Shown here: positions 1-54,104 of the stretch, piece after piece
How the letters are laid out: every line of letters starts with the position of its first letter
Position numbering within the stretch: position 1 is the first letter of the stretch
NCBI GenBank assembly: GCA_007128135.1
Contig: SKYA01000037.1
Span: forward strand, 1-54,104
Source of the DNA: Paracoccaceae bacterium
GTDB lineage: Bacteria; Pseudomonadota; Alphaproteobacteria; Rhodobacterales; Rhodobacteraceae
Length of the DNA stretch: 54,104 nucleotides
Direction of reading: 5' to 3'
The notes under the pieces: model-generated
What the model was told of the DNA's origin: nothing
What the model saw: only the letters and a program-made list of their open reading frames with translations
The model's database searches: none
Position numbers and translations under genes: made by a program

Positions 1-433
1 AGTCGCGCTTGGCCTCGGTCGCGCGCTTGTCGGCCAGCTTCTTGCCCTTGGCGACCCCGATCTTCAGCTTCACCAGACCGCGATGGTTGAAATACATCAC
101 CAGCGGCACCAGCGTCATGCCTTCCTTGGCCGTCGCCGCCCAGAGCCGCGCCAGATCGCGACGGGACGCCAGCAGCTTGCGCCGCCGCCGTTCCTCATGC
201 CCCCAGGTCTTTGCAGGCGCATAGGGCGCGATATAGGAATTGATCAGCCACAATTCGCCGTTCTCGATGGCGGCATAGGATTCGGCGATATTCGCCTGCC
301 CCGCGCGAAGCGCCTTCACCTCGGAGCCCATCAGCATGATCCCGCATTCCAGGTCGGACTCGATCGCATAATCGAACCGCGCCCGGCGGTTCTCGGCGAT
401 GATGCGGTAATTCGGGTCGGATTTCATGGCCAT
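1..433 (-). CDS. smpB: SsrA-binding protein SmpB (C-terminus outside window)
   Basis: SmpB binds the tRNA-like end of tmRNA and brings it to stalled ribosomes for trans-translation. The visible 144 residues cover the beta-barrel: [10 protein letters not shown] near residue 36, INSYIAPY near 64, and the start of the basic tail ([16 protein letters not shown] at 130-144), which in the full protein enters the ribosomal decoding site. The family is about 150-160 residues long, so only about 15 residues are missing beyond the window edge. Two ATG codons lie 6 nt apart (433 and 427). I took the upstream one; no strong Shine-Dalgarno separates them. The NYN protein gene ends 32 nt upstream on the same strand. 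The identification is firm; the start is uncertain by two codons. Confidence 0.95.
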
Positions 434-465
434 TCGCAGCAGATAAGATGCAGGCGGACGCATGT

Positions 466-1173
466 CTAGGGTTTCAGCCGCACCTGCATGGCATTGCCCG
501 AGGATTTGCGCAGTTCGAACGCGCCCGTGCGCGCGACAAGTTCGCTCAGTTTCGCGCACCCATAATTCCGTGCATCAAAGTCAGGGTTCGCCGCAACGAT
601 GAACTGCCCGAGCGGGCCGAGCGAGAACCATTCCTCATCCTCGTCAATAGCCTGCATCGCGGCCTTGATCAGCGGCACTGCCTTTGACGGGGAGGCCTTG
701 GTGCCCTTGGTTGCCGGGTCGGGCATGGACTCGGGCAGAAGGTTCTCGACAAAGATGAACCGCTTGCAGGCCTTGCGGAAAGCCTCGGGTGTCTTCTGCT
801 GCCCGATGCCGTAGACATCCAGACCCTGTTCGCGGATGCGCGAGGCCAACCGCGTGAAATCGCTGTCCGAACTGATCAGCACGAATCCGTCGAACCGGCC
901 CGAATGCAGCAGGTCCATCGCGTCAATCACCAGCGCGATGTCAGAGGAGTTCTTGCCGACCGTGTTGGCCGGTTGATGATGCGGCACAAGTGCGAGCTTT
1001 GGCAGCATGTCCTGCCAGCCCGACATCTGGCTGCGCGAGAAATCCCCATAGATGCGCCGCACCGAGGCCTCGCCGAGCGAGGCGATCTCCTCGAAGATCG
1101 CCTCCGCCCAGCGCGGCGACGAATTGTCCGCGTCGATCAGCACCGCCAGAAGCGGTATCCCTGCACGCGCCAT
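466..1173 (-). CDS. NYN-domain protein with C-terminal LOTUS/OST-HTH domain
   Basis: This 235-residue protein has a PIN-like NYN domain at about residues 7-150. The acidic residues expected for metal-dependent RNA cleavage are present: the IDADN motif (D14, D16), D78, D84 and the SSDSDF motif (D103, D105). A linker rich in Lys and Pro leads to a small winged-helix LOTUS/OST-HTH domain (about 168-235) of the kind that binds RNA. The combination is known from LabA/DUF88-type proteins, which are thought to act as ribonucleases or RNA-binding regulators. The substrate is unknown. The ATG at 1173 follows GAAAGGAGAAGCGC, a good ribosome site. It lies just upstream of smpB on the same strand, so the pair may be co-transcribed. 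Family certain, function inferred. Confidence 0.9.
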
Positions 1174-1185
1174 GCGCTTCTCCTT

Positions 1186-1244
1186 TCATCCTTGTTTCAA
1201 ATATCCCGGGGGAGGGACCGAAGGGACCGGGGGCGGAGCCCCCT
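1186..1244. repeat. Copy 1 of an intergenic repeat (TTTCAAATA + GC hairpin)
   Basis: The segment reads CATCCTTGTTTCAAATATCC, then CGGGGGAGGG, a short spacer and GGGGGCGGAGCCCCC. Copy 2 after argD reads CATCTTGCCCCAAATACTCC, CGGGAGCG, then GCGAGGGCAGAGCCCTCGC. Shared parts are the CTTG-N3-CAAATA core, the following G-run and a terminal hairpin whose loop side has the form GGGC-RGA-GCCC. I recognise this as a type of spacer sequence frequent in Rhodobacteraceae genomes; its function is unknown to me. Confidence 0.6.
1229..1243 (-). terminator. GC hairpin after the GNAT gene, part of a dispersed repeat
   Basis: GGGGGC and GCCCCC form a 6-bp stem around a GGA loop, one base beyond the stop codon of the GNAT gene. 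There is no U-tract. The hairpin is the distal part of an intergenic repeat seen again at 5311-5358. Confidence 0.5.
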
Positions 1245-1736
1245 TCACAGTCTGCGATACATCACCAGCGCATCCACGAAACCCGCGACCGGGTGCCGGA
1301 AAGCCCCCGGCAGACGCCCCACGATCTCGAATCCCTCCGCCTGCCAGATCGCAAGGGCGCGAGTATTGGTCTCGACAACGAAATTGAACTGCATCGCCCG
1401 ATACCCCGCCGCGCGTGCCTCGTCCAGTGCCTGGGCCAGCATCGCCCGCGCCACGCCGCGTCCCTGCGCCCCCGGTGCAGTGACGAAACCGCAATTCGCC
1501 ACATGCGCGCCGCCTCCACCCTGATTGGGACATAGATAATAGCTTCCCAGCGGCTGCCCGTCGGCTTCGGCGATGAAGGCCCGGTGCGTGCCGCCGCACC
1601 AGAAGGACATGGCATCCGCGCGCGTGATTGCGGGGTCGATGGCGTAGGTGTCGCCGGCACGAAAGACCGGCTCCAGCATTGCCCAGAGGGCTGCATGGTC
1701 CGCCTCACTCGCAGGGCGCAGCGCAATCTCAGCCAA
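1245..1736 (-). CDS. GNAT family N-acetyltransferase
   Basis: A single GNAT fold of about 163 residues. The acetyl-CoA loop is visible as QGRGVARAM in mid-protein, preceded by the beta-4 strand segment ANCGFVTAPGA and followed by the C-terminal NTRALAIWQAEGFEIVG motif typical of the fold. The acceptor substrate cannot be predicted. The best start is a TTG at 1736, giving a protein that begins just before the conserved IALRPASEADH segment and overlaps the stop of the upstream isomerase gene by 8 nt. An in-frame ATG at 1766 would add ten residues and lengthen the overlap. It is the last gene of a probable three-gene run behind formaldehyde dehydrogenase and ends at a hairpin. Confidence 0.85.
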   Translation of the reverse strand: MAEIALRPASEADHAALWAMLEPVFRAGDTYAIDPAITRADAMSFWCGGTHRAFIAEADGQPLGSYYLCPNQGGGGAHVANCGFVTAPGAQGRGVARAMLAQALDEARAAGYRAMQFNFVVETNTRALAIWQAEGFEIVGRLPGAFRHPVAGFVDALVMYRRL

Positions 1737-2328
1737 GCCGGCCGTCCCGCGCCCAGGCGAGCGCATCCTCCAGCCGGTCATCGCCCCAGAAGACTTCCGT
1801 TCCCACCCCGAAGCTCGGCGCGCCAAAGACACCCAGCGCCATTGCCCTGTCGCTTTCATCGGCAAGCCGGTCGGCCATTTCCGGGCTGCTGGCCAGGGAC
1901 AGGACGCGCTCCGGGTCTTGCCCGATGGCACCGAGCGCGCGCGTGATGGCAGGCTCGCGCCCCGGCTCCAGCCCCTCGCCGAACCAGAGCCGATAGGTTT
2001 CGGTCACATACTCCCTGCACCAGCCTTCGTCGCAGCCCAGCAGCGCGATCTGGTTGGCGAGCGGCAGTTCTGCCAGCGGATAGGGTGCCGGTACCTGCAC
2101 CCGCAGCCTGTATTTCTGCGCGCGGCGCGCGATATCGCGCCACATGTAGGCGGCCTTTACCGGCTTGTCACGGAAGGGGATGTTGTTCTGCGCGAGCATG
2201 ATCCGGCGCACATCGAACGGCCTCCAGCGTAGCGCCGGTGCCGCGTTCCCGGCCTCGGCCAGACGCAGCACTGTCAGGCAGGTATAGGTGCTGCCGATGG
2301 AAAACCAGAAATCGACGGGTTGCACCAT
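1729..2328 (-). CDS. 2-hydroxychromene-2-carboxylate isomerase family protein (kappa GST/DsbA fold)
   Basis: A 199-residue thioredoxin-fold protein with an inserted helical domain, matching the length of the HCCA isomerase/kappa-class glutathione transferase family. The N-terminal FWFSIGSTYT segment holds a Ser (S13) about where the family has its glutathione-activating Ser; the C-terminal GVFGAPSFGVGTEVFWGDDR segment is a family hallmark (cis-Pro loop and substrate end). Members use glutathione as cofactor. The gene starts 3 nt after the stop of the formaldehyde dehydrogenase gene, and that enzyme also uses a glutathione adduct, so a role in glutathione-dependent detoxification is plausible. 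No naphthalene-degradation genes are present, so the classical substrate is unlikely. Family firm, reaction inferred. Confidence 0.88.
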   Translation of the reverse strand: MVQPVDFWFSIGSTYTCLTVLRLAEAGNAAPALRWRPFDVRRIMLAQNNIPFRDKPVKAAYMWRDIARRAQKYRLRVQVPAPYPLAELPLANQIALLGCDEGWCREYVTETYRLWFGEGLEPGREPAITRALGAIGQDPERVLSLASSPEMADRLADESDRAMALGVFGAPSFGVGTEVFWGDDRLEDALAWARDGRLG

Positions 2329-2331
2329 CGC

Positions 2332-3459
2332 TCAGAACTCGACGACTGCGCGGATCGACTTGCCCTCGTGCATCAGGTCGAACCCTTCGTTGATCTGATC
2401 GAGGCTCAGCTTGTGCGTGATCATCGGGTCGATCTCGATCTTGCCATCCATGTACCAGTCCACGAAGCGCGGCACATCGGTCCGGCCCTTCGCCCCGCCA
2501 AAGGCAGTGCCCTTCCATACCCGGCCCGTGACAAGCTGGAAGGGCCGCGTCGAAATCTCGGCCCCCGCCGGGGCCACCCCGATGATGACGGACACGCCCC
2601 AGCCGCGGTGGCTGCATTCCAGCGCGTCGCGCATCACCTTCACATTGCCGGTGGCGTCGAAACTGTAGTCCACGCCGCCGATCTGGTCCGCGCCGCGCTT
2701 TGTCAGGTTGACGATCTCGGCCACGACGCTCCCGACCCTGGACGGGTTGATGAAATGCGTCATCCCGAACTTGCGCGCCATCTCTTCCTTGGCGTCGTTC
2801 ACGTCCACCCCGATGATCATGTCCGCGCCCGCCATGCGCAACCCCTGGATGACGTTCAGGCCAATGCCGCCCAGCCCGAACACGGCCGCGGTCGAGCCGA
2901 TCTCGACGCCGGCCGTGTTGATCACGGCACCAATGCCCGTGGTCACACCGCAGCCAATGTAGCAGATCTTGTCGAAGGGCGCGTCCTCGCGCACTTTGGC
3001 CAGCGCGATCTCGGGCAGGACAGTGTGATTGGCGAAGGTCGAACAGCCCATGTAGTGATAGATCGGCGTGCCATCGAGCATGGAGAATCGCGTCGTGCCA
3101 TCGGGCATCAGCCCCTGCCCTTGCGTATTGCGGATGGCAGTGCACAGATTGGTCTTGCCCGACAGGCAGGACGGGCACTGCCGGCACTCGGGCGTGTAGA
3201 GCGGGATGACATGATCGCCCGGTTTCAGCGTGCTCACGCCCTCGCCCACCTCGATCACCACGCCTGCGCCCTCATGACCAAGGATGCAAGGAAACAGCCC
3301 TTCGGGGTCTGCACCCGAGCGGGTGAACTCATCCGTGTGGCAAATGCCGGTGGCCCTGATTTCGACCAGCACCTCACCTGCCTTCGGGCCATCGAGATTG
3401 ACCTCCATGATCTCCAGCGGTTTTCCGGCCTCCAGGGCCACGGCGGCTCGCGTGCGCAT
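2332..3459 (-). CDS. adhI: S-(hydroxymethyl)glutathione dehydrogenase / class III alcohol dehydrogenase
   Basis: This enzyme oxidises S-hydroxymethylglutathione, formed spontaneously from formaldehyde and glutathione, to S-formylglutathione with NAD+. The 375-residue length is exactly that of class III zinc alcohol dehydrogenases. Catalytic zinc ligands C40, H62 and C170 are present, as are structural zinc ligands C92, C95, C98 and C106, and the NAD loop GLGGIG at 195-200. The ATG at 3459 is preceded by GGGAGGAGA, a very good Shine-Dalgarno, which rules out longer starts upstream. It heads a run with the isomerase and GNAT genes. The S-formylglutathione hydrolase that normally completes the pathway is not in the window. 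It is divergent from the DUF2794 gene. Confidence 0.96.
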
Positions 3460-3601
3460 GATCTCTCCTCCCAGGCTTGTCCGGTCACAGCATGGCGCAG
3501 CGCCGCGCAGGTGCGCAAGACCAAGAGCGACCGGAAGCGCAAGAAAACCGTCCTGCATACGGATGCTTGATTTTCGACGCCGAGCGCCCCAAACTCGGTC
3601 C

Positions 3602-3937
3602 ATGAACCTGCACATTCCACCACGCGGCCCGGATGCCCAGACCAGCTTCGACCGGCGCGAGCTTGGTGTGATCCTGTCGCTCTACGGTCGCATGGTCGCG
3701 GCGGGGGAATGGCGCGACTACGCCATCTCCTGCTTGCGCCACCATGCGGTCTTCTCTGTGTTCCGGCGCACCGCCGAACACCCGCTCTACCGGATCGAGA
3801 AACACCCCGCCCTGCGCAACCGACAGGGCATGTATGCGGTCATTGCCATGGACGGGCAGATCCTCAAGCGCGGGCAGGATCTTGCGCAGGTGCTGCGGGT
3901 ACTCGAGCGCAAGCTTTTGCGCGTGATCGAGGATTGA
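3602..3937 (+). CDS. DUF2794 family protein
   Basis: A 111-residue protein that I recognise as DUF2794, a conserved alphaproteobacterial family of unknown function. The conserved core runs [16 protein letters not shown], then [15 protein letters not shown] and ending [17 protein letters not shown]. There is no signal peptide or membrane segment, so it should be cytoplasmic. The ATG at 3602 matches the family start; a longer frame exists upstream but lies antisense to the formaldehyde dehydrogenase gene. It reads away from that gene and is followed by argD 200 nt later on the same strand. Confidence 0.9.
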
Positions 3938-4137
3938 CGCTTTACACAGCCGCGTCCGCCTGCTACGCGACGCGCCATGAACACGCATTTGCCTCTCATG
4001 GATACGCGACGTCGATAATCGACCTGTTCGCGCGCGCCCGCAGGGCCTGCGCCCCCTTCCCTTTTTCCGCAAACTTGCGATTGACTTGGCCGCCCGCCTT
4101 TGGCAGGTCAAGGACCTTCCCGACCGAGGACTCGCTC

Positions 4138-5310
4138 ATGAACGCGCCCTTTCCGCCGATCCTGCCCACCTATAACCGGTCCGACCTGCGCTTTGTGCGC
4201 GGCGAGGGCACATGGCTGATCGAGGAAGACGGCACGCGCCATCTCGATCTCACCTCGGGGATTGCGGTCAATGCGCTGGGCCATGCCCATCCCGACCTGG
4301 TGCGCGTTCTGACCGAACAGGCTCAGGCACTCTGGCATGTCTCGAACCTCTATCGGATCCCCGCACAGGAGCGCCTCGCCGACCTGCTGGTCGAGCACAC
4401 CTTTGCCGATACTGCCTTCTTCACCAACTCCGGAACCGAGGCCGCAGAACTCGCCATCAAGATGGTGCGCAAGTACTGGCATGACCACGGCACGCCGCGC
4501 GAGACGATCCTGACCTTCGAGGGCGCGTTCCATGGCCGCTCGACCGGGGCGATCGCCGCCGCCGGCTCCGAGAAGATGACCAGGGGATTCGGCCCGCTCA
4601 TGCCCTGTTTCCACACCCTGGCCTGGGGCGACCATAACGCACTGCACGCAGCACTGGACGAAAGCGTTGCCGCCGTGATGATCGAGCCGGTGCAGGGCGA
4701 AGGCGGCATCCGCCCTCTGCCCGCGCAATGTCTCCAGGGCCTGCGCGACCTCTGCGACCGGACCGGCGCGCTGCTGGTGCTGGACGAGGTGCAGTGCGGC
4801 ATGGGTCGCACGGGTCGGCTCTTTGCGCATGAATGGGCTGGCGTGACCCCGGATATCATGATGGTTGCAAAGGGCATAGGCGGCGGCTTTCCGCTAGGTG
4901 CGGTGCTGGCCACGGCCAAGGCCGCTTCCGGCATGACGGCAGGCACCCATGGCTCCACCTATGGCGGCAACCCGCTTGCCTGTGTCGTGGGCGCAAAAGT
5001 GGTCGAGATCGTCACGCAACAGGGCTTTCTCGACGCCGTCAGCTGCAAGGCCGGGCAGTTGCGGCAGGGGCTTGAAAGCCTTGTCGCCACCTATCCCGAA
5101 GTCTTCGAGGAGGTGCGCGGCATGGGCCTGATGCTGGGGCTGAAATGCCGCAAGCCCAATGCCGATATCGTCAGGGCCGCACAGGCGCATCAGCTGCTCA
5201 CCGTTCCTGCCGCCGACAATGTGGTGCGCTTGCTGCCTCCGCTCACCATCACCGGGGAAGAGATCGCAGAGGCCCTCGCCCGCCTCGACAAGGCTGCAAA
5301 CAGCCTCTGA
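4138..5310 (+). CDS. argD: Acetylornithine aminotransferase
   Basis: Converts N-acetylglutamate semialdehyde to N-acetylornithine in arginine synthesis, and in many bacteria also serves in lysine synthesis as the succinyl-diaminopimelate aminotransferase. At 390 residues it has normal length. Motifs of the class III PLP aminotransferases are clear: NSGTEA at 97-102 (phosphate binding), LVLDEVQCGMGRTG at 213-226 (cofactor ring Asp216) and VAKGIGGGFP with the Schiff-base Lys245. The ATG at 4138 has GAGGA upstream and matches the family start; the frame extends further upstream without coding signal. argF follows after 78 nt on the same strand, the usual alphaproteobacterial pair. dapE, the next lysine-pathway step, lies at 19.7 kb. 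Confidence 0.97.
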   Translation: MNAPFPPILPTYNRSDLRFVRGEGTWLIEEDGTRHLDLTSGIAVNALGHAHPDLVRVLTEQAQALWHVSNLYRIPAQERLADLLVEHTFADTAFFTNSGTEAAELAIKMVRKYWHDHGTPRETILTFEGAFHGRSTGAIAAAGSEKMTRGFGPLMPCFHTLAWGDHNALHAALDESVAAVMIEPVQGEGGIRPLPAQCLQGLRDLCDRTGALLVLDEVQCGMGRTGRLFAHEWAGVTPDIMMVAKGIGGGFPLGAVLATAKAASGMTAGTHGSTYGGNPLACVVGAKVVEIVTQQGFLDAVSCKAGQLRQGLESLVATYPEVFEEVRGMGLMLGLKCRKPNADIVRAAQAHQLLTVPAADNVVRLLPPLTITGEEIAEALARLDKAANSL

Positions 5311-5358
5311 TTTCATCTTGCCCCAAATACTCCGGGAGCGCGAGGGCAGAGCCCTCGC
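5311..5358. repeat. Copy 2 of the intergenic repeat, with hairpin, between argD and argF
   Basis: CATCTTGCCCCAAATACTCC and a short G-rich part are followed by an 8-bp perfect stem GCGAGGGC / GCCCTCGC with an AGA loop (5340-5358). It starts four bases after the argD stop and ends 30 bases before argF, so it could act as an attenuating or RNA-stabilising hairpin between the two genes. See copy 1 at 1186-1244. Confidence 0.6.
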
Positions 5359-5388
5359 ACCCGCACCCTCGCAAAGGCCCGACGACCC

Positions 5389-6315
5389 ATGCCGCATTTC
5401 CTCGACATCCACACCACTGACCCCGCCGAGCTGCGGCACATGATCGAGCAGGCGCGCGCGATGAAAACCGCCCGCGACGGCCTGCCCAAGGGCAGCCCCG
5501 ATGCCGAACAGCCGCTCGCAAATCACATGGTGGCGCTCATATTCGAGAAACCCTCGACCCGAACCCGCGTCAGTTTCGACCTTGGCGTGCGCCAGATGGG
5601 CGGGCAGACGATGGTGCTCTCGGGACAGGAGATGCAGCTTGGCCATGGCGAAACCATCGCCGACACGGCACGCGTGCTCTCGCGCTATGTCGATCTGATC
5701 ATGATCCGAACCTTCGAGGAGTCAGTGCTTCAGGAACTGGCCGAATACGCCAGCGTTCCCGTCATCAACGGACTCACGAACCGCACCCATCCCTGCCAGA
5801 TCATGGCCGATGTCATGACCTATGAGGAACATCGCGGTCCAATTGCCGGGCGCAAGGTGGTCTGGTCGGGCGATGGCAACAATGTCTGCGCCTCGTTCCT
5901 GCATGCGGCGGGCCAGTTCGGGTTCGACCTGACCTTCACTGGCCCCGAGGTGCTGGACCCGGAGCCCGAATTCGTGGCGCTCGCGCGTGAAAAGGGGTCC
6001 AGGGTCGAGATCATCCGCGACCCTGTGCGCGCGGTGGAAGGGGCCGATCTGGTCGTGACCGATACCTGGGTCAGCATGCATGAGAGCCAGTCCAACCGCG
6101 AGCGCCGCCACAACCTGCTGCGCCCCTATCAGGTCAACGAGGCGCTCATGGCCCATGCCAGACCCGATGCGCTGTTCATGCACTGCCTGCCTGCCCATCG
6201 CGAGGAAGAAGTCACCAGCGCGGTCATGGACGGGCCGCAATCGGTAATTTTCGACGAGGCCGAAAACCGGCTGCACGCGCAGAAGGCGATCCTTCGTCAT
6301 TGCCTGGGCGTCTGA
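5389..6315 (+). CDS. argF: Ornithine carbamoyltransferase
   Basis: Transfers the carbamoyl group from carbamoyl phosphate to ornithine to give citrulline. The 308-residue length is normal. The carbamoyl-phosphate loop STRTR is at 56-60 within [11 protein letters not shown]; the ornithine-side motifs are the [11 protein letters not shown] segment, the VTDTWVSM segment and the MHCLPAHR motif near the C-terminus that carries the conserved Cys. All key residues are intact. It lies 78 nt downstream of argD with a repeat hairpin in between. No arginine repressor site was recognised upstream. Confidence 0.97.
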
Positions 6316-6490
6316 GTTCTCGCATGTCCCGGCCGCTCGAGAGGCGGTCGGAGAAAGCCATTGCACGAAGGACGGGCTGCGCAAGGCGGGCCTGGAAAGC
6401 CCATTCTGGTACGCCAGATCTCGCACTGGCGTGCGCTCTCCGCCACCATGGCAAGGAAAGGCTTGCAGCGTGATCTTCCAGCTTCGCGCT

Positions 6491-6518
6491 TTGCCTTTGG
6501 CAAGAAACCCGGCATAGT
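6491..6518 (+). promoter_or_regulatory. Possible promoter upstream of the DUF427 gene
   Basis: TTGCCT and CATAGT are 16 nt apart and lie about 30 nt before the DUF427 start. The match to a housekeeping promoter is partial (4/6 in each box). The rest of the 235-nt spacer 6316-6550 holds an inverted repeat ACGCCAG/CTGGCGT at 6411-6432 and no recognisable gene. Confidence 0.25.
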
Positions 6519-6550
6519 GCCGCCCGAATGGAATGAGAGGACAGCAGAGC

Positions 6551-6889
6551 ATGAACCCGATCCGAATTTACCCGGCGCAAGGCACATGGACCGTGCGCGC
6601 CAATGGCGCCGTCATCGGCGAAAGCACCAATGCGCTGGAGCTTGTACAGCGCGACTACCCCTTCGTGATCTATTTCCCGCGCGAGGATATCGCCGCTGCC
6701 GTGCTCGAGCCTTCGGAACGCAAGCTGATCTGCGATGACCGGGGCGAAGGCGCCTATTTCCATGTCTCATCGCCCGAGGGCATGATCCGGAATGCAGGCT
6801 ACAGCCTGACCAACCCGACCGGGGATGCCGAACAACTGCGCGATTACCTTGCGTTCGACGCCAGCAAGGTAACGGTAGAACGGATCTGA
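6551..6889 (+). CDS. DUF427 domain-containing protein
   Basis: A 112-residue protein recognised as DUF427, a small all-beta family found widely in bacteria and fungi and without an established biochemical role. Conserved features seen are the N-terminal WTVRANGAVIGESTNALEL, the YFPREDI segment and the C-terminal YLAFDASKVTVERI. There is no signal peptide. The ATG at 6551 follows GAGAGGACAGCAGAGC. Only 4 nt separate its stop from the start of the FAD-linked dehydrogenase gene, so the two are almost surely one transcript. Confidence 0.88.
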   Translation: MNPIRIYPAQGTWTVRANGAVIGESTNALELVQRDYPFVIYFPREDIAAAVLEPSERKLICDDRGEGAYFHVSSPEGMIRNAGYSLTNPTGDAEQLRDYLAFDASKVTVERI

Positions 6890-6893
6890 GCCG

Positions 6894-8255
6894 ATGGCGC
6901 TCGACGCGCTGCGCGACGTTTTCGGCCCGCGTTTCAGCACTGGCGCGTCGGATCGCGCCCTGCATGGCCGCTCGGAGTCGCATTTCCCCGAAATGGCCCC
7001 GGATGCCGTGGTCTGGCCCGAAACGACCCAGGAGGTGGCGCAGATCCTGCGCCATTGTTCCGCCCACAGGCTGCCGGTCATCGGCTGGGGCGCGGGCACC
7101 TCGCTCGAAGGGCACGCACTTGCGCCTCATGGCGGCGTCTGTGTCGATTTCAGCCGCATGAACCGCGTGTTGAGCGTGGTCCCCGAAGACATGCTGGCCG
7201 TTGTCCAGCCCGGCGTGACCCGCGAGGCGCTGAACGGGGAATTGCGGGCGACCGGGCTTTTCTTTCCGGTCGATCCCGGGGCGAATGCCACGCTGGGAGG
7301 CATGGCAGCCACGCGCGCATCGGGCACCACCGCCGTGCGCTATGGCACCATGCGCGCCAATGTTCTGGCGCTCGAGGTCGTGCTGGCTGACGGGCGTGTG
7401 ATCCGCACAGGCAGCCAGGCGCCGAAATCCTCGACCGGCTATGACCTGACGGCGCTGTTCGTGGGCGCGGAAGGCACGCTGGGGCTGATAACCGAGCTGA
7501 CCCTGCGCCTTCAGGGCCAGCCAGAAGCCGTCACGGCGGGGCTTTGCGCCTTTGCCGACATGACAAGCGCGGTCGCGGCCGTGATTGCCACGATCCAGAG
7601 CGGCATTCCCATGGCACGGATCGAGTTCATCGATGCCGCCAATGTCCGCGCCTTCAATGCCTGGGCAGGGACCAGTATGGACGAAACCCCGCATCTGATG
7701 GTCGAGTTCCATGGCAGCCCCGCCGCTGTGCGCGAGCAGGCCGAAGCCTTTGGCGGGATCGTGGCCGACATGGGCGGCGGGGCGTTCCAGTGGTCCGAAC
7801 GCGCCGAGGACCGCAATCGTCTGTGGAAGATGCGCCACGAAGGTTATTACGCCGCCCGCGCCGCGCATCCCAATGCCTTTCCGGTCACCACCGATATCTG
7901 CGTGCCGATCTCGAAACTGGCAGAGGCCGTGGAAGAAACCGCCCGGGACATCGCGCAAGCGGGTATCCCGGGGCCTATTCTGGGCCATGTCGGAGATGGG
8001 AATTTCCACGCGCTCCTGCTGCCTGACCGAGACAGCCCCGAGCAGATTGCAAAGGCAAAGGCGCTGGCCAGCGCGCTTGCAGAGCGCGCGCTGCGTCTTG
8101 GCGGCACAGTCAGCGGCGAGCACGGGATCGGCATGGGCAAGCTGGGCTACATGCAGGCCGAGCATGGCAGCGCCTGGGCGGTAATGGGCGCACTCAAGGC
8201 CGCGCTCGACCCGCTGGGAATCATGAATCCCGGCAAGATGGTCCGGCAGGAATGA
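6894..8255 (+). CDS. FAD-binding oxidoreductase, D-lactate dehydrogenase (cytochrome)/GlcD type
   Basis: A 453-residue flavoprotein of the 2-hydroxyacid oxidase family. The PCMH-type FAD domain covers about residues 35-215, with VIGWGAGTSLEGH and the pyrophosphate-loop GGMAATRASGTTAVRYGT. The C-terminal substrate domain has GHVGDGNFHALL and the family signature GEHGIGMGK near 415. The order and length fit cytochrome-linked D-lactate dehydrogenase (Dld) or the D subunit of glycolate oxidase. No GlcE or GlcF neighbours are present, which favours a stand-alone D-lactate or D-2-hydroxyacid dehydrogenase. The natural electron acceptor is not visible. It follows the DUF427 gene by 4 nt. Confidence 0.9.
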   Translation: MALDALRDVFGPRFSTGASDRALHGRSESHFPEMAPDAVVWPETTQEVAQILRHCSAHRLPVIGWGAGTSLEGHALAPHGGVCVDFSRMNRVLSVVPEDMLAVVQPGVTREALNGELRATGLFFPVDPGANATLGGMAATRASGTTAVRYGTMRANVLALEVVLADGRVIRTGSQAPKSSTGYDLTALFVGAEGTLGLITELTLRLQGQPEAVTAGLCAFADMTSAVAAVIATIQSGIPMARIEFIDAANVRAFNAWAGTSMDETPHLMVEFHGSPAAVREQAEAFGGIVADMGGGAFQWSERAEDRNRLWKMRHEGYYAARAAHPNAFPVTTDICVPISKLAEAVEETARDIAQAGIPGPILGHVGDGNFHALLLPDRDSPEQIAKAKALASALAERALRLGGTVSGEHGIGMGKLGYMQAEHGSAWAVMGALKAALDPLGIMNPGKMVRQE

Positions 8256-8376
8256 GCGCAGCGCCAGTGTGGCACGGTGCTCACCCGTCGCGCGCCCGTT
8301 CCAGATGATTTTCGAAGTGAATGATCGTATAAGACACGCGATATGATCTTGCGCGGATGATGACGAAACGGGTCTG

Positions 8377-9006
8377 ATGACGCTTTCCGGTCTGCATATG
8401 TTCCGATTTCACGCCATGCGGCACCTCTGCGCATGGGCATCGGCCGTGGCCTGCGCGCTGCTGCCGATGGCGCAGGCACAGGCCCAGGGCATGACCGACC
8501 GGGTGGGGTTTCTGGACCGGACCTTCCTGCTGCAGATGCGCAGCGGGTCCAGCCGCTCGGCCCTGGCGGCACAGATGGCCGTGGGCGGATATGAGCTGGA
8601 CGATGGCACGCCGGTGGATTTCGCGCCCTGGTACACGCCGCGCTTTCCAGAGATGAACCTGCTGTTCCTGACCTCGCTCACGCCGTCCTTCGGGGTGACA
8701 TGGGGGGTCAGCACGGGCGAACGCGGCCAGAAATACACCATTGATCCGGGGCTGTGGCTGGGCTTTGTCTGGCGCCAGCAGATCAGCCCGCGCAGCACGC
8801 TGAGCCTCTCGGCATCGACCCTGATGGGTGGGAACATGCGCGAACAGACCTGTCAGGCCTACTACCGGATCACAGGCGATTTCGCGACAGTCAATTGCCG
8901 TCTCGCCGCCTCGACACTTGCGCCGGAGGACACGCTGAACTACCTTGAACGCCGCTCGGGCCTGCGGGAGTCGCGTGTCCTGCTGCGCTACGAATTCCGG
9001 TTCTGA
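8377..9006 (+). CDS. Exported protein, probable small outer-membrane beta-barrel
   Basis: I do not recognise the family. The protein (209 residues from the first ATG; ATGs at 8398 and 8416 would also leave a full signal peptide) begins with a signal peptide ending in AQAQAQG near residue 37. The mature part alternates short beta-like stretches with turns, contains two Cys (159, 174) that could form a disulfide, and ends in RYEFRF. A terminal Phe preceded by alternating aromatic residues is the usual targeting signal of outer-membrane barrels. Segments such as GLWLGFVWRQQ and STLSLSASTLMGG look like strand-turn-strand units. It faces the lipoprotein subtilase gene tail to tail with 15 nt between. 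Role unknown. Confidence 0.7.
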   Translation: MTLSGLHMFRFHAMRHLCAWASAVACALLPMAQAQAQGMTDRVGFLDRTFLLQMRSGSSRSALAAQMAVGGYELDDGTPVDFAPWYTPRFPEMNLLFLTSLTPSFGVTWGVSTGERGQKYTIDPGLWLGFVWRQQISPRSTLSLSASTLMGGNMREQTCQAYYRITGDFATVNCRLAASTLAPEDTLNYLERRSGLRESRVLLRYEFRF

Positions 9007-9021
9007 CCTGTTGGCGCCGCG

Positions 9022-9957
9022 TCAGTGAATCGTTGCCGGTGCAAGGGCGCGCGACAGGCTCGCCTCGCCGCGCCCGTGCAAGGCCGGGTCGAAGCTCTTG
9101 ATCGTGTCCGTGCGCGCAGTGTCAAGCAACTGGTTCGCGATCTGGGTCGGGCTTGCGTTGGTGAACTTGCTGCCGAGGATCGCGGCATATCCGCTCACGA
9201 TCGGCGCCGCGAAGGAAGTGCCTTCCAGCCCGGTCAGTTCCGACAGCACACCGACGCTGAGGAACTGGTTCTGCACTGTCGGGTCGCTTCCGGCGAAACT
9301 GGAATATCCGGTCAGGCTGGCAGGGTCATCAGGCGTGCCGTGCCGGTCGAGCGCGCCCACGAAAATGGCCGACGGTGCCCCGATCAGGGCGATATTCAGC
9401 AAATCCTTCCGGTTGCTGTTGACACCGAAAACGCCATCCACCGCCACCGAAGTGTTGCCCGCCGATTTCACGATCAGGGCGTTTCCGGCATGCGCATGGG
9501 CAATCAGCGAATGCTCGATCACGGCGCTGGTCAGGTTCTGGATGTCGCTTGAACTGCTGCCGGGGTAACTGTAGCTGAGATTCATCACGTTCAGCTTGTT
9601 GGGAACCAGATCCACCGCCGCGCGGTATGAGAAATCGATCTCGCGGATCTGCGCCGATGGCGCAATCACGCTGATCTGCGTGGAGGTCCAGAAGCCATGG
9701 GTCCCTTCCATCTCGCCATAGCCCAGATTGGCACGGAACTGGCTGCCGATGAAACGGTCCACCAGTGTCACATGCGTGCCCTGCCCGAAATACCCTTCGG
9801 CCCAGGCCTCGTCGATCTCGGGGTGCATCCAGGTGTATAGCTGCCCCGGCTGCGGGGTCGGGCCCATGCCGACAAGGCCGAGACCGTCTTCGCCGTTGCC
9901 CATGCAGGCGCCCAGCATGACGCAGGCCGCGAGCACCGCACTCAATCTTCGCAACAT
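9022..9957 (-). CDS. Lipoprotein subtilisin-like serine protease (S8 family), compact
   Basis: A 311-residue protein whose signal peptide ends in the lipobox LGAC (lipidated Cys18), so it should be a periplasm-facing or outer-membrane lipoprotein. The S8 catalytic set is present in order: Asp67 in THVTLVDRF, His87 in EGTHGFW, the oxyanion Asn168 in KSAGNTS, and Ser248 in LEGTSFAAP. The C-terminal DPALHGRGEASLSRAL is the helix that closes S8 domains. The motifs around Asp and His deviate from the usual D-S/T-G and HGTHV. No propeptide and no autotransporter barrel are attached, so it is essentially a bare catalytic domain. ATG at 9957 follows ACCGGAGACC. Substrate unknown. Confidence 0.85.
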   Translation of the reverse strand: MLRRLSAVLAACVMLGACMGNGEDGLGLVGMGPTPQPGQLYTWMHPEIDEAWAEGYFGQGTHVTLVDRFIGSQFRANLGYGEMEGTHGFWTSTQISVIAPSAQIREIDFSYRAAVDLVPNKLNVMNLSYSYPGSSSSDIQNLTSAVIEHSLIAHAHAGNALIVKSAGNTSVAVDGVFGVNSNRKDLLNIALIGAPSAIFVGALDRHGTPDDPASLTGYSSFAGSDPTVQNQFLSVGVLSELTGLEGTSFAAPIVSGYAAILGSKFTNASPTQIANQLLDTARTDTIKSFDPALHGRGEASLSRALAPATIH

Positions 9958-10148
9958 GGTGGTCTCCGGTAAACTCGTGAATCCGAGAGTAGCGAATTGC
10001 GCGGTCCCCCTCAAGCGGTTCGATCCTGCGATGGCAATACGCCTCGCCCGCGCCGGCCCCGCCTCCGGATTGACATGTATCAAGGCGCCGGCGCCCGAAA
10101 CATGCTGTCATGGTGACCGGTAGCAAGCATGTATCCGGGAGCAAAGAC

Positions 10149-10403
10149 ATGAGCCTGCTTTCAAGAATAGACCATCATACAAACCTTTTCCTTCGCATGT
10201 CCGAAGCACGCAACGCAGATGTCGCGGATGCGCTGATGCACGGCAGGATCGACCCGCAGACCCTGCGCAGTTCCGTGTTTCGCTGCATGCAATGCGACGA
10301 AACCGGGAAATGCGAGCAATGGCTGGACGAAGACGGCGAAGGTCCGACGCCCGAGCCCCTGGGCTGCCGCAACAGGTCGCTGCTCGAGAGGCTCGGACGG
10401 TAG
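10149..10403 (+). CDS. DUF6455 family protein, four cysteines
   Basis: An 84-residue protein that I recognise as DUF6455, a small family common in Rhodobacteraceae. The C-terminal half carries four Cys in the pattern C46-x2-C49-x5-C55-x17-C73 (FRCMQCDETGKC ... LGCRNRS), suggesting a metal or iron-sulfur site, though this is inference. The N-terminal half is helical (RIDHHTNLFLRMSEA...DALMHGRIDPQTLR). There is no signal peptide, so it is cytoplasmic. ATG at 10149 follows GGGAGCAAAGAC. It is divergent from the lipoprotein subtilase and convergent with aroB. Confidence 0.8.
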   Translation: MSLLSRIDHHTNLFLRMSEARNADVADALMHGRIDPQTLRSSVFRCMQCDETGKCEQWLDEDGEGPTPEPLGCRNRSLLERLGR

Positions 10404-10410
10404 CGAACGC

Positions 10411-10452
10411 GACCCGGGGCCGGTCGTTGCCTGCCCGGGTCTGACGCAGGCA
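10411..10452. terminator. Two overlapping alternative hairpins between DUF6455 gene and aroB
   Basis: Stem A pairs GACCCGGG (10411-10418) with CCCGGGTC (10434-10441). Stem B pairs TGCCTGC (10428-10434) with GCAGGCA (10446-10452). They share bases and cannot form together. They fill the 52-nt space between two genes that read towards each other, so they most likely terminate transcription from both sides. No U-tract. Confidence 0.5.
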
Positions 10453-10455
10453 GGA

Positions 10456-11574
10456 TCAGCCGCGCGCGGCCAGCGCCTCGTCAAGCAGCGCGCGCAGCAG
10501 ATCGCCCGGCACCTCGTCACAGACGAAGGCCGCGCCAATATCGCGCGCAAGGATGAAACGCAGCCGCCCATCCTGTACCTTCTTGTCCTGCGCCATAAGC
10601 CCTATCAGCGCATCGGCACGTGGCAGGTCGCCGGGAATATCGGCCAGATCACAGGCCATGCCCATCGCGCGCAGATGCGCGCGCACACGGCTGGGAGTTT
10701 CCTGCGCGCACAGCCCCATCCGGGCCGAAAGCTCATAGGCCAGCGCACAGCCGATCGCCACGCCCTCGCCATGCAGCAACCGGTCGGAATAGCCCGTCGC
10801 CGCTTCGAGCGCGTGACAGAAGGTATGGCCAAGGTTCAGCAGCGCGCGCTCACCCTGTTCTGTCTCGTCGCGCGCCACGATCCCTGCCTTCATCTCGACC
10901 GAGCGGCGCACCGCATGCTGGCGCAAGTCCTTGTCACCACGCATCAGCGCCGGGCCGTTGGCCTCCAGCCAGGCAAAGAACCCGGCATCCCCCAGTAGCC
11001 CGTATTTCACCACCTCGCCATAACCTGCAAGGAAATCCCGCGGGGCGAGACTGTCGAGCAGGTCGATATCGGCCAGAACGAGGCTGGGTTGATGAAACGC
11101 ACCGACAAGGTTCTTGCCGTGGCGCGTGTTGATGCCGGTCTTGCCACCCACCGAACTGTCCACCTGCGCCAGAAGCGTGCTGGGCACCTGAACGAAGCGC
11201 ACACCCCTGCGCAGGACCGCGGCGGCAAAGCCGCCCAGATCCCCGATCACCCCGCCGCCCAGTGCAAGCACCATGTCGCGCCGTTCGACCCGCGCATCAA
11301 GCAGCCACTCGACCGCCTCGCGCAGCCCGTCCCAGCCCTTGGTGGCCTCTCCCGGAGCCAGCGCGTGGGTTTGAGCGGCTATTCCTGCAGCACCAAGTCC
11401 GGCCTGCAAGCGGTCCAGATGCAGTTCGCCGACCCGGCTCTCGGTCAGCACGGCCACGCGCGGGCGTGCGAGCAATGGCGCCACCAGCGCGCCTGCCTGT
11501 GCAAGCAACCCCTGCCCGATCACCACATCATAGGACCGCGCTCCAAGCGCCACATGCACCCGTTCCGGCGTCAT
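10456..11574 (-). CDS. aroB: 3-dehydroquinate synthase
   Basis: Second step of the shikimate pathway: converts DAHP to 3-dehydroquinate using NAD and a divalent metal. The 372-residue protein has the NAD-binding GGGVIGDLGGFAAAVLRRG, the substrate/metal segment VDSSVGGKTGIN, and the metal-ligand region GYGEVVKYGLL, followed by NLGHTFCHALE and the LLHGEGVAIG His motif. Its ATG (11574) overlaps the aroK stop as ATGA, so translation is coupled. The reading frame continues upstream within aroK but without coding signal there. The aroK-aroB order is typical. It ends at a paired hairpin region shared with the convergent DUF6455 gene. Confidence 0.97.
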   Translation of the reverse strand: MTPERVHVALGARSYDVVIGQGLLAQAGALVAPLLARPRVAVLTESRVGELHLDRLQAGLGAAGIAAQTHALAPGEATKGWDGLREAVEWLLDARVERRDMVLALGGGVIGDLGGFAAAVLRRGVRFVQVPSTLLAQVDSSVGGKTGINTRHGKNLVGAFHQPSLVLADIDLLDSLAPRDFLAGYGEVVKYGLLGDAGFFAWLEANGPALMRGDKDLRQHAVRRSVEMKAGIVARDETEQGERALLNLGHTFCHALEAATGYSDRLLHGEGVAIGCALAYELSARMGLCAQETPSRVRAHLRAMGMACDLADIPGDLPRADALIGLMAQDKKVQDGRLRFILARDIGAAFVCDEVPGDLLRALLDEALAARG

Positions 11575-12116
11575 GCTTTCCCCTCTCCCAGCACATCCGG
11601 GCGTGTGGCAAGCTTGGCCAGCACGGACCTTGCCATGTCGGCAATCGCATAGCCTGAATTGGCCTCGACCACCAGATCGGCCTGAGCATAATGCGGCGCG
11701 CGGATCTCCAGCAATTCGGCAAGCGTGGCGCGTGGATTGGCCGTGCGCAGAAGTGGCCGCGTGGACTTGTGGCGCACCCGCGACCACAACAGGTCGAGAT
11801 CGGCCTTCAGCCATACCGCCACGCCCTCGACCGAGATGAGCGCGCGCGTTCCCGCATTCAGATAGGCTCCGCCACCCACCGACAGCACACAGGGCGGGCC
11901 GCGCAGAAGCCGCGCGATCACCTCGGCCTCGCGGGCGCGAAAGAACGCCTCTCCGTCGCGCTCGAATATCTCGGCAATGCTCATCTGGGCGGCGGCGACG
12001 ATCTCTTCATCCGAATCGAGAAAGGGCACGCAGAGTTGCCGCGCGAGCTCCTTGCCCACGGCGGTCTTGCCTGCTCCCATCATCCCGACAAGGACCACGG
12101 TCTTGTGCAGTTTCAT
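11571..12116 (-). CDS. aroK: Shikimate kinase
   Basis: Phosphorylates shikimate with ATP. At 181 residues it has the expected size. The Walker A loop GMMGAGKT is at 11-18, the magnesium/shikimate DSDEE follows in the second strand (34-38), the shikimate-binding SVGGGAY lies in mid-protein, and the lid Arg segment STRPLL near 118. The ATG at 12116 has AAGGGG upstream, at the long end of useful spacing. It overlaps aroB by 4 nt (ATGA). It is divergent from the membrane microprotein gene at 12275. Confidence 0.96.
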   Translation of the reverse strand: MKLHKTVVLVGMMGAGKTAVGKELARQLCVPFLDSDEEIVAAAQMSIAEIFERDGEAFFRAREAEVIARLLRGPPCVLSVGGGAYLNAGTRALISVEGVAVWLKADLDLLWSRVRHKSTRPLLRTANPRATLAELLEIRAPHYAQADLVVEANSGYAIADMARSVLAKLATRPDVLGEGKA

Positions 12117-12274
12117 GCCGATGCCCTGCCCCTTACTGCACTTTCATCTCAAGTTTTCGTGGCCTGCCTGTTTATTGTCGTGATAATGCGGCAATGTCGA
12201 TGGAAAATCCCCGGTCGCGCGTGTATCCCGCAGGCGCAAGAGAGGGCAGGCAGTTCCGAAAGGCAGGATCGATC

Positions 12275-12409
12275 ATGCGCTATATCTTCCGTCTGGTGCT
12301 CATGCTCGTGTTTCTGGCCGCGCTGGCAGTGCTGGGATATGCCTTTGTAGGCGATCTTTCTCCACAGCGCGCGCCGGTCGAGACCCCGATCACGCTGGAG
12401 GTGAATTGA
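12275..12409 (+). CDS. Single-pass membrane microprotein, conserved upstream of xerD
   Basis: A 44-residue protein beginning MRYIFRLVLMLVFLAALAVL: one basic N-terminus and one hydrophobic helix (about 4-25), then a short extracytoplasmic tail ending in TLEVN. I recall similar small proteins at this place in Rhodobacteraceae but know no function. The ATG at 12275 follows AAAGGCAGGATCG; the frame opens upstream but those residues are not membrane-like. Its last codons contain GGAGGTGA, the ribosome site of the next gene, and its stop overlaps that gene's TTG start. It therefore forms a translational unit with the exported protein downstream. Confidence 0.72.
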   Translation: MRYIFRLVLMLVFLAALAVLGYAFVGDLSPQRAPVETPITLEVN

Positions 12410-13998
12410 CCCCGCTGCGCCCAGCCTCCTGTCATCTTGCGCTCTGGCTCGGGCTCGCCCTTGGTCTTGCCCTTGCCTCGATGCCGTCGGACGCGCATGC
12501 ACAGGACGCCGACGCACCGCTGAGCGCGATCGACTGGCTGGATCAGGTGCTCTCGGCGCCGCAGACGGTCCCCGAACCGGCACCATCGGCAAGTGATCCG
12601 GATGCAGGCTTCGGGACCGGCGGGGTGTCACAGGACCTCATTGCCACAACCCCGCTCGATTCGGTCGAGATTGACACGACAGGGCTGTTTCGTGCCGAAC
12701 GTATCGGCCTGCCACGCGCCTTCTGGGGGCCTTCCCCGCTGCCCGACATTCTCGATGCGCTGGCCGGAATGCCGCATGATTCCCTGCCCAGCGCCACGCG
12801 ACTGGGCCTGCGCGTGCTCATGGCCGAATTCGCCGCACCCTGGACCCTCGCCCCGGAAGATCGCGGCGTGCTGCTGAACGCGCGGGTCGAGCAGCTTGTC
12901 GCACAGGGTGCGCTGGAGCAGGCAGGTCAGCTGATAGATGCCGCCCCCGAACGCACTGCGCGCCTGGCTGCGCAGGCTTTCGACATTGCATTGCTGCTGG
13001 GCGAGGAAGACCGCGCCTGCGCGCAGATGAGTGGGCAGATCACCAGCGCGCATGCTCAGGCAGCACAGATATTCTGTACCGCCCGCGGTGGCGACTGGCA
13101 GGCGGCCCATGCCAGCCTGCAGGTGGCGCGCGCGCTTGGTCTTGTCTCACAGACCGAGGCCCATCTGCTGACCCGCTTTCTCGAGGAAGAGGAGACAGAG
13201 TCGCTTCTGCCGCCACCACAGGAGATGACGCCGCTCGCATGGCGGATCATGGAGGCGCTGGGCGATCCGGTGGTGACAGCCAGTCTGCCCGTGGCCTATG
13301 CCCATGCCGATCTGCGCGGCACCAGCGGCTGGCGCGCACAGCTTGATGCCGCAGAGCGGCTGACGCGGGCCGGGGTGATGCAGCCCAACCGTCTGCTGGG
13401 CCTCTATACCCAGCGCCGCGCAGCTGCTTCGGGCGGGCTGTGGGAACGCGTGCGGGCAATACAGGCGCTGGAGCAGGCCAGCGCCGCGCGTGATGCCGAT
13501 GCCGCCGGAAAAGCCCTGCTGGAGGCCTGGCCGCATTTTGCCGCTGTCGAACTTGAGCTGGCGCTGGCCGAGATGATGGCTCCGTCCCTGGCCGATCTGC
13601 CCCTGAGCGGACCAGCAGCCGAGAAGCTCTGGCAGCTGCTGCTTCTGGCACAGGAGCGGCCCGAACGCGCGGCCACGCTGACCCCGCCGACCGAGCTCGG
13701 GCGCTTCGTTCTGGCGCTGGCCGAAGGTGTGGGGCTGCCTGCGGTCAGCGCACCTGCGATGGCAGAGGCGATCGCGCTGGCCCTGGGCCCCGGGCCCATT
13801 CCCGAGCAGGTTCAGCAGAACCTTGCCGATGGAGAACTGGGACGCCTCCTGTTCGAGGCCTTCGACCATATCGCTGATGCCGCCGCAGGGGACCTTCACG
13901 CCGCTACCCGCGCGCTGCAGCGGCTGCGCGCGCTGGGTCTGGAGCGCGAGGCACGCCAGATCGGGGTCGAACTGCTGCTGCTGGAACGACGGGGCTAG
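12406..13998 (+). CDS. Exported alpha-helical repeat-like protein of unknown function
   Basis: A 530-residue protein with a signal peptide (hydrophobic core about 11-26, AHA cleavage site near residue 32) and an otherwise Ala/Leu-rich helical sequence resembling TPR-type solenoids (for example GALEQAGQLIDAAPERTARLAAQ). I do not recognise a named domain. The start is a TTG at 12406: the perfect Shine-Dalgarno GGAGGTGA sits 1-8 bases before it, inside the end of the microprotein gene, and the two genes overlap as TTGA. Its stop is 3 nt before the xerD start. Location should be periplasmic. An envelope role is possible from the context with the membrane microprotein, but this is inference. Confidence 0.8.
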   Translation: MTPLRPASCHLALWLGLALGLALASMPSDAHAQDADAPLSAIDWLDQVLSAPQTVPEPAPSASDPDAGFGTGGVSQDLIATTPLDSVEIDTTGLFRAERIGLPRAFWGPSPLPDILDALAGMPHDSLPSATRLGLRVLMAEFAAPWTLAPEDRGVLLNARVEQLVAQGALEQAGQLIDAAPERTARLAAQAFDIALLLGEEDRACAQMSGQITSAHAQAAQIFCTARGGDWQAAHASLQVARALGLVSQTEAHLLTRFLEEEETESLLPPPQEMTPLAWRIMEALGDPVVTASLPVAYAHADLRGTSGWRAQLDAAERLTRAGVMQPNRLLGLYTQRRAAASGGLWERVRAIQALEQASAARDADAAGKALLEAWPHFAAVELELALAEMMAPSLADLPLSGPAAEKLWQLLLLAQERPERAATLTPPTELGRFVLALAEGVGLPAVSAPAMAEAIALALGPGPIPEQVQQNLADGELGRLLFEAFDHIADAAAGDLHAATRALQRLRALGLEREARQIGVELLLLERRG

Positions 13999-14001
13999 GC
14001 C

Positions 14002-14937
14002 ATGATCGCAGGCACCGCATATCGCTGGATTTCCACTTTCCTCGAGGCCAGCGCCGCCGAGACCGGGGCCGCGCGGAACACCCAACTTGCCTATGGGCGC
14101 GACCTGCGCGATTTCACCGACTGGGCCATGCGTGAGGGGCTGGATGTCGCGACCCTGCAACGCGACGCGATCGAGCGCTACCTCATCCATTGCGAGGCGC
14201 AGGGGCTTGCAGCGTCAACACGCGCACGCAGGCTCTCGGCCATCCGCCAGTTGTTCCGCTTCGCCTATGCCGAGGGCTGGCGCGGCGATGACCCGGCAAG
14301 CCGCATCTCCGGTCCGGGCAAGAGCCGCAAACTGCCTATCACGCTTGGCATCGCAGAGGTCGGAGCCCTGCTTGACGCTGCCCGCGAAACCGGGCGGAGC
14401 CCCGCCGAACGGCTGCGCAATACCTGCCTGATGGAACTGCTCTATGCCACTGGCCTGCGCGTGAGCGAGCTGGTCAGCCTGCCGGTGGCCGCTGCGCGGG
14501 GCGACCCGCGCATGATCCTGGTGCGCGGCAAGGGCGGCAAGGAGCGGATGGTGCCACTTTCTGCCCCCGCCCGGCAGGCACTGGCCGAGTGGCTGGCCGA
14601 GTGGAACACGCAGGCCGCTGCCCTGCGCGCGCGCCGCTTGCCCGAGCCGCGATTCCTGTTTCCCTCGACCGGGCGCGCCGGGCATCTGAGCCGGGTCGGT
14701 TTCTACCTGCTGCTCAAGGACATGGCCCTGCGCGCGCGGCTCGATCCGGCGCGCATCAGCCCGCATGTGCTACGCCACGCATTCGCCACGCATCTGCTGG
14801 CAGGTGGTGCGGATCTGCGCGCGATCCAGACACTTCTGGGTCATGCCGATGTCTCGACCACCGAGATCTATACCCATGTGCTCGAAGACCGGCTGAAAGC
14901 GCTGGTGCTGGAGCATCATCCGCTGGCGAAACCCTGA
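14002..14937 (+). CDS. xerD: Site-specific tyrosine recombinase XerD
   Basis: XerD acts with XerC at the dif site to resolve chromosome dimers at division. The 311-residue protein has the N-terminal SAM-like DNA-binding domain (about 8-95) and the catalytic domain with the full set R153 (ATGLRVSEL), K177 (RGKGGKER), H255 and R258 (SPHVLRHAFATHLL), H281 (LLGHADVSTTEIYTHV) and the nucleophile Y290. Length and the lack of integrase-type arms fit the housekeeping enzyme, not a phage integrase. XerC is the alternative; the gene's place behind the microprotein and exported protein supports XerD in this group. No dif-like site was recognised nearby. Confidence 0.92.
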   Translation: MIAGTAYRWISTFLEASAAETGAARNTQLAYGRDLRDFTDWAMREGLDVATLQRDAIERYLIHCEAQGLAASTRARRLSAIRQLFRFAYAEGWRGDDPASRISGPGKSRKLPITLGIAEVGALLDAARETGRSPAERLRNTCLMELLYATGLRVSELVSLPVAAARGDPRMILVRGKGGKERMVPLSAPARQALAEWLAEWNTQAAALRARRLPEPRFLFPSTGRAGHLSRVGFYLLLKDMALRARLDPARISPHVLRHAFATHLLAGGADLRAIQTLLGHADVSTTEIYTHVLEDRLKALVLEHHPLAKP

Positions 14938-15057
14938 CCCGGAACACGGCGCGCGAACCGCAAAACCCGCTGAGCCCGCCCTCACCTCTCGCCAGGCACT
15001 CTCATTCGTCTCGGGATCAGCACTCTTGCGCCCGGGATCAACCCGACAAGACGTAGT

Positions 15058-15094
15058 GTGGGTGGTTCTGCCCCGAAGGGGCAGGTTCACCCAC
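15058..15094. terminator. Bidirectional hairpin between xerD and the thiolase gene
   Basis: Inner stem CTGCCCC / GGGGCAG with a GAA loop (15068-15084) and outer stem GTGGGT (15058-15063) / ACCCAC (15089-15094), separated by a small internal loop. It lies between two convergent genes. AAAGG follows on the plus strand; no U-tract on that strand. Confidence 0.6.
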
Positions 15095-15115
15095 AAAGGT
15101 TACCCTGTGGCCGCG

Positions 15116-16291
15116 TCACATCCGCTCGATGGCAAGCGCGATTCCCTGCCCGCCGCCGATGCACATCGTCACCAATGCGCGTTTTCCGCCAATGCGCGCC
15201 AGTTCATGAAGCGCCTTGATGGTGATGATCGCGCCGGTCGCACCGACAGGATGACCCAGGGCAATCGCGCCGCCATTGGGATTCACGCGCGCCGCGTCAA
15301 ACCCCAGCGCTGCACTGACCGCAAGGGCCTGCGCGGCAAAGGCCTCGTTGGATTCGATCACGTCGAAGTCATCCACCGTCAGCCCGGTGCGCGCGCAGAG
15401 CGCTTCGACCGCCGGGACCGGGCCAATGCCCATCACTTCGGGACGCACGCCGGCATGGGCATAACCGATGATCCGCGCCAGCGGCTGCAATCCGTCGCGC
15501 TCGGCGGCCTCGGCCCGCGCCAGCACCAGTGCGGCAGCGCCGTCATTGATCCCGCTGGCATTGCCTGCGGTGACCGAGCCGCCCTTGTCGAAGGCCGGGC
15601 GCAGCCCGGCAAGCGCCTCGGCGGTCGTGGGCTTGAGGTGTTCGTCCACCTCGAAGGCCTGCTCGCCCTTGCGGGTCTTCACCATCACCGGCACGATCTG
15701 ATCTGCGAAGCGCCCCTCGGCGATGGCGCGGGCCGCCCGTGTCTGGCTTTCAAGCGCAAAGGCATCCTGCATCTCGCGGGTGATACCATGCTCACGCGCG
15801 ACATTCTCGGCTGTCACGCCCATATGGCCGGTCCCGAAGGGACAGGTGAGCGCGCCCAGCATCATGTCGATCACCCCGGCATCGCCCATCTTCTGCCCAA
15901 ACCGTGCGGCAGGCATGGCATAGGGGGCGCGGCTCATGCTCTCGGCCCCTCCCACCAGCGCATAATCGGCATCTTTCAACGCCAGCGCCTGCGCCCCCGA
16001 GACGATCGCCTGCACACCCGAGCCGCAGAGCCGGTTGACATTCATCGCAGGTGCGGAATCGGGCACCCCGGCCCCCATCGCGGCGCGGCGCGAGAGATAC
16101 ATGTCGGCGGGCTCGGTCGCGATGACCGTGCCGAAGACCGTCGTCCCGATCTGCTCGGGCGCCAGTTTCGCGCGGGTGATGGCTTCCTGCGCCACGAGCC
16201 GCGCCAGTTCGATTCCGGGCACGCCCGCGAGCGAACCTCCGAATGTTCCGATGGCCGTCCGCGCGCCGCCGAGTATGACAATATCATCCAT
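15116..16291 (-). CDS. Acetyl-CoA C-acyltransferase (thiolase, BktB/PhaA type)
   Basis: Condenses or cleaves acyl-CoA and acetyl-CoA. The 391-residue length is that of biosynthetic and degradative homotetrameric thiolases. Acyl-enzyme Cys89 lies in [10 protein letters not shown], His347 in [11 protein letters not shown] and the second catalytic Cys377 in MCIGGGQG. The ATG at 16291 has CAGGAGGAACAGGC directly upstream. No reductase, hydratase or PHA synthase gene is adjacent, so its pathway (PHB synthesis, ethylmalonyl-CoA pathway or beta-oxidation) cannot be fixed. It faces xerD tail to tail; about 500 bases of non-coding sequence lie between its start and rnr. Confidence 0.93.
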
Positions 16292-16808
16292 GCCTGTTCC
16301 TCCTGAGTCGGGCGCAGTCTAGGACGCCGCGCACAATCAATCCAGCAAGATGCGACGTCCCGCTCCGCGATCTGTGCCGGGGTGGATACGGAACGCAAGG
16401 CAGCAGCGCATCCGATCCGTAGCTTGCAGCGCAGGGCGGCCAGCGTTCTGCCTGCAGCCGAGTCCCCGGGCGCCCCGTCGGTGCACGAGAGGCGCCAGCA
16501 TCAGGCTGCTGTCGCGAGTCCGGATTGCACGCATCAAGGAACCCTGCACGCATCCGGTTCAGCCTGCCTGCACCCTGCCGCGATGCGTCACGCACCATCG
16601 GCACAGGGGCAGGATTGCATGACGCGGTCCGAGCACACTCCAGGGCAACAGCGGCGGGCTCCTTGCTCGGGAGGTCGCATTGCAGGGGCGAGCGCCGTCA
16701 TGATCGGGGCGCGCAACGCGCGGCACGCATGCCTGTGTCCCGTCACGATGGACACCGGATGCCCACGGGGCATCAGGCCGCCACGCCGCGACGGCGACAA
16801 GGCCGCGC
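16292..16808. other. 517-base stretch without a recognisable gene
   Basis: Between the thiolase start and the rnr stop, none of the open frames resembles a known protein, has a good ribosome site or shows coding-like codon use. The part near 16292 should hold the thiolase promoter, but I saw no clear boxes. The words GCATCC, GCATCA and TGCAGC recur several times. A hairpin at 16758-16774 lies near the rnr end. No tRNA or repeat copy was recognised. Confidence 0.5.
16758..16774 (-). terminator. Hairpin downstream of rnr
   Basis: GATGCCC and GGGCATC form a perfect 7-bp stem with a 3-nt loop, about 35 nt past the rnr stop codon. There is no U-tract. Position suggests a terminator or 3'-end stabiliser. 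Confidence 0.4.
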
Positions 16809-19043
16809 TCAGCCGCGCTTGCGCTTGAGCTTCTTGCGGCCCTTCGCACTGGCGTGGCCCGCGCGCGATGCGGCCCGGCGCGGCCCGCCCTTGCCGCGCC
16901 CTGCGCCGGTGCGGTGCGGTGCCTCGCCCTCGACTTCCAGAAGTTCCAGCGCAAGACCGCCCGTCACAGGCTCGGCCTCTGCCAGTTTCACCCGCACGCG
17001 CTGCCCCAGCCCGATGCGGAAACCGGTGCGCGTGCCCTCCAGAACCTGTGCCTCGGCGTCATGGCGAAAATACTCGTCGCCCAGCGCGCGGATGGGCACC
17101 AGCCCGTCCGCCCCTGTCTCGTCGAGTTTCACGAACACACCGAAGCGCGCCACACCCGAGACACGGCCCTCGAACTCTGCCCCGACCCGCTCGGCCAGAT
17201 AGGCCGCAAGGTAACGGTCGGCCGTATCGCGCTCGGCCGCCATCGAGCGCCGCTCGGCCTCGGAAATCAGCTTTGCAGTCTCTTCCAGATGCTCGATATC
17301 CCAGGGGCCAAGCCCGCCCTCGCCCCAGCCATGTACACTGATCAGCGCCCGATGCACGATCAGGTCGGCATAACGCCGGATCGGCGAGGTGAAATGCGCA
17401 TACTCGCGCAAGGCAAGCCCGAAATGGCCGAAATTCTGAGGCGCGTAATACGCTTGCGTCATCGAGCGCAAGGTGGCCATGTTGATCAGCTCGTCAAACT
17501 CGGTGCCCTGGGCCTGCGCCAGCAACTGGTTGAAATGCCGTGTCTGAAGCACCTGCCCCTTGGCCAGCACGAAGCCCGATTCGCGTGCCAGTTCGCGCAG
17601 GGCTTCCAGCTTCTCGGGGCCGGGTTCTTCATGGACGCGATAGAGCAGCGCCGAGCCCTTCTCGCGCAGTGTCTCGGCAGCCGCGACATTGGCCAACACC
17701 ATGCATTCCTCGACCAGCCGGTGCGCGTCGAACCGCTCCTTGAAGGCGACCGAGGTCACCCGGCCCTCTTCCGACAGGACGATCTGGCGCTCGGGCAGGT
17801 CCAGCTCAAGCGGCTGGCGCCGGGCGCGGGCCGTCCTGAGCGCCCGGTAGGCACCGAACAGCGCCGCGAGACCAGAGGCCAGCGGTTCGGTCACATCGTC
17901 GTGCCGGCCCTCGTCGGTGGCCTGCGCCTGCTCATAGGTCAGCGAGGCCACCGAGCGCATCATCGCGCGGCAGAACGCATGGTCACGCTTGGTGCCATCG
18001 GCACTGATGACCATGCGCAGAGCGATACAGGGCCGGTCCACCCCTTCATGCAGCGAGCAAAGGTCGCCCGACAGGATATCAGGCAGCATCGGCACCACAC
18101 GATCGGGGAAGTAGGTGGAATTGCCCCGCCTGCGCGCCTCGCGGTCAAGTTCCGAGCCGGGTAAGACATAGGCGGCGACATCGGCAATCGCGACCCACAG
18201 GATATGGCCGCCGGGATTTTCCTCGTCAGTGTCGGGCGCAGCACAGATTGCATCGTCATGGTCGCGCGCATCCCAGGGGTCGATGGTCATCAGCGGCAGG
18301 TCGCGCAGGTCGCGCCGAGTCCCCAATGGCAGAGCTTCGGCGCGGTCGGCCTCGGCCAGAACGGCCTCGGGGAAACTGTCGCGGATCCCGTGCTGATGGA
18401 TGGCGATGAGCGAGACCGCCTTTGGAGCACCGGGGTCGCCCAGCCGCTCGACCACCCTGGCCCGGACGGGGCCGAACCGGCCCTTGGACTGCGGTTCGGC
18501 ATGAACGAGTTCGCCATCCTCGGCCCCGCCGGTGTCGCTGACCAGCCAGAAGCGGTCAGACCCCTTGTCAATGGGCACGATCCGGCCACCTTGCGCTTCG
18601 CGCCGGAAAACCCCGAGGATGCGCTGCGGCCCCTCTCCCAGTTTGCGGATGATGCGGGCGAGATAGTCGTAATCCGGCCCGCGCACGGGCGCGAGCTTTG
18701 CCAGCACCCTGTCCCCTTCGCCCAGGGCGGGGTCTCCCGGCTGCGTGCTGATATGGACACGGGGCGCAATCCCCTCGCCACGCCACTCGACCGGACGGGC
18801 AAAGAGGTCTCCTTCGGAATCAGGCGCCAGCACTTCCAGCACGGTCACCGGCGGCAGCTTGCCGCCCGCCCGCGGGCGGTGGCGGGGGAGTGTGCCTTCG
18901 GCCTGCAACTCGCGCAGCATCGCCTTGAGATCGATTCTCGCGCCCCCCTTTATACCGAAGGCGCGCGCGATATCGCGCTTGGTCGCGGCCGGGTTCTCGG
19001 CCAGCCAGTCGCGCAGTTCCCTGAGGCTGGGAAGCTGCGTCAT
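16809..19043 (-). CDS. rnr: Ribonuclease R (3'-5' exoribonuclease)
   Basis: Processive hydrolytic 3'-5' exonuclease that degrades structured RNA and works with trans-translation. The 744-residue protein has an N-terminal winged-helix region (about 1-55), cold-shock-like domains (about 65-235), the RNB catalytic domain opening with IDPWDARDHDDAI (D255, D261, D263, D264), the MTQAYYAPQNFGHFGLALREYAHFTSPIRRYADL core region seen as shorter motifs such as HFTSPIRRYADL, a C-terminal S1 domain (VSGVARFGVFVKL) and a Lys/Arg-rich tail. The ATG at 19043 gives the family start MTQLPSLRELRDWL; the frame opens further upstream but not in a conserved way. smpB, its partner in tmRNA decay, is also in the window but not adjacent. 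Confidence 0.96.
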   Translation of the reverse strand: MTQLPSLRELRDWLAENPAATKRDIARAFGIKGGARIDLKAMLRELQAEGTLPRHRPRAGGKLPPVTVLEVLAPDSEGDLFARPVEWRGEGIAPRVHISTQPGDPALGEGDRVLAKLAPVRGPDYDYLARIIRKLGEGPQRILGVFRREAQGGRIVPIDKGSDRFWLVSDTGGAEDGELVHAEPQSKGRFGPVRARVVERLGDPGAPKAVSLIAIHQHGIRDSFPEAVLAEADRAEALPLGTRRDLRDLPLMTIDPWDARDHDDAICAAPDTDEENPGGHILWVAIADVAAYVLPGSELDREARRRGNSTYFPDRVVPMLPDILSGDLCSLHEGVDRPCIALRMVISADGTKRDHAFCRAMMRSVASLTYEQAQATDEGRHDDVTEPLASGLAALFGAYRALRTARARRQPLELDLPERQIVLSEEGRVTSVAFKERFDAHRLVEECMVLANVAAAETLREKGSALLYRVHEEPGPEKLEALRELARESGFVLAKGQVLQTRHFNQLLAQAQGTEFDELINMATLRSMTQAYYAPQNFGHFGLALREYAHFTSPIRRYADLIVHRALISVHGWGEGGLGPWDIEHLEETAKLISEAERRSMAAERDTADRYLAAYLAERVGAEFEGRVSGVARFGVFVKLDETGADGLVPIRALGDEYFRHDAEAQVLEGTRTGFRIGLGQRVRVKLAEAEPVTGGLALELLEVEGEAPHRTGAGRGKGGPRRAASRAGHASAKGRKKLKRKRG

Positions 19044-19088
19044 GCCCGCGCTGCCTTCCGCCACACGAGGTCCGTGCCGGAATCGCAA

Positions 19089-19109
19089 GGCAGGGACATG
19101 GTCCCTGCC
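19089..19109. promoter_or_regulatory. Perfect 9-bp hairpin upstream of rnr
   Basis: GGCAGGGAC, loop ATG, GTCCCTGCC. It sits 46 nt before the rnr start, in the 286-nt spacer between a GNAT gene and rnr. It could be a terminator for the upstream operon or a structure in the rnr leader. The rest of the spacer (19044-19329) shows no recognisable gene. Confidence 0.4.
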
Positions 19110-19329
19110 ACGGGTGTCTGAGTGGGGCGAGGCTGGCACGGGCCGGGAAAGATGGGCGACATGCGTGCAGACCTAGCACGCCATTTCGATGTCGTCACGG
19201 GCCATTCTTGAGCAGTCGTAACGCCGCAACCGCGTGACCAGGGCCTCTGCGATGCCACCATGACGCGCCCCATGATCGCCAAAGCGCCCTTCGCGGCAGA
19301 CGCAGGAGGCGCGGTTGCGACCAGCCCCC

Positions 19330-19752
19330 TCAGAGCGTGCGCACCATGTCCCGATGCGGGATGCCTGCGTCCAGATATTCCGGACCTTCGACCTTGAAGC
19401 CAAGCCCATCGTAGAAGCCGATGGCATGGGTCTGTGACCCCAGCCGCGCCCGCACCACGCCGGGACAGTCGCGCAGCACCTCGAGCGCGGCCTCGATCAG
19501 CGCGGTCCCTATCCCCTGCCGGCGCAGCGCACGGAGCACGCAGACCCTGCCGATCTTGGCGGTCTCGCCCGCGATCAGCAGCCGCGCGCAGCCCACGGGC
19601 ACCCCCTCGATCGTGGCCAGCAGATGCAGCGCCTGCGCGTCGCGCCCGTCGAGTTCCTCGGCCTCGGGCACTTGCTGTTCCTCGATGAAGACCACCCGGC
19701 GCAGGGCCTGACAGCTTTCGATGTCCTCGGTCAGCCCGATGCGCGGGCTCAT
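19330..19752 (-). CDS. GNAT family N-acetyltransferase (ElaA-like)
   Basis: A compact 140-residue GNAT with the acetyl-CoA loop [14 protein letters not shown] in the middle and the C-terminal [20 protein letters not shown] segment. The opening [21 protein letters not shown] resembles the ElaA/YjcF type, whose substrate is unknown. Its ATG overlaps the dapE stop as ATGA, so it is translationally coupled to dapE. This coupling does not by itself prove a role in lysine synthesis. It is the last gene before the 286-nt spacer to rnr. Confidence 0.87.
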
Positions 19753-20897
19753 GCGAAATACTCCCGCAGCACGCGGCGATAGACCGCCTTCAACTGATGG
19801 ATCTGATCGATCTCGGCGTATTCATCGACCTGATGCATCGAGGTTCCGACCAGACCGAATTCGACCACAGGACAGTGATCCTTGACAAAGCGCGCATCCG
19901 ACGTGCCGCCCGAGGTCGAGAGCCGGGGCACGACACCGCATTCCCCGGTGACCGCGCGCGCTACCAGTTCCGACAGCGGCCCGGGTGGTGTCAGGAAACT
20001 CTCTCCCGAGACATGCACCCCCACCTCCATCACGACGCCTGTCGCAGCGGCAATCTCTGCCGCTTGCGCCTTCAGCCAGTCGGTCAGCGATGCCCCCGAA
20101 TGCAGGTCATTGAAACGGATGTTCAGCACCGCGCGGGCTTTCGCCGGGATAACGTTCGAGGCCGGGTTTCCGACATCGACCGACGTCAGCGCCAGTGTCG
20201 AGGGATCGAAATGCGCGCTGCCCTGGTCCAGCTCATGGCGGGCCAGGCGGTCAAGCAGTCGCACCAGCGCCGGCAGCGGGTTGAGCGCCTTGTGCGGATA
20301 GGCCGAGTGGCCCTGTCGCCCGCGTGCGGTAATGGACGCGGTCATCGATCCGCGCCGTCCGATCTTGATCATCTCGCCCATCGTCTCGGGGCAGGTCGGC
20401 TCGCCCACGATACAGGCCGACATGACCTCGCCCTGCGCGCGCATCCACTCGAGGATCGCGATGGTCCCGTCCTGCCCCGGCCCTTCCTCGTCACCGGTGA
20501 TCGCAAGCATCACCGCTCCATCCGGCGGGGTCTCACGGACGAAATCCACGGCGGCCGCAACAAAGGCCGCCACGCCCGATTTCATGTCGCAGGCTCCGCG
20601 TCCCCATATGCGGCCCCCCGCGACCGTCCCGCCAAACGGCGCGCGGGTCCAGTCATCGGGGTTGCCCAGCGGCACGACATCGGTATGGCCATTGAACCCG
20701 AAGCTCCTCGGGTGCCCCTGCGGCCCCCAGCGCGCAAAGAGATTCGGCGTCTCGCCCCGATCGACCCGCACGCAGTCGAACCCGGCCCCGGACAGAACCC
20801 GCTCCAGCAGTTGCAGCGCACCACCTTCTGCCGGCGTCACCGAGGGACAGCGGATGAGCTCGGCCGTGAGAGCAACCGGACAGAGCGGGTCAGTCAT
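19749..20897 (-). CDS. dapE: Succinyl-diaminopimelate desuccinylase
   Basis: Hydrolyses N-succinyl-LL-2,6-diaminopimelate to LL-diaminopimelate and succinate in lysine and peptidoglycan precursor synthesis. At 382 residues it has the family length. Dinuclear zinc ligands are visible: H71 in [10 protein letters not shown], bridging D104 in [11 protein letters not shown]137/E138 in ITGDEEGP, E166 in VGEPTC and H355 in SMHQVDEY. The ATG at 20897 lies 8 nt inside the end of the preceding small gene, and its stop overlaps the GNAT start. This makes a tightly coupled run of small conserved gene, dapE and GNAT. Confidence 0.97.
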
Positions 20898-21240
20898 CCT
20901 CGGCCTCGTCGGTGAAAAATGTCTTCTGCGCCACGATCACGGCATTCTCATGCGCGGCGCGCGCCATCAGGTCGCGCTCTTCCTCGGGGACGTGATCGCC
21001 TGCTTTCAGGCGCTCCTGCAGGGTGCCATAGCTCGTGACATCAAGCGGCCGCACACCTGCGGTCTTGAGCACGGCAACCGTTTCGCGCACGGCCTCGGCC
21101 TCGTTCGCGCCTGCGGCATAGATCAGCAGCGCCGCGCCCGTGGCCCCTTCGGGCAGATCATCCTCGGGGCTGCGCCCAAGTTCGACCAGCAGCGTATAGA
21201 CCTCGGGGGCGGCTGAGGTGTCATTCGCTTTCTTTGCCAT
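20890..21240 (-). CDS. Conserved hypothetical protein upstream of dapE
   Basis: A 116-residue acidic cytoplasmic protein. I do not recognise a named domain. The core [39 protein letters not shown] and [14 protein letters not shown] suggests a small alpha/beta fold; the ends are Lys/Ala-rich (N) and acidic (C, DEAEDD). The ATG at 21240 follows AAAGGACCGCATC. It ends inside dapE (8-nt overlap), so it is co-translated with it. Similar small genes sit beside dapE in related bacteria as far as I recall. Function unknown. Confidence 0.75.
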
Positions 21241-21267
21241 GATGCGGTCCTTTCCCCCTTTCACCTG

Positions 21268-21963
21268 TCAGGAAAGCGCGCGCAGGGCAAGCCCCGCCAT
21301 CCGCTGGCCCCATTCGGCATAAAGCGGGGCGCCGGGATGAAACCCGTCGCGCGCCAATAGCCCCGGGCGTGGCGTCATGTCGAAAGGGACATGCTCTGCG
21401 CCCTCGGCGGCGCAGGTCGCACGCAGCGTTGCGTCAAGCAATGTCGCGCGGCGCCCCAGATGGCTGCGCCAGGGATCGGGAAACGCCGGGAAAAGCCCAA
21501 GAGGCGGCACTGCCGAGACAAGGATCGCCCGCGCGCCATGCACCTCGCGCAACGCGCGCATGAGCGTCTCCTGCGCGCGGGCGAAACGGCACGCGCGTGT
21601 CTCGCGCAGAACGTCATTGACTCCCAGCGCCAGCACCGCCACGTCGCATTCCCCCGTCCCCTGTAACATCCTGACTGCGCGTGCCGAGGTCAGCCCCGAT
21701 CGCGCGCGCAACACCCACTGTACCTGGCGATGCGCGGTCAGATGCATCAGCATCTGGCCGATCAGCGCCTGATCCTGATGCGCCACCCCGACCCCTGCCG
21801 CCGAGGAATCGCCCAGCACCAGAAGCCGCAGCGTCTTCCCCTGCCCCACGCACCCTGAACGCGGGCCCGTCGCCTCGGGCAGACGCTCGGTGCGGGCAAT
21901 CGTGAGCGCGGCCTGTGCAAGATAGATGGGCGCGCGCAGCAGGGACGAGTCGACATGCGGCAT
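21268..21963 (-). CDS. SGNH/GDSL-type esterase
   Basis: A 231-residue hydrolase of the SGNH fold. The nucleophile block is VLGDSSAAGVG (Ser53), the block with the oxyanion Asn is LALGVNDV (Asn116), and the catalytic pair appears as RDGFHPG (Asp206, His209). These are the four conserved blocks in the right order. There is no obvious signal peptide; the N-terminus has a short hydrophobic stretch only (RAPIYLAQAALTIA). Members are esterases, thioesterases or lysophospholipases, and the substrate is not predictable. The ATG at 21963 is used; a purine-rich AGAGGAGAGGG lies somewhat too far upstream (about 17 nt). It is divergent from lpxD. Confidence 0.85.
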   Translation of the reverse strand: MPHVDSSLLRAPIYLAQAALTIARTERLPEATGPRSGCVGQGKTLRLLVLGDSSAAGVGVAHQDQALIGQMLMHLTAHRQVQWVLRARSGLTSARAVRMLQGTGECDVAVLALGVNDVLRETRACRFARAQETLMRALREVHGARAILVSAVPPLGLFPAFPDPWRSHLGRRATLLDATLRATCAAEGAEHVPFDMTPRPGLLARDGFHPGAPLYAEWGQRMAGLALRALS

Positions 21964-22072
21964 GCGGATACAATGCCCTCTCCTCTGCGCGCTGTCATCT
22001 CGGTCCGGCCGGCAGGGCTGGCCCCTTCGGCAAGGTTTCGCTAAAGCTGGGCCAGAGACAGGAGCAGGCGAG

Positions 22073-23170
22073 ATGGCGCACAGCATTTCAGAACTGGCAC
22101 AGGGGCTCGGGCTGGACTGGGCAGGCGATGGCAGCCTGCGCATCACCCATGCCGCCGAGCCCGCGCAGGCTGGGCCCGACGCGCTGGCGTTGTCGATGGA
22201 CCCGAAATATGCCGAGGGGCTTGGCCACGGACGGGCACAGGCGGCTGTGCTCTGGGCCGGTGCCGACTGGCAGGGGCTGGGGCTCAGGGCGGCGATCTTT
22301 GCGCCCCGTCCCCGCTGGGCAATGGCAGGCATCTGCGAGCGGCTCGATCCGGGATATGATTTCGGTGACGGCATCCACCCGCAGGCCATCATCCACCCTG
22401 ACGCCGCGATTGCCGAGGGCGCCAGGATAGGCCCTTTCAGCTTTATCGGGGCGCGCACTAGGATCGGCCCGGATGCCCGGATCGCACCGAATGTCACCGT
22501 GGCCGAGGATGTCGTCATCGGCACGGATGTCATCCTGCACGCTGGCGCGCGCATCGGCGCGCGCTGCGTCATCGGCGACCGGTTCATCGCCCAGCCCAAT
22601 TCGGTCGTGGGGGGCTGCGGCTTCAGCTTCGTCACGCCAGAGCCATCTGGCGCCGAGGACGTGCGCGCCACGCTCTCGGGCGAGCGACGGTTCCGCGCGC
22701 AGAAATGGCAGCGCATCCAGTCGCTGGGGGCCGTCCGGATCGGGGATGACGTGGAGCTGGGCTCCAACAGCTCGATTGACCGGGGCACGATCCGCGACAC
22801 CGTGATCGGCTCGGGGACGAAGATCGATTCGGTCTGCCAGATCGGGCATAATGTGGCCGTGGGCGAGGATTGCCTGCTGTGCGGCATGGTCGGAATCGCA
22901 GGCTCTGCGCGGATCGGGAACCGTGTAGTCCTGGGGGGCAAGGTCGGGGTGAGCGACAATATCTTCATCGGGGATGATGTCGTCGTGGGCGGCGGCGGGC
23001 GCATCTATACCAATGTCCCGTCAGGCCGCGCGATGCTGGGCGACCCGGCCACGAAACTGGAAACACAGCTCGAGATCCGCAAGGCGCTGCGCCGTCTGCC
23101 GCGCCTTGCCGCACAGGTCGCGCGCCTGCATTCGGCCGTGTTTGCGGACAAGACGGGAAAGTCGGAATGA
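22073..23170 (+). CDS. lpxD: UDP-3-O-(3-hydroxyacyl)glucosamine N-acyltransferase
   Basis: Third step of lipid A synthesis: adds the N-linked 3-hydroxyacyl chain from acyl-ACP. The 365-residue protein has the LpxD-type N-terminal uridine-binding domain (about 1-95, ISELAQGLGLDWAGDG), a long left-handed beta-helix of hexapeptide repeats (about 100-330) containing the catalytic His259 in VCQIGHNVAVG, and a C-terminal helical extension that LpxA-type enzymes lack at this place. ATG at 22073 follows ACAGGAGCAGGCGAG. The usual neighbours fabZ and lpxA are absent; instead a flavin reductase gene and bciA follow. Whether this is the only lpxD of the genome cannot be told. Confidence 0.92.
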   Translation: MAHSISELAQGLGLDWAGDGSLRITHAAEPAQAGPDALALSMDPKYAEGLGHGRAQAAVLWAGADWQGLGLRAAIFAPRPRWAMAGICERLDPGYDFGDGIHPQAIIHPDAAIAEGARIGPFSFIGARTRIGPDARIAPNVTVAEDVVIGTDVILHAGARIGARCVIGDRFIAQPNSVVGGCGFSFVTPEPSGAEDVRATLSGERRFRAQKWQRIQSLGAVRIGDDVELGSNSSIDRGTIRDTVIGSGTKIDSVCQIGHNVAVGEDCLLCGMVGIAGSARIGNRVVLGGKVGVSDNIFIGDDVVVGGGGRIYTNVPSGRAMLGDPATKLETQLEIRKALRRLPRLAAQVARLHSAVFADKTGKSE

Positions 23171-23246
23171 GCCTTGCCGATGAGGGTCGGGCGCCTATCT
23201 GCCCGGGGTCGGACAGTAAGGAACATGCAGGATGGACGGGGCAGGC

Positions 23247-23744
23247 ATGAGCGATCAGAGTTTCATTCCCGATGCAGCGCATGAACGCGATTTTCGCGAT
23301 GCGCTGGGACGGTTCGCAACCGGCGTGACGGTGATCACGACGCAGAGCGCACAGGGGCCGCTCGGGATCACGGCAAACAGCTTTGCCGCGCTCTCGCTTG
23401 ACCCGCCGCTGGTGATGTGGGCGCCGGGCCGGTTCTCGCGCCGCTTTGCGGCTTTCGAGCAGGCCGAGCATTTCGCCATCCACGTCCTCGCCGGAGACCA
23501 GCTCCCGCTGGCGCGGCATTTCGCGGTGGACGGGACGGATTTCAACCTCGAGGGTGTGCGCAGTGGCGAGGGCGGCACGCCGCTGCTGCCAGGCTGTCTT
23601 GCCCGGTTCGAATGTCGCCGTCACGCGGTCCATCCCGGTGGCGACCATGCGATCGTGGTAGGCGAGGTGCTGCGGGTCCGGACCCGTGCGGGCGCGGCGC
23701 TCAGCTTCTTTGCCGGGCAATATGGAAGCCTCGATGCCGCCTGA
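23247..23744 (+). CDS. Flavin reductase domain protein
   Basis: A 165-residue protein of the NAD(P)H:flavin oxidoreductase family (flavin reductase-like FMN-binding split barrel). The N-terminal FRDALGRFATGVTVIT and the FMN-binding GITANSFAALSLDPPLVMW are characteristic, as is the C-terminal LSFFAGQYG. Such proteins bind FMN and often supply reduced flavin to a partner, or carry it themselves. ATG at 23247 has GGGGCAGGC before it; an in-frame ATG at 23232 is the alternative. It overlaps bciA by about 11 nt, so a link with tetrapyrrole reduction is worth considering, but none is shown by the sequence. Confidence 0.88.
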   Translation: MSDQSFIPDAAHERDFRDALGRFATGVTVITTQSAQGPLGITANSFAALSLDPPLVMWAPGRFSRRFAAFEQAEHFAIHVLAGDQLPLARHFAVDGTDFNLEGVRSGEGGTPLLPGCLARFECRRHAVHPGGDHAIVVGEVLRVRTRAGAALSFFAGQYGSLDAA

Positions 23745-24705
23745 CCGCCCGCTTGTGGTGGTGCTGGGCGCCACGGGCACGATCGGGCGCGCGACCTGCG
23801 CCGAATTGCTGGCACGCGGCAAGCGCGTGACATGCCTGCTCAGGGCGCCGGCGCAGGCGGGCGTCCTGCCCGATGGGGTCGAGACACGCCTTGCCGACCT
23901 GGCCGACAGCACCGGGCTTGCGCGGATTCTGGCCGGGCTTGGCCCGCCGGAGGCGGTAATCTCCTGCATGGCGTCGCGCTCGGGGCGTCCGCGCGATGCC
24001 TGGGCGGTGGATCATGCCGCCCATATGGTCGCGCTGGAAGCGGCACAGTCCGCTGGCGCGGGGCAGTTCGTGCTGCTCTCGGCCATCTGCGTGCAGAAAC
24101 CGCTGCTGGAGTTCCAGCGCGCGAAACTGGCCTTCGAGGCCGCGCTGCAGGCGTCCGGCATGGCCTGGTCGATCGTTCGCCCGACTGCATTCTTCAAGTC
24201 TCTTTCCGGCCAGGTTGCGCGGGTGCAGGCCGGCAGGCCCTTCCTCGTCTTCGGCGACGGCACACGCACCGCCTGCAAGCCGATCAGCGACCGCGACCTC
24301 GCATGCTATCTTGTGGACTGCATCGGCGCGCCCGAGCGGACTGGCCACATCCTTCCCATTGGCGGGCCGGGGCCTGCATTGACTCCGCGCGCACAGGGCG
24401 AGATGCTTTTCGACCTGCTGGGCAGACCGGCACGCTTCAAGCATGTGCCGGTGGCGCTTATGGATGCGATCGTGGCGGGGCTGGGGCTTGCAGGCCGCGT
24501 GAACGGACGGATGGCCGAGAAGGCCGAATTCGCCAGGATCGGACGGTATTACGCAACCGAATCCATGCTGGTCTGGGACGCCAAGTCAGGGCGCTACGAT
24601 GCCGATGCAACACCGGAATTCGGGCAGGACAGCCTGCGGGACCATTATGCGGCCATGATCCGGGGCGACCTGCGCGCCGATCTGGGCGATCATGCGCTGT
24701 TCTGA
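23734..24705 (+). CDS. bciA: Divinyl (proto)chlorophyllide a 8-vinyl-reductase, BciA type
   Basis: Reduces the C8 vinyl group of divinyl chlorophyllide with NADPH during bacteriochlorophyll synthesis. The 323-residue protein is an extended short-chain dehydrogenase: Rossmann loop GATGTIGRA at 12-20, then the BciA-type segments SIVRPTAFFKSLSGQV, FGDGTRTACKPISDRDLA and LPIGGPGPALTPRAQGEM. These distinguish it from other NmrA-like reductases. The ATG at 23734 has GGAAG five bases upstream and lies inside the flavin reductase gene; an ATG at 23722 is the alternative. It points to an anoxygenic phototroph. No other photosynthesis gene is in the window, and no PpsR-type palindrome (TGT-N12-ACA) was seen upstream of lpxD or the flavin reductase. 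Confidence 0.88.
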   Translation: MPPDRPLVVVLGATGTIGRATCAELLARGKRVTCLLRAPAQAGVLPDGVETRLADLADSTGLARILAGLGPPEAVISCMASRSGRPRDAWAVDHAAHMVALEAAQSAGAGQFVLLSAICVQKPLLEFQRAKLAFEAALQASGMAWSIVRPTAFFKSLSGQVARVQAGRPFLVFGDGTRTACKPISDRDLACYLVDCIGAPERTGHILPIGGPGPALTPRAQGEMLFDLLGRPARFKHVPVALMDAIVAGLGLAGRVNGRMAEKAEFARIGRYYATESMLVWDAKSGRYDADATPEFGQDSLRDHYAAMIRGDLRADLGDHALF

Positions 24706-24707
24706 GG

Positions 24708-24732
24708 GGCGCGGGGGCTTTGCCCCCGCGCC
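24708..24732. terminator. Strong hairpin after bciA
   Basis: GGCGCGGGGGC (24708-24718), loop TTT, GCCCCCGCGCC (24722-24732): an 11-bp perfect stem beginning 3 nt after the bciA stop. Convergent TRAP permease gene on the other side. No U-tract. The remaining spacer to 24923 shows no gene. Confidence 0.6.
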
Positions 24733-24923
24733 TGTTCACAGTCACTGACCCGGTGGCGTTTCAGACGAAAGAGACCCGACCCGCGTCATGACCGAAAGCA
24801 GCGCGCGCGGCTTTCGTCCTCTGGTCCGGTCAAAGGCGTCGCCATCGGCCTGCGGGGAGCCACCGGGCCGGAAGCAACGCCTCCGACCCGGCGAAGTCGT
24901 CTCCTTCGGCGCGAAACCCCGGC

Positions 24924-27629
24924 TCAGAATGCCGGCTGGGTCTGTCTGCGCCGCTGCAACAGGATCACCCCGAGAAGCAGCAGCAGCGCCGGGATATAGA
25001 ACAGCTGTTCGGGCATCCGCTCTGCGGGGCGCAGCACGGCCACCAGTTCGACCTGCTCGCGCCCGTAGAAGTCGAAATCCCCCAGCGCGGACTGGAACGG
25101 AGATCCGAACATCGGTTCATCCAGCACCATGCGGTCACCATCGGGCATCAGAAACAGTCCGGTAGCGGCCAGCCGCTGCGCCGGCGGGGTGTCGTCGATA
25201 TCAATCACCATCGTCAGGCTTCGGGGCTGGCCAGTGTTGAAATCGGGACCAAGGACCTCGATACGAAGCTGATCGCCGTCTGCGGCACTGGTCAGGATCT
25301 CTTCGAACTGGGTGCCTGCCATACGCTCGAATTCGGGCTGGATCCGGTCCAGCCAGAAATTCGGCACGAACATGGTGAATGCCACAAGCAGCAGGGCTGC
25401 GGATTCATGCAGCTTCGAACGGGCAAGGAAATAGCCCTGCGTCGCCGCCGCAAAGAGCAGCATGGCAAAGGTCGCCACGACGAAGATGAACGCCGCCTGC
25501 GCAAGCCCTGCGGCTGTCCCCAGATCGACACCATAGAGGATCAGTGTCGGATTGTAGATGAACAGGAACGGCAGCGCGAGCGTGCGAAGGCTGTAGAAGA
25601 AGGCCTGGAACCCCGTCCGGATCGGGTCACCGCCAGATACGGCAGATGCCGCGAAACTTGCCAGCCCCACGGGGGGCGTCACATCGGCCATGAGCCCGAA
25701 ATAGAACACGAAGAGATGCGCTGCGATCAGGGGTACGATCAACCCTTCCTGAGCGCCCAGGCTAACCACCACGGTCGCCATCAGTGACGACACCACGATG
25801 TAATTTGCCGTGGTCGGCAGCCCGAGACCAAGGATCAGCGAGAACAGCCCCACCAGCACCAGCATCAGGAACAGGTTGCCCAGTGCCAGCATCTCGACCA
25901 GACCGGCCAGTTCGGTGCCTATTGGCGTGCGCGTCACCGTGGCGACAATGATCCCGGCAGCCCCTGTGGCGACTGCAATGCCGATCATGTTGCGCGCCCC
26001 CGCGATCATGCCATCAACCAGATCGCTGACACCCCGGCGCAACTCGCTGACAACATTGCCCTCACCGCGCAGCAGCGCCTTGATCGGGCGTTGGGTCAGG
26101 ATGATGAACAGCATGGTCATAACGGCGAAATAGGCCGATTTCGCAGGCGATTGCCTTTCGACCATCAGGAACCAGATCAGCACCACGATGGGCAGCAGGT
26201 AATGCAGCCCGGTCGGGAAGACCTCGCGCATCACCGGCAGCCTGATCTCCTTGGAATTGGGGTCGTCCAGGTCCAGTTCGGGGCGGCCGGACGCTACCCA
26301 GAGGCAGAAAAGATAGATCGCCAGCACCGCGAGCAGGATCACCGGCTCGGAAATCGCCGGTGCCACGTCGCGCAGGAAGCCGATGCCTGCGATGGCACCA
26401 TAGAACGCGGCCCCTGTGACAACGAATCCGACGGCCGTCTTCCAGAACATCGTCAGCAGACTGGCCCCCTCGCCAAGCGCAGGAATGCCGTTCTTCAGTG
26501 CCTCGAGATGGACGATATAGACCAGCGCGATATAGCTGATGACTGCCGGGATGAAGGCGTGCTTGATCACCTCGATATAGGAGATCCCCACGAACTCGAC
26601 CATCAGGAAGGCCGCAGCCCCCATGACCGGCGGCATGATCTGGCCATTGACGGAAGAAGACACCTCGACCGCGCCCGCCTTTTCGGATGTAAAGCCCACG
26701 CGCTTCATCAGCGGAATCGTGAAGGTGCCGGTCGTGACCACATTGGCGATGGAAGAGCCGGATATCAGCCCCGTCGCGCCAGAGCCCACAACGGCCGCCT
26801 TGGCGGGCCCGCCGCGCAGATGGCCGAGGCCCGCGAAGGCAAGCTTGATGAAGTAATTGCCTGCGCCGGCCTTGTCGAGAAGCGCGCCGAACAGCACGAA
26901 CAGGAATACGAAGGCTGTCGAGACCCCGAGCGGGATGCCGAACACCCCTTCGGTGGACAGCCACTGCGTGTTGATGATCCCGTTGAAGCTGCGCCCCTCA
27001 TGGGCGATCAGATCGGGGATCAGCCAACCTTGTCCGAAATAGGAATAGGCCAGAAAGATGCTGCCGACGATGGTCAGCGCAGGCCCCAGCGCGCGGCGCG
27101 AGGCTTCGAGCAGCAACACCAGGCCGATGGTGCCGACGATGATCTGCGGATGGATTGTCGGCCCGATCAGTCCTTCAAAACTGCTCAGGACGGGGATATC
27201 GGCCGTTTGCACCTGAATGAGCCGACCCTGGCGCGCAGTGCCGGAAATCTCCCGCGAGAACCAGAAGACGTAGAAGGCAGTCCCCGCTGCCGTAAGGGCC
27301 AGAATCCAGTCATACCAGGGAATGTAGCGACGCGGCGACCGCTTGAAGGCCGGATAGGCAAGAAAGGCAAGGAATAGTGCAAAGGTCAGGTGCATGGGGC
27401 GGGTCATGTCCGAACCGATCACCCGCACATAGGGGATGTGCTGCGCCCACTGGAACTGCAGATCCGCAATCCAGATCTGGAACGCCGACCACAGAAAGGC
27501 AACCGTCGCGATCAGCAGGGCAACGCCACGGTTGTCAGGATTGCGACCGCCGGAATCGGTGCTGGCGACCAGATCCTGAAGCTCATCATCCGAAAACTGT
27601 CGCCCTTCGGGCTTTTGCGCAGACGCCAT
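24924..27629 (-). CDS. TRAP transporter fused permease (TAXI type, 4TM+12TM, DUF3394 C-terminus)
   Basis: A 901-residue inner-membrane protein combining the small (DctQ-like) and large (DctM-like) subunits of a TRAP transporter, as usual for TAXI-type systems. After a polar N-terminus (1-35) come hydrophobic segments through about residue 740, including DctM-type stretches such as GATGLISGSSIANVVTTGTF and LGLGLPTTANYIVVSSLMA. A periplasmic DUF3394-like part follows (about 770-870; RIQPEFERMAGTQFEEI) and a last helix near 878-892. It moves an organic acid or amino-acid-like solute using a sodium or proton gradient. The gene for the matching binding protein lies directly upstream, 103 nt away. 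Confidence 0.94.
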   Translation of the reverse strand: MASAQKPEGRQFSDDELQDLVASTDSGGRNPDNRGVALLIATVAFLWSAFQIWIADLQFQWAQHIPYVRVIGSDMTRPMHLTFALFLAFLAYPAFKRSPRRYIPWYDWILALTAAGTAFYVFWFSREISGTARQGRLIQVQTADIPVLSSFEGLIGPTIHPQIIVGTIGLVLLLEASRRALGPALTIVGSIFLAYSYFGQGWLIPDLIAHEGRSFNGIINTQWLSTEGVFGIPLGVSTAFVFLFVLFGALLDKAGAGNYFIKLAFAGLGHLRGGPAKAAVVGSGATGLISGSSIANVVTTGTFTIPLMKRVGFTSEKAGAVEVSSSVNGQIMPPVMGAAAFLMVEFVGISYIEVIKHAFIPAVISYIALVYIVHLEALKNGIPALGEGASLLTMFWKTAVGFVVTGAAFYGAIAGIGFLRDVAPAISEPVILLAVLAIYLFCLWVASGRPELDLDDPNSKEIRLPVMREVFPTGLHYLLPIVVLIWFLMVERQSPAKSAYFAVMTMLFIILTQRPIKALLRGEGNVVSELRRGVSDLVDGMIAGARNMIGIAVATGAAGIIVATVTRTPIGTELAGLVEMLALGNLFLMLVLVGLFSLILGLGLPTTANYIVVSSLMATVVVSLGAQEGLIVPLIAAHLFVFYFGLMADVTPPVGLASFAASAVSGGDPIRTGFQAFFYSLRTLALPFLFIYNPTLILYGVDLGTAAGLAQAAFIFVVATFAMLLFAAATQGYFLARSKLHESAALLLVAFTMFVPNFWLDRIQPEFERMAGTQFEEILTSAADGDQLRIEVLGPDFNTGQPRSLTMVIDIDDTPPAQRLAATGLFLMPDGDRMVLDEPMFGSPFQSALGDFDFYGREQVELVAVLRPAERMPEQLFYIPALLLLLGVILLQRRRQTQPAF

Positions 27630-27732
27630 GCGGCCATCCCCTGTCGATAGTGCTTTTTGACTTGTTGCCGCGCCACTGCGCGGAAGGTAAGGCGCGGCGC
27701 AGGGAACTGCGCCGCGCCACAGGAGTCCAGTC

Positions 27733-28698
27733 TCAGTCCATCAGACCGGCTTCGCGGAAGTAGCGTGCCGCGCCGTCATGCAGAGGTGCCGACAGACCGT
27801 CACCGACCATCTCGGCAGGGTCGAGACTGGCCAGTGCCGGGTGCAGGGCGGTGAACTGGTCGAGGTTCTCGAAGATCGCGCGAACAACCTGATAGGCCAC
27901 TTCCTCGCTGACAGCATCGGAACTGACAAAGGTCGCACCCACACCGAATGTGGTAACGTCCTCGGCCGTGCCGCGATACATGCCGCCCGGAATGGTCGCC
28001 ATGCGATAATAGTCGCGCTCTTCGACCAGCGCGCGGATGGCGTCGTTATCGACATTCACGAGCACGGTGTCACAGGCTGTGGTCGCTTCCTGAATGGCAC
28101 CGGAAGGGTGGCCGACAGTATAGACGATCGCGTCCACATTGTTGTCACACAGTGCCAGCGACTGCTCGGCCGGCGGCAATTCGGTCGCTTGCGCAAACGT
28201 GTCGAGCGTCCAGCCCATTGCTTCCATCACGACATCCATGGTGCCGCGCTGGCCCGAGCCGGGGTTGCCGATATTGACACGCTTGCCCGCCAGATCCTCG
28301 AAATTGGTGATCCCGGAATCGGCCCGCGCGACGACGGTGAAGGGCTCGGGGTGCAGCGAGAAGACCGCGCGAAGCCCCTCGAAAGGGCCGGTTTCCTCGA
28401 ATTGCGAGGTGCCGTTGAAGGCGTGGTACTGCCAGTCGGACTGCGCCACGCCGAATTCCAGTTCACCCGAGCGGATGGCATTGAGGTTGAAGATCGACCC
28501 GCCGGTGGATTCCACGCCACAGCGGATGCCATGCTCGGCCCGGTCACGGTTGACCAGTCGGCAGATCGCTCCGCCCGCAGGGTAATATACCCCGGTAACA
28601 CCACCCGTGCCGATCGAGATGAAGGTCTCCTGCGCCATGGCGGTTCCGCCCATCAGCGTGCCAAGGGCAAATAGACCAGTTGCGATTTGCTTGTTCAT
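27733..28698 (-). CDS. TAXI family TRAP transporter solute-binding protein
   Basis: A 321-residue periplasmic binding protein. The signal peptide is residues 1-22 with cleavage at AMA-QET. The mature protein opens with FISIGTGGVTGVYYPAGGAI, a TAXI family hallmark, followed by ESTGGSIFNLNAIRSGELEFGVAQSDW and LAGKRVNIGNPGSGQRGT. Members bind glutamate, glutamine, 2-oxoglutarate or related compounds, but the ligand cannot be read from the sequence. The ATG at 28698 follows ATGGAGGAAGCA. It is first in the operon with the fused permease, and a promoter-like site and a palindrome lie upstream. Confidence 0.94.
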   Translation of the reverse strand: MNKQIATGLFALGTLMGGTAMAQETFISIGTGGVTGVYYPAGGAICRLVNRDRAEHGIRCGVESTGGSIFNLNAIRSGELEFGVAQSDWQYHAFNGTSQFEETGPFEGLRAVFSLHPEPFTVVARADSGITNFEDLAGKRVNIGNPGSGQRGTMDVVMEAMGWTLDTFAQATELPPAEQSLALCDNNVDAIVYTVGHPSGAIQEATTACDTVLVNVDNDAIRALVEERDYYRMATIPGGMYRGTAEDVTTFGVGATFVSSDAVSEEVAYQVVRAIFENLDQFTALHPALASLDPAEMVGDGLSAPLHDGAARYFREAGLMD

Positions 28699-28870
28699 TG
28701 CTTCCTCCATGTTTGAGTGCTGCTCGTCTTCGGCAGCCATTCGGGCGTACTCGCGCAGATCGCAAGACTCCACGCTTCCATCCCATGCCGCAAGTGGACT
28801 TCGGAGGCTGGCAGGAGTCAAGCCTCAATGCACGGGCTCGGGGAAAATCACCCAAGGCCATGAACTTGTT

Positions 28871-28899
28871 ATCATATTCTTTCGAGACTCACCAGTCGA
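28871..28899 (-). promoter_or_regulatory. Candidate promoter of the TAXI-TRAP operon
   Basis: On the minus strand TCGACT (28899-28894) and TATGAT (28876-28871) are 17 nt apart; matches to the housekeeping consensus are 4/6 and 5/6. It lies about 175 nt upstream of the binding-protein start and just downstream of the palindrome at 28930-28945. The 288-nt spacer 28699-28986 holds no recognisable gene. Confidence 0.4.
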
Positions 28900-28929
28900 C
28901 GACAAGGTTTCGAAGCGCGTCAGGACGTG

Positions 28930-28945
28930 TTCAAACCGATTTGAA
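28930..28945. promoter_or_regulatory. Palindrome TTCAAA-N4-TTTGAA, possible operator
   Basis: A perfect 6-4-6 inverted repeat, AT-rich in a GC-rich setting, 31 nt upstream of the candidate -35 box of the TRAP operon. Size and symmetry fit a dimeric repressor or activator such as a GntR, LacI or LysR type. No regulator gene is adjacent. Confidence 0.45.
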
Positions 28946-28986
28946 TAACTGTCCGCCGTCGCCGCGATGCAGCACCAAAGCGCATA

Positions 28987-30147
28987 TTACGCACGCAGCC
29001 GCGTTTCGGCAATGCCGACATACCAGCTGCATCCGTAGGGAATGATCTCGTCGTTGAAATCATATTCCGGATGGTGCAGCCCTGCCCCCTCGCCCGCGCC
29101 AAGCACGATATAGGCGCCGGGGCGCTCTTCCAGCATGTAGGAGAAATCCTCGCCGCCCATGTTGTAGCCCGCCTCAAGACATTGCCCCGAAACCTCGAGC
29201 GCAACCTTGCGCGCAATTTCGGTTTCGTCCGGGTGGTTGACCATGACCGGATAGCCTTCCACGAATTCCACCTCGGCGCGTGCGCCGAAACTGGCGGCGA
29301 TCCCTTCGGCAATCGCGTGCAGACGGGCCTCTGCCAGCTTGCGCAGCCCCGCGTCATGGGTGCGGATGGTGCCGCGCAATTCGACGCGCTGCGGAATGAC
29401 ATTGAAGGCCGTGCTCTCGGTGCGCACCCCGCAGATGGACAGCACGATATTCTGCGTAGGGTCGGCATTGCGGCTGGCAACGGTCTGAAGCACAAGGATG
29501 ATCTGGCTTGCAGTGACCACCGGATCCACTGTCTGCTCGGGGCGGGCCGCATGGCCGCCCTTGCCCTCGACAATCAGGCGGAACTCGTCACAGGCGGCAT
29601 AGAAGGCCCCGGCACGGATATTGAACTCGCCCAGCGGATGGCCCGGGCGGTTATGCATCCCGTAGACCTCCTGAATACCGAAACGTTCCATCAGGCCAGC
29701 GTCGATCATGACCTTGGCCCCGGCGCCGCCTTCTTCGGCAGGCTGGAAGATCACCGCCACCGTACCATCGAAACTGCGCGTCTCGCACAGATACTGTGCC
29801 GCCCCCAGAAGCATGGCGGTATGGCCGTCATGGCCACAGGCATGCATCTTGCCATGGTGGATCGAGGCATAGGGCTTGCCGGTGGCCTCGTGGATAGGCA
29901 AGGCATCCATGTCGGCGCGCAAACCGACCACGCGCCCGGAACTCCGGGCGCGCCCGTGGATCAGCCCGACCACGCCGGTGACGCCAATCCCTTCCACCAC
30001 CTCGTCACAGCCGAATGCACGCAACTTTTCAGCCACGATCTGGGCCGTGCGGTGACATTCGAAGCGCAATTCGGGGTGCGCGTGGAAATCCTGCCTCCAG
30101 GCAGCGATCTCGGGCAGCATTTCGGAAAATCGGTTGCGGATGGGCAT
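28987..30147 (-). CDS. M20 family amidohydrolase (hippurate hydrolase-like)
   Basis: A 386-residue M20 metal-dependent amidohydrolase. Metal ligands are seen in GKMHACGHDGHT (C104, H106), QPAEEGGAG (E138/E139) and the C-terminal YNMGGEDFSYML segment; the Cys ligand is typical of the hippurate/IAA-amino acid hydrolase group. These enzymes cleave N-acyl amino acids. The ATG at 30147 follows CAGAGGCAAC. It reads in the same direction as the TAXI-TRAP genes and lies upstream of them with a 288-nt spacer that has its own promoter-like site. Cleaving an N-acylated or amidated compound imported by that transporter is plausible, but this rests on proximity only. Confidence 0.92.
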   Translation of the reverse strand: MPIRNRFSEMLPEIAAWRQDFHAHPELRFECHRTAQIVAEKLRAFGCDEVVEGIGVTGVVGLIHGRARSSGRVVGLRADMDALPIHEATGKPYASIHHGKMHACGHDGHTAMLLGAAQYLCETRSFDGTVAVIFQPAEEGGAGAKVMIDAGLMERFGIQEVYGMHNRPGHPLGEFNIRAGAFYAACDEFRLIVEGKGGHAARPEQTVDPVVTASQIILVLQTVASRNADPTQNIVLSICGVRTESTAFNVIPQRVELRGTIRTHDAGLRKLAEARLHAIAEGIAASFGARAEVEFVEGYPVMVNHPDETEIARKVALEVSGQCLEAGYNMGGEDFSYMLEERPGAYIVLGAGEGAGLHHPEYDFNDEIIPYGCSWYVGIAETRLRA

Positions 30148-30186
30148 GTTGCCTCTGAGCGGATGACGGGCTCACCAATACCTAGA

Positions 30187-30221
30187 CCCGCGCGGGGCTG
30201 ACAGCAAGAGGGCGCGCCCTC
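30187..30221. terminator. Two GC palindromes between scpB and the M20 gene
   Basis: CCCGCGCGGG (30187-30196) and GAGGGCGCGCCCTC (30208-30221), the latter running into the scpB stop codon. They fill the spacer at the end of scpB. Both could fold in RNA only as short hairpins; a terminator role is a guess. Confidence 0.3.
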
Positions 30222-30900
30222 AATCCTCGAACAACTCCGATTGCCCGGGAGCCGCGCCCTCATCATCATCGTCACCGGCCTGCCCCGGCAATGGCCGGCT
30301 GTCCAGCAGCCCGGCCTCGCGCAATTCCTTCAGTCCAGGCAGGTCGCGCGCGCTTTCCAGTCCGAAATGATCAAGGAATTCCTCGGTTACCACAAAGGTT
30401 ACAGGCCGACCCGGAGTCATCCGCCGCCGCCCGAGACGGATCCAGTCCAGTTCCAGCAACTGGTCGATCGTCCCGCGCGACACGGCAACGCCGCGGATCT
30501 CCTCGATTTCCGCGCGGGTGACAGGCTGGTGATAGGCGACAATCGCCAGGGTCTCGATAGCGGCACGTGACAGCTTGCGGGTCTCCACCCGTTCGTTCTG
30601 CATCAGCCACCCCAGATCAGGCGCCGTGCGCAGGGCATAGCCATCACCCACCCGCACCAGACTGACCCCCCGCCCCGCGTAACGCGACCGCAGATGCGCC
30701 AGCGCCTCGGCCGCATCGCATCCCTGCGGCAGTCGCTCGCTGATCCGGGCCAGGCTCAGCGGTTCCGCACAGGCAAAGAGGATCGCCTCGACCATGCGCT
30801 CCTGCTCGGCCATGGGGGGGGCGGCAAACAGGCCGGGCTCCGTGTCCGGCCCGTCGGTCTGATCGGTCTGCGCGGTCATCTGCCCCCGGTCATCTGTCAT
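30220..30900 (-). CDS. scpB: Segregation and condensation protein B
   Basis: ScpB dimers join ScpA and SMC in the chromosome condensin complex. The 226-residue protein (219 if the ATG at 30879 is used) has the two winged-helix domains: EAILFACAEPLSLARISERLP near 38, and SRAAIETLAIVAYHQPVTRAEIEEIRGV, the best-conserved ScpB segment seen here in pieces such as ETLAIVAYHQPVTRAEIE. An acidic C-terminal tail (DDDDEG) is usual. It overlaps the scpA end by 11 nt from the first ATG, so the pair is coupled. Confidence 0.94.
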   Translation of the reverse strand: MTDDRGQMTAQTDQTDGPDTEPGLFAAPPMAEQERMVEAILFACAEPLSLARISERLPQGCDAAEALAHLRSRYAGRGVSLVRVGDGYALRTAPDLGWLMQNERVETRKLSRAAIETLAIVAYHQPVTRAEIEEIRGVAVSRGTIDQLLELDWIRLGRRRMTPGRPVTFVVTEEFLDHFGLESARDLPGLKELREAGLLDSRPLPGQAGDDDDEGAAPGQSELFED

Positions 30901-31714
30901 CTGGCAAGTGCGCTCCGGTTGCGGCTTGATCCACGCCATCCCGGCGCCGCCGCAACTGTAGCGGCGCGAAGCTCTCGGTCTGGCGCAACTCGAGTGCACC
31001 CTGCTTGGCCAGTTCCAGCGAGGCCGCGAAGGTCGAGGCCATCGCCGAGCGCTTCCGCTTCGCAGCCCCGCGCCAGCCTTCGGGCAGATAGGCCTGCAAC
31101 GCGGTCCAGTCGTTCGCCACGGGCACAAGGGTCGAGAGTCGCTCGAGCGCGGCCTCATAGGGGTAGATGTCCGAGCGGTCAAAGGCATAGGGGCGGAACT
31201 CGTCGCGCGTGCGCAGCCGCGCATAGGCGCGCATCAGGTCCAGAAGCGAGGCCTCGAATTGCAGCTTGCGCGAGACGGCCAGCGCCGTTGGCTGGCCGCA
31301 CGCGAAGAAATCGCGCCCCTTCTGATCGCGCCCCATCAGCCGCGCAGCAGCCTCGCGCATGGCCTGCAGGCGTTCGAGTTGCCAGGCCAGATGCGCGGCC
31401 AGCTCCTCGCCCGAGGGGCCCTCCTCGCCCGGCTCGGGGGGCAGCAGCAGGCGCGATTTCAGATAGGCGAGCCAGGCCGCCATCACCAAATAATCGGCGG
31501 CCAGTTCGATGCGCAGCGTACGCGCCTGTTCGACGAAGCCCAGATATTGCTCGGCCAGTTGCAGCACCGATATGCGCCGCAGATCGACCTTCTGCGTGCG
31601 CGAAAGCGTCAGCAGCAGGTCGAGCGGCCCCTCGAACCCCTCGACATCGACAATCAGCGCCTCGGCCGCTCGGCGGGCGCTGATCTCGGCCTTGCTGTCC
31701 CAGTCATCCTGCAT
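30890..31714 (-). CDS. scpA: Segregation and condensation protein A
   Basis: ScpA is the kleisin that bridges the SMC heads. The 274-residue protein carries the N-terminal kleisin signature FEGPLDLLLTLSRTQKVDL (about 27-45) followed by ISVLQLAEQYL and ELAADYLVMAAWLAYLKSRLLLP in parts, and a C-terminal winged-helix region with Arg/Lys (AAKRKRSAMASTFAASLELAKQG). The ATG at 31714 has AAAGAGGCATGTC before it. It is followed by scpB with overlap; ribE lies upstream on the same strand 51 nt away. Confidence 0.94.
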   Translation of the reverse strand: MQDDWDSKAEISARRAAEALIVDVEGFEGPLDLLLTLSRTQKVDLRRISVLQLAEQYLGFVEQARTLRIELAADYLVMAAWLAYLKSRLLLPPEPGEEGPSGEELAAHLAWQLERLQAMREAAARLMGRDQKGRDFFACGQPTALAVSRKLQFEASLLDLMRAYARLRTRDEFRPYAFDRSDIYPYEAALERLSTLVPVANDWTALQAYLPEGWRGAAKRKRSAMASTFAASLELAKQGALELRQTESFAPLQLRRRRDGVDQAATGAHLPDDR

Positions 31715-31765
31715 GACATGCCTCTTTCGCGCTGCAGTCTAGGCCAGCAGGGCACATCCTGTCCA

Positions 31766-32371
31766 TTACTGCGCGTCCAGCGACCGTTCCCACTCGCGCA
31801 ACCGCGCCACATAGCGCGCCAGCGTGTCGATCTCGAGGTTCACCCGGTCGCCCAGCGCCACATCGCCCCATGTGGTGACGCTGCGCGTGTGCGGTATCAG
31901 GTTGATGCCGAATTCCGCCCCCTCGACCTCGTTCACGGTCAGCGAGGTGCCGTTGAGCGCGACCGACCCTTTCGGCGCAATGAACCCCGCCAGCCCCACG
32001 GGGGCGCGGAATCGGACGCGCAGGCTGTCGCCTTCGGCGGAAAGACCCACGATCTCGGCCACGCCATCGACATGGCCCGAGACGATATGCCCACCCAGTT
32101 CGTCCCCGAGCCGCAACGCGCGTTCCAGATTGACCCGCCGCCCCGCGGTCCAGTCGCCCAGATTGGTCTTCGCCACCGTCTCGGCCGAGACCTGCACATC
32201 ATACCAGTCCGGCCCCAACGCAACGACAGTCAGGCAGACACCGTCCGAGGCAATCGAGGCCCCAATATCGATGCTGCTGGTGTCATAGCCGGTTGCGATA
32301 CGCACGCGCAGGTCGCCCGCCTGTTCGAGCGCGCGCACCTCGCCGATATCTGTTATGATCCCTGTGAACAT
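31766..32371 (-). CDS. ribE: Riboflavin synthase, alpha chain
   Basis: Dismutates two 6,7-dimethyl-8-ribityllumazine molecules to riboflavin. The 201-residue protein shows the two homologous lumazine-binding halves: MFTGIITDIGEVRAL with SDGVCLTVV, and GHIVSGHVDGVAEI with ALNGTSLTVNEV. The ATG at 32371 begins the invariant MFTGII and is preceded by GGGAGCAGGA, so the ATG four codons upstream is rejected. It is divergent from the capsule gene kpsS. No FMN riboswitch-like leader was recognised before it. The other rib genes are not in the window. Confidence 0.96.
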   Translation of the reverse strand: MFTGIITDIGEVRALEQAGDLRVRIATGYDTSSIDIGASIASDGVCLTVVALGPDWYDVQVSAETVAKTNLGDWTAGRRVNLERALRLGDELGGHIVSGHVDGVAEIVGLSAEGDSLRVRFRAPVGLAGFIAPKGSVALNGTSLTVNEVEGAEFGINLIPHTRSVTTWGDVALGDRVNLEIDTLARYVARLREWERSLDAQ

Positions 32372-32470
32372 TCCTGCTCCCATGACAGCCGTGCCGGTGA
32401 TGAAACCCCGGCAGCGGGCCAGACGTAGCTTCTGCGGCCACCCTTGGCAAGCGGGCCATAGTTTGACCGC

Positions 32471-32513
32471 ATTTGTTAACCATAATGCTGCGCAAAGACA
32501 GAAGATTTGTTAA
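32471..32513 (+). promoter_or_regulatory. Direct repeat ATTTGTTAA x2 with a CtrA-like half-site upstream of kpsS
   Basis: ATTTGTTAA occurs at 32471-32479 and again at 32505-32513, 34 nt apart. The first copy reads on into TTAACCAT (32476-32483), which matches the half-site bound by the alphaproteobacterial response regulator CtrA. Downstream, GAGCA/TGCTC (32527-32542) could form a small hairpin in the kpsS leader. No convincing -35/-10 pair was found. Confidence 0.4.
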
Positions 32514-32569
32514 GACAAACGCAAAAGAGCAGGATTATGCTCGACTAGAGCAGTCAAGGGCAACAAGAG

Positions 32570-33859
32570 ATGCGCGTAATCGGCGACGACAGACGCTTCC
32601 TGTTCCTGCAGGGGCCGCACGGGTGGTTCTTCAACCGCCTGGCGAAGATGCTCCGCGCCAGCGGCGCGAAGGTCTGGCGCGTGGGCTTCAATCGCGGCGA
32701 TGCTGTCTTCTGGCGCGACAAGGCGCATTACATCCCCTTCACCGAACCTCGCGAGGGATGGGCGGAGTTCTTTCGCGCCTGTGTGGCGCGCCACCAGATA
32801 ACCGATATTGCGCTTTACGGCGATGTCCGCCCCATCCATGCCGAGGCCATCGAGATAGCGCGCGAGATGGGGCTGACCATCCACGTCTTCGAAGAAGGCT
32901 ATCTGCGTCCCTACTGGATCACCTATGAACGCGACGGCGCCAACGGAAATTCGGCGCTGATGGATCTGAGCCTGCGCGAAATGCGCAAGGCGCTGAAGAA
33001 ATGCGATCTGGAACTGCCGGATCCGCCCGCACACTGGGGCGACATGCGCCAGCATATCTTCTATGGCGCGATCTATCATTTCTGCGTCATGGCGCTGAAC
33101 CGGCGCTATCGCAATTTCCAGCCCCATCGCGACCTGAGCGTGGCACAGGAATTCAGGCTTTACCTGAAGCGGTTGTGGCTGATGCCGCTGCATTCGCTGG
33201 AGCGAAGGATCGCGACCTGGCGGGTACGCAATGGCGGCTTTCCCTATCATCTGGTGCTGCTGCAGTTGGAACATGATTCCAGTTTCCGCGCGCACAGTCC
33301 GTTTTCAAGCCAGACCGAGTTTCTGGAACAGGTCTTCGCCGGGTTCGCCAAGGGTGCTCCACGGCATCATCATCTGGTCATCAAGGCCCACCCGCTCGAG
33401 GACGGGCGCGCGCCCCTGCGCCAGACCATCCGCGCCCTGATCGCACAGCACGGGCTGAAAGGCCGCGTGCATTTCCTGCGCGGCGGCAAACTCGCGCAAC
33501 TGCTCAACCATGCGCGCTCGGCCGTGACCGTCAATTCCACTGCCGCACAGCAGGTGCTCTGGCGCGGGATGCCCCTCAAGGCTTTCGGCCGCGCCGTCTA
33601 TGACAAGCCCGAATTCGTCTCCAAGCAGCCGATCGAGACTTTTTTTGCCAAACCCTCGCGACCGGATGCCCGCGCCTACCGCGATTACCGCCACTTCCTT
33701 CTGGAAACCTCGCAAGTGCCCGGCGGATACTATTCATTGGGCGGCAGGCGCCAGCTCATGCGACATCTAGTGGACATGATGCTCGCAAGACACGACCCCT
33801 ACACCGCGCTCATCTGCGGTGACGCGGCACCACGGCAACAGTTACGCATGGTGCGCTAG
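32570..33859 (+). CDS. kpsS: Capsular polysaccharide biosynthesis protein, KpsS-type Kdo transferase
   Basis: KpsS starts the short poly-Kdo linker on phosphatidylglycerol to which group 2-type capsules are attached. The 429-residue cytoplasmic protein belongs to the Capsule_synth family: FLFLQGPHGWFFNRLAKML at the N-terminus, GFNRGDAVFW, the motif HVFEEGYLRPYWITYER near 107 and the nucleotide-sugar-side VKAHPLEDG-like segment VIKAHPLEDGR followed by NSTAAQQVLW. ATG at 32570 follows AAGGGCAACAAGAG. It leads a plus-strand run with an export lipoprotein and kpsC, so a capsule role is well supported. Confidence 0.93.
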   Translation: MRVIGDDRRFLFLQGPHGWFFNRLAKMLRASGAKVWRVGFNRGDAVFWRDKAHYIPFTEPREGWAEFFRACVARHQITDIALYGDVRPIHAEAIEIAREMGLTIHVFEEGYLRPYWITYERDGANGNSALMDLSLREMRKALKKCDLELPDPPAHWGDMRQHIFYGAIYHFCVMALNRRYRNFQPHRDLSVAQEFRLYLKRLWLMPLHSLERRIATWRVRNGGFPYHLVLLQLEHDSSFRAHSPFSSQTEFLEQVFAGFAKGAPRHHHLVIKAHPLEDGRAPLRQTIRALIAQHGLKGRVHFLRGGKLAQLLNHARSAVTVNSTAAQQVLWRGMPLKAFGRAVYDKPEFVSKQPIETFFAKPSRPDARAYRDYRHFLLETSQVPGGYYSLGGRRQLMRHLVDMMLARHDPYTALICGDAAPRQQLRMVR

Positions 33860-33951
33860 ACGCTAAACCATTTCAGAGCTTGGCGTTTTCGGCTGTTGCC
33901 TGTATGATTGCGTAAAAATCAGAGGCTGATCCTTATTCAGGAGCCCGAGCA

Positions 33952-35088
33952 GTGATCGCGAAAACAATTCTGATGGGCCGCCGCATGGCCCTGATCGGTG
34001 CTATTGCAGCGCTTGCCTCCTGTGCGGTGTCGCGCGATGGCCCCACCAAGAAGGAAATCTTCGAAGGGTCCGTGCATCGCTCAGGCGATGCGCATATTAT
34101 TCTTGTCACCAAGCGCGTGAGTCACGCCGCCAACCGTCCGGAAACCCTGGGCTTTTCTCACGCCTTGCGCTCGGGTGCGCTGATGGGGGGCGATACGATC
34201 CGCCCTGGCGACGTGATCCGCCTCAATGTCTACGAGAATGTGCCCGAGGGTCTGCTCGCCCCTTCTGCCACCAATAACGCGATCATCGAGGAGTTGCAGG
34301 TCGATGACGCAGGCTTCATCTTTGTACCCTATGCCGGGCGCATCCGTGCCGCCGGCCAGACCCCCGATGCGCTGCGCCGCATCCTGACCCGGTCGCTCGA
34401 CGAACAGACCCCTGACCCGCAGGTCATCGTCGCACGGGCCCAGGGTGATGGCGCCACCGTGTCGGTCACCGGCGGGGTCAATTCCCAGGGTGTCTATCCC
34501 ATCACCCGAGCCACCAACAGGCTGAGCGCCATGATCGCCAATGCCGGCGGTATCGGCATCCCGCTCGACACCGCGCAGGTGCTGGTGACACGCGGCGGGC
34601 GTCAGGACAGCGCCTGGCTACAGGACATCTATTCCCACCCCTCGCTTGACATCGCCCTGCGCGGAGGCGACCGCATTCTCGTGCGCCAGGACCAGCGTGC
34701 CTTCAGCGTTCTGGGCGCGACCGGCTCGGCCAGTCGCATGACCTTCGATACCCGCGACATCTCGGCCATCGACGCTCTGGCCATGGTGGGTGGGCTGGAC
34801 CCGCTGCGCGCGGACCCCACCGGCGTGTTCATCTTCCGCGATGAGGTGCCCGAAGTGGCCACCGAAATCCTCGGCATCGGCCAGTTCGTCACCGATGTGC
34901 GCTTTGTCTATGTGCTGGACCTGACCGCGCCGACCGGCATGTTCAATGCCCGCGATTTCAAGATCCGCGACGGCGACACGATCTTCGTGACCGAATCGCC
35001 CTCGGTGCTCTGGGCACGCCAGATCTCGGCGCTGACCGGATCTCTGACCGCAGCAGGTGCCATCCGGCGCTTCGGCGACACTAACTGA
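33952..35088 (+). CDS. Polysaccharide export outer-membrane lipoprotein (Wza/KpsD family)
   Basis: A 378-residue outer-membrane export component. The signal peptide ends in the lipobox LASC with Cys24. The poly-export domain spans about 75-165 (TIRPGDVIRLNVYENV, VDDAGFIFVPYAGRIRAAGQTPDALRRIL in parts), and two SLBB-like domains follow (about 168-250 and 255-345; VSVTGGVNSQGVYPI, FSVLGATGSASRMTF). The chosen start is GTG at 33952, preceded by CAGGAGCCCGAGCA; ATGs at 33973 and 33985 are possible. It lies between kpsS and kpsC, so it should pass the capsule chain across the outer membrane. The inner-membrane KpsMT/E parts are not in the window. Confidence 0.93.
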   Translation: MIAKTILMGRRMALIGAIAALASCAVSRDGPTKKEIFEGSVHRSGDAHIILVTKRVSHAANRPETLGFSHALRSGALMGGDTIRPGDVIRLNVYENVPEGLLAPSATNNAIIEELQVDDAGFIFVPYAGRIRAAGQTPDALRRILTRSLDEQTPDPQVIVARAQGDGATVSVTGGVNSQGVYPITRATNRLSAMIANAGGIGIPLDTAQVLVTRGGRQDSAWLQDIYSHPSLDIALRGGDRILVRQDQRAFSVLGATGSASRMTFDTRDISAIDALAMVGGLDPLRADPTGVFIFRDEVPEVATEILGIGQFVTDVRFVYVLDLTAPTGMFNARDFKIRDGDTIFVTESPSVLWARQISALTGSLTAAGAIRRFGDTN

Positions 35089-35092
35089 CGCC

Positions 35093-37096
35093 ATGACGGG
35101 CCCTGACCGCGGACCCGTCCATGCCTATTCGGGTGGGTTTCTGGGGCCAGGGGCGCAGGCAAGGCGTATCCGGCGCATCATGTCGCTTGCGGGCTATCCG
35201 CTCCGTCCGGGCTGGCCCTCGGCAGAAGGGCGGGTCGCCGTCTGGGGCCATGCCCCCCGCGCCCGCCGCGGCGAAGCCGTTGCCCAGCGCAGCGGCGCCG
35301 CCCTGCTGCGGATCGAGGATGCCTTTCTGCGCTCGCTGTTTCCTGGCCGGTCTGGCGAGCCCACGCTGGGGCTTCTGATCGACCATCAGGGCATCCATTA
35401 CGACCCCTCGCGCCCGTCCGATCTTGAAACCCTGCTGGCCTGCCACCCGCTCGACGACCATGCGCTGCTTGAACGCGCGCGACTGGCCATGGCGCGACTC
35501 AAATCCGCTGGCCTGAGCAAATACAGCGCCCATGATCCAGACCTTGCGCCGCCCGCGCCGGGCTATGTGCTGATCATCGACCAGGTTCGCGGCGATGCCT
35601 CGCTGACGCATGGCGGGCTCGATGGCCCGCTCTCTGCCCATCTCTTCCGCGAGATGCTGGTGCAGGCACAGCTCGACTTTCCCGGCGCACGCATCGTCAT
35701 CCGCACCCACCCCGAAACCCGCGACGGCCACCGGCACGGCCATTTCGCACCCGATGATGCCAGAACCGAGACCATCACCCTGCTCGACACACCGGTTTCG
35801 CCATGGGAATTGCTGGACGGGGCCATCGCGGTCTATACTATCTCCTCGCAACTGGGCTTCGAGGCCATCTATGCCGGTCACCGCCCGCGCGTCTTCGGAC
35901 TGCCCTTTTATGCCGGATGGGGGCTGACCGACGACCTCACCGCCCATCCGCGCCGCAATCGCAGGCTGAGCCGCGCACAGCTCTTTGCCGCCGCGATGCT
36001 GCTCTATCCGCGCTGGTACGACCCCTGCCGCGACCGGCTCTGCACGTTCGAGGAGTTGCTTGACCATTTCGAGTCGCTTACCCGCGCCTGGCGCGAGGAT
36101 CGCCACGGATATACGGCGCTCGACATGCGGTTGTGGAAGCGCCCGCATCTGCAGGCGTTCTTCGGTCGCTGGCAGCGCCTGCGATTCGCGCGCAGGCCGC
36201 GCCCCGACCGCCCGAGCCTTGTCTGGGGTGCGGCTGCCGCACCGGCGCTGGGGCGCACTCTCCGGATCGAGGACGGGTTCCTGCGCTCGCGCGGGCTCGG
36301 GGCGGAACTGACTCCGCCGCTGTCGCTGGTGGCCGATGATCTGGGCATCTATTACGACCCCACGCAGCCCTCCCGGCTCGAAGCGCTTGTCGCTGCCCCG
36401 TTGCCGCCCGGCGGCGAAGCCCGCGCGGCCGCCCTCATCAAGCGGATCACGCAAGCAAACCTGAGCAAATACAACCTCTCGGGCTCCCTGCCCGCCCTGC
36501 CCGAAGGTCACCGCATCCTGGTGCCTGGCCAGGTGGAGGATGATGCCTCGATCCGCCTCGGGGCAGGCACGGTCCGCACCAATCTCGCGCTGCTGTCGGA
36601 AACACGCCGCCTGAATCCGGAGGCCGTGATCCTGTTCAAGCCCCACCCGGATGTCGAGGCCGGGCTGCGTCCCGGCGCCATCCCCGAGGCCGAGGCGCTC
36701 CGACATTCCGACATGATCCTCCCCCGCAGCGACCCCGCGCTGCTGCTGGCAGAAATCCAGGAGGTCTGGACAATCACTTCCACGCTCGGCTTCGAGGCGC
36801 TCCTGCGTGGTCTGCCTGTCACCACGCTCGGGACACCCTTCTATGCCGGCTGGGGGTTGACCCGCGACCTTGTCCCGCAGCCCGCGCGCCGCTCTGCCCG
36901 CCCCGGCCTGCCGGGTCTGGCCCATGCAGCACTCATCGCCTATCCGCGCTATCACGACCCGGTCTCGAACCTGCCATGCCCGCCCGAGGTGGCGCTCGAT
37001 CGCCTCGCCTCGGGCCCTCTCCCGCGTCCGCCGTCACTGCGCCTTCTGGCCAAGCTGCAAGGCGTCTTTGCCAGCCGGGCCTGGCTCTGGCGCTGA
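35093..37096 (+). CDS. kpsC: Capsular polysaccharide biosynthesis protein, KpsC-type dual Kdo transferase
   Basis: KpsC extends the Kdo linker with alternating bonds and has two glycosyltransferase modules. The 667 residues show the duplication clearly: RIED at 73-76 and 391-394, YDPSRPSDLE-like segments at 103 and 421, LSKY at 141-144 and 457-460, HPE/HPD nucleotide-sugar sites at 206 and 518, and FYAGWGLT at 272-279 and 583-590. The ATG at 35093 lies 4 nt after the stop of the export lipoprotein gene, so the genes are in one operon. It ends at a strong hairpin shared with the convergent rnj. Confidence 0.95.
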   Translation: MTGPDRGPVHAYSGGFLGPGAQARRIRRIMSLAGYPLRPGWPSAEGRVAVWGHAPRARRGEAVAQRSGAALLRIEDAFLRSLFPGRSGEPTLGLLIDHQGIHYDPSRPSDLETLLACHPLDDHALLERARLAMARLKSAGLSKYSAHDPDLAPPAPGYVLIIDQVRGDASLTHGGLDGPLSAHLFREMLVQAQLDFPGARIVIRTHPETRDGHRHGHFAPDDARTETITLLDTPVSPWELLDGAIAVYTISSQLGFEAIYAGHRPRVFGLPFYAGWGLTDDLTAHPRRNRRLSRAQLFAAAMLLYPRWYDPCRDRLCTFEELLDHFESLTRAWREDRHGYTALDMRLWKRPHLQAFFGRWQRLRFARRPRPDRPSLVWGAAAAPALGRTLRIEDGFLRSRGLGAELTPPLSLVADDLGIYYDPTQPSRLEALVAAPLPPGGEARAAALIKRITQANLSKYNLSGSLPALPEGHRILVPGQVEDDASIRLGAGTVRTNLALLSETRRLNPEAVILFKPHPDVEAGLRPGAIPEAEALRHSDMILPRSDPALLLAEIQEVWTITSTLGFEALLRGLPVTTLGTPFYAGWGLTRDLVPQPARRSARPGLPGLAHAALIAYPRYHDPVSNLPCPPEVALDRLASGPLPRPPSLRLLAKLQGVFASRAWLWR

Positions 37097-37132
37097 CACG
37101 GTCCTTCATTTCCTGCCAGAAAAACGCGCGGA

Positions 37133-37169
37133 GGGCCTGCCGCATCGCGGCTGGCGGGGCGGCAGGCCC
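37133..37169. terminator. Bidirectional hairpin between kpsC and rnj
   Basis: GGGCCTGCCGC (37133-37143) and GCGGCAGGCCC (37159-37169) form an 11-bp perfect stem with a 15-nt loop between two convergent genes. On the minus strand (end of rnj) a GTTTTT run follows the stem after about nine bases. Confidence 0.65.
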
Positions 37170-37214
37170 GGCCAGACAATGAACCCTGACCGAAGGTCTC
37201 CGCCTGAAAACCTG

Positions 37215-38888
37215 TCAGTCGCCGACCAGTCGGCTGACCACGATGGTTACTTCCGGTTTCTTGCCGATTTCTTCCATGACAACCTGACGCACCACTCTGC
37301 GCATCCCGTCATTGAGCCGGTCGTCATCGGCCAGCACCTTGTGACCCGCACGGGCGACAAATTCCTCGAGCTCGGCCTCGATGATCTCGTTGAGCGCCTC
37401 ACCGCTCCGCCCCTCAGCACGCAGGCCCGCAATCTCCGCCCAGGGTGCGCCAAGCGCCTCGTTCTCCTCGTCCAGAATCAGCGTGACAAAGACATGACCG
37501 CCGATTGCCATGCGGATCCGGTCACGCACCACCCCGTCCATCGCGCCGATCAGCCGGCTGCCATCCAGATAGACGCGACCTGTCTCGACCTCGTCCACCA
37601 GCACCGGGGCATCATCGGTCAGGTCGCAGACCGAGCCATTGGGCACGACCACTGCCCGAAGCCCGCGCGAGAGCGCGAGTTTGGCGTGCTCGCGCAGCAT
37701 CCGGTGTTCACCATGCATCGGGATCACGATCCCCGGCGAGATCAGATCGTGCATTTCCACCAGATCGGGACGGTTGGCATGTCCCGAGACATGGTAGAGT
37801 CTGCCCGCATTGTCGAGCACATCCACCCCCATCTGCGACAGCCCGTTGACCACGCGCCCAACCTCGCGCTCATTGCCCGGGATTGTCATCGACGAGAACA
37901 GGAAGGTATCGCCTTCCTTCATCTGCATCCCCATGAAACTGCCCCGCGCAAGCTGCGCCGATGCCGCGCGCCGTTCTCCCTGGCTGCCCGTCACGATCAG
38001 CAGCAGGTTTTCGCGGGGAATGTCCCGGGCCGCTTCGGGGCTGACGGTGGACGGGAAATCGCGCAGGATACCTGCCTCGGTGGACACCTGGATCATGCGC
38101 AGCATGGCCCGCCCCATCACGCAGACCGAACGACCGGCCTGCTGCGCGGCGTCAGCCAGAGTCTTGAGCCGCGCAACATTCGAGGCAAAGGTCGTCGCCA
38201 CCACAAGCCCCTTCGCGCTGCGCATCAGCTCCGTGATCGGCTCGACAAGCGTTGCCTCGGACCTGCCCGGCGCAGGATTCATCACATTGGTGCTGTCGCA
38301 GAGCAGGACCTTCACCCCGCTCCTGCCGATCTCGGCCAACAGTTCCGGGTCATGCGGCTCACCCACACCCGGGGTCAGGTCGGACTTGAAGTCGCCCGAA
38401 TGCACCACGCGCCCGGCAGGCGTGTCGATGATCAGCCCCGAGGCTTCGGGAAGGGAATGGGCGACCGGAAAGAACTGCACCCGGAATGGTCCGAGTTCAA
38501 GGGCCTCGGGCGCCTTGCCGACCGTGATCACCTTCTCGGGGTCTTGCCCTGCATCCTGCATCTTGAGCCGCGCGATGCGGGCGGTGAAATCGCGCGCATA
38601 GACCGGCACGCGCAGCCGGTCCCACATCAGCCCCAGCCCGCCGACATGGTCCTCATGTGCATGGGTGATGATGATCGCCTCCAGCCGGTCGCGACGTTCT
38701 TCCAGCCAGCGCAGGTCCGGCATGATCAGGTCCACGCCGGGGCTCGAGCCCATGTCAGAGAAGGTCACGCCCAGTTCGACAAGGATCAGACGCTCGCGCC
38801 CCTTGGGCCCAAAGCCGAAGAGATAGGCATTCATGCCTACTTCGCCAGCCCCGCCGAGGGGAAGATAGATCAGCCTGTCCTTGCTCAT
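37215..38888 (-). CDS. rnj: Ribonuclease J
   Basis: A metallo-beta-lactamase/beta-CASP ribonuclease with endonuclease and 5'-3' exonuclease activity in RNA processing. The 557-residue protein has the zinc motif HAHEDH (H76, H78, D80, H81), a second metal segment VAHSLPEASG, HSGDFK, the beta-CASP region (ATTFASNVARLKTL), and HVSGHANRPDLVEMHDL with PMHGEHRMLREHAKLA. All catalytic motifs are intact. Its ATG overlaps the coaX stop as ATGA, so it is translated with coaX at the end of the long nuo run. RNase J with coaX and birA behind nuoN is common in Rhodobacterales. Confidence 0.95.
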   Translation of the reverse strand: MSKDRLIYLPLGGAGEVGMNAYLFGFGPKGRERLILVELGVTFSDMGSSPGVDLIMPDLRWLEERRDRLEAIIITHAHEDHVGGLGLMWDRLRVPVYARDFTARIARLKMQDAGQDPEKVITVGKAPEALELGPFRVQFFPVAHSLPEASGLIIDTPAGRVVHSGDFKSDLTPGVGEPHDPELLAEIGRSGVKVLLCDSTNVMNPAPGRSEATLVEPITELMRSAKGLVVATTFASNVARLKTLADAAQQAGRSVCVMGRAMLRMIQVSTEAGILRDFPSTVSPEAARDIPRENLLLIVTGSQGERRAASAQLARGSFMGMQMKEGDTFLFSSMTIPGNEREVGRVVNGLSQMGVDVLDNAGRLYHVSGHANRPDLVEMHDLISPGIVIPMHGEHRMLREHAKLALSRGLRAVVVPNGSVCDLTDDAPVLVDEVETGRVYLDGSRLIGAMDGVVRDRIRMAIGGHVFVTLILDEENEALGAPWAEIAGLRAEGRSGEALNEIIEAELEEFVARAGHKVLADDDRLNDGMRRVVRQVVMEEIGKKPEVTIVVSRLVGD

Positions 38889-39673
38889 GCCTGCTCCTTG
38901 AAGCCATTAGACCTGTTATAGTCGTGGATCACGCGAAGGCCATGCAATGTCAGATCATCCTCCACCCTGTCAAACAGGTTCTCGGCCTGCGCGAACAGCG
39001 GCGCGAGCCCGCCCGTCCCGATAACGGTCATTGGGCGGCCATACTCGGCCTTGATCCGCGCGGTAATCCCCTCGATCAGGCCGATATACCCCCAGAACAC
39101 CCCCGACTGGATGCACTCGACCGTATTCGTGCCGATCACCTTTTCGGGGCGCGAGATATCGACATGCGGCAAGGCCGCCGCACCCTGATGAAGCGCTTCA
39201 AGGCTCAGGTTCACGCCGGGTGCGATCACACCACCGACATAGGCGCCATCCTCGGCCACCACATCGAAATTCGTGGCCGTGCCGAAATCCACCACCACCA
39301 CATCGCCGCCATGGCGCTCATGGGCCCCGGCCGCATTGGCCAGCCGGTCGGGACCGGGGCGCACGCCCTGCTCGACTCGCGGCGGCCTTGGCAGCAGACA
39401 GTCGGGCCTTCCCACGACAAGCGGGCGGGTGTTGAAATATCGGTCGCACAGCACGCGCAGGTTGAACACCACCCGCGGCACGGTCGAGGAGATGACGACA
39501 TCGGTTATGTCGGCATAGATGCCCGTAAGGGTCATCAGGCTCGAGAGCCAGACGAAATACTGGTCCGCCGTGCGCGTCGCTTCCGTCGAGGTGCGCCATG
39601 TCGCGACGAATTGCGTTCCATCCCAGATCGAGAAGACCGTATTGGTGTTGCCGCAATCGATGGTCAGAAGCAT
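38885..39673 (-). CDS. coaX: Type III pantothenate kinase
   Basis: Phosphorylates pantothenate, the first step of coenzyme A synthesis. The 262-residue length is normal. The phosphate-1 motif IDCGNTNTVFSIWDG is at 5-19, the pantothenate/ATP segment reads GPDRLANAAGAHERHGGDVVVVDFGTATNFDVV (quoted in pieces: GPDRLANA, VDFGTATNFD), with the phosphate-2 Asp there, and GGVIAPG follows. ATG at 39673 has GGGAGGG about eight bases upstream; an in-frame GTG at 39682 is unlikely. It overlaps rnj by four bases and follows birA by 21 nt. Confidence 0.94.
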   Translation of the reverse strand: MLLTIDCGNTNTVFSIWDGTQFVATWRTSTEATRTADQYFVWLSSLMTLTGIYADITDVVISSTVPRVVFNLRVLCDRYFNTRPLVVGRPDCLLPRPPRVEQGVRPGPDRLANAAGAHERHGGDVVVVDFGTATNFDVVAEDGAYVGGVIAPGVNLSLEALHQGAAALPHVDISRPEKVIGTNTVECIQSGVFWGYIGLIEGITARIKAEYGRPMTVIGTGGLAPLFAQAENLFDRVEDDLTLHGLRVIHDYNRSNGFKEQA

Positions 39674-39694
39674 GACCTCCACCCTCCCCCATGG

Positions 39695-40441
39695 TCAGGA
39701 AAAATACACATCCGCGGCCGGAATCGCGATACGCCCGCGGCCCGTGCGCAGCAGCAACGCACCATTTGCGTCGATCCCCTCGAAGGTGCCGGTCTGTTCC
39801 TCTCGCAGCGTGCGCGCCGTCACCTGCGCACCCAGTCGCGCTGCCCGATCCAGCCAGGCCGTGCGGATCGGGCCAAAGCCATAGGTCACGAACTGCGCCT
39901 CCCAGCGCGCAAAGGCAGGCGCGAGCAGGTCGAGAAACTCCTGCGGGGTGACTGCGCAACCAGTCTCGGACAGCAGATCCACCGGTGGCGTGGCGCCCGG
40001 TTCAGCCTCGGGGGCCGCGCGCAGGTTCACCCCGATACCGATGGCAAGATGGCTTACCCCGCCCCCCTGCCCGAGACTCTCGAGCAGGATGCCCGCAAGC
40101 TTGCCGCCATTGAGCAACACGTCATTGGGCCATTTCAGGGCAAAGCTTCCGGGCCGTCCGGTGACAGTGACGAGTGCCTCGTGCAGCGCAAGTGCTGCCA
40201 TGAAGGAGCGCATCGCCACCTGTTCGGGCGCGCCCTCGGGGCGGCAGAGATAGGTCGCAGCGAAATTGCCCTTGGGGTCGTGCCAGGCCCGCCCTCTGCG
40301 CCCGCGTCCCTGTGTCTGGCGCAGCGCGAGGATCCACGCCGGGCCACGCAGTTCGGGCGCGCGGCGGGCAGCCTCGGCATTGGTGCTGTCGATCTCGGAC
40401 AGGATGATGCGCCCGGTGCCCTCGGGCCAGTTACTTGACAA
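39695..40441 (-). CDS. birA: Biotin--[acetyl-CoA-carboxylase] ligase
   Basis: Attaches biotin to carboxyl-carrier proteins. The 248-residue protein has only the catalytic and C-terminal domains: [10 protein letters not shown], the biotinoyl-AMP loop [13 protein letters not shown] (GRGRRG), [17 protein letters not shown] with the conserved Lys, and GIGVNL. There is no N-terminal helix-turn-helix, so it is not a BirA-type repressor. The start is a TTG at 40441, set 11 nt inside the end of nuoN; no ATG or GTG lies close to the conserved N-terminus and the Shine-Dalgarno is weak. It therefore depends on nuoN translation. coaX follows. Confidence 0.92.
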
Positions 40442-41870
40442 GGGCGTCTGCCGCCAGCGCCGCCAGCCCCTCTATCCCGAAGAGATTGATCACGCCCAGT
40501 ACCATGATCGCGGCAGAGACCACCAGCAGAGTACCCTGCACGGGCGCCCTGACGCTGTCCATCGGTTCGATCTCCTCGCCGAAATACATGTAATAGACGA
40601 TGCGCAGGTAGTAGAAGGCCCCGATCACCGAGGCGATGACACCTGCCACCGCAAGCCAGGCCATGCCTGCGTTCACGGCCGCCCAGAGGACATAGAACTT
40701 GCCGAAGAAGCCCACCAGCGGCGGCACGCCCGCAAGGCTGAACATCAGGATCAGCAGTGCCAGCGCCCGCAGAGGCTCGGCCCTGGAATACTGGCGCAGG
40801 CTGCCGATGTCGGTCACAGCCCTGCCGTCGCGCGACATTGTCAGGATGAACGCGAATACACCGATATTCATGGTCACATAGATCGCCATGTAGACCAGCA
40901 TCCCCTGCACCCCTTGCGCCGTGCCAGCGGCCAGTCCCACCAGCGCAAAGCCCATGTGGCTGATCGAGGAATAGGCCATCAGCCGCTTGATGTCGCGCTG
41001 CCCGATGGCGGCAATCGCGCCAAGGAACATCGACGCCACGGCAAGAAAAGCGATGATCTGCGACCAGTCGCCTGGCACCACGCCAAAGGCTTCGTGCACC
41101 ACGCGCGCAATCAGTGCCATGGCCGCAACCTTGGGGGCTGTGGCAAAGAACGCCGTAACGGGTGTCGGCGCGCCCTCATAGACATCCGGCGTCCACATGT
41201 GGAAGGGCACGGCAGAGACCTTGAACGCAAGCCCCGCCAGCATGAAGGCAAGCCCCATCAGCAGCCCGACAGACATGCCATCGTGCGAGATGGTCGTGAT
41301 GATGCCCGCAAACAGCGTCGTGCCGGCATAGCCATAGGTCAGCGACGCGCCATAGAGCAGCAACCCCGAGGCCAGCGCGCCAAGGATGAAATATTTCAAC
41401 CCTGCCTCGGTCGAACGCACCGAGTCGCGGTTCATCGTGGCCACGACATAAAGCGCCAGCGATTGCAGTTCGAGCCCCATGTAGAGCGCGATCAGGTCCC
41501 CGCTCGAGACCATCAGCATCATGCCCACAACCGACAGCGCGATCAGGATCGGGTATTCGAATTTCAACAGCCCGCGCGCGGCCATGTAGCCCTGCCCCAT
41601 GACCATCACCACCGCCGCCGAGACGAGGATCAGCATCTTGGAGAAATGCGCGAAGGCATCGGCGATATACATGCCGTTGAAGGCCGTCACCACCTCGAGC
41701 CCCTTCGAGCCGACAAACAGCGCCAGCAGCACCATCAGCCCCGCCGTGGCCCAGAGGATCGGCTCGGCCAGCCTGTCCTTGCCGCCATAGACACCGACCA
41801 TGAGCGCCGCCATCGCGAAAAGCGCGAGGACAATCTCCGGAAGCGCCGTATAGAGATCTGCTGCGATCAT
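40431..41870 (-). CDS. nuoN: NADH-quinone oxidoreductase subunit N
   Basis: Antiporter-like membrane subunit of complex I, about 14 helices in 479 residues. Typical segments are [20 protein letters not shown] (with the conserved Glu of TM5), the Lys-containing [21 protein letters not shown] region ([21 protein letters not shown], read in pieces) and [13 protein letters not shown]. All belong to the NuoN type. ATG at 41870 lies 11 nt downstream of the nuoM stop. Its 3' end overlaps birA. Confidence 0.96.
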
Positions 41871-41881
41871 CGCGGGACCTT

Positions 41882-43423
41882 TCAGTTCTGTGCCAGTTGC
41901 GACGCGGCCTCATGGGCCTGGAGCGCCAGCGCGTGCCCATCGACCAGTGCGGCGACCGAGGGGCCGATGATATCGGTGACAAGGGCGGGATAGACACCGA
42001 GCAGGAGCGTCATCACCACCAGCGGGGCCATGAGCGCCTTTTCGCGCCGGTCCATGTCCTTGATGGATTTCAGCGATTCCTTGATGAGTTCGCCCATCAC
42101 CACGCGGCGGAACAGCCACAGCGCATAGCCCGCCGAAAGGATCACGCCTGTCGCGGCAAAGAATGCAACCCATGTGTTGACCTGGAACACTCCGAGGAAG
42201 GTCAGGAACTCGCCCACGAAGCCCGATGTTCCCGGCAGGCCGACATTGGCCATGGTGAACAGCAGGAAGATCGCCGCATAGACCGGCATCCGGTTGACAA
42301 GGCCACCATAGGCGACGATCTCGCGCGTGTGCATCCGGTCATAGATCACGCCGACCGCAAGGAACAGCGCGCCCGAGATGAAGCCGTGGCTGATCATCTG
42401 GAAGATCGCCCCGTCCAGCCCCTGCTGATTGGCCGCGAAAATCCCCATCGTCACGAAGCCCATATGGGCCACCGACGAATAGGCGATCAGCTTCTTCATG
42501 TCCTCCTGCATCAGCGCCACAAGCGAGGTGTAGACGATAGCAATCGCCGACAGCCACAGGACCAGCGGCGCGAAGATGTCGCTGGCAACGGGGAACATCG
42601 GCAATGAGAACCGCAGAAAGCCGTAGCCGCCCATTTTCAGCAGCACCGCGGCCAGGATGACCGAGCCCGCTGTCGGCGCCTGGACGTGGGCATCCGGCAG
42701 CCATGTATGCACCGGCCACATCGGCATCTTGACCGCGAAGGATGCGAAGAAGGCCAGCCACAACAGTGTCTGCATGCCGCCCACGACCTGCCAGCCCATC
42801 AGGCCGAGGGCATCCGAGCCGAACTGATGCGTGAGCAGCGTCGGAATGTCGGTCGTGCCCGCATCCACATACATTGCGATCATCGCGACCAGCATCAGCA
42901 CCGACCCGAGGAAGGTGTAGAGGAAGAACTTGAAGGCCGCGTAGATGCGGTCCTTGCCACCCCAGATGCCGATGATCAGGAACATCGGGATCAGGCCCGC
43001 CTCGAAGAACAGGTAGAACAGCACCAGGTCGAGCGCGGTAAAGACGCCGATCATCAGCGTCTCCAGCAGCAGGAAGGCGATCATGTATTCCTTGACGCGA
43101 TGCGTCACGTTCCAGCACGCGCCGATCGTGATGGGCATGAGCGCGGTGGTCAGCATCACAAACAGGATCGAGATGCCATCCACCCCCATCTTGTAGCTGA
43201 AGCCCATGATCCACTCATGCTCTTCCACGAACTGGAAGCCCGTGTCCTGCGGGTCGAACCCGATCAGCAGGATCAGCGAGGCGGCGAATGTGGCCAGCGT
43301 CGCGACCAGCGCCACCCATTTGGCATTGGCCTGCGACGCCTCATCCGCGCCGCGCAGGAAGACCGCAAGGATCAGCGCGGCAATGGCCGGGGTGAAGGTG
43401 ATGATCGACAGGAGGTTCAGCAT
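41882..43423 (-). CDS. nuoM: NADH-quinone oxidoreductase subunit M
   Basis: Antiporter-like proton-pumping subunit, about 14 helices in 513 residues. It shows [20 protein letters not shown] (conserved Glu), the Lys helix in [22 protein letters not shown], and [16 protein letters not shown]. Its ATG shares one base with the nuoL stop (TGATG), so translation is coupled to nuoL. It ends 11 nt before nuoN. Confidence 0.97.
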
Positions 43424-45387
43424 CAGTTGGACCCTCCGGCCAGCGTGACGAATGTGACGATCACGACAATCCCCAGAACCATGGCAAAGGCATAATGATA
43501 GATGAAGCCCGACTGCGCGCGCCCGGCAATGCGGGTGAAGAACGGAATGATCCCCATGGCCAGCCCGTTGATGCCCCCGTCAATCGTGGCCCCATCGCCC
43601 TTCTTCCACAGGAAGCGGCCAAGGAACATTGCGGGCCGGACCAGAAGAAACTCGTAGATTTCGTCGAAATACCACTTGTTCAGCAGGAACTGGTAGGCGC
43701 CCGGAAAGGTTTCTGCCAGGCGCTTGGGCAGCGAGGTGTCGCGGATATAGAACAGCCAGGCCAGACCCAGCCCGGCCAGCATGGCAATGAAGGGCGAGAC
43801 CTTGACCCAGGCCGGCACATAATGCGCCTCCGAGACGAGGTTGTTGTCCGGTGCCATGAAGATCGCCGCGCCGAACCAGTCACGCACCTGCGCGGTCGAG
43901 CCGAAGAACGGCCCGTAGAACACCATCCCCGCCAGCACCGAGCCCACCGCCAACACGCCCAGCGGCGCAAGCATGGTCATCGGACTTTCATGGGCGTGCT
44001 CATGGGTGTGCCTGTCGCCCCGCGCCTCGCCCCAGAAGGTCAGGAACATCAGCCGCCAACTGTAGAAGCTGGTCATCAGCGCGGCCAGAACCAGAATGAC
44101 GAAGGCATAGCCCGTGCCCGAGGCAAAGACCGACTCGATGATCGCATCCTTCGACACGAAGCCTGCAAAACCGATCATGGTCAGCGGAATTCCAACCCCG
44201 GTAATGGCCAGCGTGCCGATCAGCATGGCATAGAAGGTATAGGGCAGCTTGTCCTTCAGCCCGCCATAATTGCGCATGTCCTGTTCGTGGTGCATTCCGT
44301 GGATCACGGAACCTGCGCCCAGAAACAGCATCGCCTTGAAAAAAGCGTGTGTCAGAAGGTGGAACATGGCAACCGAATAGACGCCAACACCGGCCGCCAC
44401 GAACATGAAGCCAAGCTGCGAACAGGTCGAATAGGCAATGACGCGCTTGATGTCATTCTGCACCAGCCCCACAGTCGCGGCAAACAAGGCCGTCATCGCC
44501 CCGATGAACACGACAAAGGCCATCACGTCAGGCGTGTATTCCATCAACGGCGACATCCGCGCGACAAGGAAAACCCCGGCCGTGACCATGGTGGCGGCGT
44601 GAATCAGCGCCGAAACCGGCGTCGGACCTTCCATCGCGTCCGGTAGCCAGGTGTGCAGGAACAACTGCGCCGACTTGCCCATGGCCCCCACAAACAGCAG
44701 GAAGGCAATCAGGTTGGCAGCGTTCCAGTCTGTCCACAGGAAGCTGACGGTCGTTTCGGCCAGCATGGGCGCTGCGGCGAACAGGTCGTCATACTGGACC
44801 GAGTCGACTAGGAAATAGATCGCCATCAGCGCGAGGATCAGCCCCATATCGCCGACACGGTTGACGATAAAGGCCTTCATCGCCGCCGCCCCGGCGCTCT
44901 GCTTGCGGAAATAGAAACCGATCAGAAGGTAGGAGGCCAGCCCCACACCTTCCCAGCCGAAGAAAAGCTGAACAAGGTTATCGGCCGTCACCAGCATCAG
45001 CATCGCAAAGGTGAACAGCGACAGATAGGCGAAGAAGCGCGGGCGATAGCTCTCGTTCTCGCGGAAATTGTCGTCATGCGCCATGTAGCCGAAGGAATAC
45101 AGGTGCACGAGCGCCGAGACCGTGGTGATGACGATCAGCATCACTGCGGTCAGCCGGTCCAGCCGGATTGCCCAGTCACCGACCAGCGTGCCGCTGTCGA
45201 TCCAGCGCATCAGCGTTATCTGCTGCACGCTGCCATCATGGGTCAGGAATATCACCCAGGACAGCAATGCCGACAGGAACAAGAGCGCCGTGGCGACGAC
45301 CTGCGCCGGTTTGTCGCCGATGACGCGCCAGAACAGCCCCGCGATGATCGCGCCCAGCAGAGGGGCCAGAAGAACAGTTACCGCCAT
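43423..45387 (-). CDS. nuoL: NADH-quinone oxidoreductase subunit L
   Basis: The largest antiporter-like subunit, 654 residues, about 16 helices and the long amphipathic lateral helix at the C-terminal end. It contains [19 protein letters not shown] with the conserved Glu146, [20 protein letters not shown] and [19 protein letters not shown] His-rich loop (HTHEHAHE) lies in the middle of the C-terminal half, a usual soluble loop of this group. ATG at 45387 starts 4 nt after the nuoK stop; nuoM overlaps its stop. Confidence 0.97.
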
Positions 45388-45391
45388 CGCC

Positions 45392-45697
45392 TCAGCCTTT
45401 CATCACATTGACGTCTTCGACGTCAATCGTGCCACGGTTGCGGAAGAAACAGACCAGAATTGCCAGCCCGATCGCAGCCTCTGCCGCCGCCACGGTCAGC
45501 ACGAACATGGTAAAGACCTGCCCGACCAGATCGTTCAGGAAGGAGGAAAACGCGACGAGGTTGATATTCACCGACAGCAGGATCAACTCGATCGACATCA
45601 GGATGATGATGATGTTCTTGCGGTTCAGGAAGATCCCGAAAATCCCTATCACGAACAGCGCCGCCGCCACTGTAAGGTAATGTTCCAGTCCAACCAT
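45392..45697 (-). CDS. nuoK: NADH-quinone oxidoreductase subunit K
   Basis: Small MrpC-like subunit with three helices in 101 residues. The two conserved membrane Glu are present (E37 in [12 protein letters not shown] and E73 in [12 protein letters not shown]), which take part in proton transfer. Normal length. The gene follows nuoJ after a 67-nt spacer that contains a GC hairpin, the largest gap inside the nuo core apart from the 57 nt or less elsewhere. Confidence 0.97.
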
Positions 45698-45732
45698 TCC
45701 GGTTCCCTCGTTCCGTTATGCCGGGCGCGTAA

Positions 45733-45762
45733 CCCGCCCGCTTGCGTGCCGTGTCCGGCGGG
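45733..45762 (-). other. Intercistronic hairpin between nuoJ and nuoK
   Basis: CCCGCC (45733-45738) pairs with GGCGGG (45757-45762) around an 18-nt loop, starting 2 nt past the nuoJ stop. It may mark an RNA processing or stability point inside the operon. The stem is short, so this is weak. Confidence 0.3.
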
Positions 45763-45764
45763 CC

Positions 45765-46382
45765 TCAGCCCAGCCCCTGCCCCGGCTTGATGTCTTTCAG
45801 TTCCATCGCCTTGGCCGGGTCGCGGTGCATCTGCGCCACCACATCCTGTCGCTTGACATCCTTGCGGTGGCGCAATGTCAGAACGATGGCCCCGATCATC
45901 GCGACCAGAAGGATCAGCCCCGCAACCTGAAACAGCAGGAAATACTGGTCATAGATGATCATGCCGAGCGCCTTGGTATTGTGCATCTCGGCCATGTCGG
46001 GCGTGGGAGCCTGTCGCAGGGCGCGCGCGCCATCGGCCTCCTGCCAGGACCCGAACAGCAGCGCCATCTGCATCAGCAGCACGATGCCCACGACCGCTGC
46101 CAGCGGGAAATATCGTGCCATTTCTCCTCTGAGAGCGGCGAAATTCACATCCAGCATCATCACGACAAACAGGAACAGCACCGCCACCGCACCCACATAG
46201 ACGATGATCAGGAGCATCGCCATGAATTCGGCCCCCAGCAGAACGAACATGCCCGCCGCAGAGAGAAAAGTCAGGATCAGCCAGAGCACCGAATGCACCG
46301 GGTTACGCGCAATCGTGACCAGAAACCCCGCGCCCAGCAGCGTTATCGCGAAGGCGTAGAATGTGATGTCGGCAATCCCCAT
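45765..46382 (-). CDS. nuoJ: NADH-quinone oxidoreductase subunit J
   Basis: Membrane subunit with five helices in the first about 165 of 205 residues. The pi-bulge helix region [18 protein letters not shown], important for conformational coupling, is intact. The C-terminal 40 residues are polar and basic ([15 protein letters not shown]) and face the cytoplasm. ATG at 46382 has GAGGGAC upstream. It follows nuoI by 36 nt. Confidence 0.97.
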
Positions 46383-46418
46383 GTCCCTCGGGTCCCTTTT
46401 TCGTCTTTGTGCACCGCT

Positions 46419-46913
<495 letters not shown>

Positions 46914-47951
46914 TCAGCCTCCTATTGCCCAGCGTGCCCAGAAACCGCCCAGCACCTCGAATTTTGCCAGGAATGAAATCACCACGACCCAGGCCAGCGA
47001 CAGCGGCAGGAACACTTTCCAGCCGATGCGCATCAACTGGTCATAGCGGTAGCGCGGCACGATGGCCTTCACCATGGCAAACAGGAAGAAGAAGAACGCC
47101 ATCTTCAGGAACATCCAGTGGAACCCGTCGGGCAGGCCCGGGATGGGCGAGAGCCAGCCGCCGAAGAACAGCAGCGTTATCAGCGCGCACATCAGGAAGA
47201 TGGCGATATATTCGCCCGCCATGAACAGCAGATACGGGGTCGAGCCATATTCCACCATGAAGCCTGCGACCAGTTCCGACTCGGCCTCGGGCAGATCGAA
47301 GGGCGGGCGGTTGGTTTCGGCCAGACAACTCACGAAGAACAGCACCACCATCGGCAGATGCGGCAGCCAGTACCATCCCAGGGCACCCCAGCCGGTATCC
47401 TGCGCGGCCACGATATTGCCGAAATTCATGCTTCCGGTGGAAATGATGACGCCGATGATGATCAGCCCGAGCGAGACCTCGTACGAGATCATCTGCGCGG
47501 CCGACCGCAGCGATCCGAGGAAGGCGTATTTGGAATTCGACGCCCAACCGCCCATGATGACGCCATAGACCTCGAGCGAAGCAATGGCAAAGACGAACAG
47601 GATCGCCACATTGATATCTGCCAGCACCCAGCCGTCATTGAACGGGATCACGGCCCATGCCAGCATCGCAAGGATGAAGGACAGCAGCGGCGCCAGGAAA
47701 TACACCGGCCGATCCACACCCGCCGGGATGACCACTTCCTTGACCACGAATTTCAGTGCGTCGGCAAAGGTCTGGAGCAGCCCCCAGGGCCCGACGACAT
47801 TCGGCCCGCGCCGCATCTGGACCGCCGCCCAGACCTTGCGGTCGGCATAGACCAGAAACACGAGGCTGATCATCACGAAAGCCACGACCAGCAGCGACTG
47901 CGCCGCAATCAGCAGGGTGATCCCAAGGCCGGTGTCCAGAAACGCGTTCAT
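46914..47951 (-). CDS. nuoH: NADH-quinone oxidoreductase subunit H
   Basis: Membrane subunit of the quinone site, 345 residues, about eight helices. The hallmark [22 protein letters not shown] follows the first helix, and the second loop has [21 protein letters not shown] with the conserved acidic residues. ATG at 47951 begins 15 nt after the stop of the small lipoprotein gene. nuoI follows after 3 nt. Confidence 0.98.
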
Positions 47952-47966
47952 GTGTCCCTCAAATCC

Positions 47967-48383
47967 TCATACGGTCGGAATGTCCTGCTCGCGACAGTCA
48001 TCCACGATCACCTCTGCATCCATGTTGCGTAACCCAAGCGGCAGATCGGGCGAAATGACGAAACCGCCGTCCCCCTCCCAGACATCGCCCCGGGTCTGCA
48101 CATTCGTGCGCACATGCTGGGCAAAACTGTAGCCGCGGATTAACGCATACTGCGCGGCGGCACAACGCGCATAGGCCACGACATCCTCGCGCCCGCGCGC
48201 GCCGCGCATCCGCACCCTGAAGCTGACCATGCTGTTGTCGAGAAGCCGTGTCTCGACGCCCAGATACTGCGCGTCGCGCGGCGGCTCGAGGCGCGAGGCC
48301 GGCACATGCTCCTCGTCTCGGGCGCAGGCAGTCAGGCCGCCAAGGGCGGCACAGGCCAGCAGCAATGTGGGGGTGCGCAACAT
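47967..48383 (-). CDS. Small lipoprotein inside the nuo operon
   Basis: A 138-residue protein with a lipoprotein signal peptide (lipobox LTAC, Cys at about 20). The mature part is soluble with segments YLGVETRLLDNSMVSFRVRMRG and a stretch with Cys in AYARCAAAQYALIRGYSFA, ending near CREQDIPTV. I know no domain name for it; a gene of this type lies between nuoG and nuoH in related bacteria as I recall. The start ATG at 48383 is 3 nt past the nuoG stop; a GTG one codon earlier is possible. It should reside in the periplasm or outer membrane, away from the NuoG arm. Confidence 0.8.
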   Translation of the reverse strand: MLRTPTLLLACAALGGLTACARDEEHVPASRLEPPRDAQYLGVETRLLDNSMVSFRVRMRGARGREDVVAYARCAAAQYALIRGYSFAQHVRTNVQTRGDVWEGDGGFVISPDLPLGLRNMDAEVIVDDCREQDIPTV

Positions 48384-48386
48384 CAC

Positions 48387-50405
48387 TCACTCGGCTGCCA
48401 TCGGGGTCTCGCGCCGCGCCTTCGCCATGGCGGAAAGCTCCGCCATAAGACCCGAGGCACGGGCAATCGGGTTTGTCAGATAGTGATCCCGGATCGCATT
48501 GCGGAAATCACCCTTGCCCAGCGGCGCCGGTTCCAGCTTCTGCCAAGCGTTCTCGGGCACGATGTCGATTTCCGCCAGATGCGGGACAGCCTCGGTCAGA
48601 TGATTGCGAAGCGCGTTCAGAGTATCGAAGGGCAGCACCGCACCCAGTTCGCCCGAGAGCGCGCGCAGGATCGCCCAGTTCTCCTTGGCCTCGCCGGGGG
48701 CAAAGCCCGCCCGCAGTGCCAGCTGCGGACGGCCTTCGGTATTGACGAATAGCCCCGGCTCCTCGGTATAGGCCGCGCCGGGCAGGATGATATCGGCCCG
48801 ATGCGCACCCCTGTCGCCATGGCTACCCTGATAGATCACGAATGCGCCGGGCGCGATGTCGATCTCGTCCGCGCCAAGGTTGTAGATCACCTCCGCGCCC
48901 TCGGTAGCGGCCTTGATGCCGCCTTCGGTCGTGCAGCCGATATCCATCGCGCCCACGCGGCTTGCCGCAGTGTGCAACACCAGCAGTTTCGCGCCCGATT
49001 TCTCGACGATCTCCTGCACCATGGCCAGCACCGCGGCCCCGTCAGCCTCGCGCAGCGCGCCCTGGCCCAGGATCACCACGCAGTCCCTGTCCTGCAGGTC
49101 GGACATGTCCAGCCCTGCCACATGCGCAAGCGCCGCGCGGTCGATGCCCATATGCTCATACCCATAGGTCAGATCCGCCGCCTCGCCCACCAGCACCACA
49201 TCGGCCCCGTTAAGCCATGCCTTGCGGATGCGCGCGTTCAGCACCGGCGCCTCGATGCGCGGGTTGGTGCCGACCAGAAATATCTTCTGCGCGTGGTCGA
49301 TATTCTCGATCGTGGCGGTGCCGACATAGGCCGAGCGGTTTCCGCTTGGCAGATGCGCGCCATCCGTGCGGCATTCGACTGTGCCGCCCTGCCCCTCGAT
49401 CAGCAGCTTCAGCGCCCAGGCAGCTTCGACAGGCGCCAGGTCACCCACCAGCCCGGCGGCTTTCCGACCCTTCATGGCTTGTGAGGCTGCGGACAATGCC
49501 TCGGGCCATGTTGCGGGCCGAAGCCTGCCATTCTCGCGGATGTAGGGCCGGTCCAGCCGCTGCCTGCGCAACCCGTCCCAGACATAGCGCGACTTGTCCG
49601 ACAGCCATTCTTCGTTCACGCCATCATGGTTGCGCGGCAGGATGCGCATCACTTCGCGGCCCTTGGTATCGACCCGGATACTGGAGCACAGCGCATCCAT
49701 CACGTCGATTGTCTCGGTCTTGGTCAACTCCCACGGCCGCGCGGTGAAGCTGTAGGGTTTGGAAACGAGCGCCCCCACCGGGCAGAGATCGACGATATTG
49801 CCCACCATCTCGGACTCGATCAGCGCACCCAGATAGGTCGTGATCTCGGCATCCTCGCCCCGGCCTGTCTGACCCATGACCGACACGCCCGCCACCTCGG
49901 TGGTGAAGCGCACGCAGCGCGTGCAGGAGATGCAGCGCGTCATATGCGTCTCGACCAGCGGGCCCAGCTGGAGATCCTCGACCGCGCGCTTGGGCTCTCG
50001 GTAGCGCGAGAAATCGACGCCATACGCCATGGCCTGGTCCTGAAGGTCGCACTCGCCGCCCTGATCGCAGATCGGGCAATCCAGCGGGTGGTTGATGAGC
50101 AGGAACTCCATCACCCCCTCGCGGGCCTTCTTGACCATGGGCGAATTGGTCCTGATGACCGGCGGCGCGCCCTCGGGGCCGGGGCGCAGGTCGCGCACCT
50201 GCATCGCGCAGGAGGCCGCGGGCTTGGGCGGACCGCCCACGACCTCGACCAGACACATGCGGCAATTCCCGGCAATCGACAGCCGCTCGTGATAACAGAA
50301 ACGCGGGATCTCGATCCCCGCCTGCTCGCAGGCCTGGATCAACGTCATCTCGGGCGGCACCTCGACCTCGTTGCCGTCGATGATGATCTTGCGCAGTTGC
50401 GACAT
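48387..50405 (-). CDS. nuoG: NADH-quinone oxidoreductase subunit G
   Basis: The largest peripheral-arm subunit, 672 residues, carrying 2Fe-2S cluster N1b (C37, C48, C51, C66), N4/N5-type 4Fe-4S clusters (H106, C110, C113, C119 and C158, C161, C164, C208) and a molybdopterin-like C-terminal domain. The extra 4Fe-4S cluster N7 ligands of E. coli-type NuoG are not visible, as in mitochondrial-type enzymes. ATG at 50405 has GAGAGGTAAATCC upstream. It ends in AAE-stop, followed 3 nt later by the lipoprotein start. Confidence 0.97.
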
Positions 50406-50409
50406 GGAT

Positions 50410-50835
50410 TTACCTCTCGGACAACTGACGGCCCAGCGCTGTGCGCTCGGCCATCTGGGTGCGGGCATAGGCGCAGACGTCGGCCTCGCTGGAAGGAGTC
50501 ACGCCAGCGTTGCGCAGATGGTTCTCCACCAGCGCCTGCAGCCGTTCCTGCTCGGACTTGTCCTCGACAAAGCCCTCGATCTGGGCGCGGCTGAAGCCCA
50601 TGCTCCGTGCCCTGTTATAGAGCGACATGAAGTAATTGACCCGCGCCAGCCGCCCCGGCGGGCGGATCGTCGGGCAGACATCGACGATCTGACGGATCAG
50701 CGCGGCCGTGAACAGCCCGTTGTAGATGTCGGCATTGCCGCGCAGCGCATCATTGACCTGCGCCTGTGTCGTCGCGGCCGAAGCCCCACCACTGATCATG
50801 ACTGCGACCGCAAGGGCCAGGATGCTCGGCTTCAT
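50410..50835 (-). CDS. DUF5333 family exported protein
   Basis: A 141-residue protein I recognise as DUF5333, found in Rhodobacterales nuo operons. The signal peptide is [20 protein letters not shown] with cleavage near residue 20, so the mature protein is periplasmic. Conserved segments are [26 protein letters not shown] and [16 protein letters not shown]; two Cys (in DVCP and DVCAYA) may form a disulfide. ATG at 50835 has AGCGGAGTGAGCGTG upstream, which is also the end of the preceding gene. nuoG starts 4 nt after its stop. Function unknown. Confidence 0.88.
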
Positions 50836-50840
50836 CACGC

Positions 50841-51338
50841 TCACTCCGCTGCAACGGCACAGCCGCGCCGTGTCCACAGTTTCGCCTCGGCCAGCCAGTC
50901 CCAGCCAAAGGCATGATCGCTGGCCCCATGCGCGCGCAGATGCTCCAGCCGGGCCAGCGCCTCGTCAAGCGTTGGCCGATGGCCCTGCGGCACCCACCAC
51001 ATCACGAAATGGCTCTCGCCCATCACCTCGAACCACTCGGCACGCCGGGCATAGAACTGCCTGTGCACAGTGTTCCAGACGAATTGCTCCAGCGACGCGA
51101 CATCGGTCCAGACGGTCAGGTTGGATACAAGCTGCGGATCACCTGCAATGAAATTCTCCGTGTTGCCGGTTCCCGGTTCGCCCGAACCCTCCATCATCCA
51201 CACGAAGCCGGGCGCTCGCTTGCCGATGCCGTTCACCCGGTCGAGCGCCGCCATGAACTCGGCCACGCGTGGATCATCCACCGGCGCGGCCAGCCGCCCG
51301 ATGTTGAGTTGCGCAAGCTGCTGCCCGGTCTGCGCCAT
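50841..51338 (-). CDS. DUF3291 domain-containing protein
   Basis: A 165-residue soluble protein recognised as DUF3291. Typical elements are LAQLNIGRLAAPVDDPRVAEF at the N-terminus, APGFVWMMEGSGEPGT and the Trp-rich NLTVWTDVASLEQFVWNTVH / FVMWWVPQGHRPTLDEALARL, suggesting a dimeric alpha/beta-barrel (ferredoxin-like, monooxygenase-type) fold. No cofactor motif is seen and the function is unknown. ATG at 51338 begins 2 nt after the nuoF stop. It ends in AAE-stop with the ribosome site of DUF5333 built into its last codons. Confidence 0.88.
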   Translation of the reverse strand: MAQTGQQLAQLNIGRLAAPVDDPRVAEFMAALDRVNGIGKRAPGFVWMMEGSGEPGTGNTENFIAGDPQLVSNLTVWTDVASLEQFVWNTVHRQFYARRAEWFEVMGESHFVMWWVPQGHRPTLDEALARLEHLRAHGASDHAFGWDWLAEAKLWTRRGCAVAAE

Positions 51339-51340
51339 GC

Positions 51341-52639
51341 CTATTCCGCCGCCACTTTCGCTGCGCGGTTCGCCCGGTTGGCCTTGATCCGGTCCTCGAT
51401 CACATCGCGGAAATTGCGGATCAGCCCCTGAATGGGCCAGGCCGCCGCGTCGCCCAGCGCACAGATGGTATGGCCCTCGACCTGCTTTGACACATCCCAG
51501 AGCATGTCGATTTCCTCGATCTCGGCCTCGCCGCGCACCAGACGGTCCATCACCCGCATCATCCAGCCGGTGCCCTCGCGGCAGGGCGTGCATTGCCCGC
51601 AGCTTTCGTGCTTGTAGAACTTGGACAGCCGCCAGATGGCCTTGATGATGTCGGTCTGCCGGTCCATCACGATCACGGCCGCCGTGCCCAGACCCGATTG
51701 CAGGTCCGAGCGCAGATAGTCGAAATCCATGATCGCATCGCGCATCTTCTCGCCGCGCACGCAGGGGACGGACGAGCCGCCGGGAATGACCGCCAGCAGA
51801 TTGTCCCAGCCGCCGCGAATGCCGCCGCAATGCGTCTCGATCAGCTCCTCGAACGAGATCGACATGGCCTCTTCCACAACGCAGGGCCGGTTGACATGGC
51901 CCGAGATGGCAAAGAGCTTGGTCCCGGCATTGTTGGGTCGCCCGAAACCGGCGAACCACGAAGCCCCGCGCCGCAGGATGGTGGGTACGACGGCAATGGA
52001 CTCGACATTGTTCACGGTGGTCGGGCAGCCATAGAGGCCCGCGCCTGCCGGGAAGGGCGGCTTCATGCGCGGCATGCCCTTGCGCCCCTCCAGGCTTTCG
52101 AGCAGCGCGGTTTCCTCGCCGCAGATATAGGCCCCGGCCCCGTGATGCAGGTAGATGTCGAAATCCCAACCCGACCCGCAGGCATTCTTGCCCACCAGCC
52201 CCGCCTCATAGGCCTCGTCAATCGCGTTCTGCAGCGCTTCCTTCTCGCGGATATATTCGCCGCGAATGTAAATGTAGCAGGCATGGGCATTCATCGCGAA
52301 AGAGGCGATCAGACAGCCCTCGATCAAGGTATGCGGATCATGGCGCATGATCTCGCGGTCCTTGCAGGTGCCGGGCTCGGATTCGTCGGCATTCACCACC
52401 AGATAGGCGGGGCGGCCGTCGCTCTCCTTCGGCATGAAGGACCACTTGAGGCCGGTCGGAAAGCCCGCTCCACCACGCCCGCGCAACCCCGAGGCCTTCA
52501 TTTCCTCGATGATCCAGTCGCGCCCCTTCTCGAGGATCTTCTTCGTGCCGTCCCAATGCCCGCGCGCAATCGCACCCTTCAGCGAGCGGTCATGCATCCC
52601 GTATAGATTGGTGAAGATGCGATCCTGATCCTTCAGCAT
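51341..52639 (-). CDS. nuoF: NADH-quinone oxidoreductase subunit F
   Basis: Carries the NADH site, FMN and 4Fe-4S cluster N3. The 432-residue protein has the NADH/FMN loop [15 protein letters not shown], the FMN-side [13 protein letters not shown] and [16 protein letters not shown], and the cluster ligands C347, C350, C353 (SCGQCTPC) and C393. Length is that of the mitochondrial-like 51-kDa subunit. ATG at 52639 follows the DUF5337 gene by 22 nt. It ends in AAE-stop. Confidence 0.98.
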
Positions 52640-52661
52640 GTCGCTTGCTCCTTGCTGCCGG

Positions 52662-52889
52662 TCACTTGCCGGACTTGCCTTGCCGCCAGACGCGGAATGT
52701 CACGATCAGCGCCCAGGCGAAGGCCGCCAGCGCCGCAAAGTCGATCAGGAACGCATAGCGCGGGTCCCAACCGTAGTCGCGCCCGATCCAGCCCAGGACC
52801 ACCCAGCCCACGATGGCCAGCGCCATGACCAGCGCGGCCTGCCGAGCCTGCCGGGCAAGGGCCATGTCGCGGGGGCTGGGTTTGCTCAT
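52662..52889 (-). CDS. DUF5337 family membrane protein
   Basis: A 75-residue protein with two predicted membrane helices (about 18-35, [16 protein letters not shown], and 44-65, [19 protein letters not shown]), a basic N-terminus and a basic end ([10 protein letters not shown]). I recognise it as DUF5337, found between nuoE and nuoF in Rhodobacterales. ATG at 52889 is 13 nt after the nuoE stop; a longer frame upstream has no support. Its role in complex I is unknown; it could help assembly or be an accessory subunit, but this is inference. Confidence 0.85.
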
Positions 52890-52902
52890 GCGCACACATC
52901 CG

Positions 52903-54027
52903 TCATTGCCGTTTCGAAAACTCGGTCTCGCCGCCATCAGCGAGGATTCTGGCCTGTGCGACCCAGTCATCGCGACTGACCCGGCCCCTGAACCCCTCGA
53001 GGTTGTCGTCAACCCAGGCGACCTCGGCGGGACCCCAGCCTGCGACCTGCCAGAAATGGAACACGCCAAGGCGGTTCAGAAGCGCTTCAAGTTTCGGTCC
53101 CACACCTCTGATTTTCTTCAGATCATCCGCTTCGCCCCGTGCCTCTTTCAGCATTTCGGGCTTGGTGCCGGTCTGCTCAGCACCCGCAGCAACAGCCTCA
53201 GGCTTGGCCTTGGACTCTTCTCGGGCTTGCTGCTTGCTGACCCCGGTCGCGTCCACCGGTGTCAGGGCCGCAGGCTTGGGCTCGGTTTTCTTGGCTGTTT
53301 CACTCCTGACCGGCTTGAGCTTTTCCACACCCTGCCAGGGCGTGATCAGCGGGACTTCGGTGCCGTCAATCCGCTTGAGAGTATCGCCGATGCGCGTCGC
53401 AAGCGCGACCGAACCGTTCTGCGCCTCGCCAGTGTAATCCTTAAGACTTGTCAGTCCGCCCAGTGGTTCCGACGCGAAGCGGCCATTCTGCGGCCCAGGC
53501 ATGGGCACCTTCCCTGCAGCCATGTCAACGAGCAGCTTCGCAAAGCTCTCGGCAGTCAGGTCCTCGTAGTAATCCTTGCCGATCTGCGCCATCGGCGCAT
53601 TGGCACAGGCCCCCAGACACTCGACCTCTTCCCATGAAAACTTGCCATCCGCCGACAGCATGTGCGGGCGTGGCGCGATCTTGTCCTTGCAGACCTGCAC
53701 CAGATCCTCGGCCCCGCAGATCATGCAGGACGTGGTGCCGCAAATCTGGATATGTGCAACAGACCCAACGGGTTGCAACTGGAACATGAAGTAGAAGGTC
53801 GCCACTTCCAGCGCCCGGATATAGGCCATGCCCAGCATCCCGGCGACATGCTCGATGGCAGCGCGGGAGAGCCAGCCCTCCTGCTCCTGCGCGCGCCACA
53901 AAAGCGGGATGATCGCGCTGGCCTCACGGCCTTCGGGGTACTTGGTAATCTGCGCTTCGGCCCAGGCCTGATTGGCGGGCGTGAAGGCGAAGCTTTCGGG
54001 CTGGTCTGGGTGCAGGCGGCGCAGCAT
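52903..54027 (-). CDS. nuoE: NADH-quinone oxidoreductase subunit E with C-terminal helix-hairpin-helix extension
   Basis: NuoE holds 2Fe-2S cluster N1a. The first about 175 residues are the usual thioredoxin-like subunit with C96, C101, C137 and C141. A typical NuoE ends there; this one has 374 residues. After it comes a low-complexity linker rich in Lys, Ala, Pro and Glu (about 235-300) and a C-terminal HhH-type domain (about 301-374) starting [21 protein letters not shown], the non-specific nucleic acid or protein-binding motif also found in some ribosomal-protein fusions. ATG at 54027 overlaps the nuoD stop (TAATG). The extension is known in this bacterial group; its purpose is unknown to me. 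Confidence 0.95.
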
Positions 54028-54104
54028 TAGCGGTCAATCTCTCCGAACACGACATCCATGGTGCCGATGATGGCGGCCACATCGGCCAGTTGGTGCCCCT
54101 TGGC
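54027..54104 (-). CDS. nuoD: NADH-quinone oxidoreductase subunit D (C-terminal end only)
   Basis: Only the last 25 codons are present. They read [20 protein letters not shown], then EIDR and the stop TAA. This is the universal NuoD C-terminus, which lies near the quinone cavity. The stop overlaps the nuoE start. Confidence 0.95.

Follow-up and report, generated by a model that had tools for sequence, protein, structure and literature searches.

Most subtilases fold with the help of a propeptide; an exception cited in PMC9549277 is the ASP protease of Aeromonas sobria. ASP requires the product of the adjacent gene, ORF2, which is described as acting both as a chaperone and as a temporary inhibitor (PMC5638518). 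In NalP, SphB1 and Ssp, the protease and an outer-membrane barrel are parts of one chain (PMC9977779; the layout is also given in PMC2605481), and NalP and SphB1 are described as lipidated (PMC9977779). Finally, the dentilisin complex of Treponema denticola (PrtP-PrcA-PrcB) is presented as an outer-membrane complex built on an acylated subtilase, PrtP, for which the small operon partner PrcB is required (PMC8167434).

The window analyzed here, a stretch of 54,104 nucleotides covering positions 1 to 54,104 of contig SKYA01000037.1 of a Paracoccaceae bacterium, encodes a subtilase and, next to it, a small protein predicted to resemble an outer-membrane barrel, referred to below as the partner or barrel (Table 1). 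We conclude, with a probability of about 0.9, that subtilase and barrel constitute a two-gene protease module with a joint function. As in ASP-ORF2, a propeptide-less subtilase is found beside the gene for a separate, dedicated partner and the pair is kept across genera, as far as the accounts of ASP-ORF2 describe it (PMC5638518, PMC9549277). In contrast to the module protease, ASP is a larger protein (a residue 566 is discussed), assigned in these accounts to kexin subfamily S8B, and the ORF2 gene is placed downstream of ASP, whereas the module partner is usually encoded upstream of, or convergent to, its protease and has an outer-membrane-barrel-like end. A profile of the barrel matched none of the solved chains at E≤10, a set from which ORF2 may be missing. 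With NalP, SphB1 and Ssp, as they are outlined in PMC9977779, the module shares the combination of a subtilase with an outer-membrane barrel, but these proteins are single chains, whereas the module has protease and barrel in two open frames, both in the window and at each of the 71 related loci, and the module barrel is smaller. A type Va autotransporter was therefore ruled out, the barrels also being without the Pfam autotransporter beta-domain (none at E≤1 in 50 of the 50 barrels scanned). Dentilisin resembles the module in its acylated subtilase, its outer-membrane location and its small partner. It differs in having three genes, a lipoprotein as the small partner (PrcB), and a PrtP that carries both a prepropeptide and, at its C-terminus, a domain of about 250 residues, according to the description in PMC8167434. 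The mycosin model TIGR03921 was the best NCBIfam match for the catalytic domain (E 3.5e-14), but the subtilase scored far below the cut-off of that model (52.7 versus 278.75 bits), and identity as a mycosin was ruled out.

Table 1. Positions and parts of the subtilase gene, the partner gene and the gap between them, in window coordinates.
Feature	Position	Strand	Description
Partner gene	8398..9006	+	202 aa, convergent to the subtilase; start codon picked by eye; listed open frame begins at 8377
Partner, parts			Signal peptide; 8 predicted strands; C-terminal beta-signal RYEFRF; TGExGxKYxI; C152; VNCR (C167)
Intergenic gap	9007..9021	.	15 bp between the stop codons of the convergent pair
S8 subtilase	9022..9957	-	311 aa, ATG to stop; Cys18 lipobox; from translation and Pfam S8
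Subtilase, parts			Catalytic domain, about residues 40-307; Asp67, His87 (HGFW), Asn168, Ser248 (GTSFAAP)

Peptidase_S8 (PF00082; E 6.8e-15; score 55.6 bits, cut-off 21.8) was the sole Pfam domain of the subtilase at E≤0.1, in agreement with a first-pass annotation of this DNA that had described an S8 domain and nothing else, and the same domain was present in 45 of 45 aligned relatives. An AlphaFold2 model of the subtilase, for which the input alignment comprised 45 sequences (L033, L044 and L071 were among the rows left out), had a mean pLDDT of 90.7 and a pTM of 0.87 and was disordered over its first 30-odd residues. When this model was compared with known structures by VIA-align, the best neighbor was the passenger of Ssp (Z 24.9; rmsd 3.2 over 240 residues), followed by numerous subtilisins at Z 23-24 (rmsd 2.5-2.9 over about 215 residues). 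Residue 39 of the model was paired with residue 2 of the subtilisins, and the confident fold begins at about residue 40, some 20 residues past Cys18. The lipobox noted earlier is present, but the spacing of about 45 residues assigned between it and the domain is not; a distance of 45-50 residues separates Cys18 from Asp67. The window genome, which is 95% complete, has a single S8 match, namely this gene. Judged from its sequence, the window subtilase is an intact, bare S8 domain and probably an active enzyme.

Conservation of the catalytic motifs was examined in 72 rows, consisting of the window and the 71 loci recovered in a barrel-first scan (see below), after removal of copies of one gene that had been obtained by two routes; each catalytic column is covered by 71 rows. 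Translation confirmed the positions given earlier for Asp67, His87, Asn168 and Ser248, and each of these residues was identical in 71 of 71 covering rows, leaving among the covering rows no homolog without D67, H87 or S248, the kind that the first-pass annotation had named as counter-evidence. Among relatives that are 40-64% identical to the window subtilase, such conservation of four residues exceeds chance, as judged from the alignment.

The same annotation had described the Asp and His motifs as altered, and the context of both residues is indeed unusual. On the Asp side the motif of the subfamily is D-D-F, with F69 in 71 of 71 rows and Asp at residue 68 in 67 of the 71 covering rows; the window protein, with Arg at this position (D-R-F), is an exception. 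In the window, codons 66-68 of the protease lie at 9752-9760 and place Arg68 beside the catalytic Asp67. On the His side, the only column with His in every covering row (71/71) is that of His87, which is followed by Gly (71/71), a variable residue, Trp (66/71) and Thr (62/71). As read from the aligned sequences, the signature of the subfamily is D-D-F (D-R-F in the window) together with HGxWT, the latter in place of HGTHV. What did not stand was the reading of EGTHGFW as a changed HGTH, which is in the wrong register, the true motif being H87-G88-F89-W90. Since just 2 of 72 rows have Glu in the column of E84, and His87 never varies, EGTH is a chance likeness to HGTH. The same two observations ruled out both a loss of the catalytic His, with EGTH as a mutated HGTH, and a sedolisin-like Ser-Glu-Asp triad that uses E84. 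In the AlphaFold2 model, D67 lies at the end of a strand, H87 at the start of a helix and S248 just before a helix, as in subtilisins. Structure prediction, which had been suggested as a check on the triad, gave a confident subtilisin fold with the triad residues at subtilisin-like positions, as read from the secondary-structure elements of the model. Because all four catalytic positions are invariant, the unusual motifs appear to mark an intact subfamily, not damage.

The N-terminus of the window subtilase contains the lipobox V-M-L-G-A-C, which ends at Cys18 of a hydrophobic signal. The earlier description of the protein as a lipoprotein consequently fits the window protein but does not extend to the family, since a simple pattern detected a lipobox in only 8 of 71 relatives, located at two places on a quick tree. 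The other relatives have, by eye, an ordinary signal peptide, except that the N-terminus of L033 is missing. In the shortest precursors just 33 residues precede the catalytic domain, signal peptide included, and no Pfam domain other than S8 was found at E≤0.001 in 45 of 45 relatives. A leader of this length and the lack of a second Pfam domain indicate a subtilase family without a visible propeptide, with signal peptides and the absence of a propeptide being judged by eye and by Pfam. That no propeptide domain was found also supports the special folding needs that had been suspected for this protease.

In the partner, about 170 residues remain after a signal peptide that was recognized by eye. 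The C-terminal residue is Phe in 71 of 72 sequences, and the positions at 0, -2, -4, -6 and -8 from this end are hydrophobic in 89-99% of sequences, compared with 4-8% for positions -1, -3 and -5. A hydrophobic C-terminal strand that alternates in this way and ends in Phe is the pattern of the outer-membrane beta-signal. Y79, TGExGxKYxI, E149, C152 and VNCR are nearly invariant. The predicted structure (pLDDT 90.8, pTM 0.75) contains eight strands of at least 6 residues. Foldseek returned no structural match at E≤0.001 (best E 0.16), and the VIA search gave none with Z≥8; its best match (Z 5.7) is weak and perhaps reflects just a common arrangement, and membrane barrels made up almost all of the first 40 rows. 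The window partner had no family match in Pfam or NCBIfam (E≤1) or in PHROGs or PADLOC (E≤0.1), and matches of single barrels among the relatives to Pfam (best E 0.0091) and NCBIfam (best E 0.056) were dismissed as chance. Taken from sequence and model, the partner looks like a small outer-membrane barrel of no recognized family. The barrel was absent from phage records at E≤0.01. An anti-phage role is unsupported: for the protease, the PADLOC matches were a subtilase model of generic type (E 2.6e-7) and, weakly, IetS, and three barrels gave no match.

To what extent the two genes occur together was assessed from both sides. The barrel-first scan covered genomes of 84,980 species by alignment of the barrel via one peptide pattern, and 93 candidate stretches yielded 71 confirmed loci. 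The pattern was built from barrels already known beside S8 genes, so barrels that lack it would escape the scan. An S8 gene of the window subfamily adjoins the barrel in 71 of 71 loci, with open frames no more than 253 nt apart, although about 20 of the 71 are Mesorhizobium loci with common flanks and the 71 loci are therefore not 71 independent events. A sample of the order contained the barrel in 7 of 390 genomes and the S8 gene in all seven of these, and a sample of the class contained the barrel in 2 of 385 genomes, again with S8 in both; in plasmid records with the barrel the S8 gene adjoined it in 7 of 7, these genome samples and plasmid sets partly overlapping one another. When searches started from the protease, the genus yielded 10 places, spread over 9 of its 37 genomes, and the family yielded another 9; the barrel lay beside 17 of these 19. 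The two S8 places without a barrel are at contig ends: L008 runs off its contig within the gene, and L015 begins at the edge of its contig, its other side being free of a barrel over 5.1 kb. A more sensitive S8 profile found the subtilase in 9 of 355 family genomes, with the barrel present in 9 of 9. The remaining subtilases of the family all fell short of E 1e-12, indicating that the S8 subfamily is well set apart. The neighborhoods of homologs, which had been proposed as a check, thus show the barrel beside S8 in both search directions, and the suggestion that a partner is encoded nearby was borne out by a barrel neighbor that is constant wherever adjoining DNA is visible. In one genome of the same genus (G009) the module occurs twice, on separate contigs (L007 and L010), and a barrel gene accompanies each of the two proteases.

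The order of the two genes varies. Among the 71 loci, 54 have the order barrel-S8, 13 are convergent and 4 have the order S8-barrel; the automatic tally was 53/13/5, and L073 was moved by hand from S8-barrel to barrel-S8 because its open frame is over-long. Parsimony on the quick tree, from which the fragments L033 and L071 were left out, gave at least 7 order changes, though well-supported branches alone force far fewer. These changes indicate that the closeness of the pair outlives rearrangement, and since the pair is reshuffled yet kept together, a joint function would be the best explanation. In the convergent arrangement the two genes are not co-transcribed. A search of the flanks of the loci identified no third conserved gene recurring beyond related groups, and some Rhodobacteraceae loci also have neighbors in common. 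Within the window, the gap between the genes contained no hairpin beyond those of shuffled sequences (fold z-score +1.11), one terminator was found in 8200-10250 against 1.4 expected, no promoter signal of note was seen, and there were no Rfam or tRNA matches. A short DUF6455 gene (10110-10403, plus strand; E 9.5e-23) lies upstream of the protease and outside the conserved pair.

The subtilase gene has a patchy distribution, being present in 9 of the 37 genus genomes and 10 of the 394 family genomes, with that of the window counted in. The 71 loci are chiefly from Alpha- and Betaproteobacteria, mostly Rhodobacteraceae/Paracoccaceae, Mesorhizobium, Devosia, Alcaligenaceae and Comamonadaceae. 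Seven plasmid records of nodule bacteria (Rhizobium and Mesorhizobium) carry the module, and six of the seven are typed as conjugative. The first-pass term "housekeeping" is not supported, given this patchy occurrence and the relatives on rhizobial plasmids of conjugative type. IS elements are found near the module on the Rhizobium and Mesorhizobium plasmids of L109-L114. On pMLa of Mesorhizobium japonicum (NC_002679.1, L108) the protease is annotated in two pieces, so that this copy looks broken; an intact barrel gene and an IS6 transposase lie next to it. Four metagenome bins labeled Bordetella parapertussis (three) or Chitinophaga pinensis (one) also carry the module (L044, L047, L050 and L089), and these species labels are doubtful because the protease tree groups the bins with lake Alcaligenaceae-type and Comamonadaceae relatives.

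How the two proteins might act together can be sketched from their parts. The S8 half would be a propeptide-less enzyme exported by Sec, and lipidated in the clade of the window, and the partner half a small, Sec-exported, beta-barrel-like outer-membrane protein. The separate barrel would then most likely provide in trans what is provided in cis by the propeptide of classical subtilisins or by the barrel of most autotransporter subtilases: it may aid the folding of the propeptide-less catalytic domain and keep the protease at the outer membrane, where it might also restrain the enzyme until this is in position. Either the lipid, in the clade of the window, or the partner, elsewhere, would retain the enzyme at the outer membrane. 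This proposal of folding, docking and restraint follows from the union, in two genes, of a propeptide-less domain like that of ASP with an outer-membrane element like that of autotransporters. We put the chance that the partner serves the protease in this manner, by folding, anchoring or restraint supplied in trans, at about even. Physical contact between the two proteins, the direction of help, the side of the membrane and the substrate are points that we infer; the first-pass annotation had suggested that the protease may mature a partner, and we judge help given by the partner to the protease to be more likely. A stronger version is held only tentatively, at rather less than even odds: that this is the first class of subtilase for which a separate integral outer-membrane barrel serves as cognate foldase and as docking site, the protease itself lacking a propeptide, and that such a split protease-barrel system arose independently of autotransporters and of ASP-ORF2, moves on plasmids and has spread across Alpha- and Betaproteobacteria.

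At the level of sequence, the roles of foldase, anchor, inhibitor and substrate are not separable, and other relationships between the two genes deserve consideration. The barrel could be an inhibitor or immunity protein that shields the cell envelope, resembling a toxin-antitoxin system outside the cytoplasm. Such a role would suit the position of the partner gene, which comes first in 54 of 71 loci, the patchy distribution with conjugative plasmids and IS elements close by, and the precedent of ORF2, reported to be chaperone and temporary inhibitor in one (PMC5638518). Nevertheless, in the 13 convergent and 4 S8-first loci protection would come under separate promoters, and a barrel held in the membrane could meet few protease molecules, making inhibition as the main role unlikely. 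The constant adjacency of the genes would equally suit a barrel that is the substrate, trimmed by the protease as a whole or at a loop, and there are parallels in NalP and SphB1, subtilases described as cutting other surface proteins (PMC9977779), and in dentilisin, where PrtP is described as cutting its operon partner PrcA (PMC8167434). We consider this reading a doubtful one, given that the barrel has no apparent pro-region and that its highest conservation falls in predicted strands, TGExGxKYxI and VNCR rather than in an exposed linker.

Two further explanations were considered. If the odd DRF and HGFW context reflected damage to the Asp and His motifs, the S8 half would be a pseudoenzyme; this is very improbable with the four catalytic positions invariant (71/71), the triad residues at subtilisin-like secondary-structure positions in the model and the domain aligning to subtilisins at Z 23-24. 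Adjacency might also be no more than the inheritance of neighbors that have no functional link, as the common flanks of the 20 Mesorhizobium loci, and likewise of some Rhodobacteraceae, could suggest. Elsewhere, however, the flanks vary and the pair persists, on plasmids too, in Alpha- as well as Betaproteobacteria and in three gene orders, so that inheritance without a functional link is very improbable.

In six annotated plasmid records the protease is called an "S8 family serine peptidase" or "S8/S53 family peptidase" and the barrel a "hypothetical protein". The pair was not found described in the titles and abstract openings listed by searches of the open-access literature, where absence is weak evidence, and the protease-barrel unit had probably escaped notice. 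Its recognition turns two dull annotations into one testable unit and poses the question of how a propeptide-less subtilase is folded and controlled in the envelope. If the barrel is a helper, it would represent a third solution to this problem beside propeptides and soluble chaperones of the ORF2 type, and an outer-membrane family that has no name would gain its first function.
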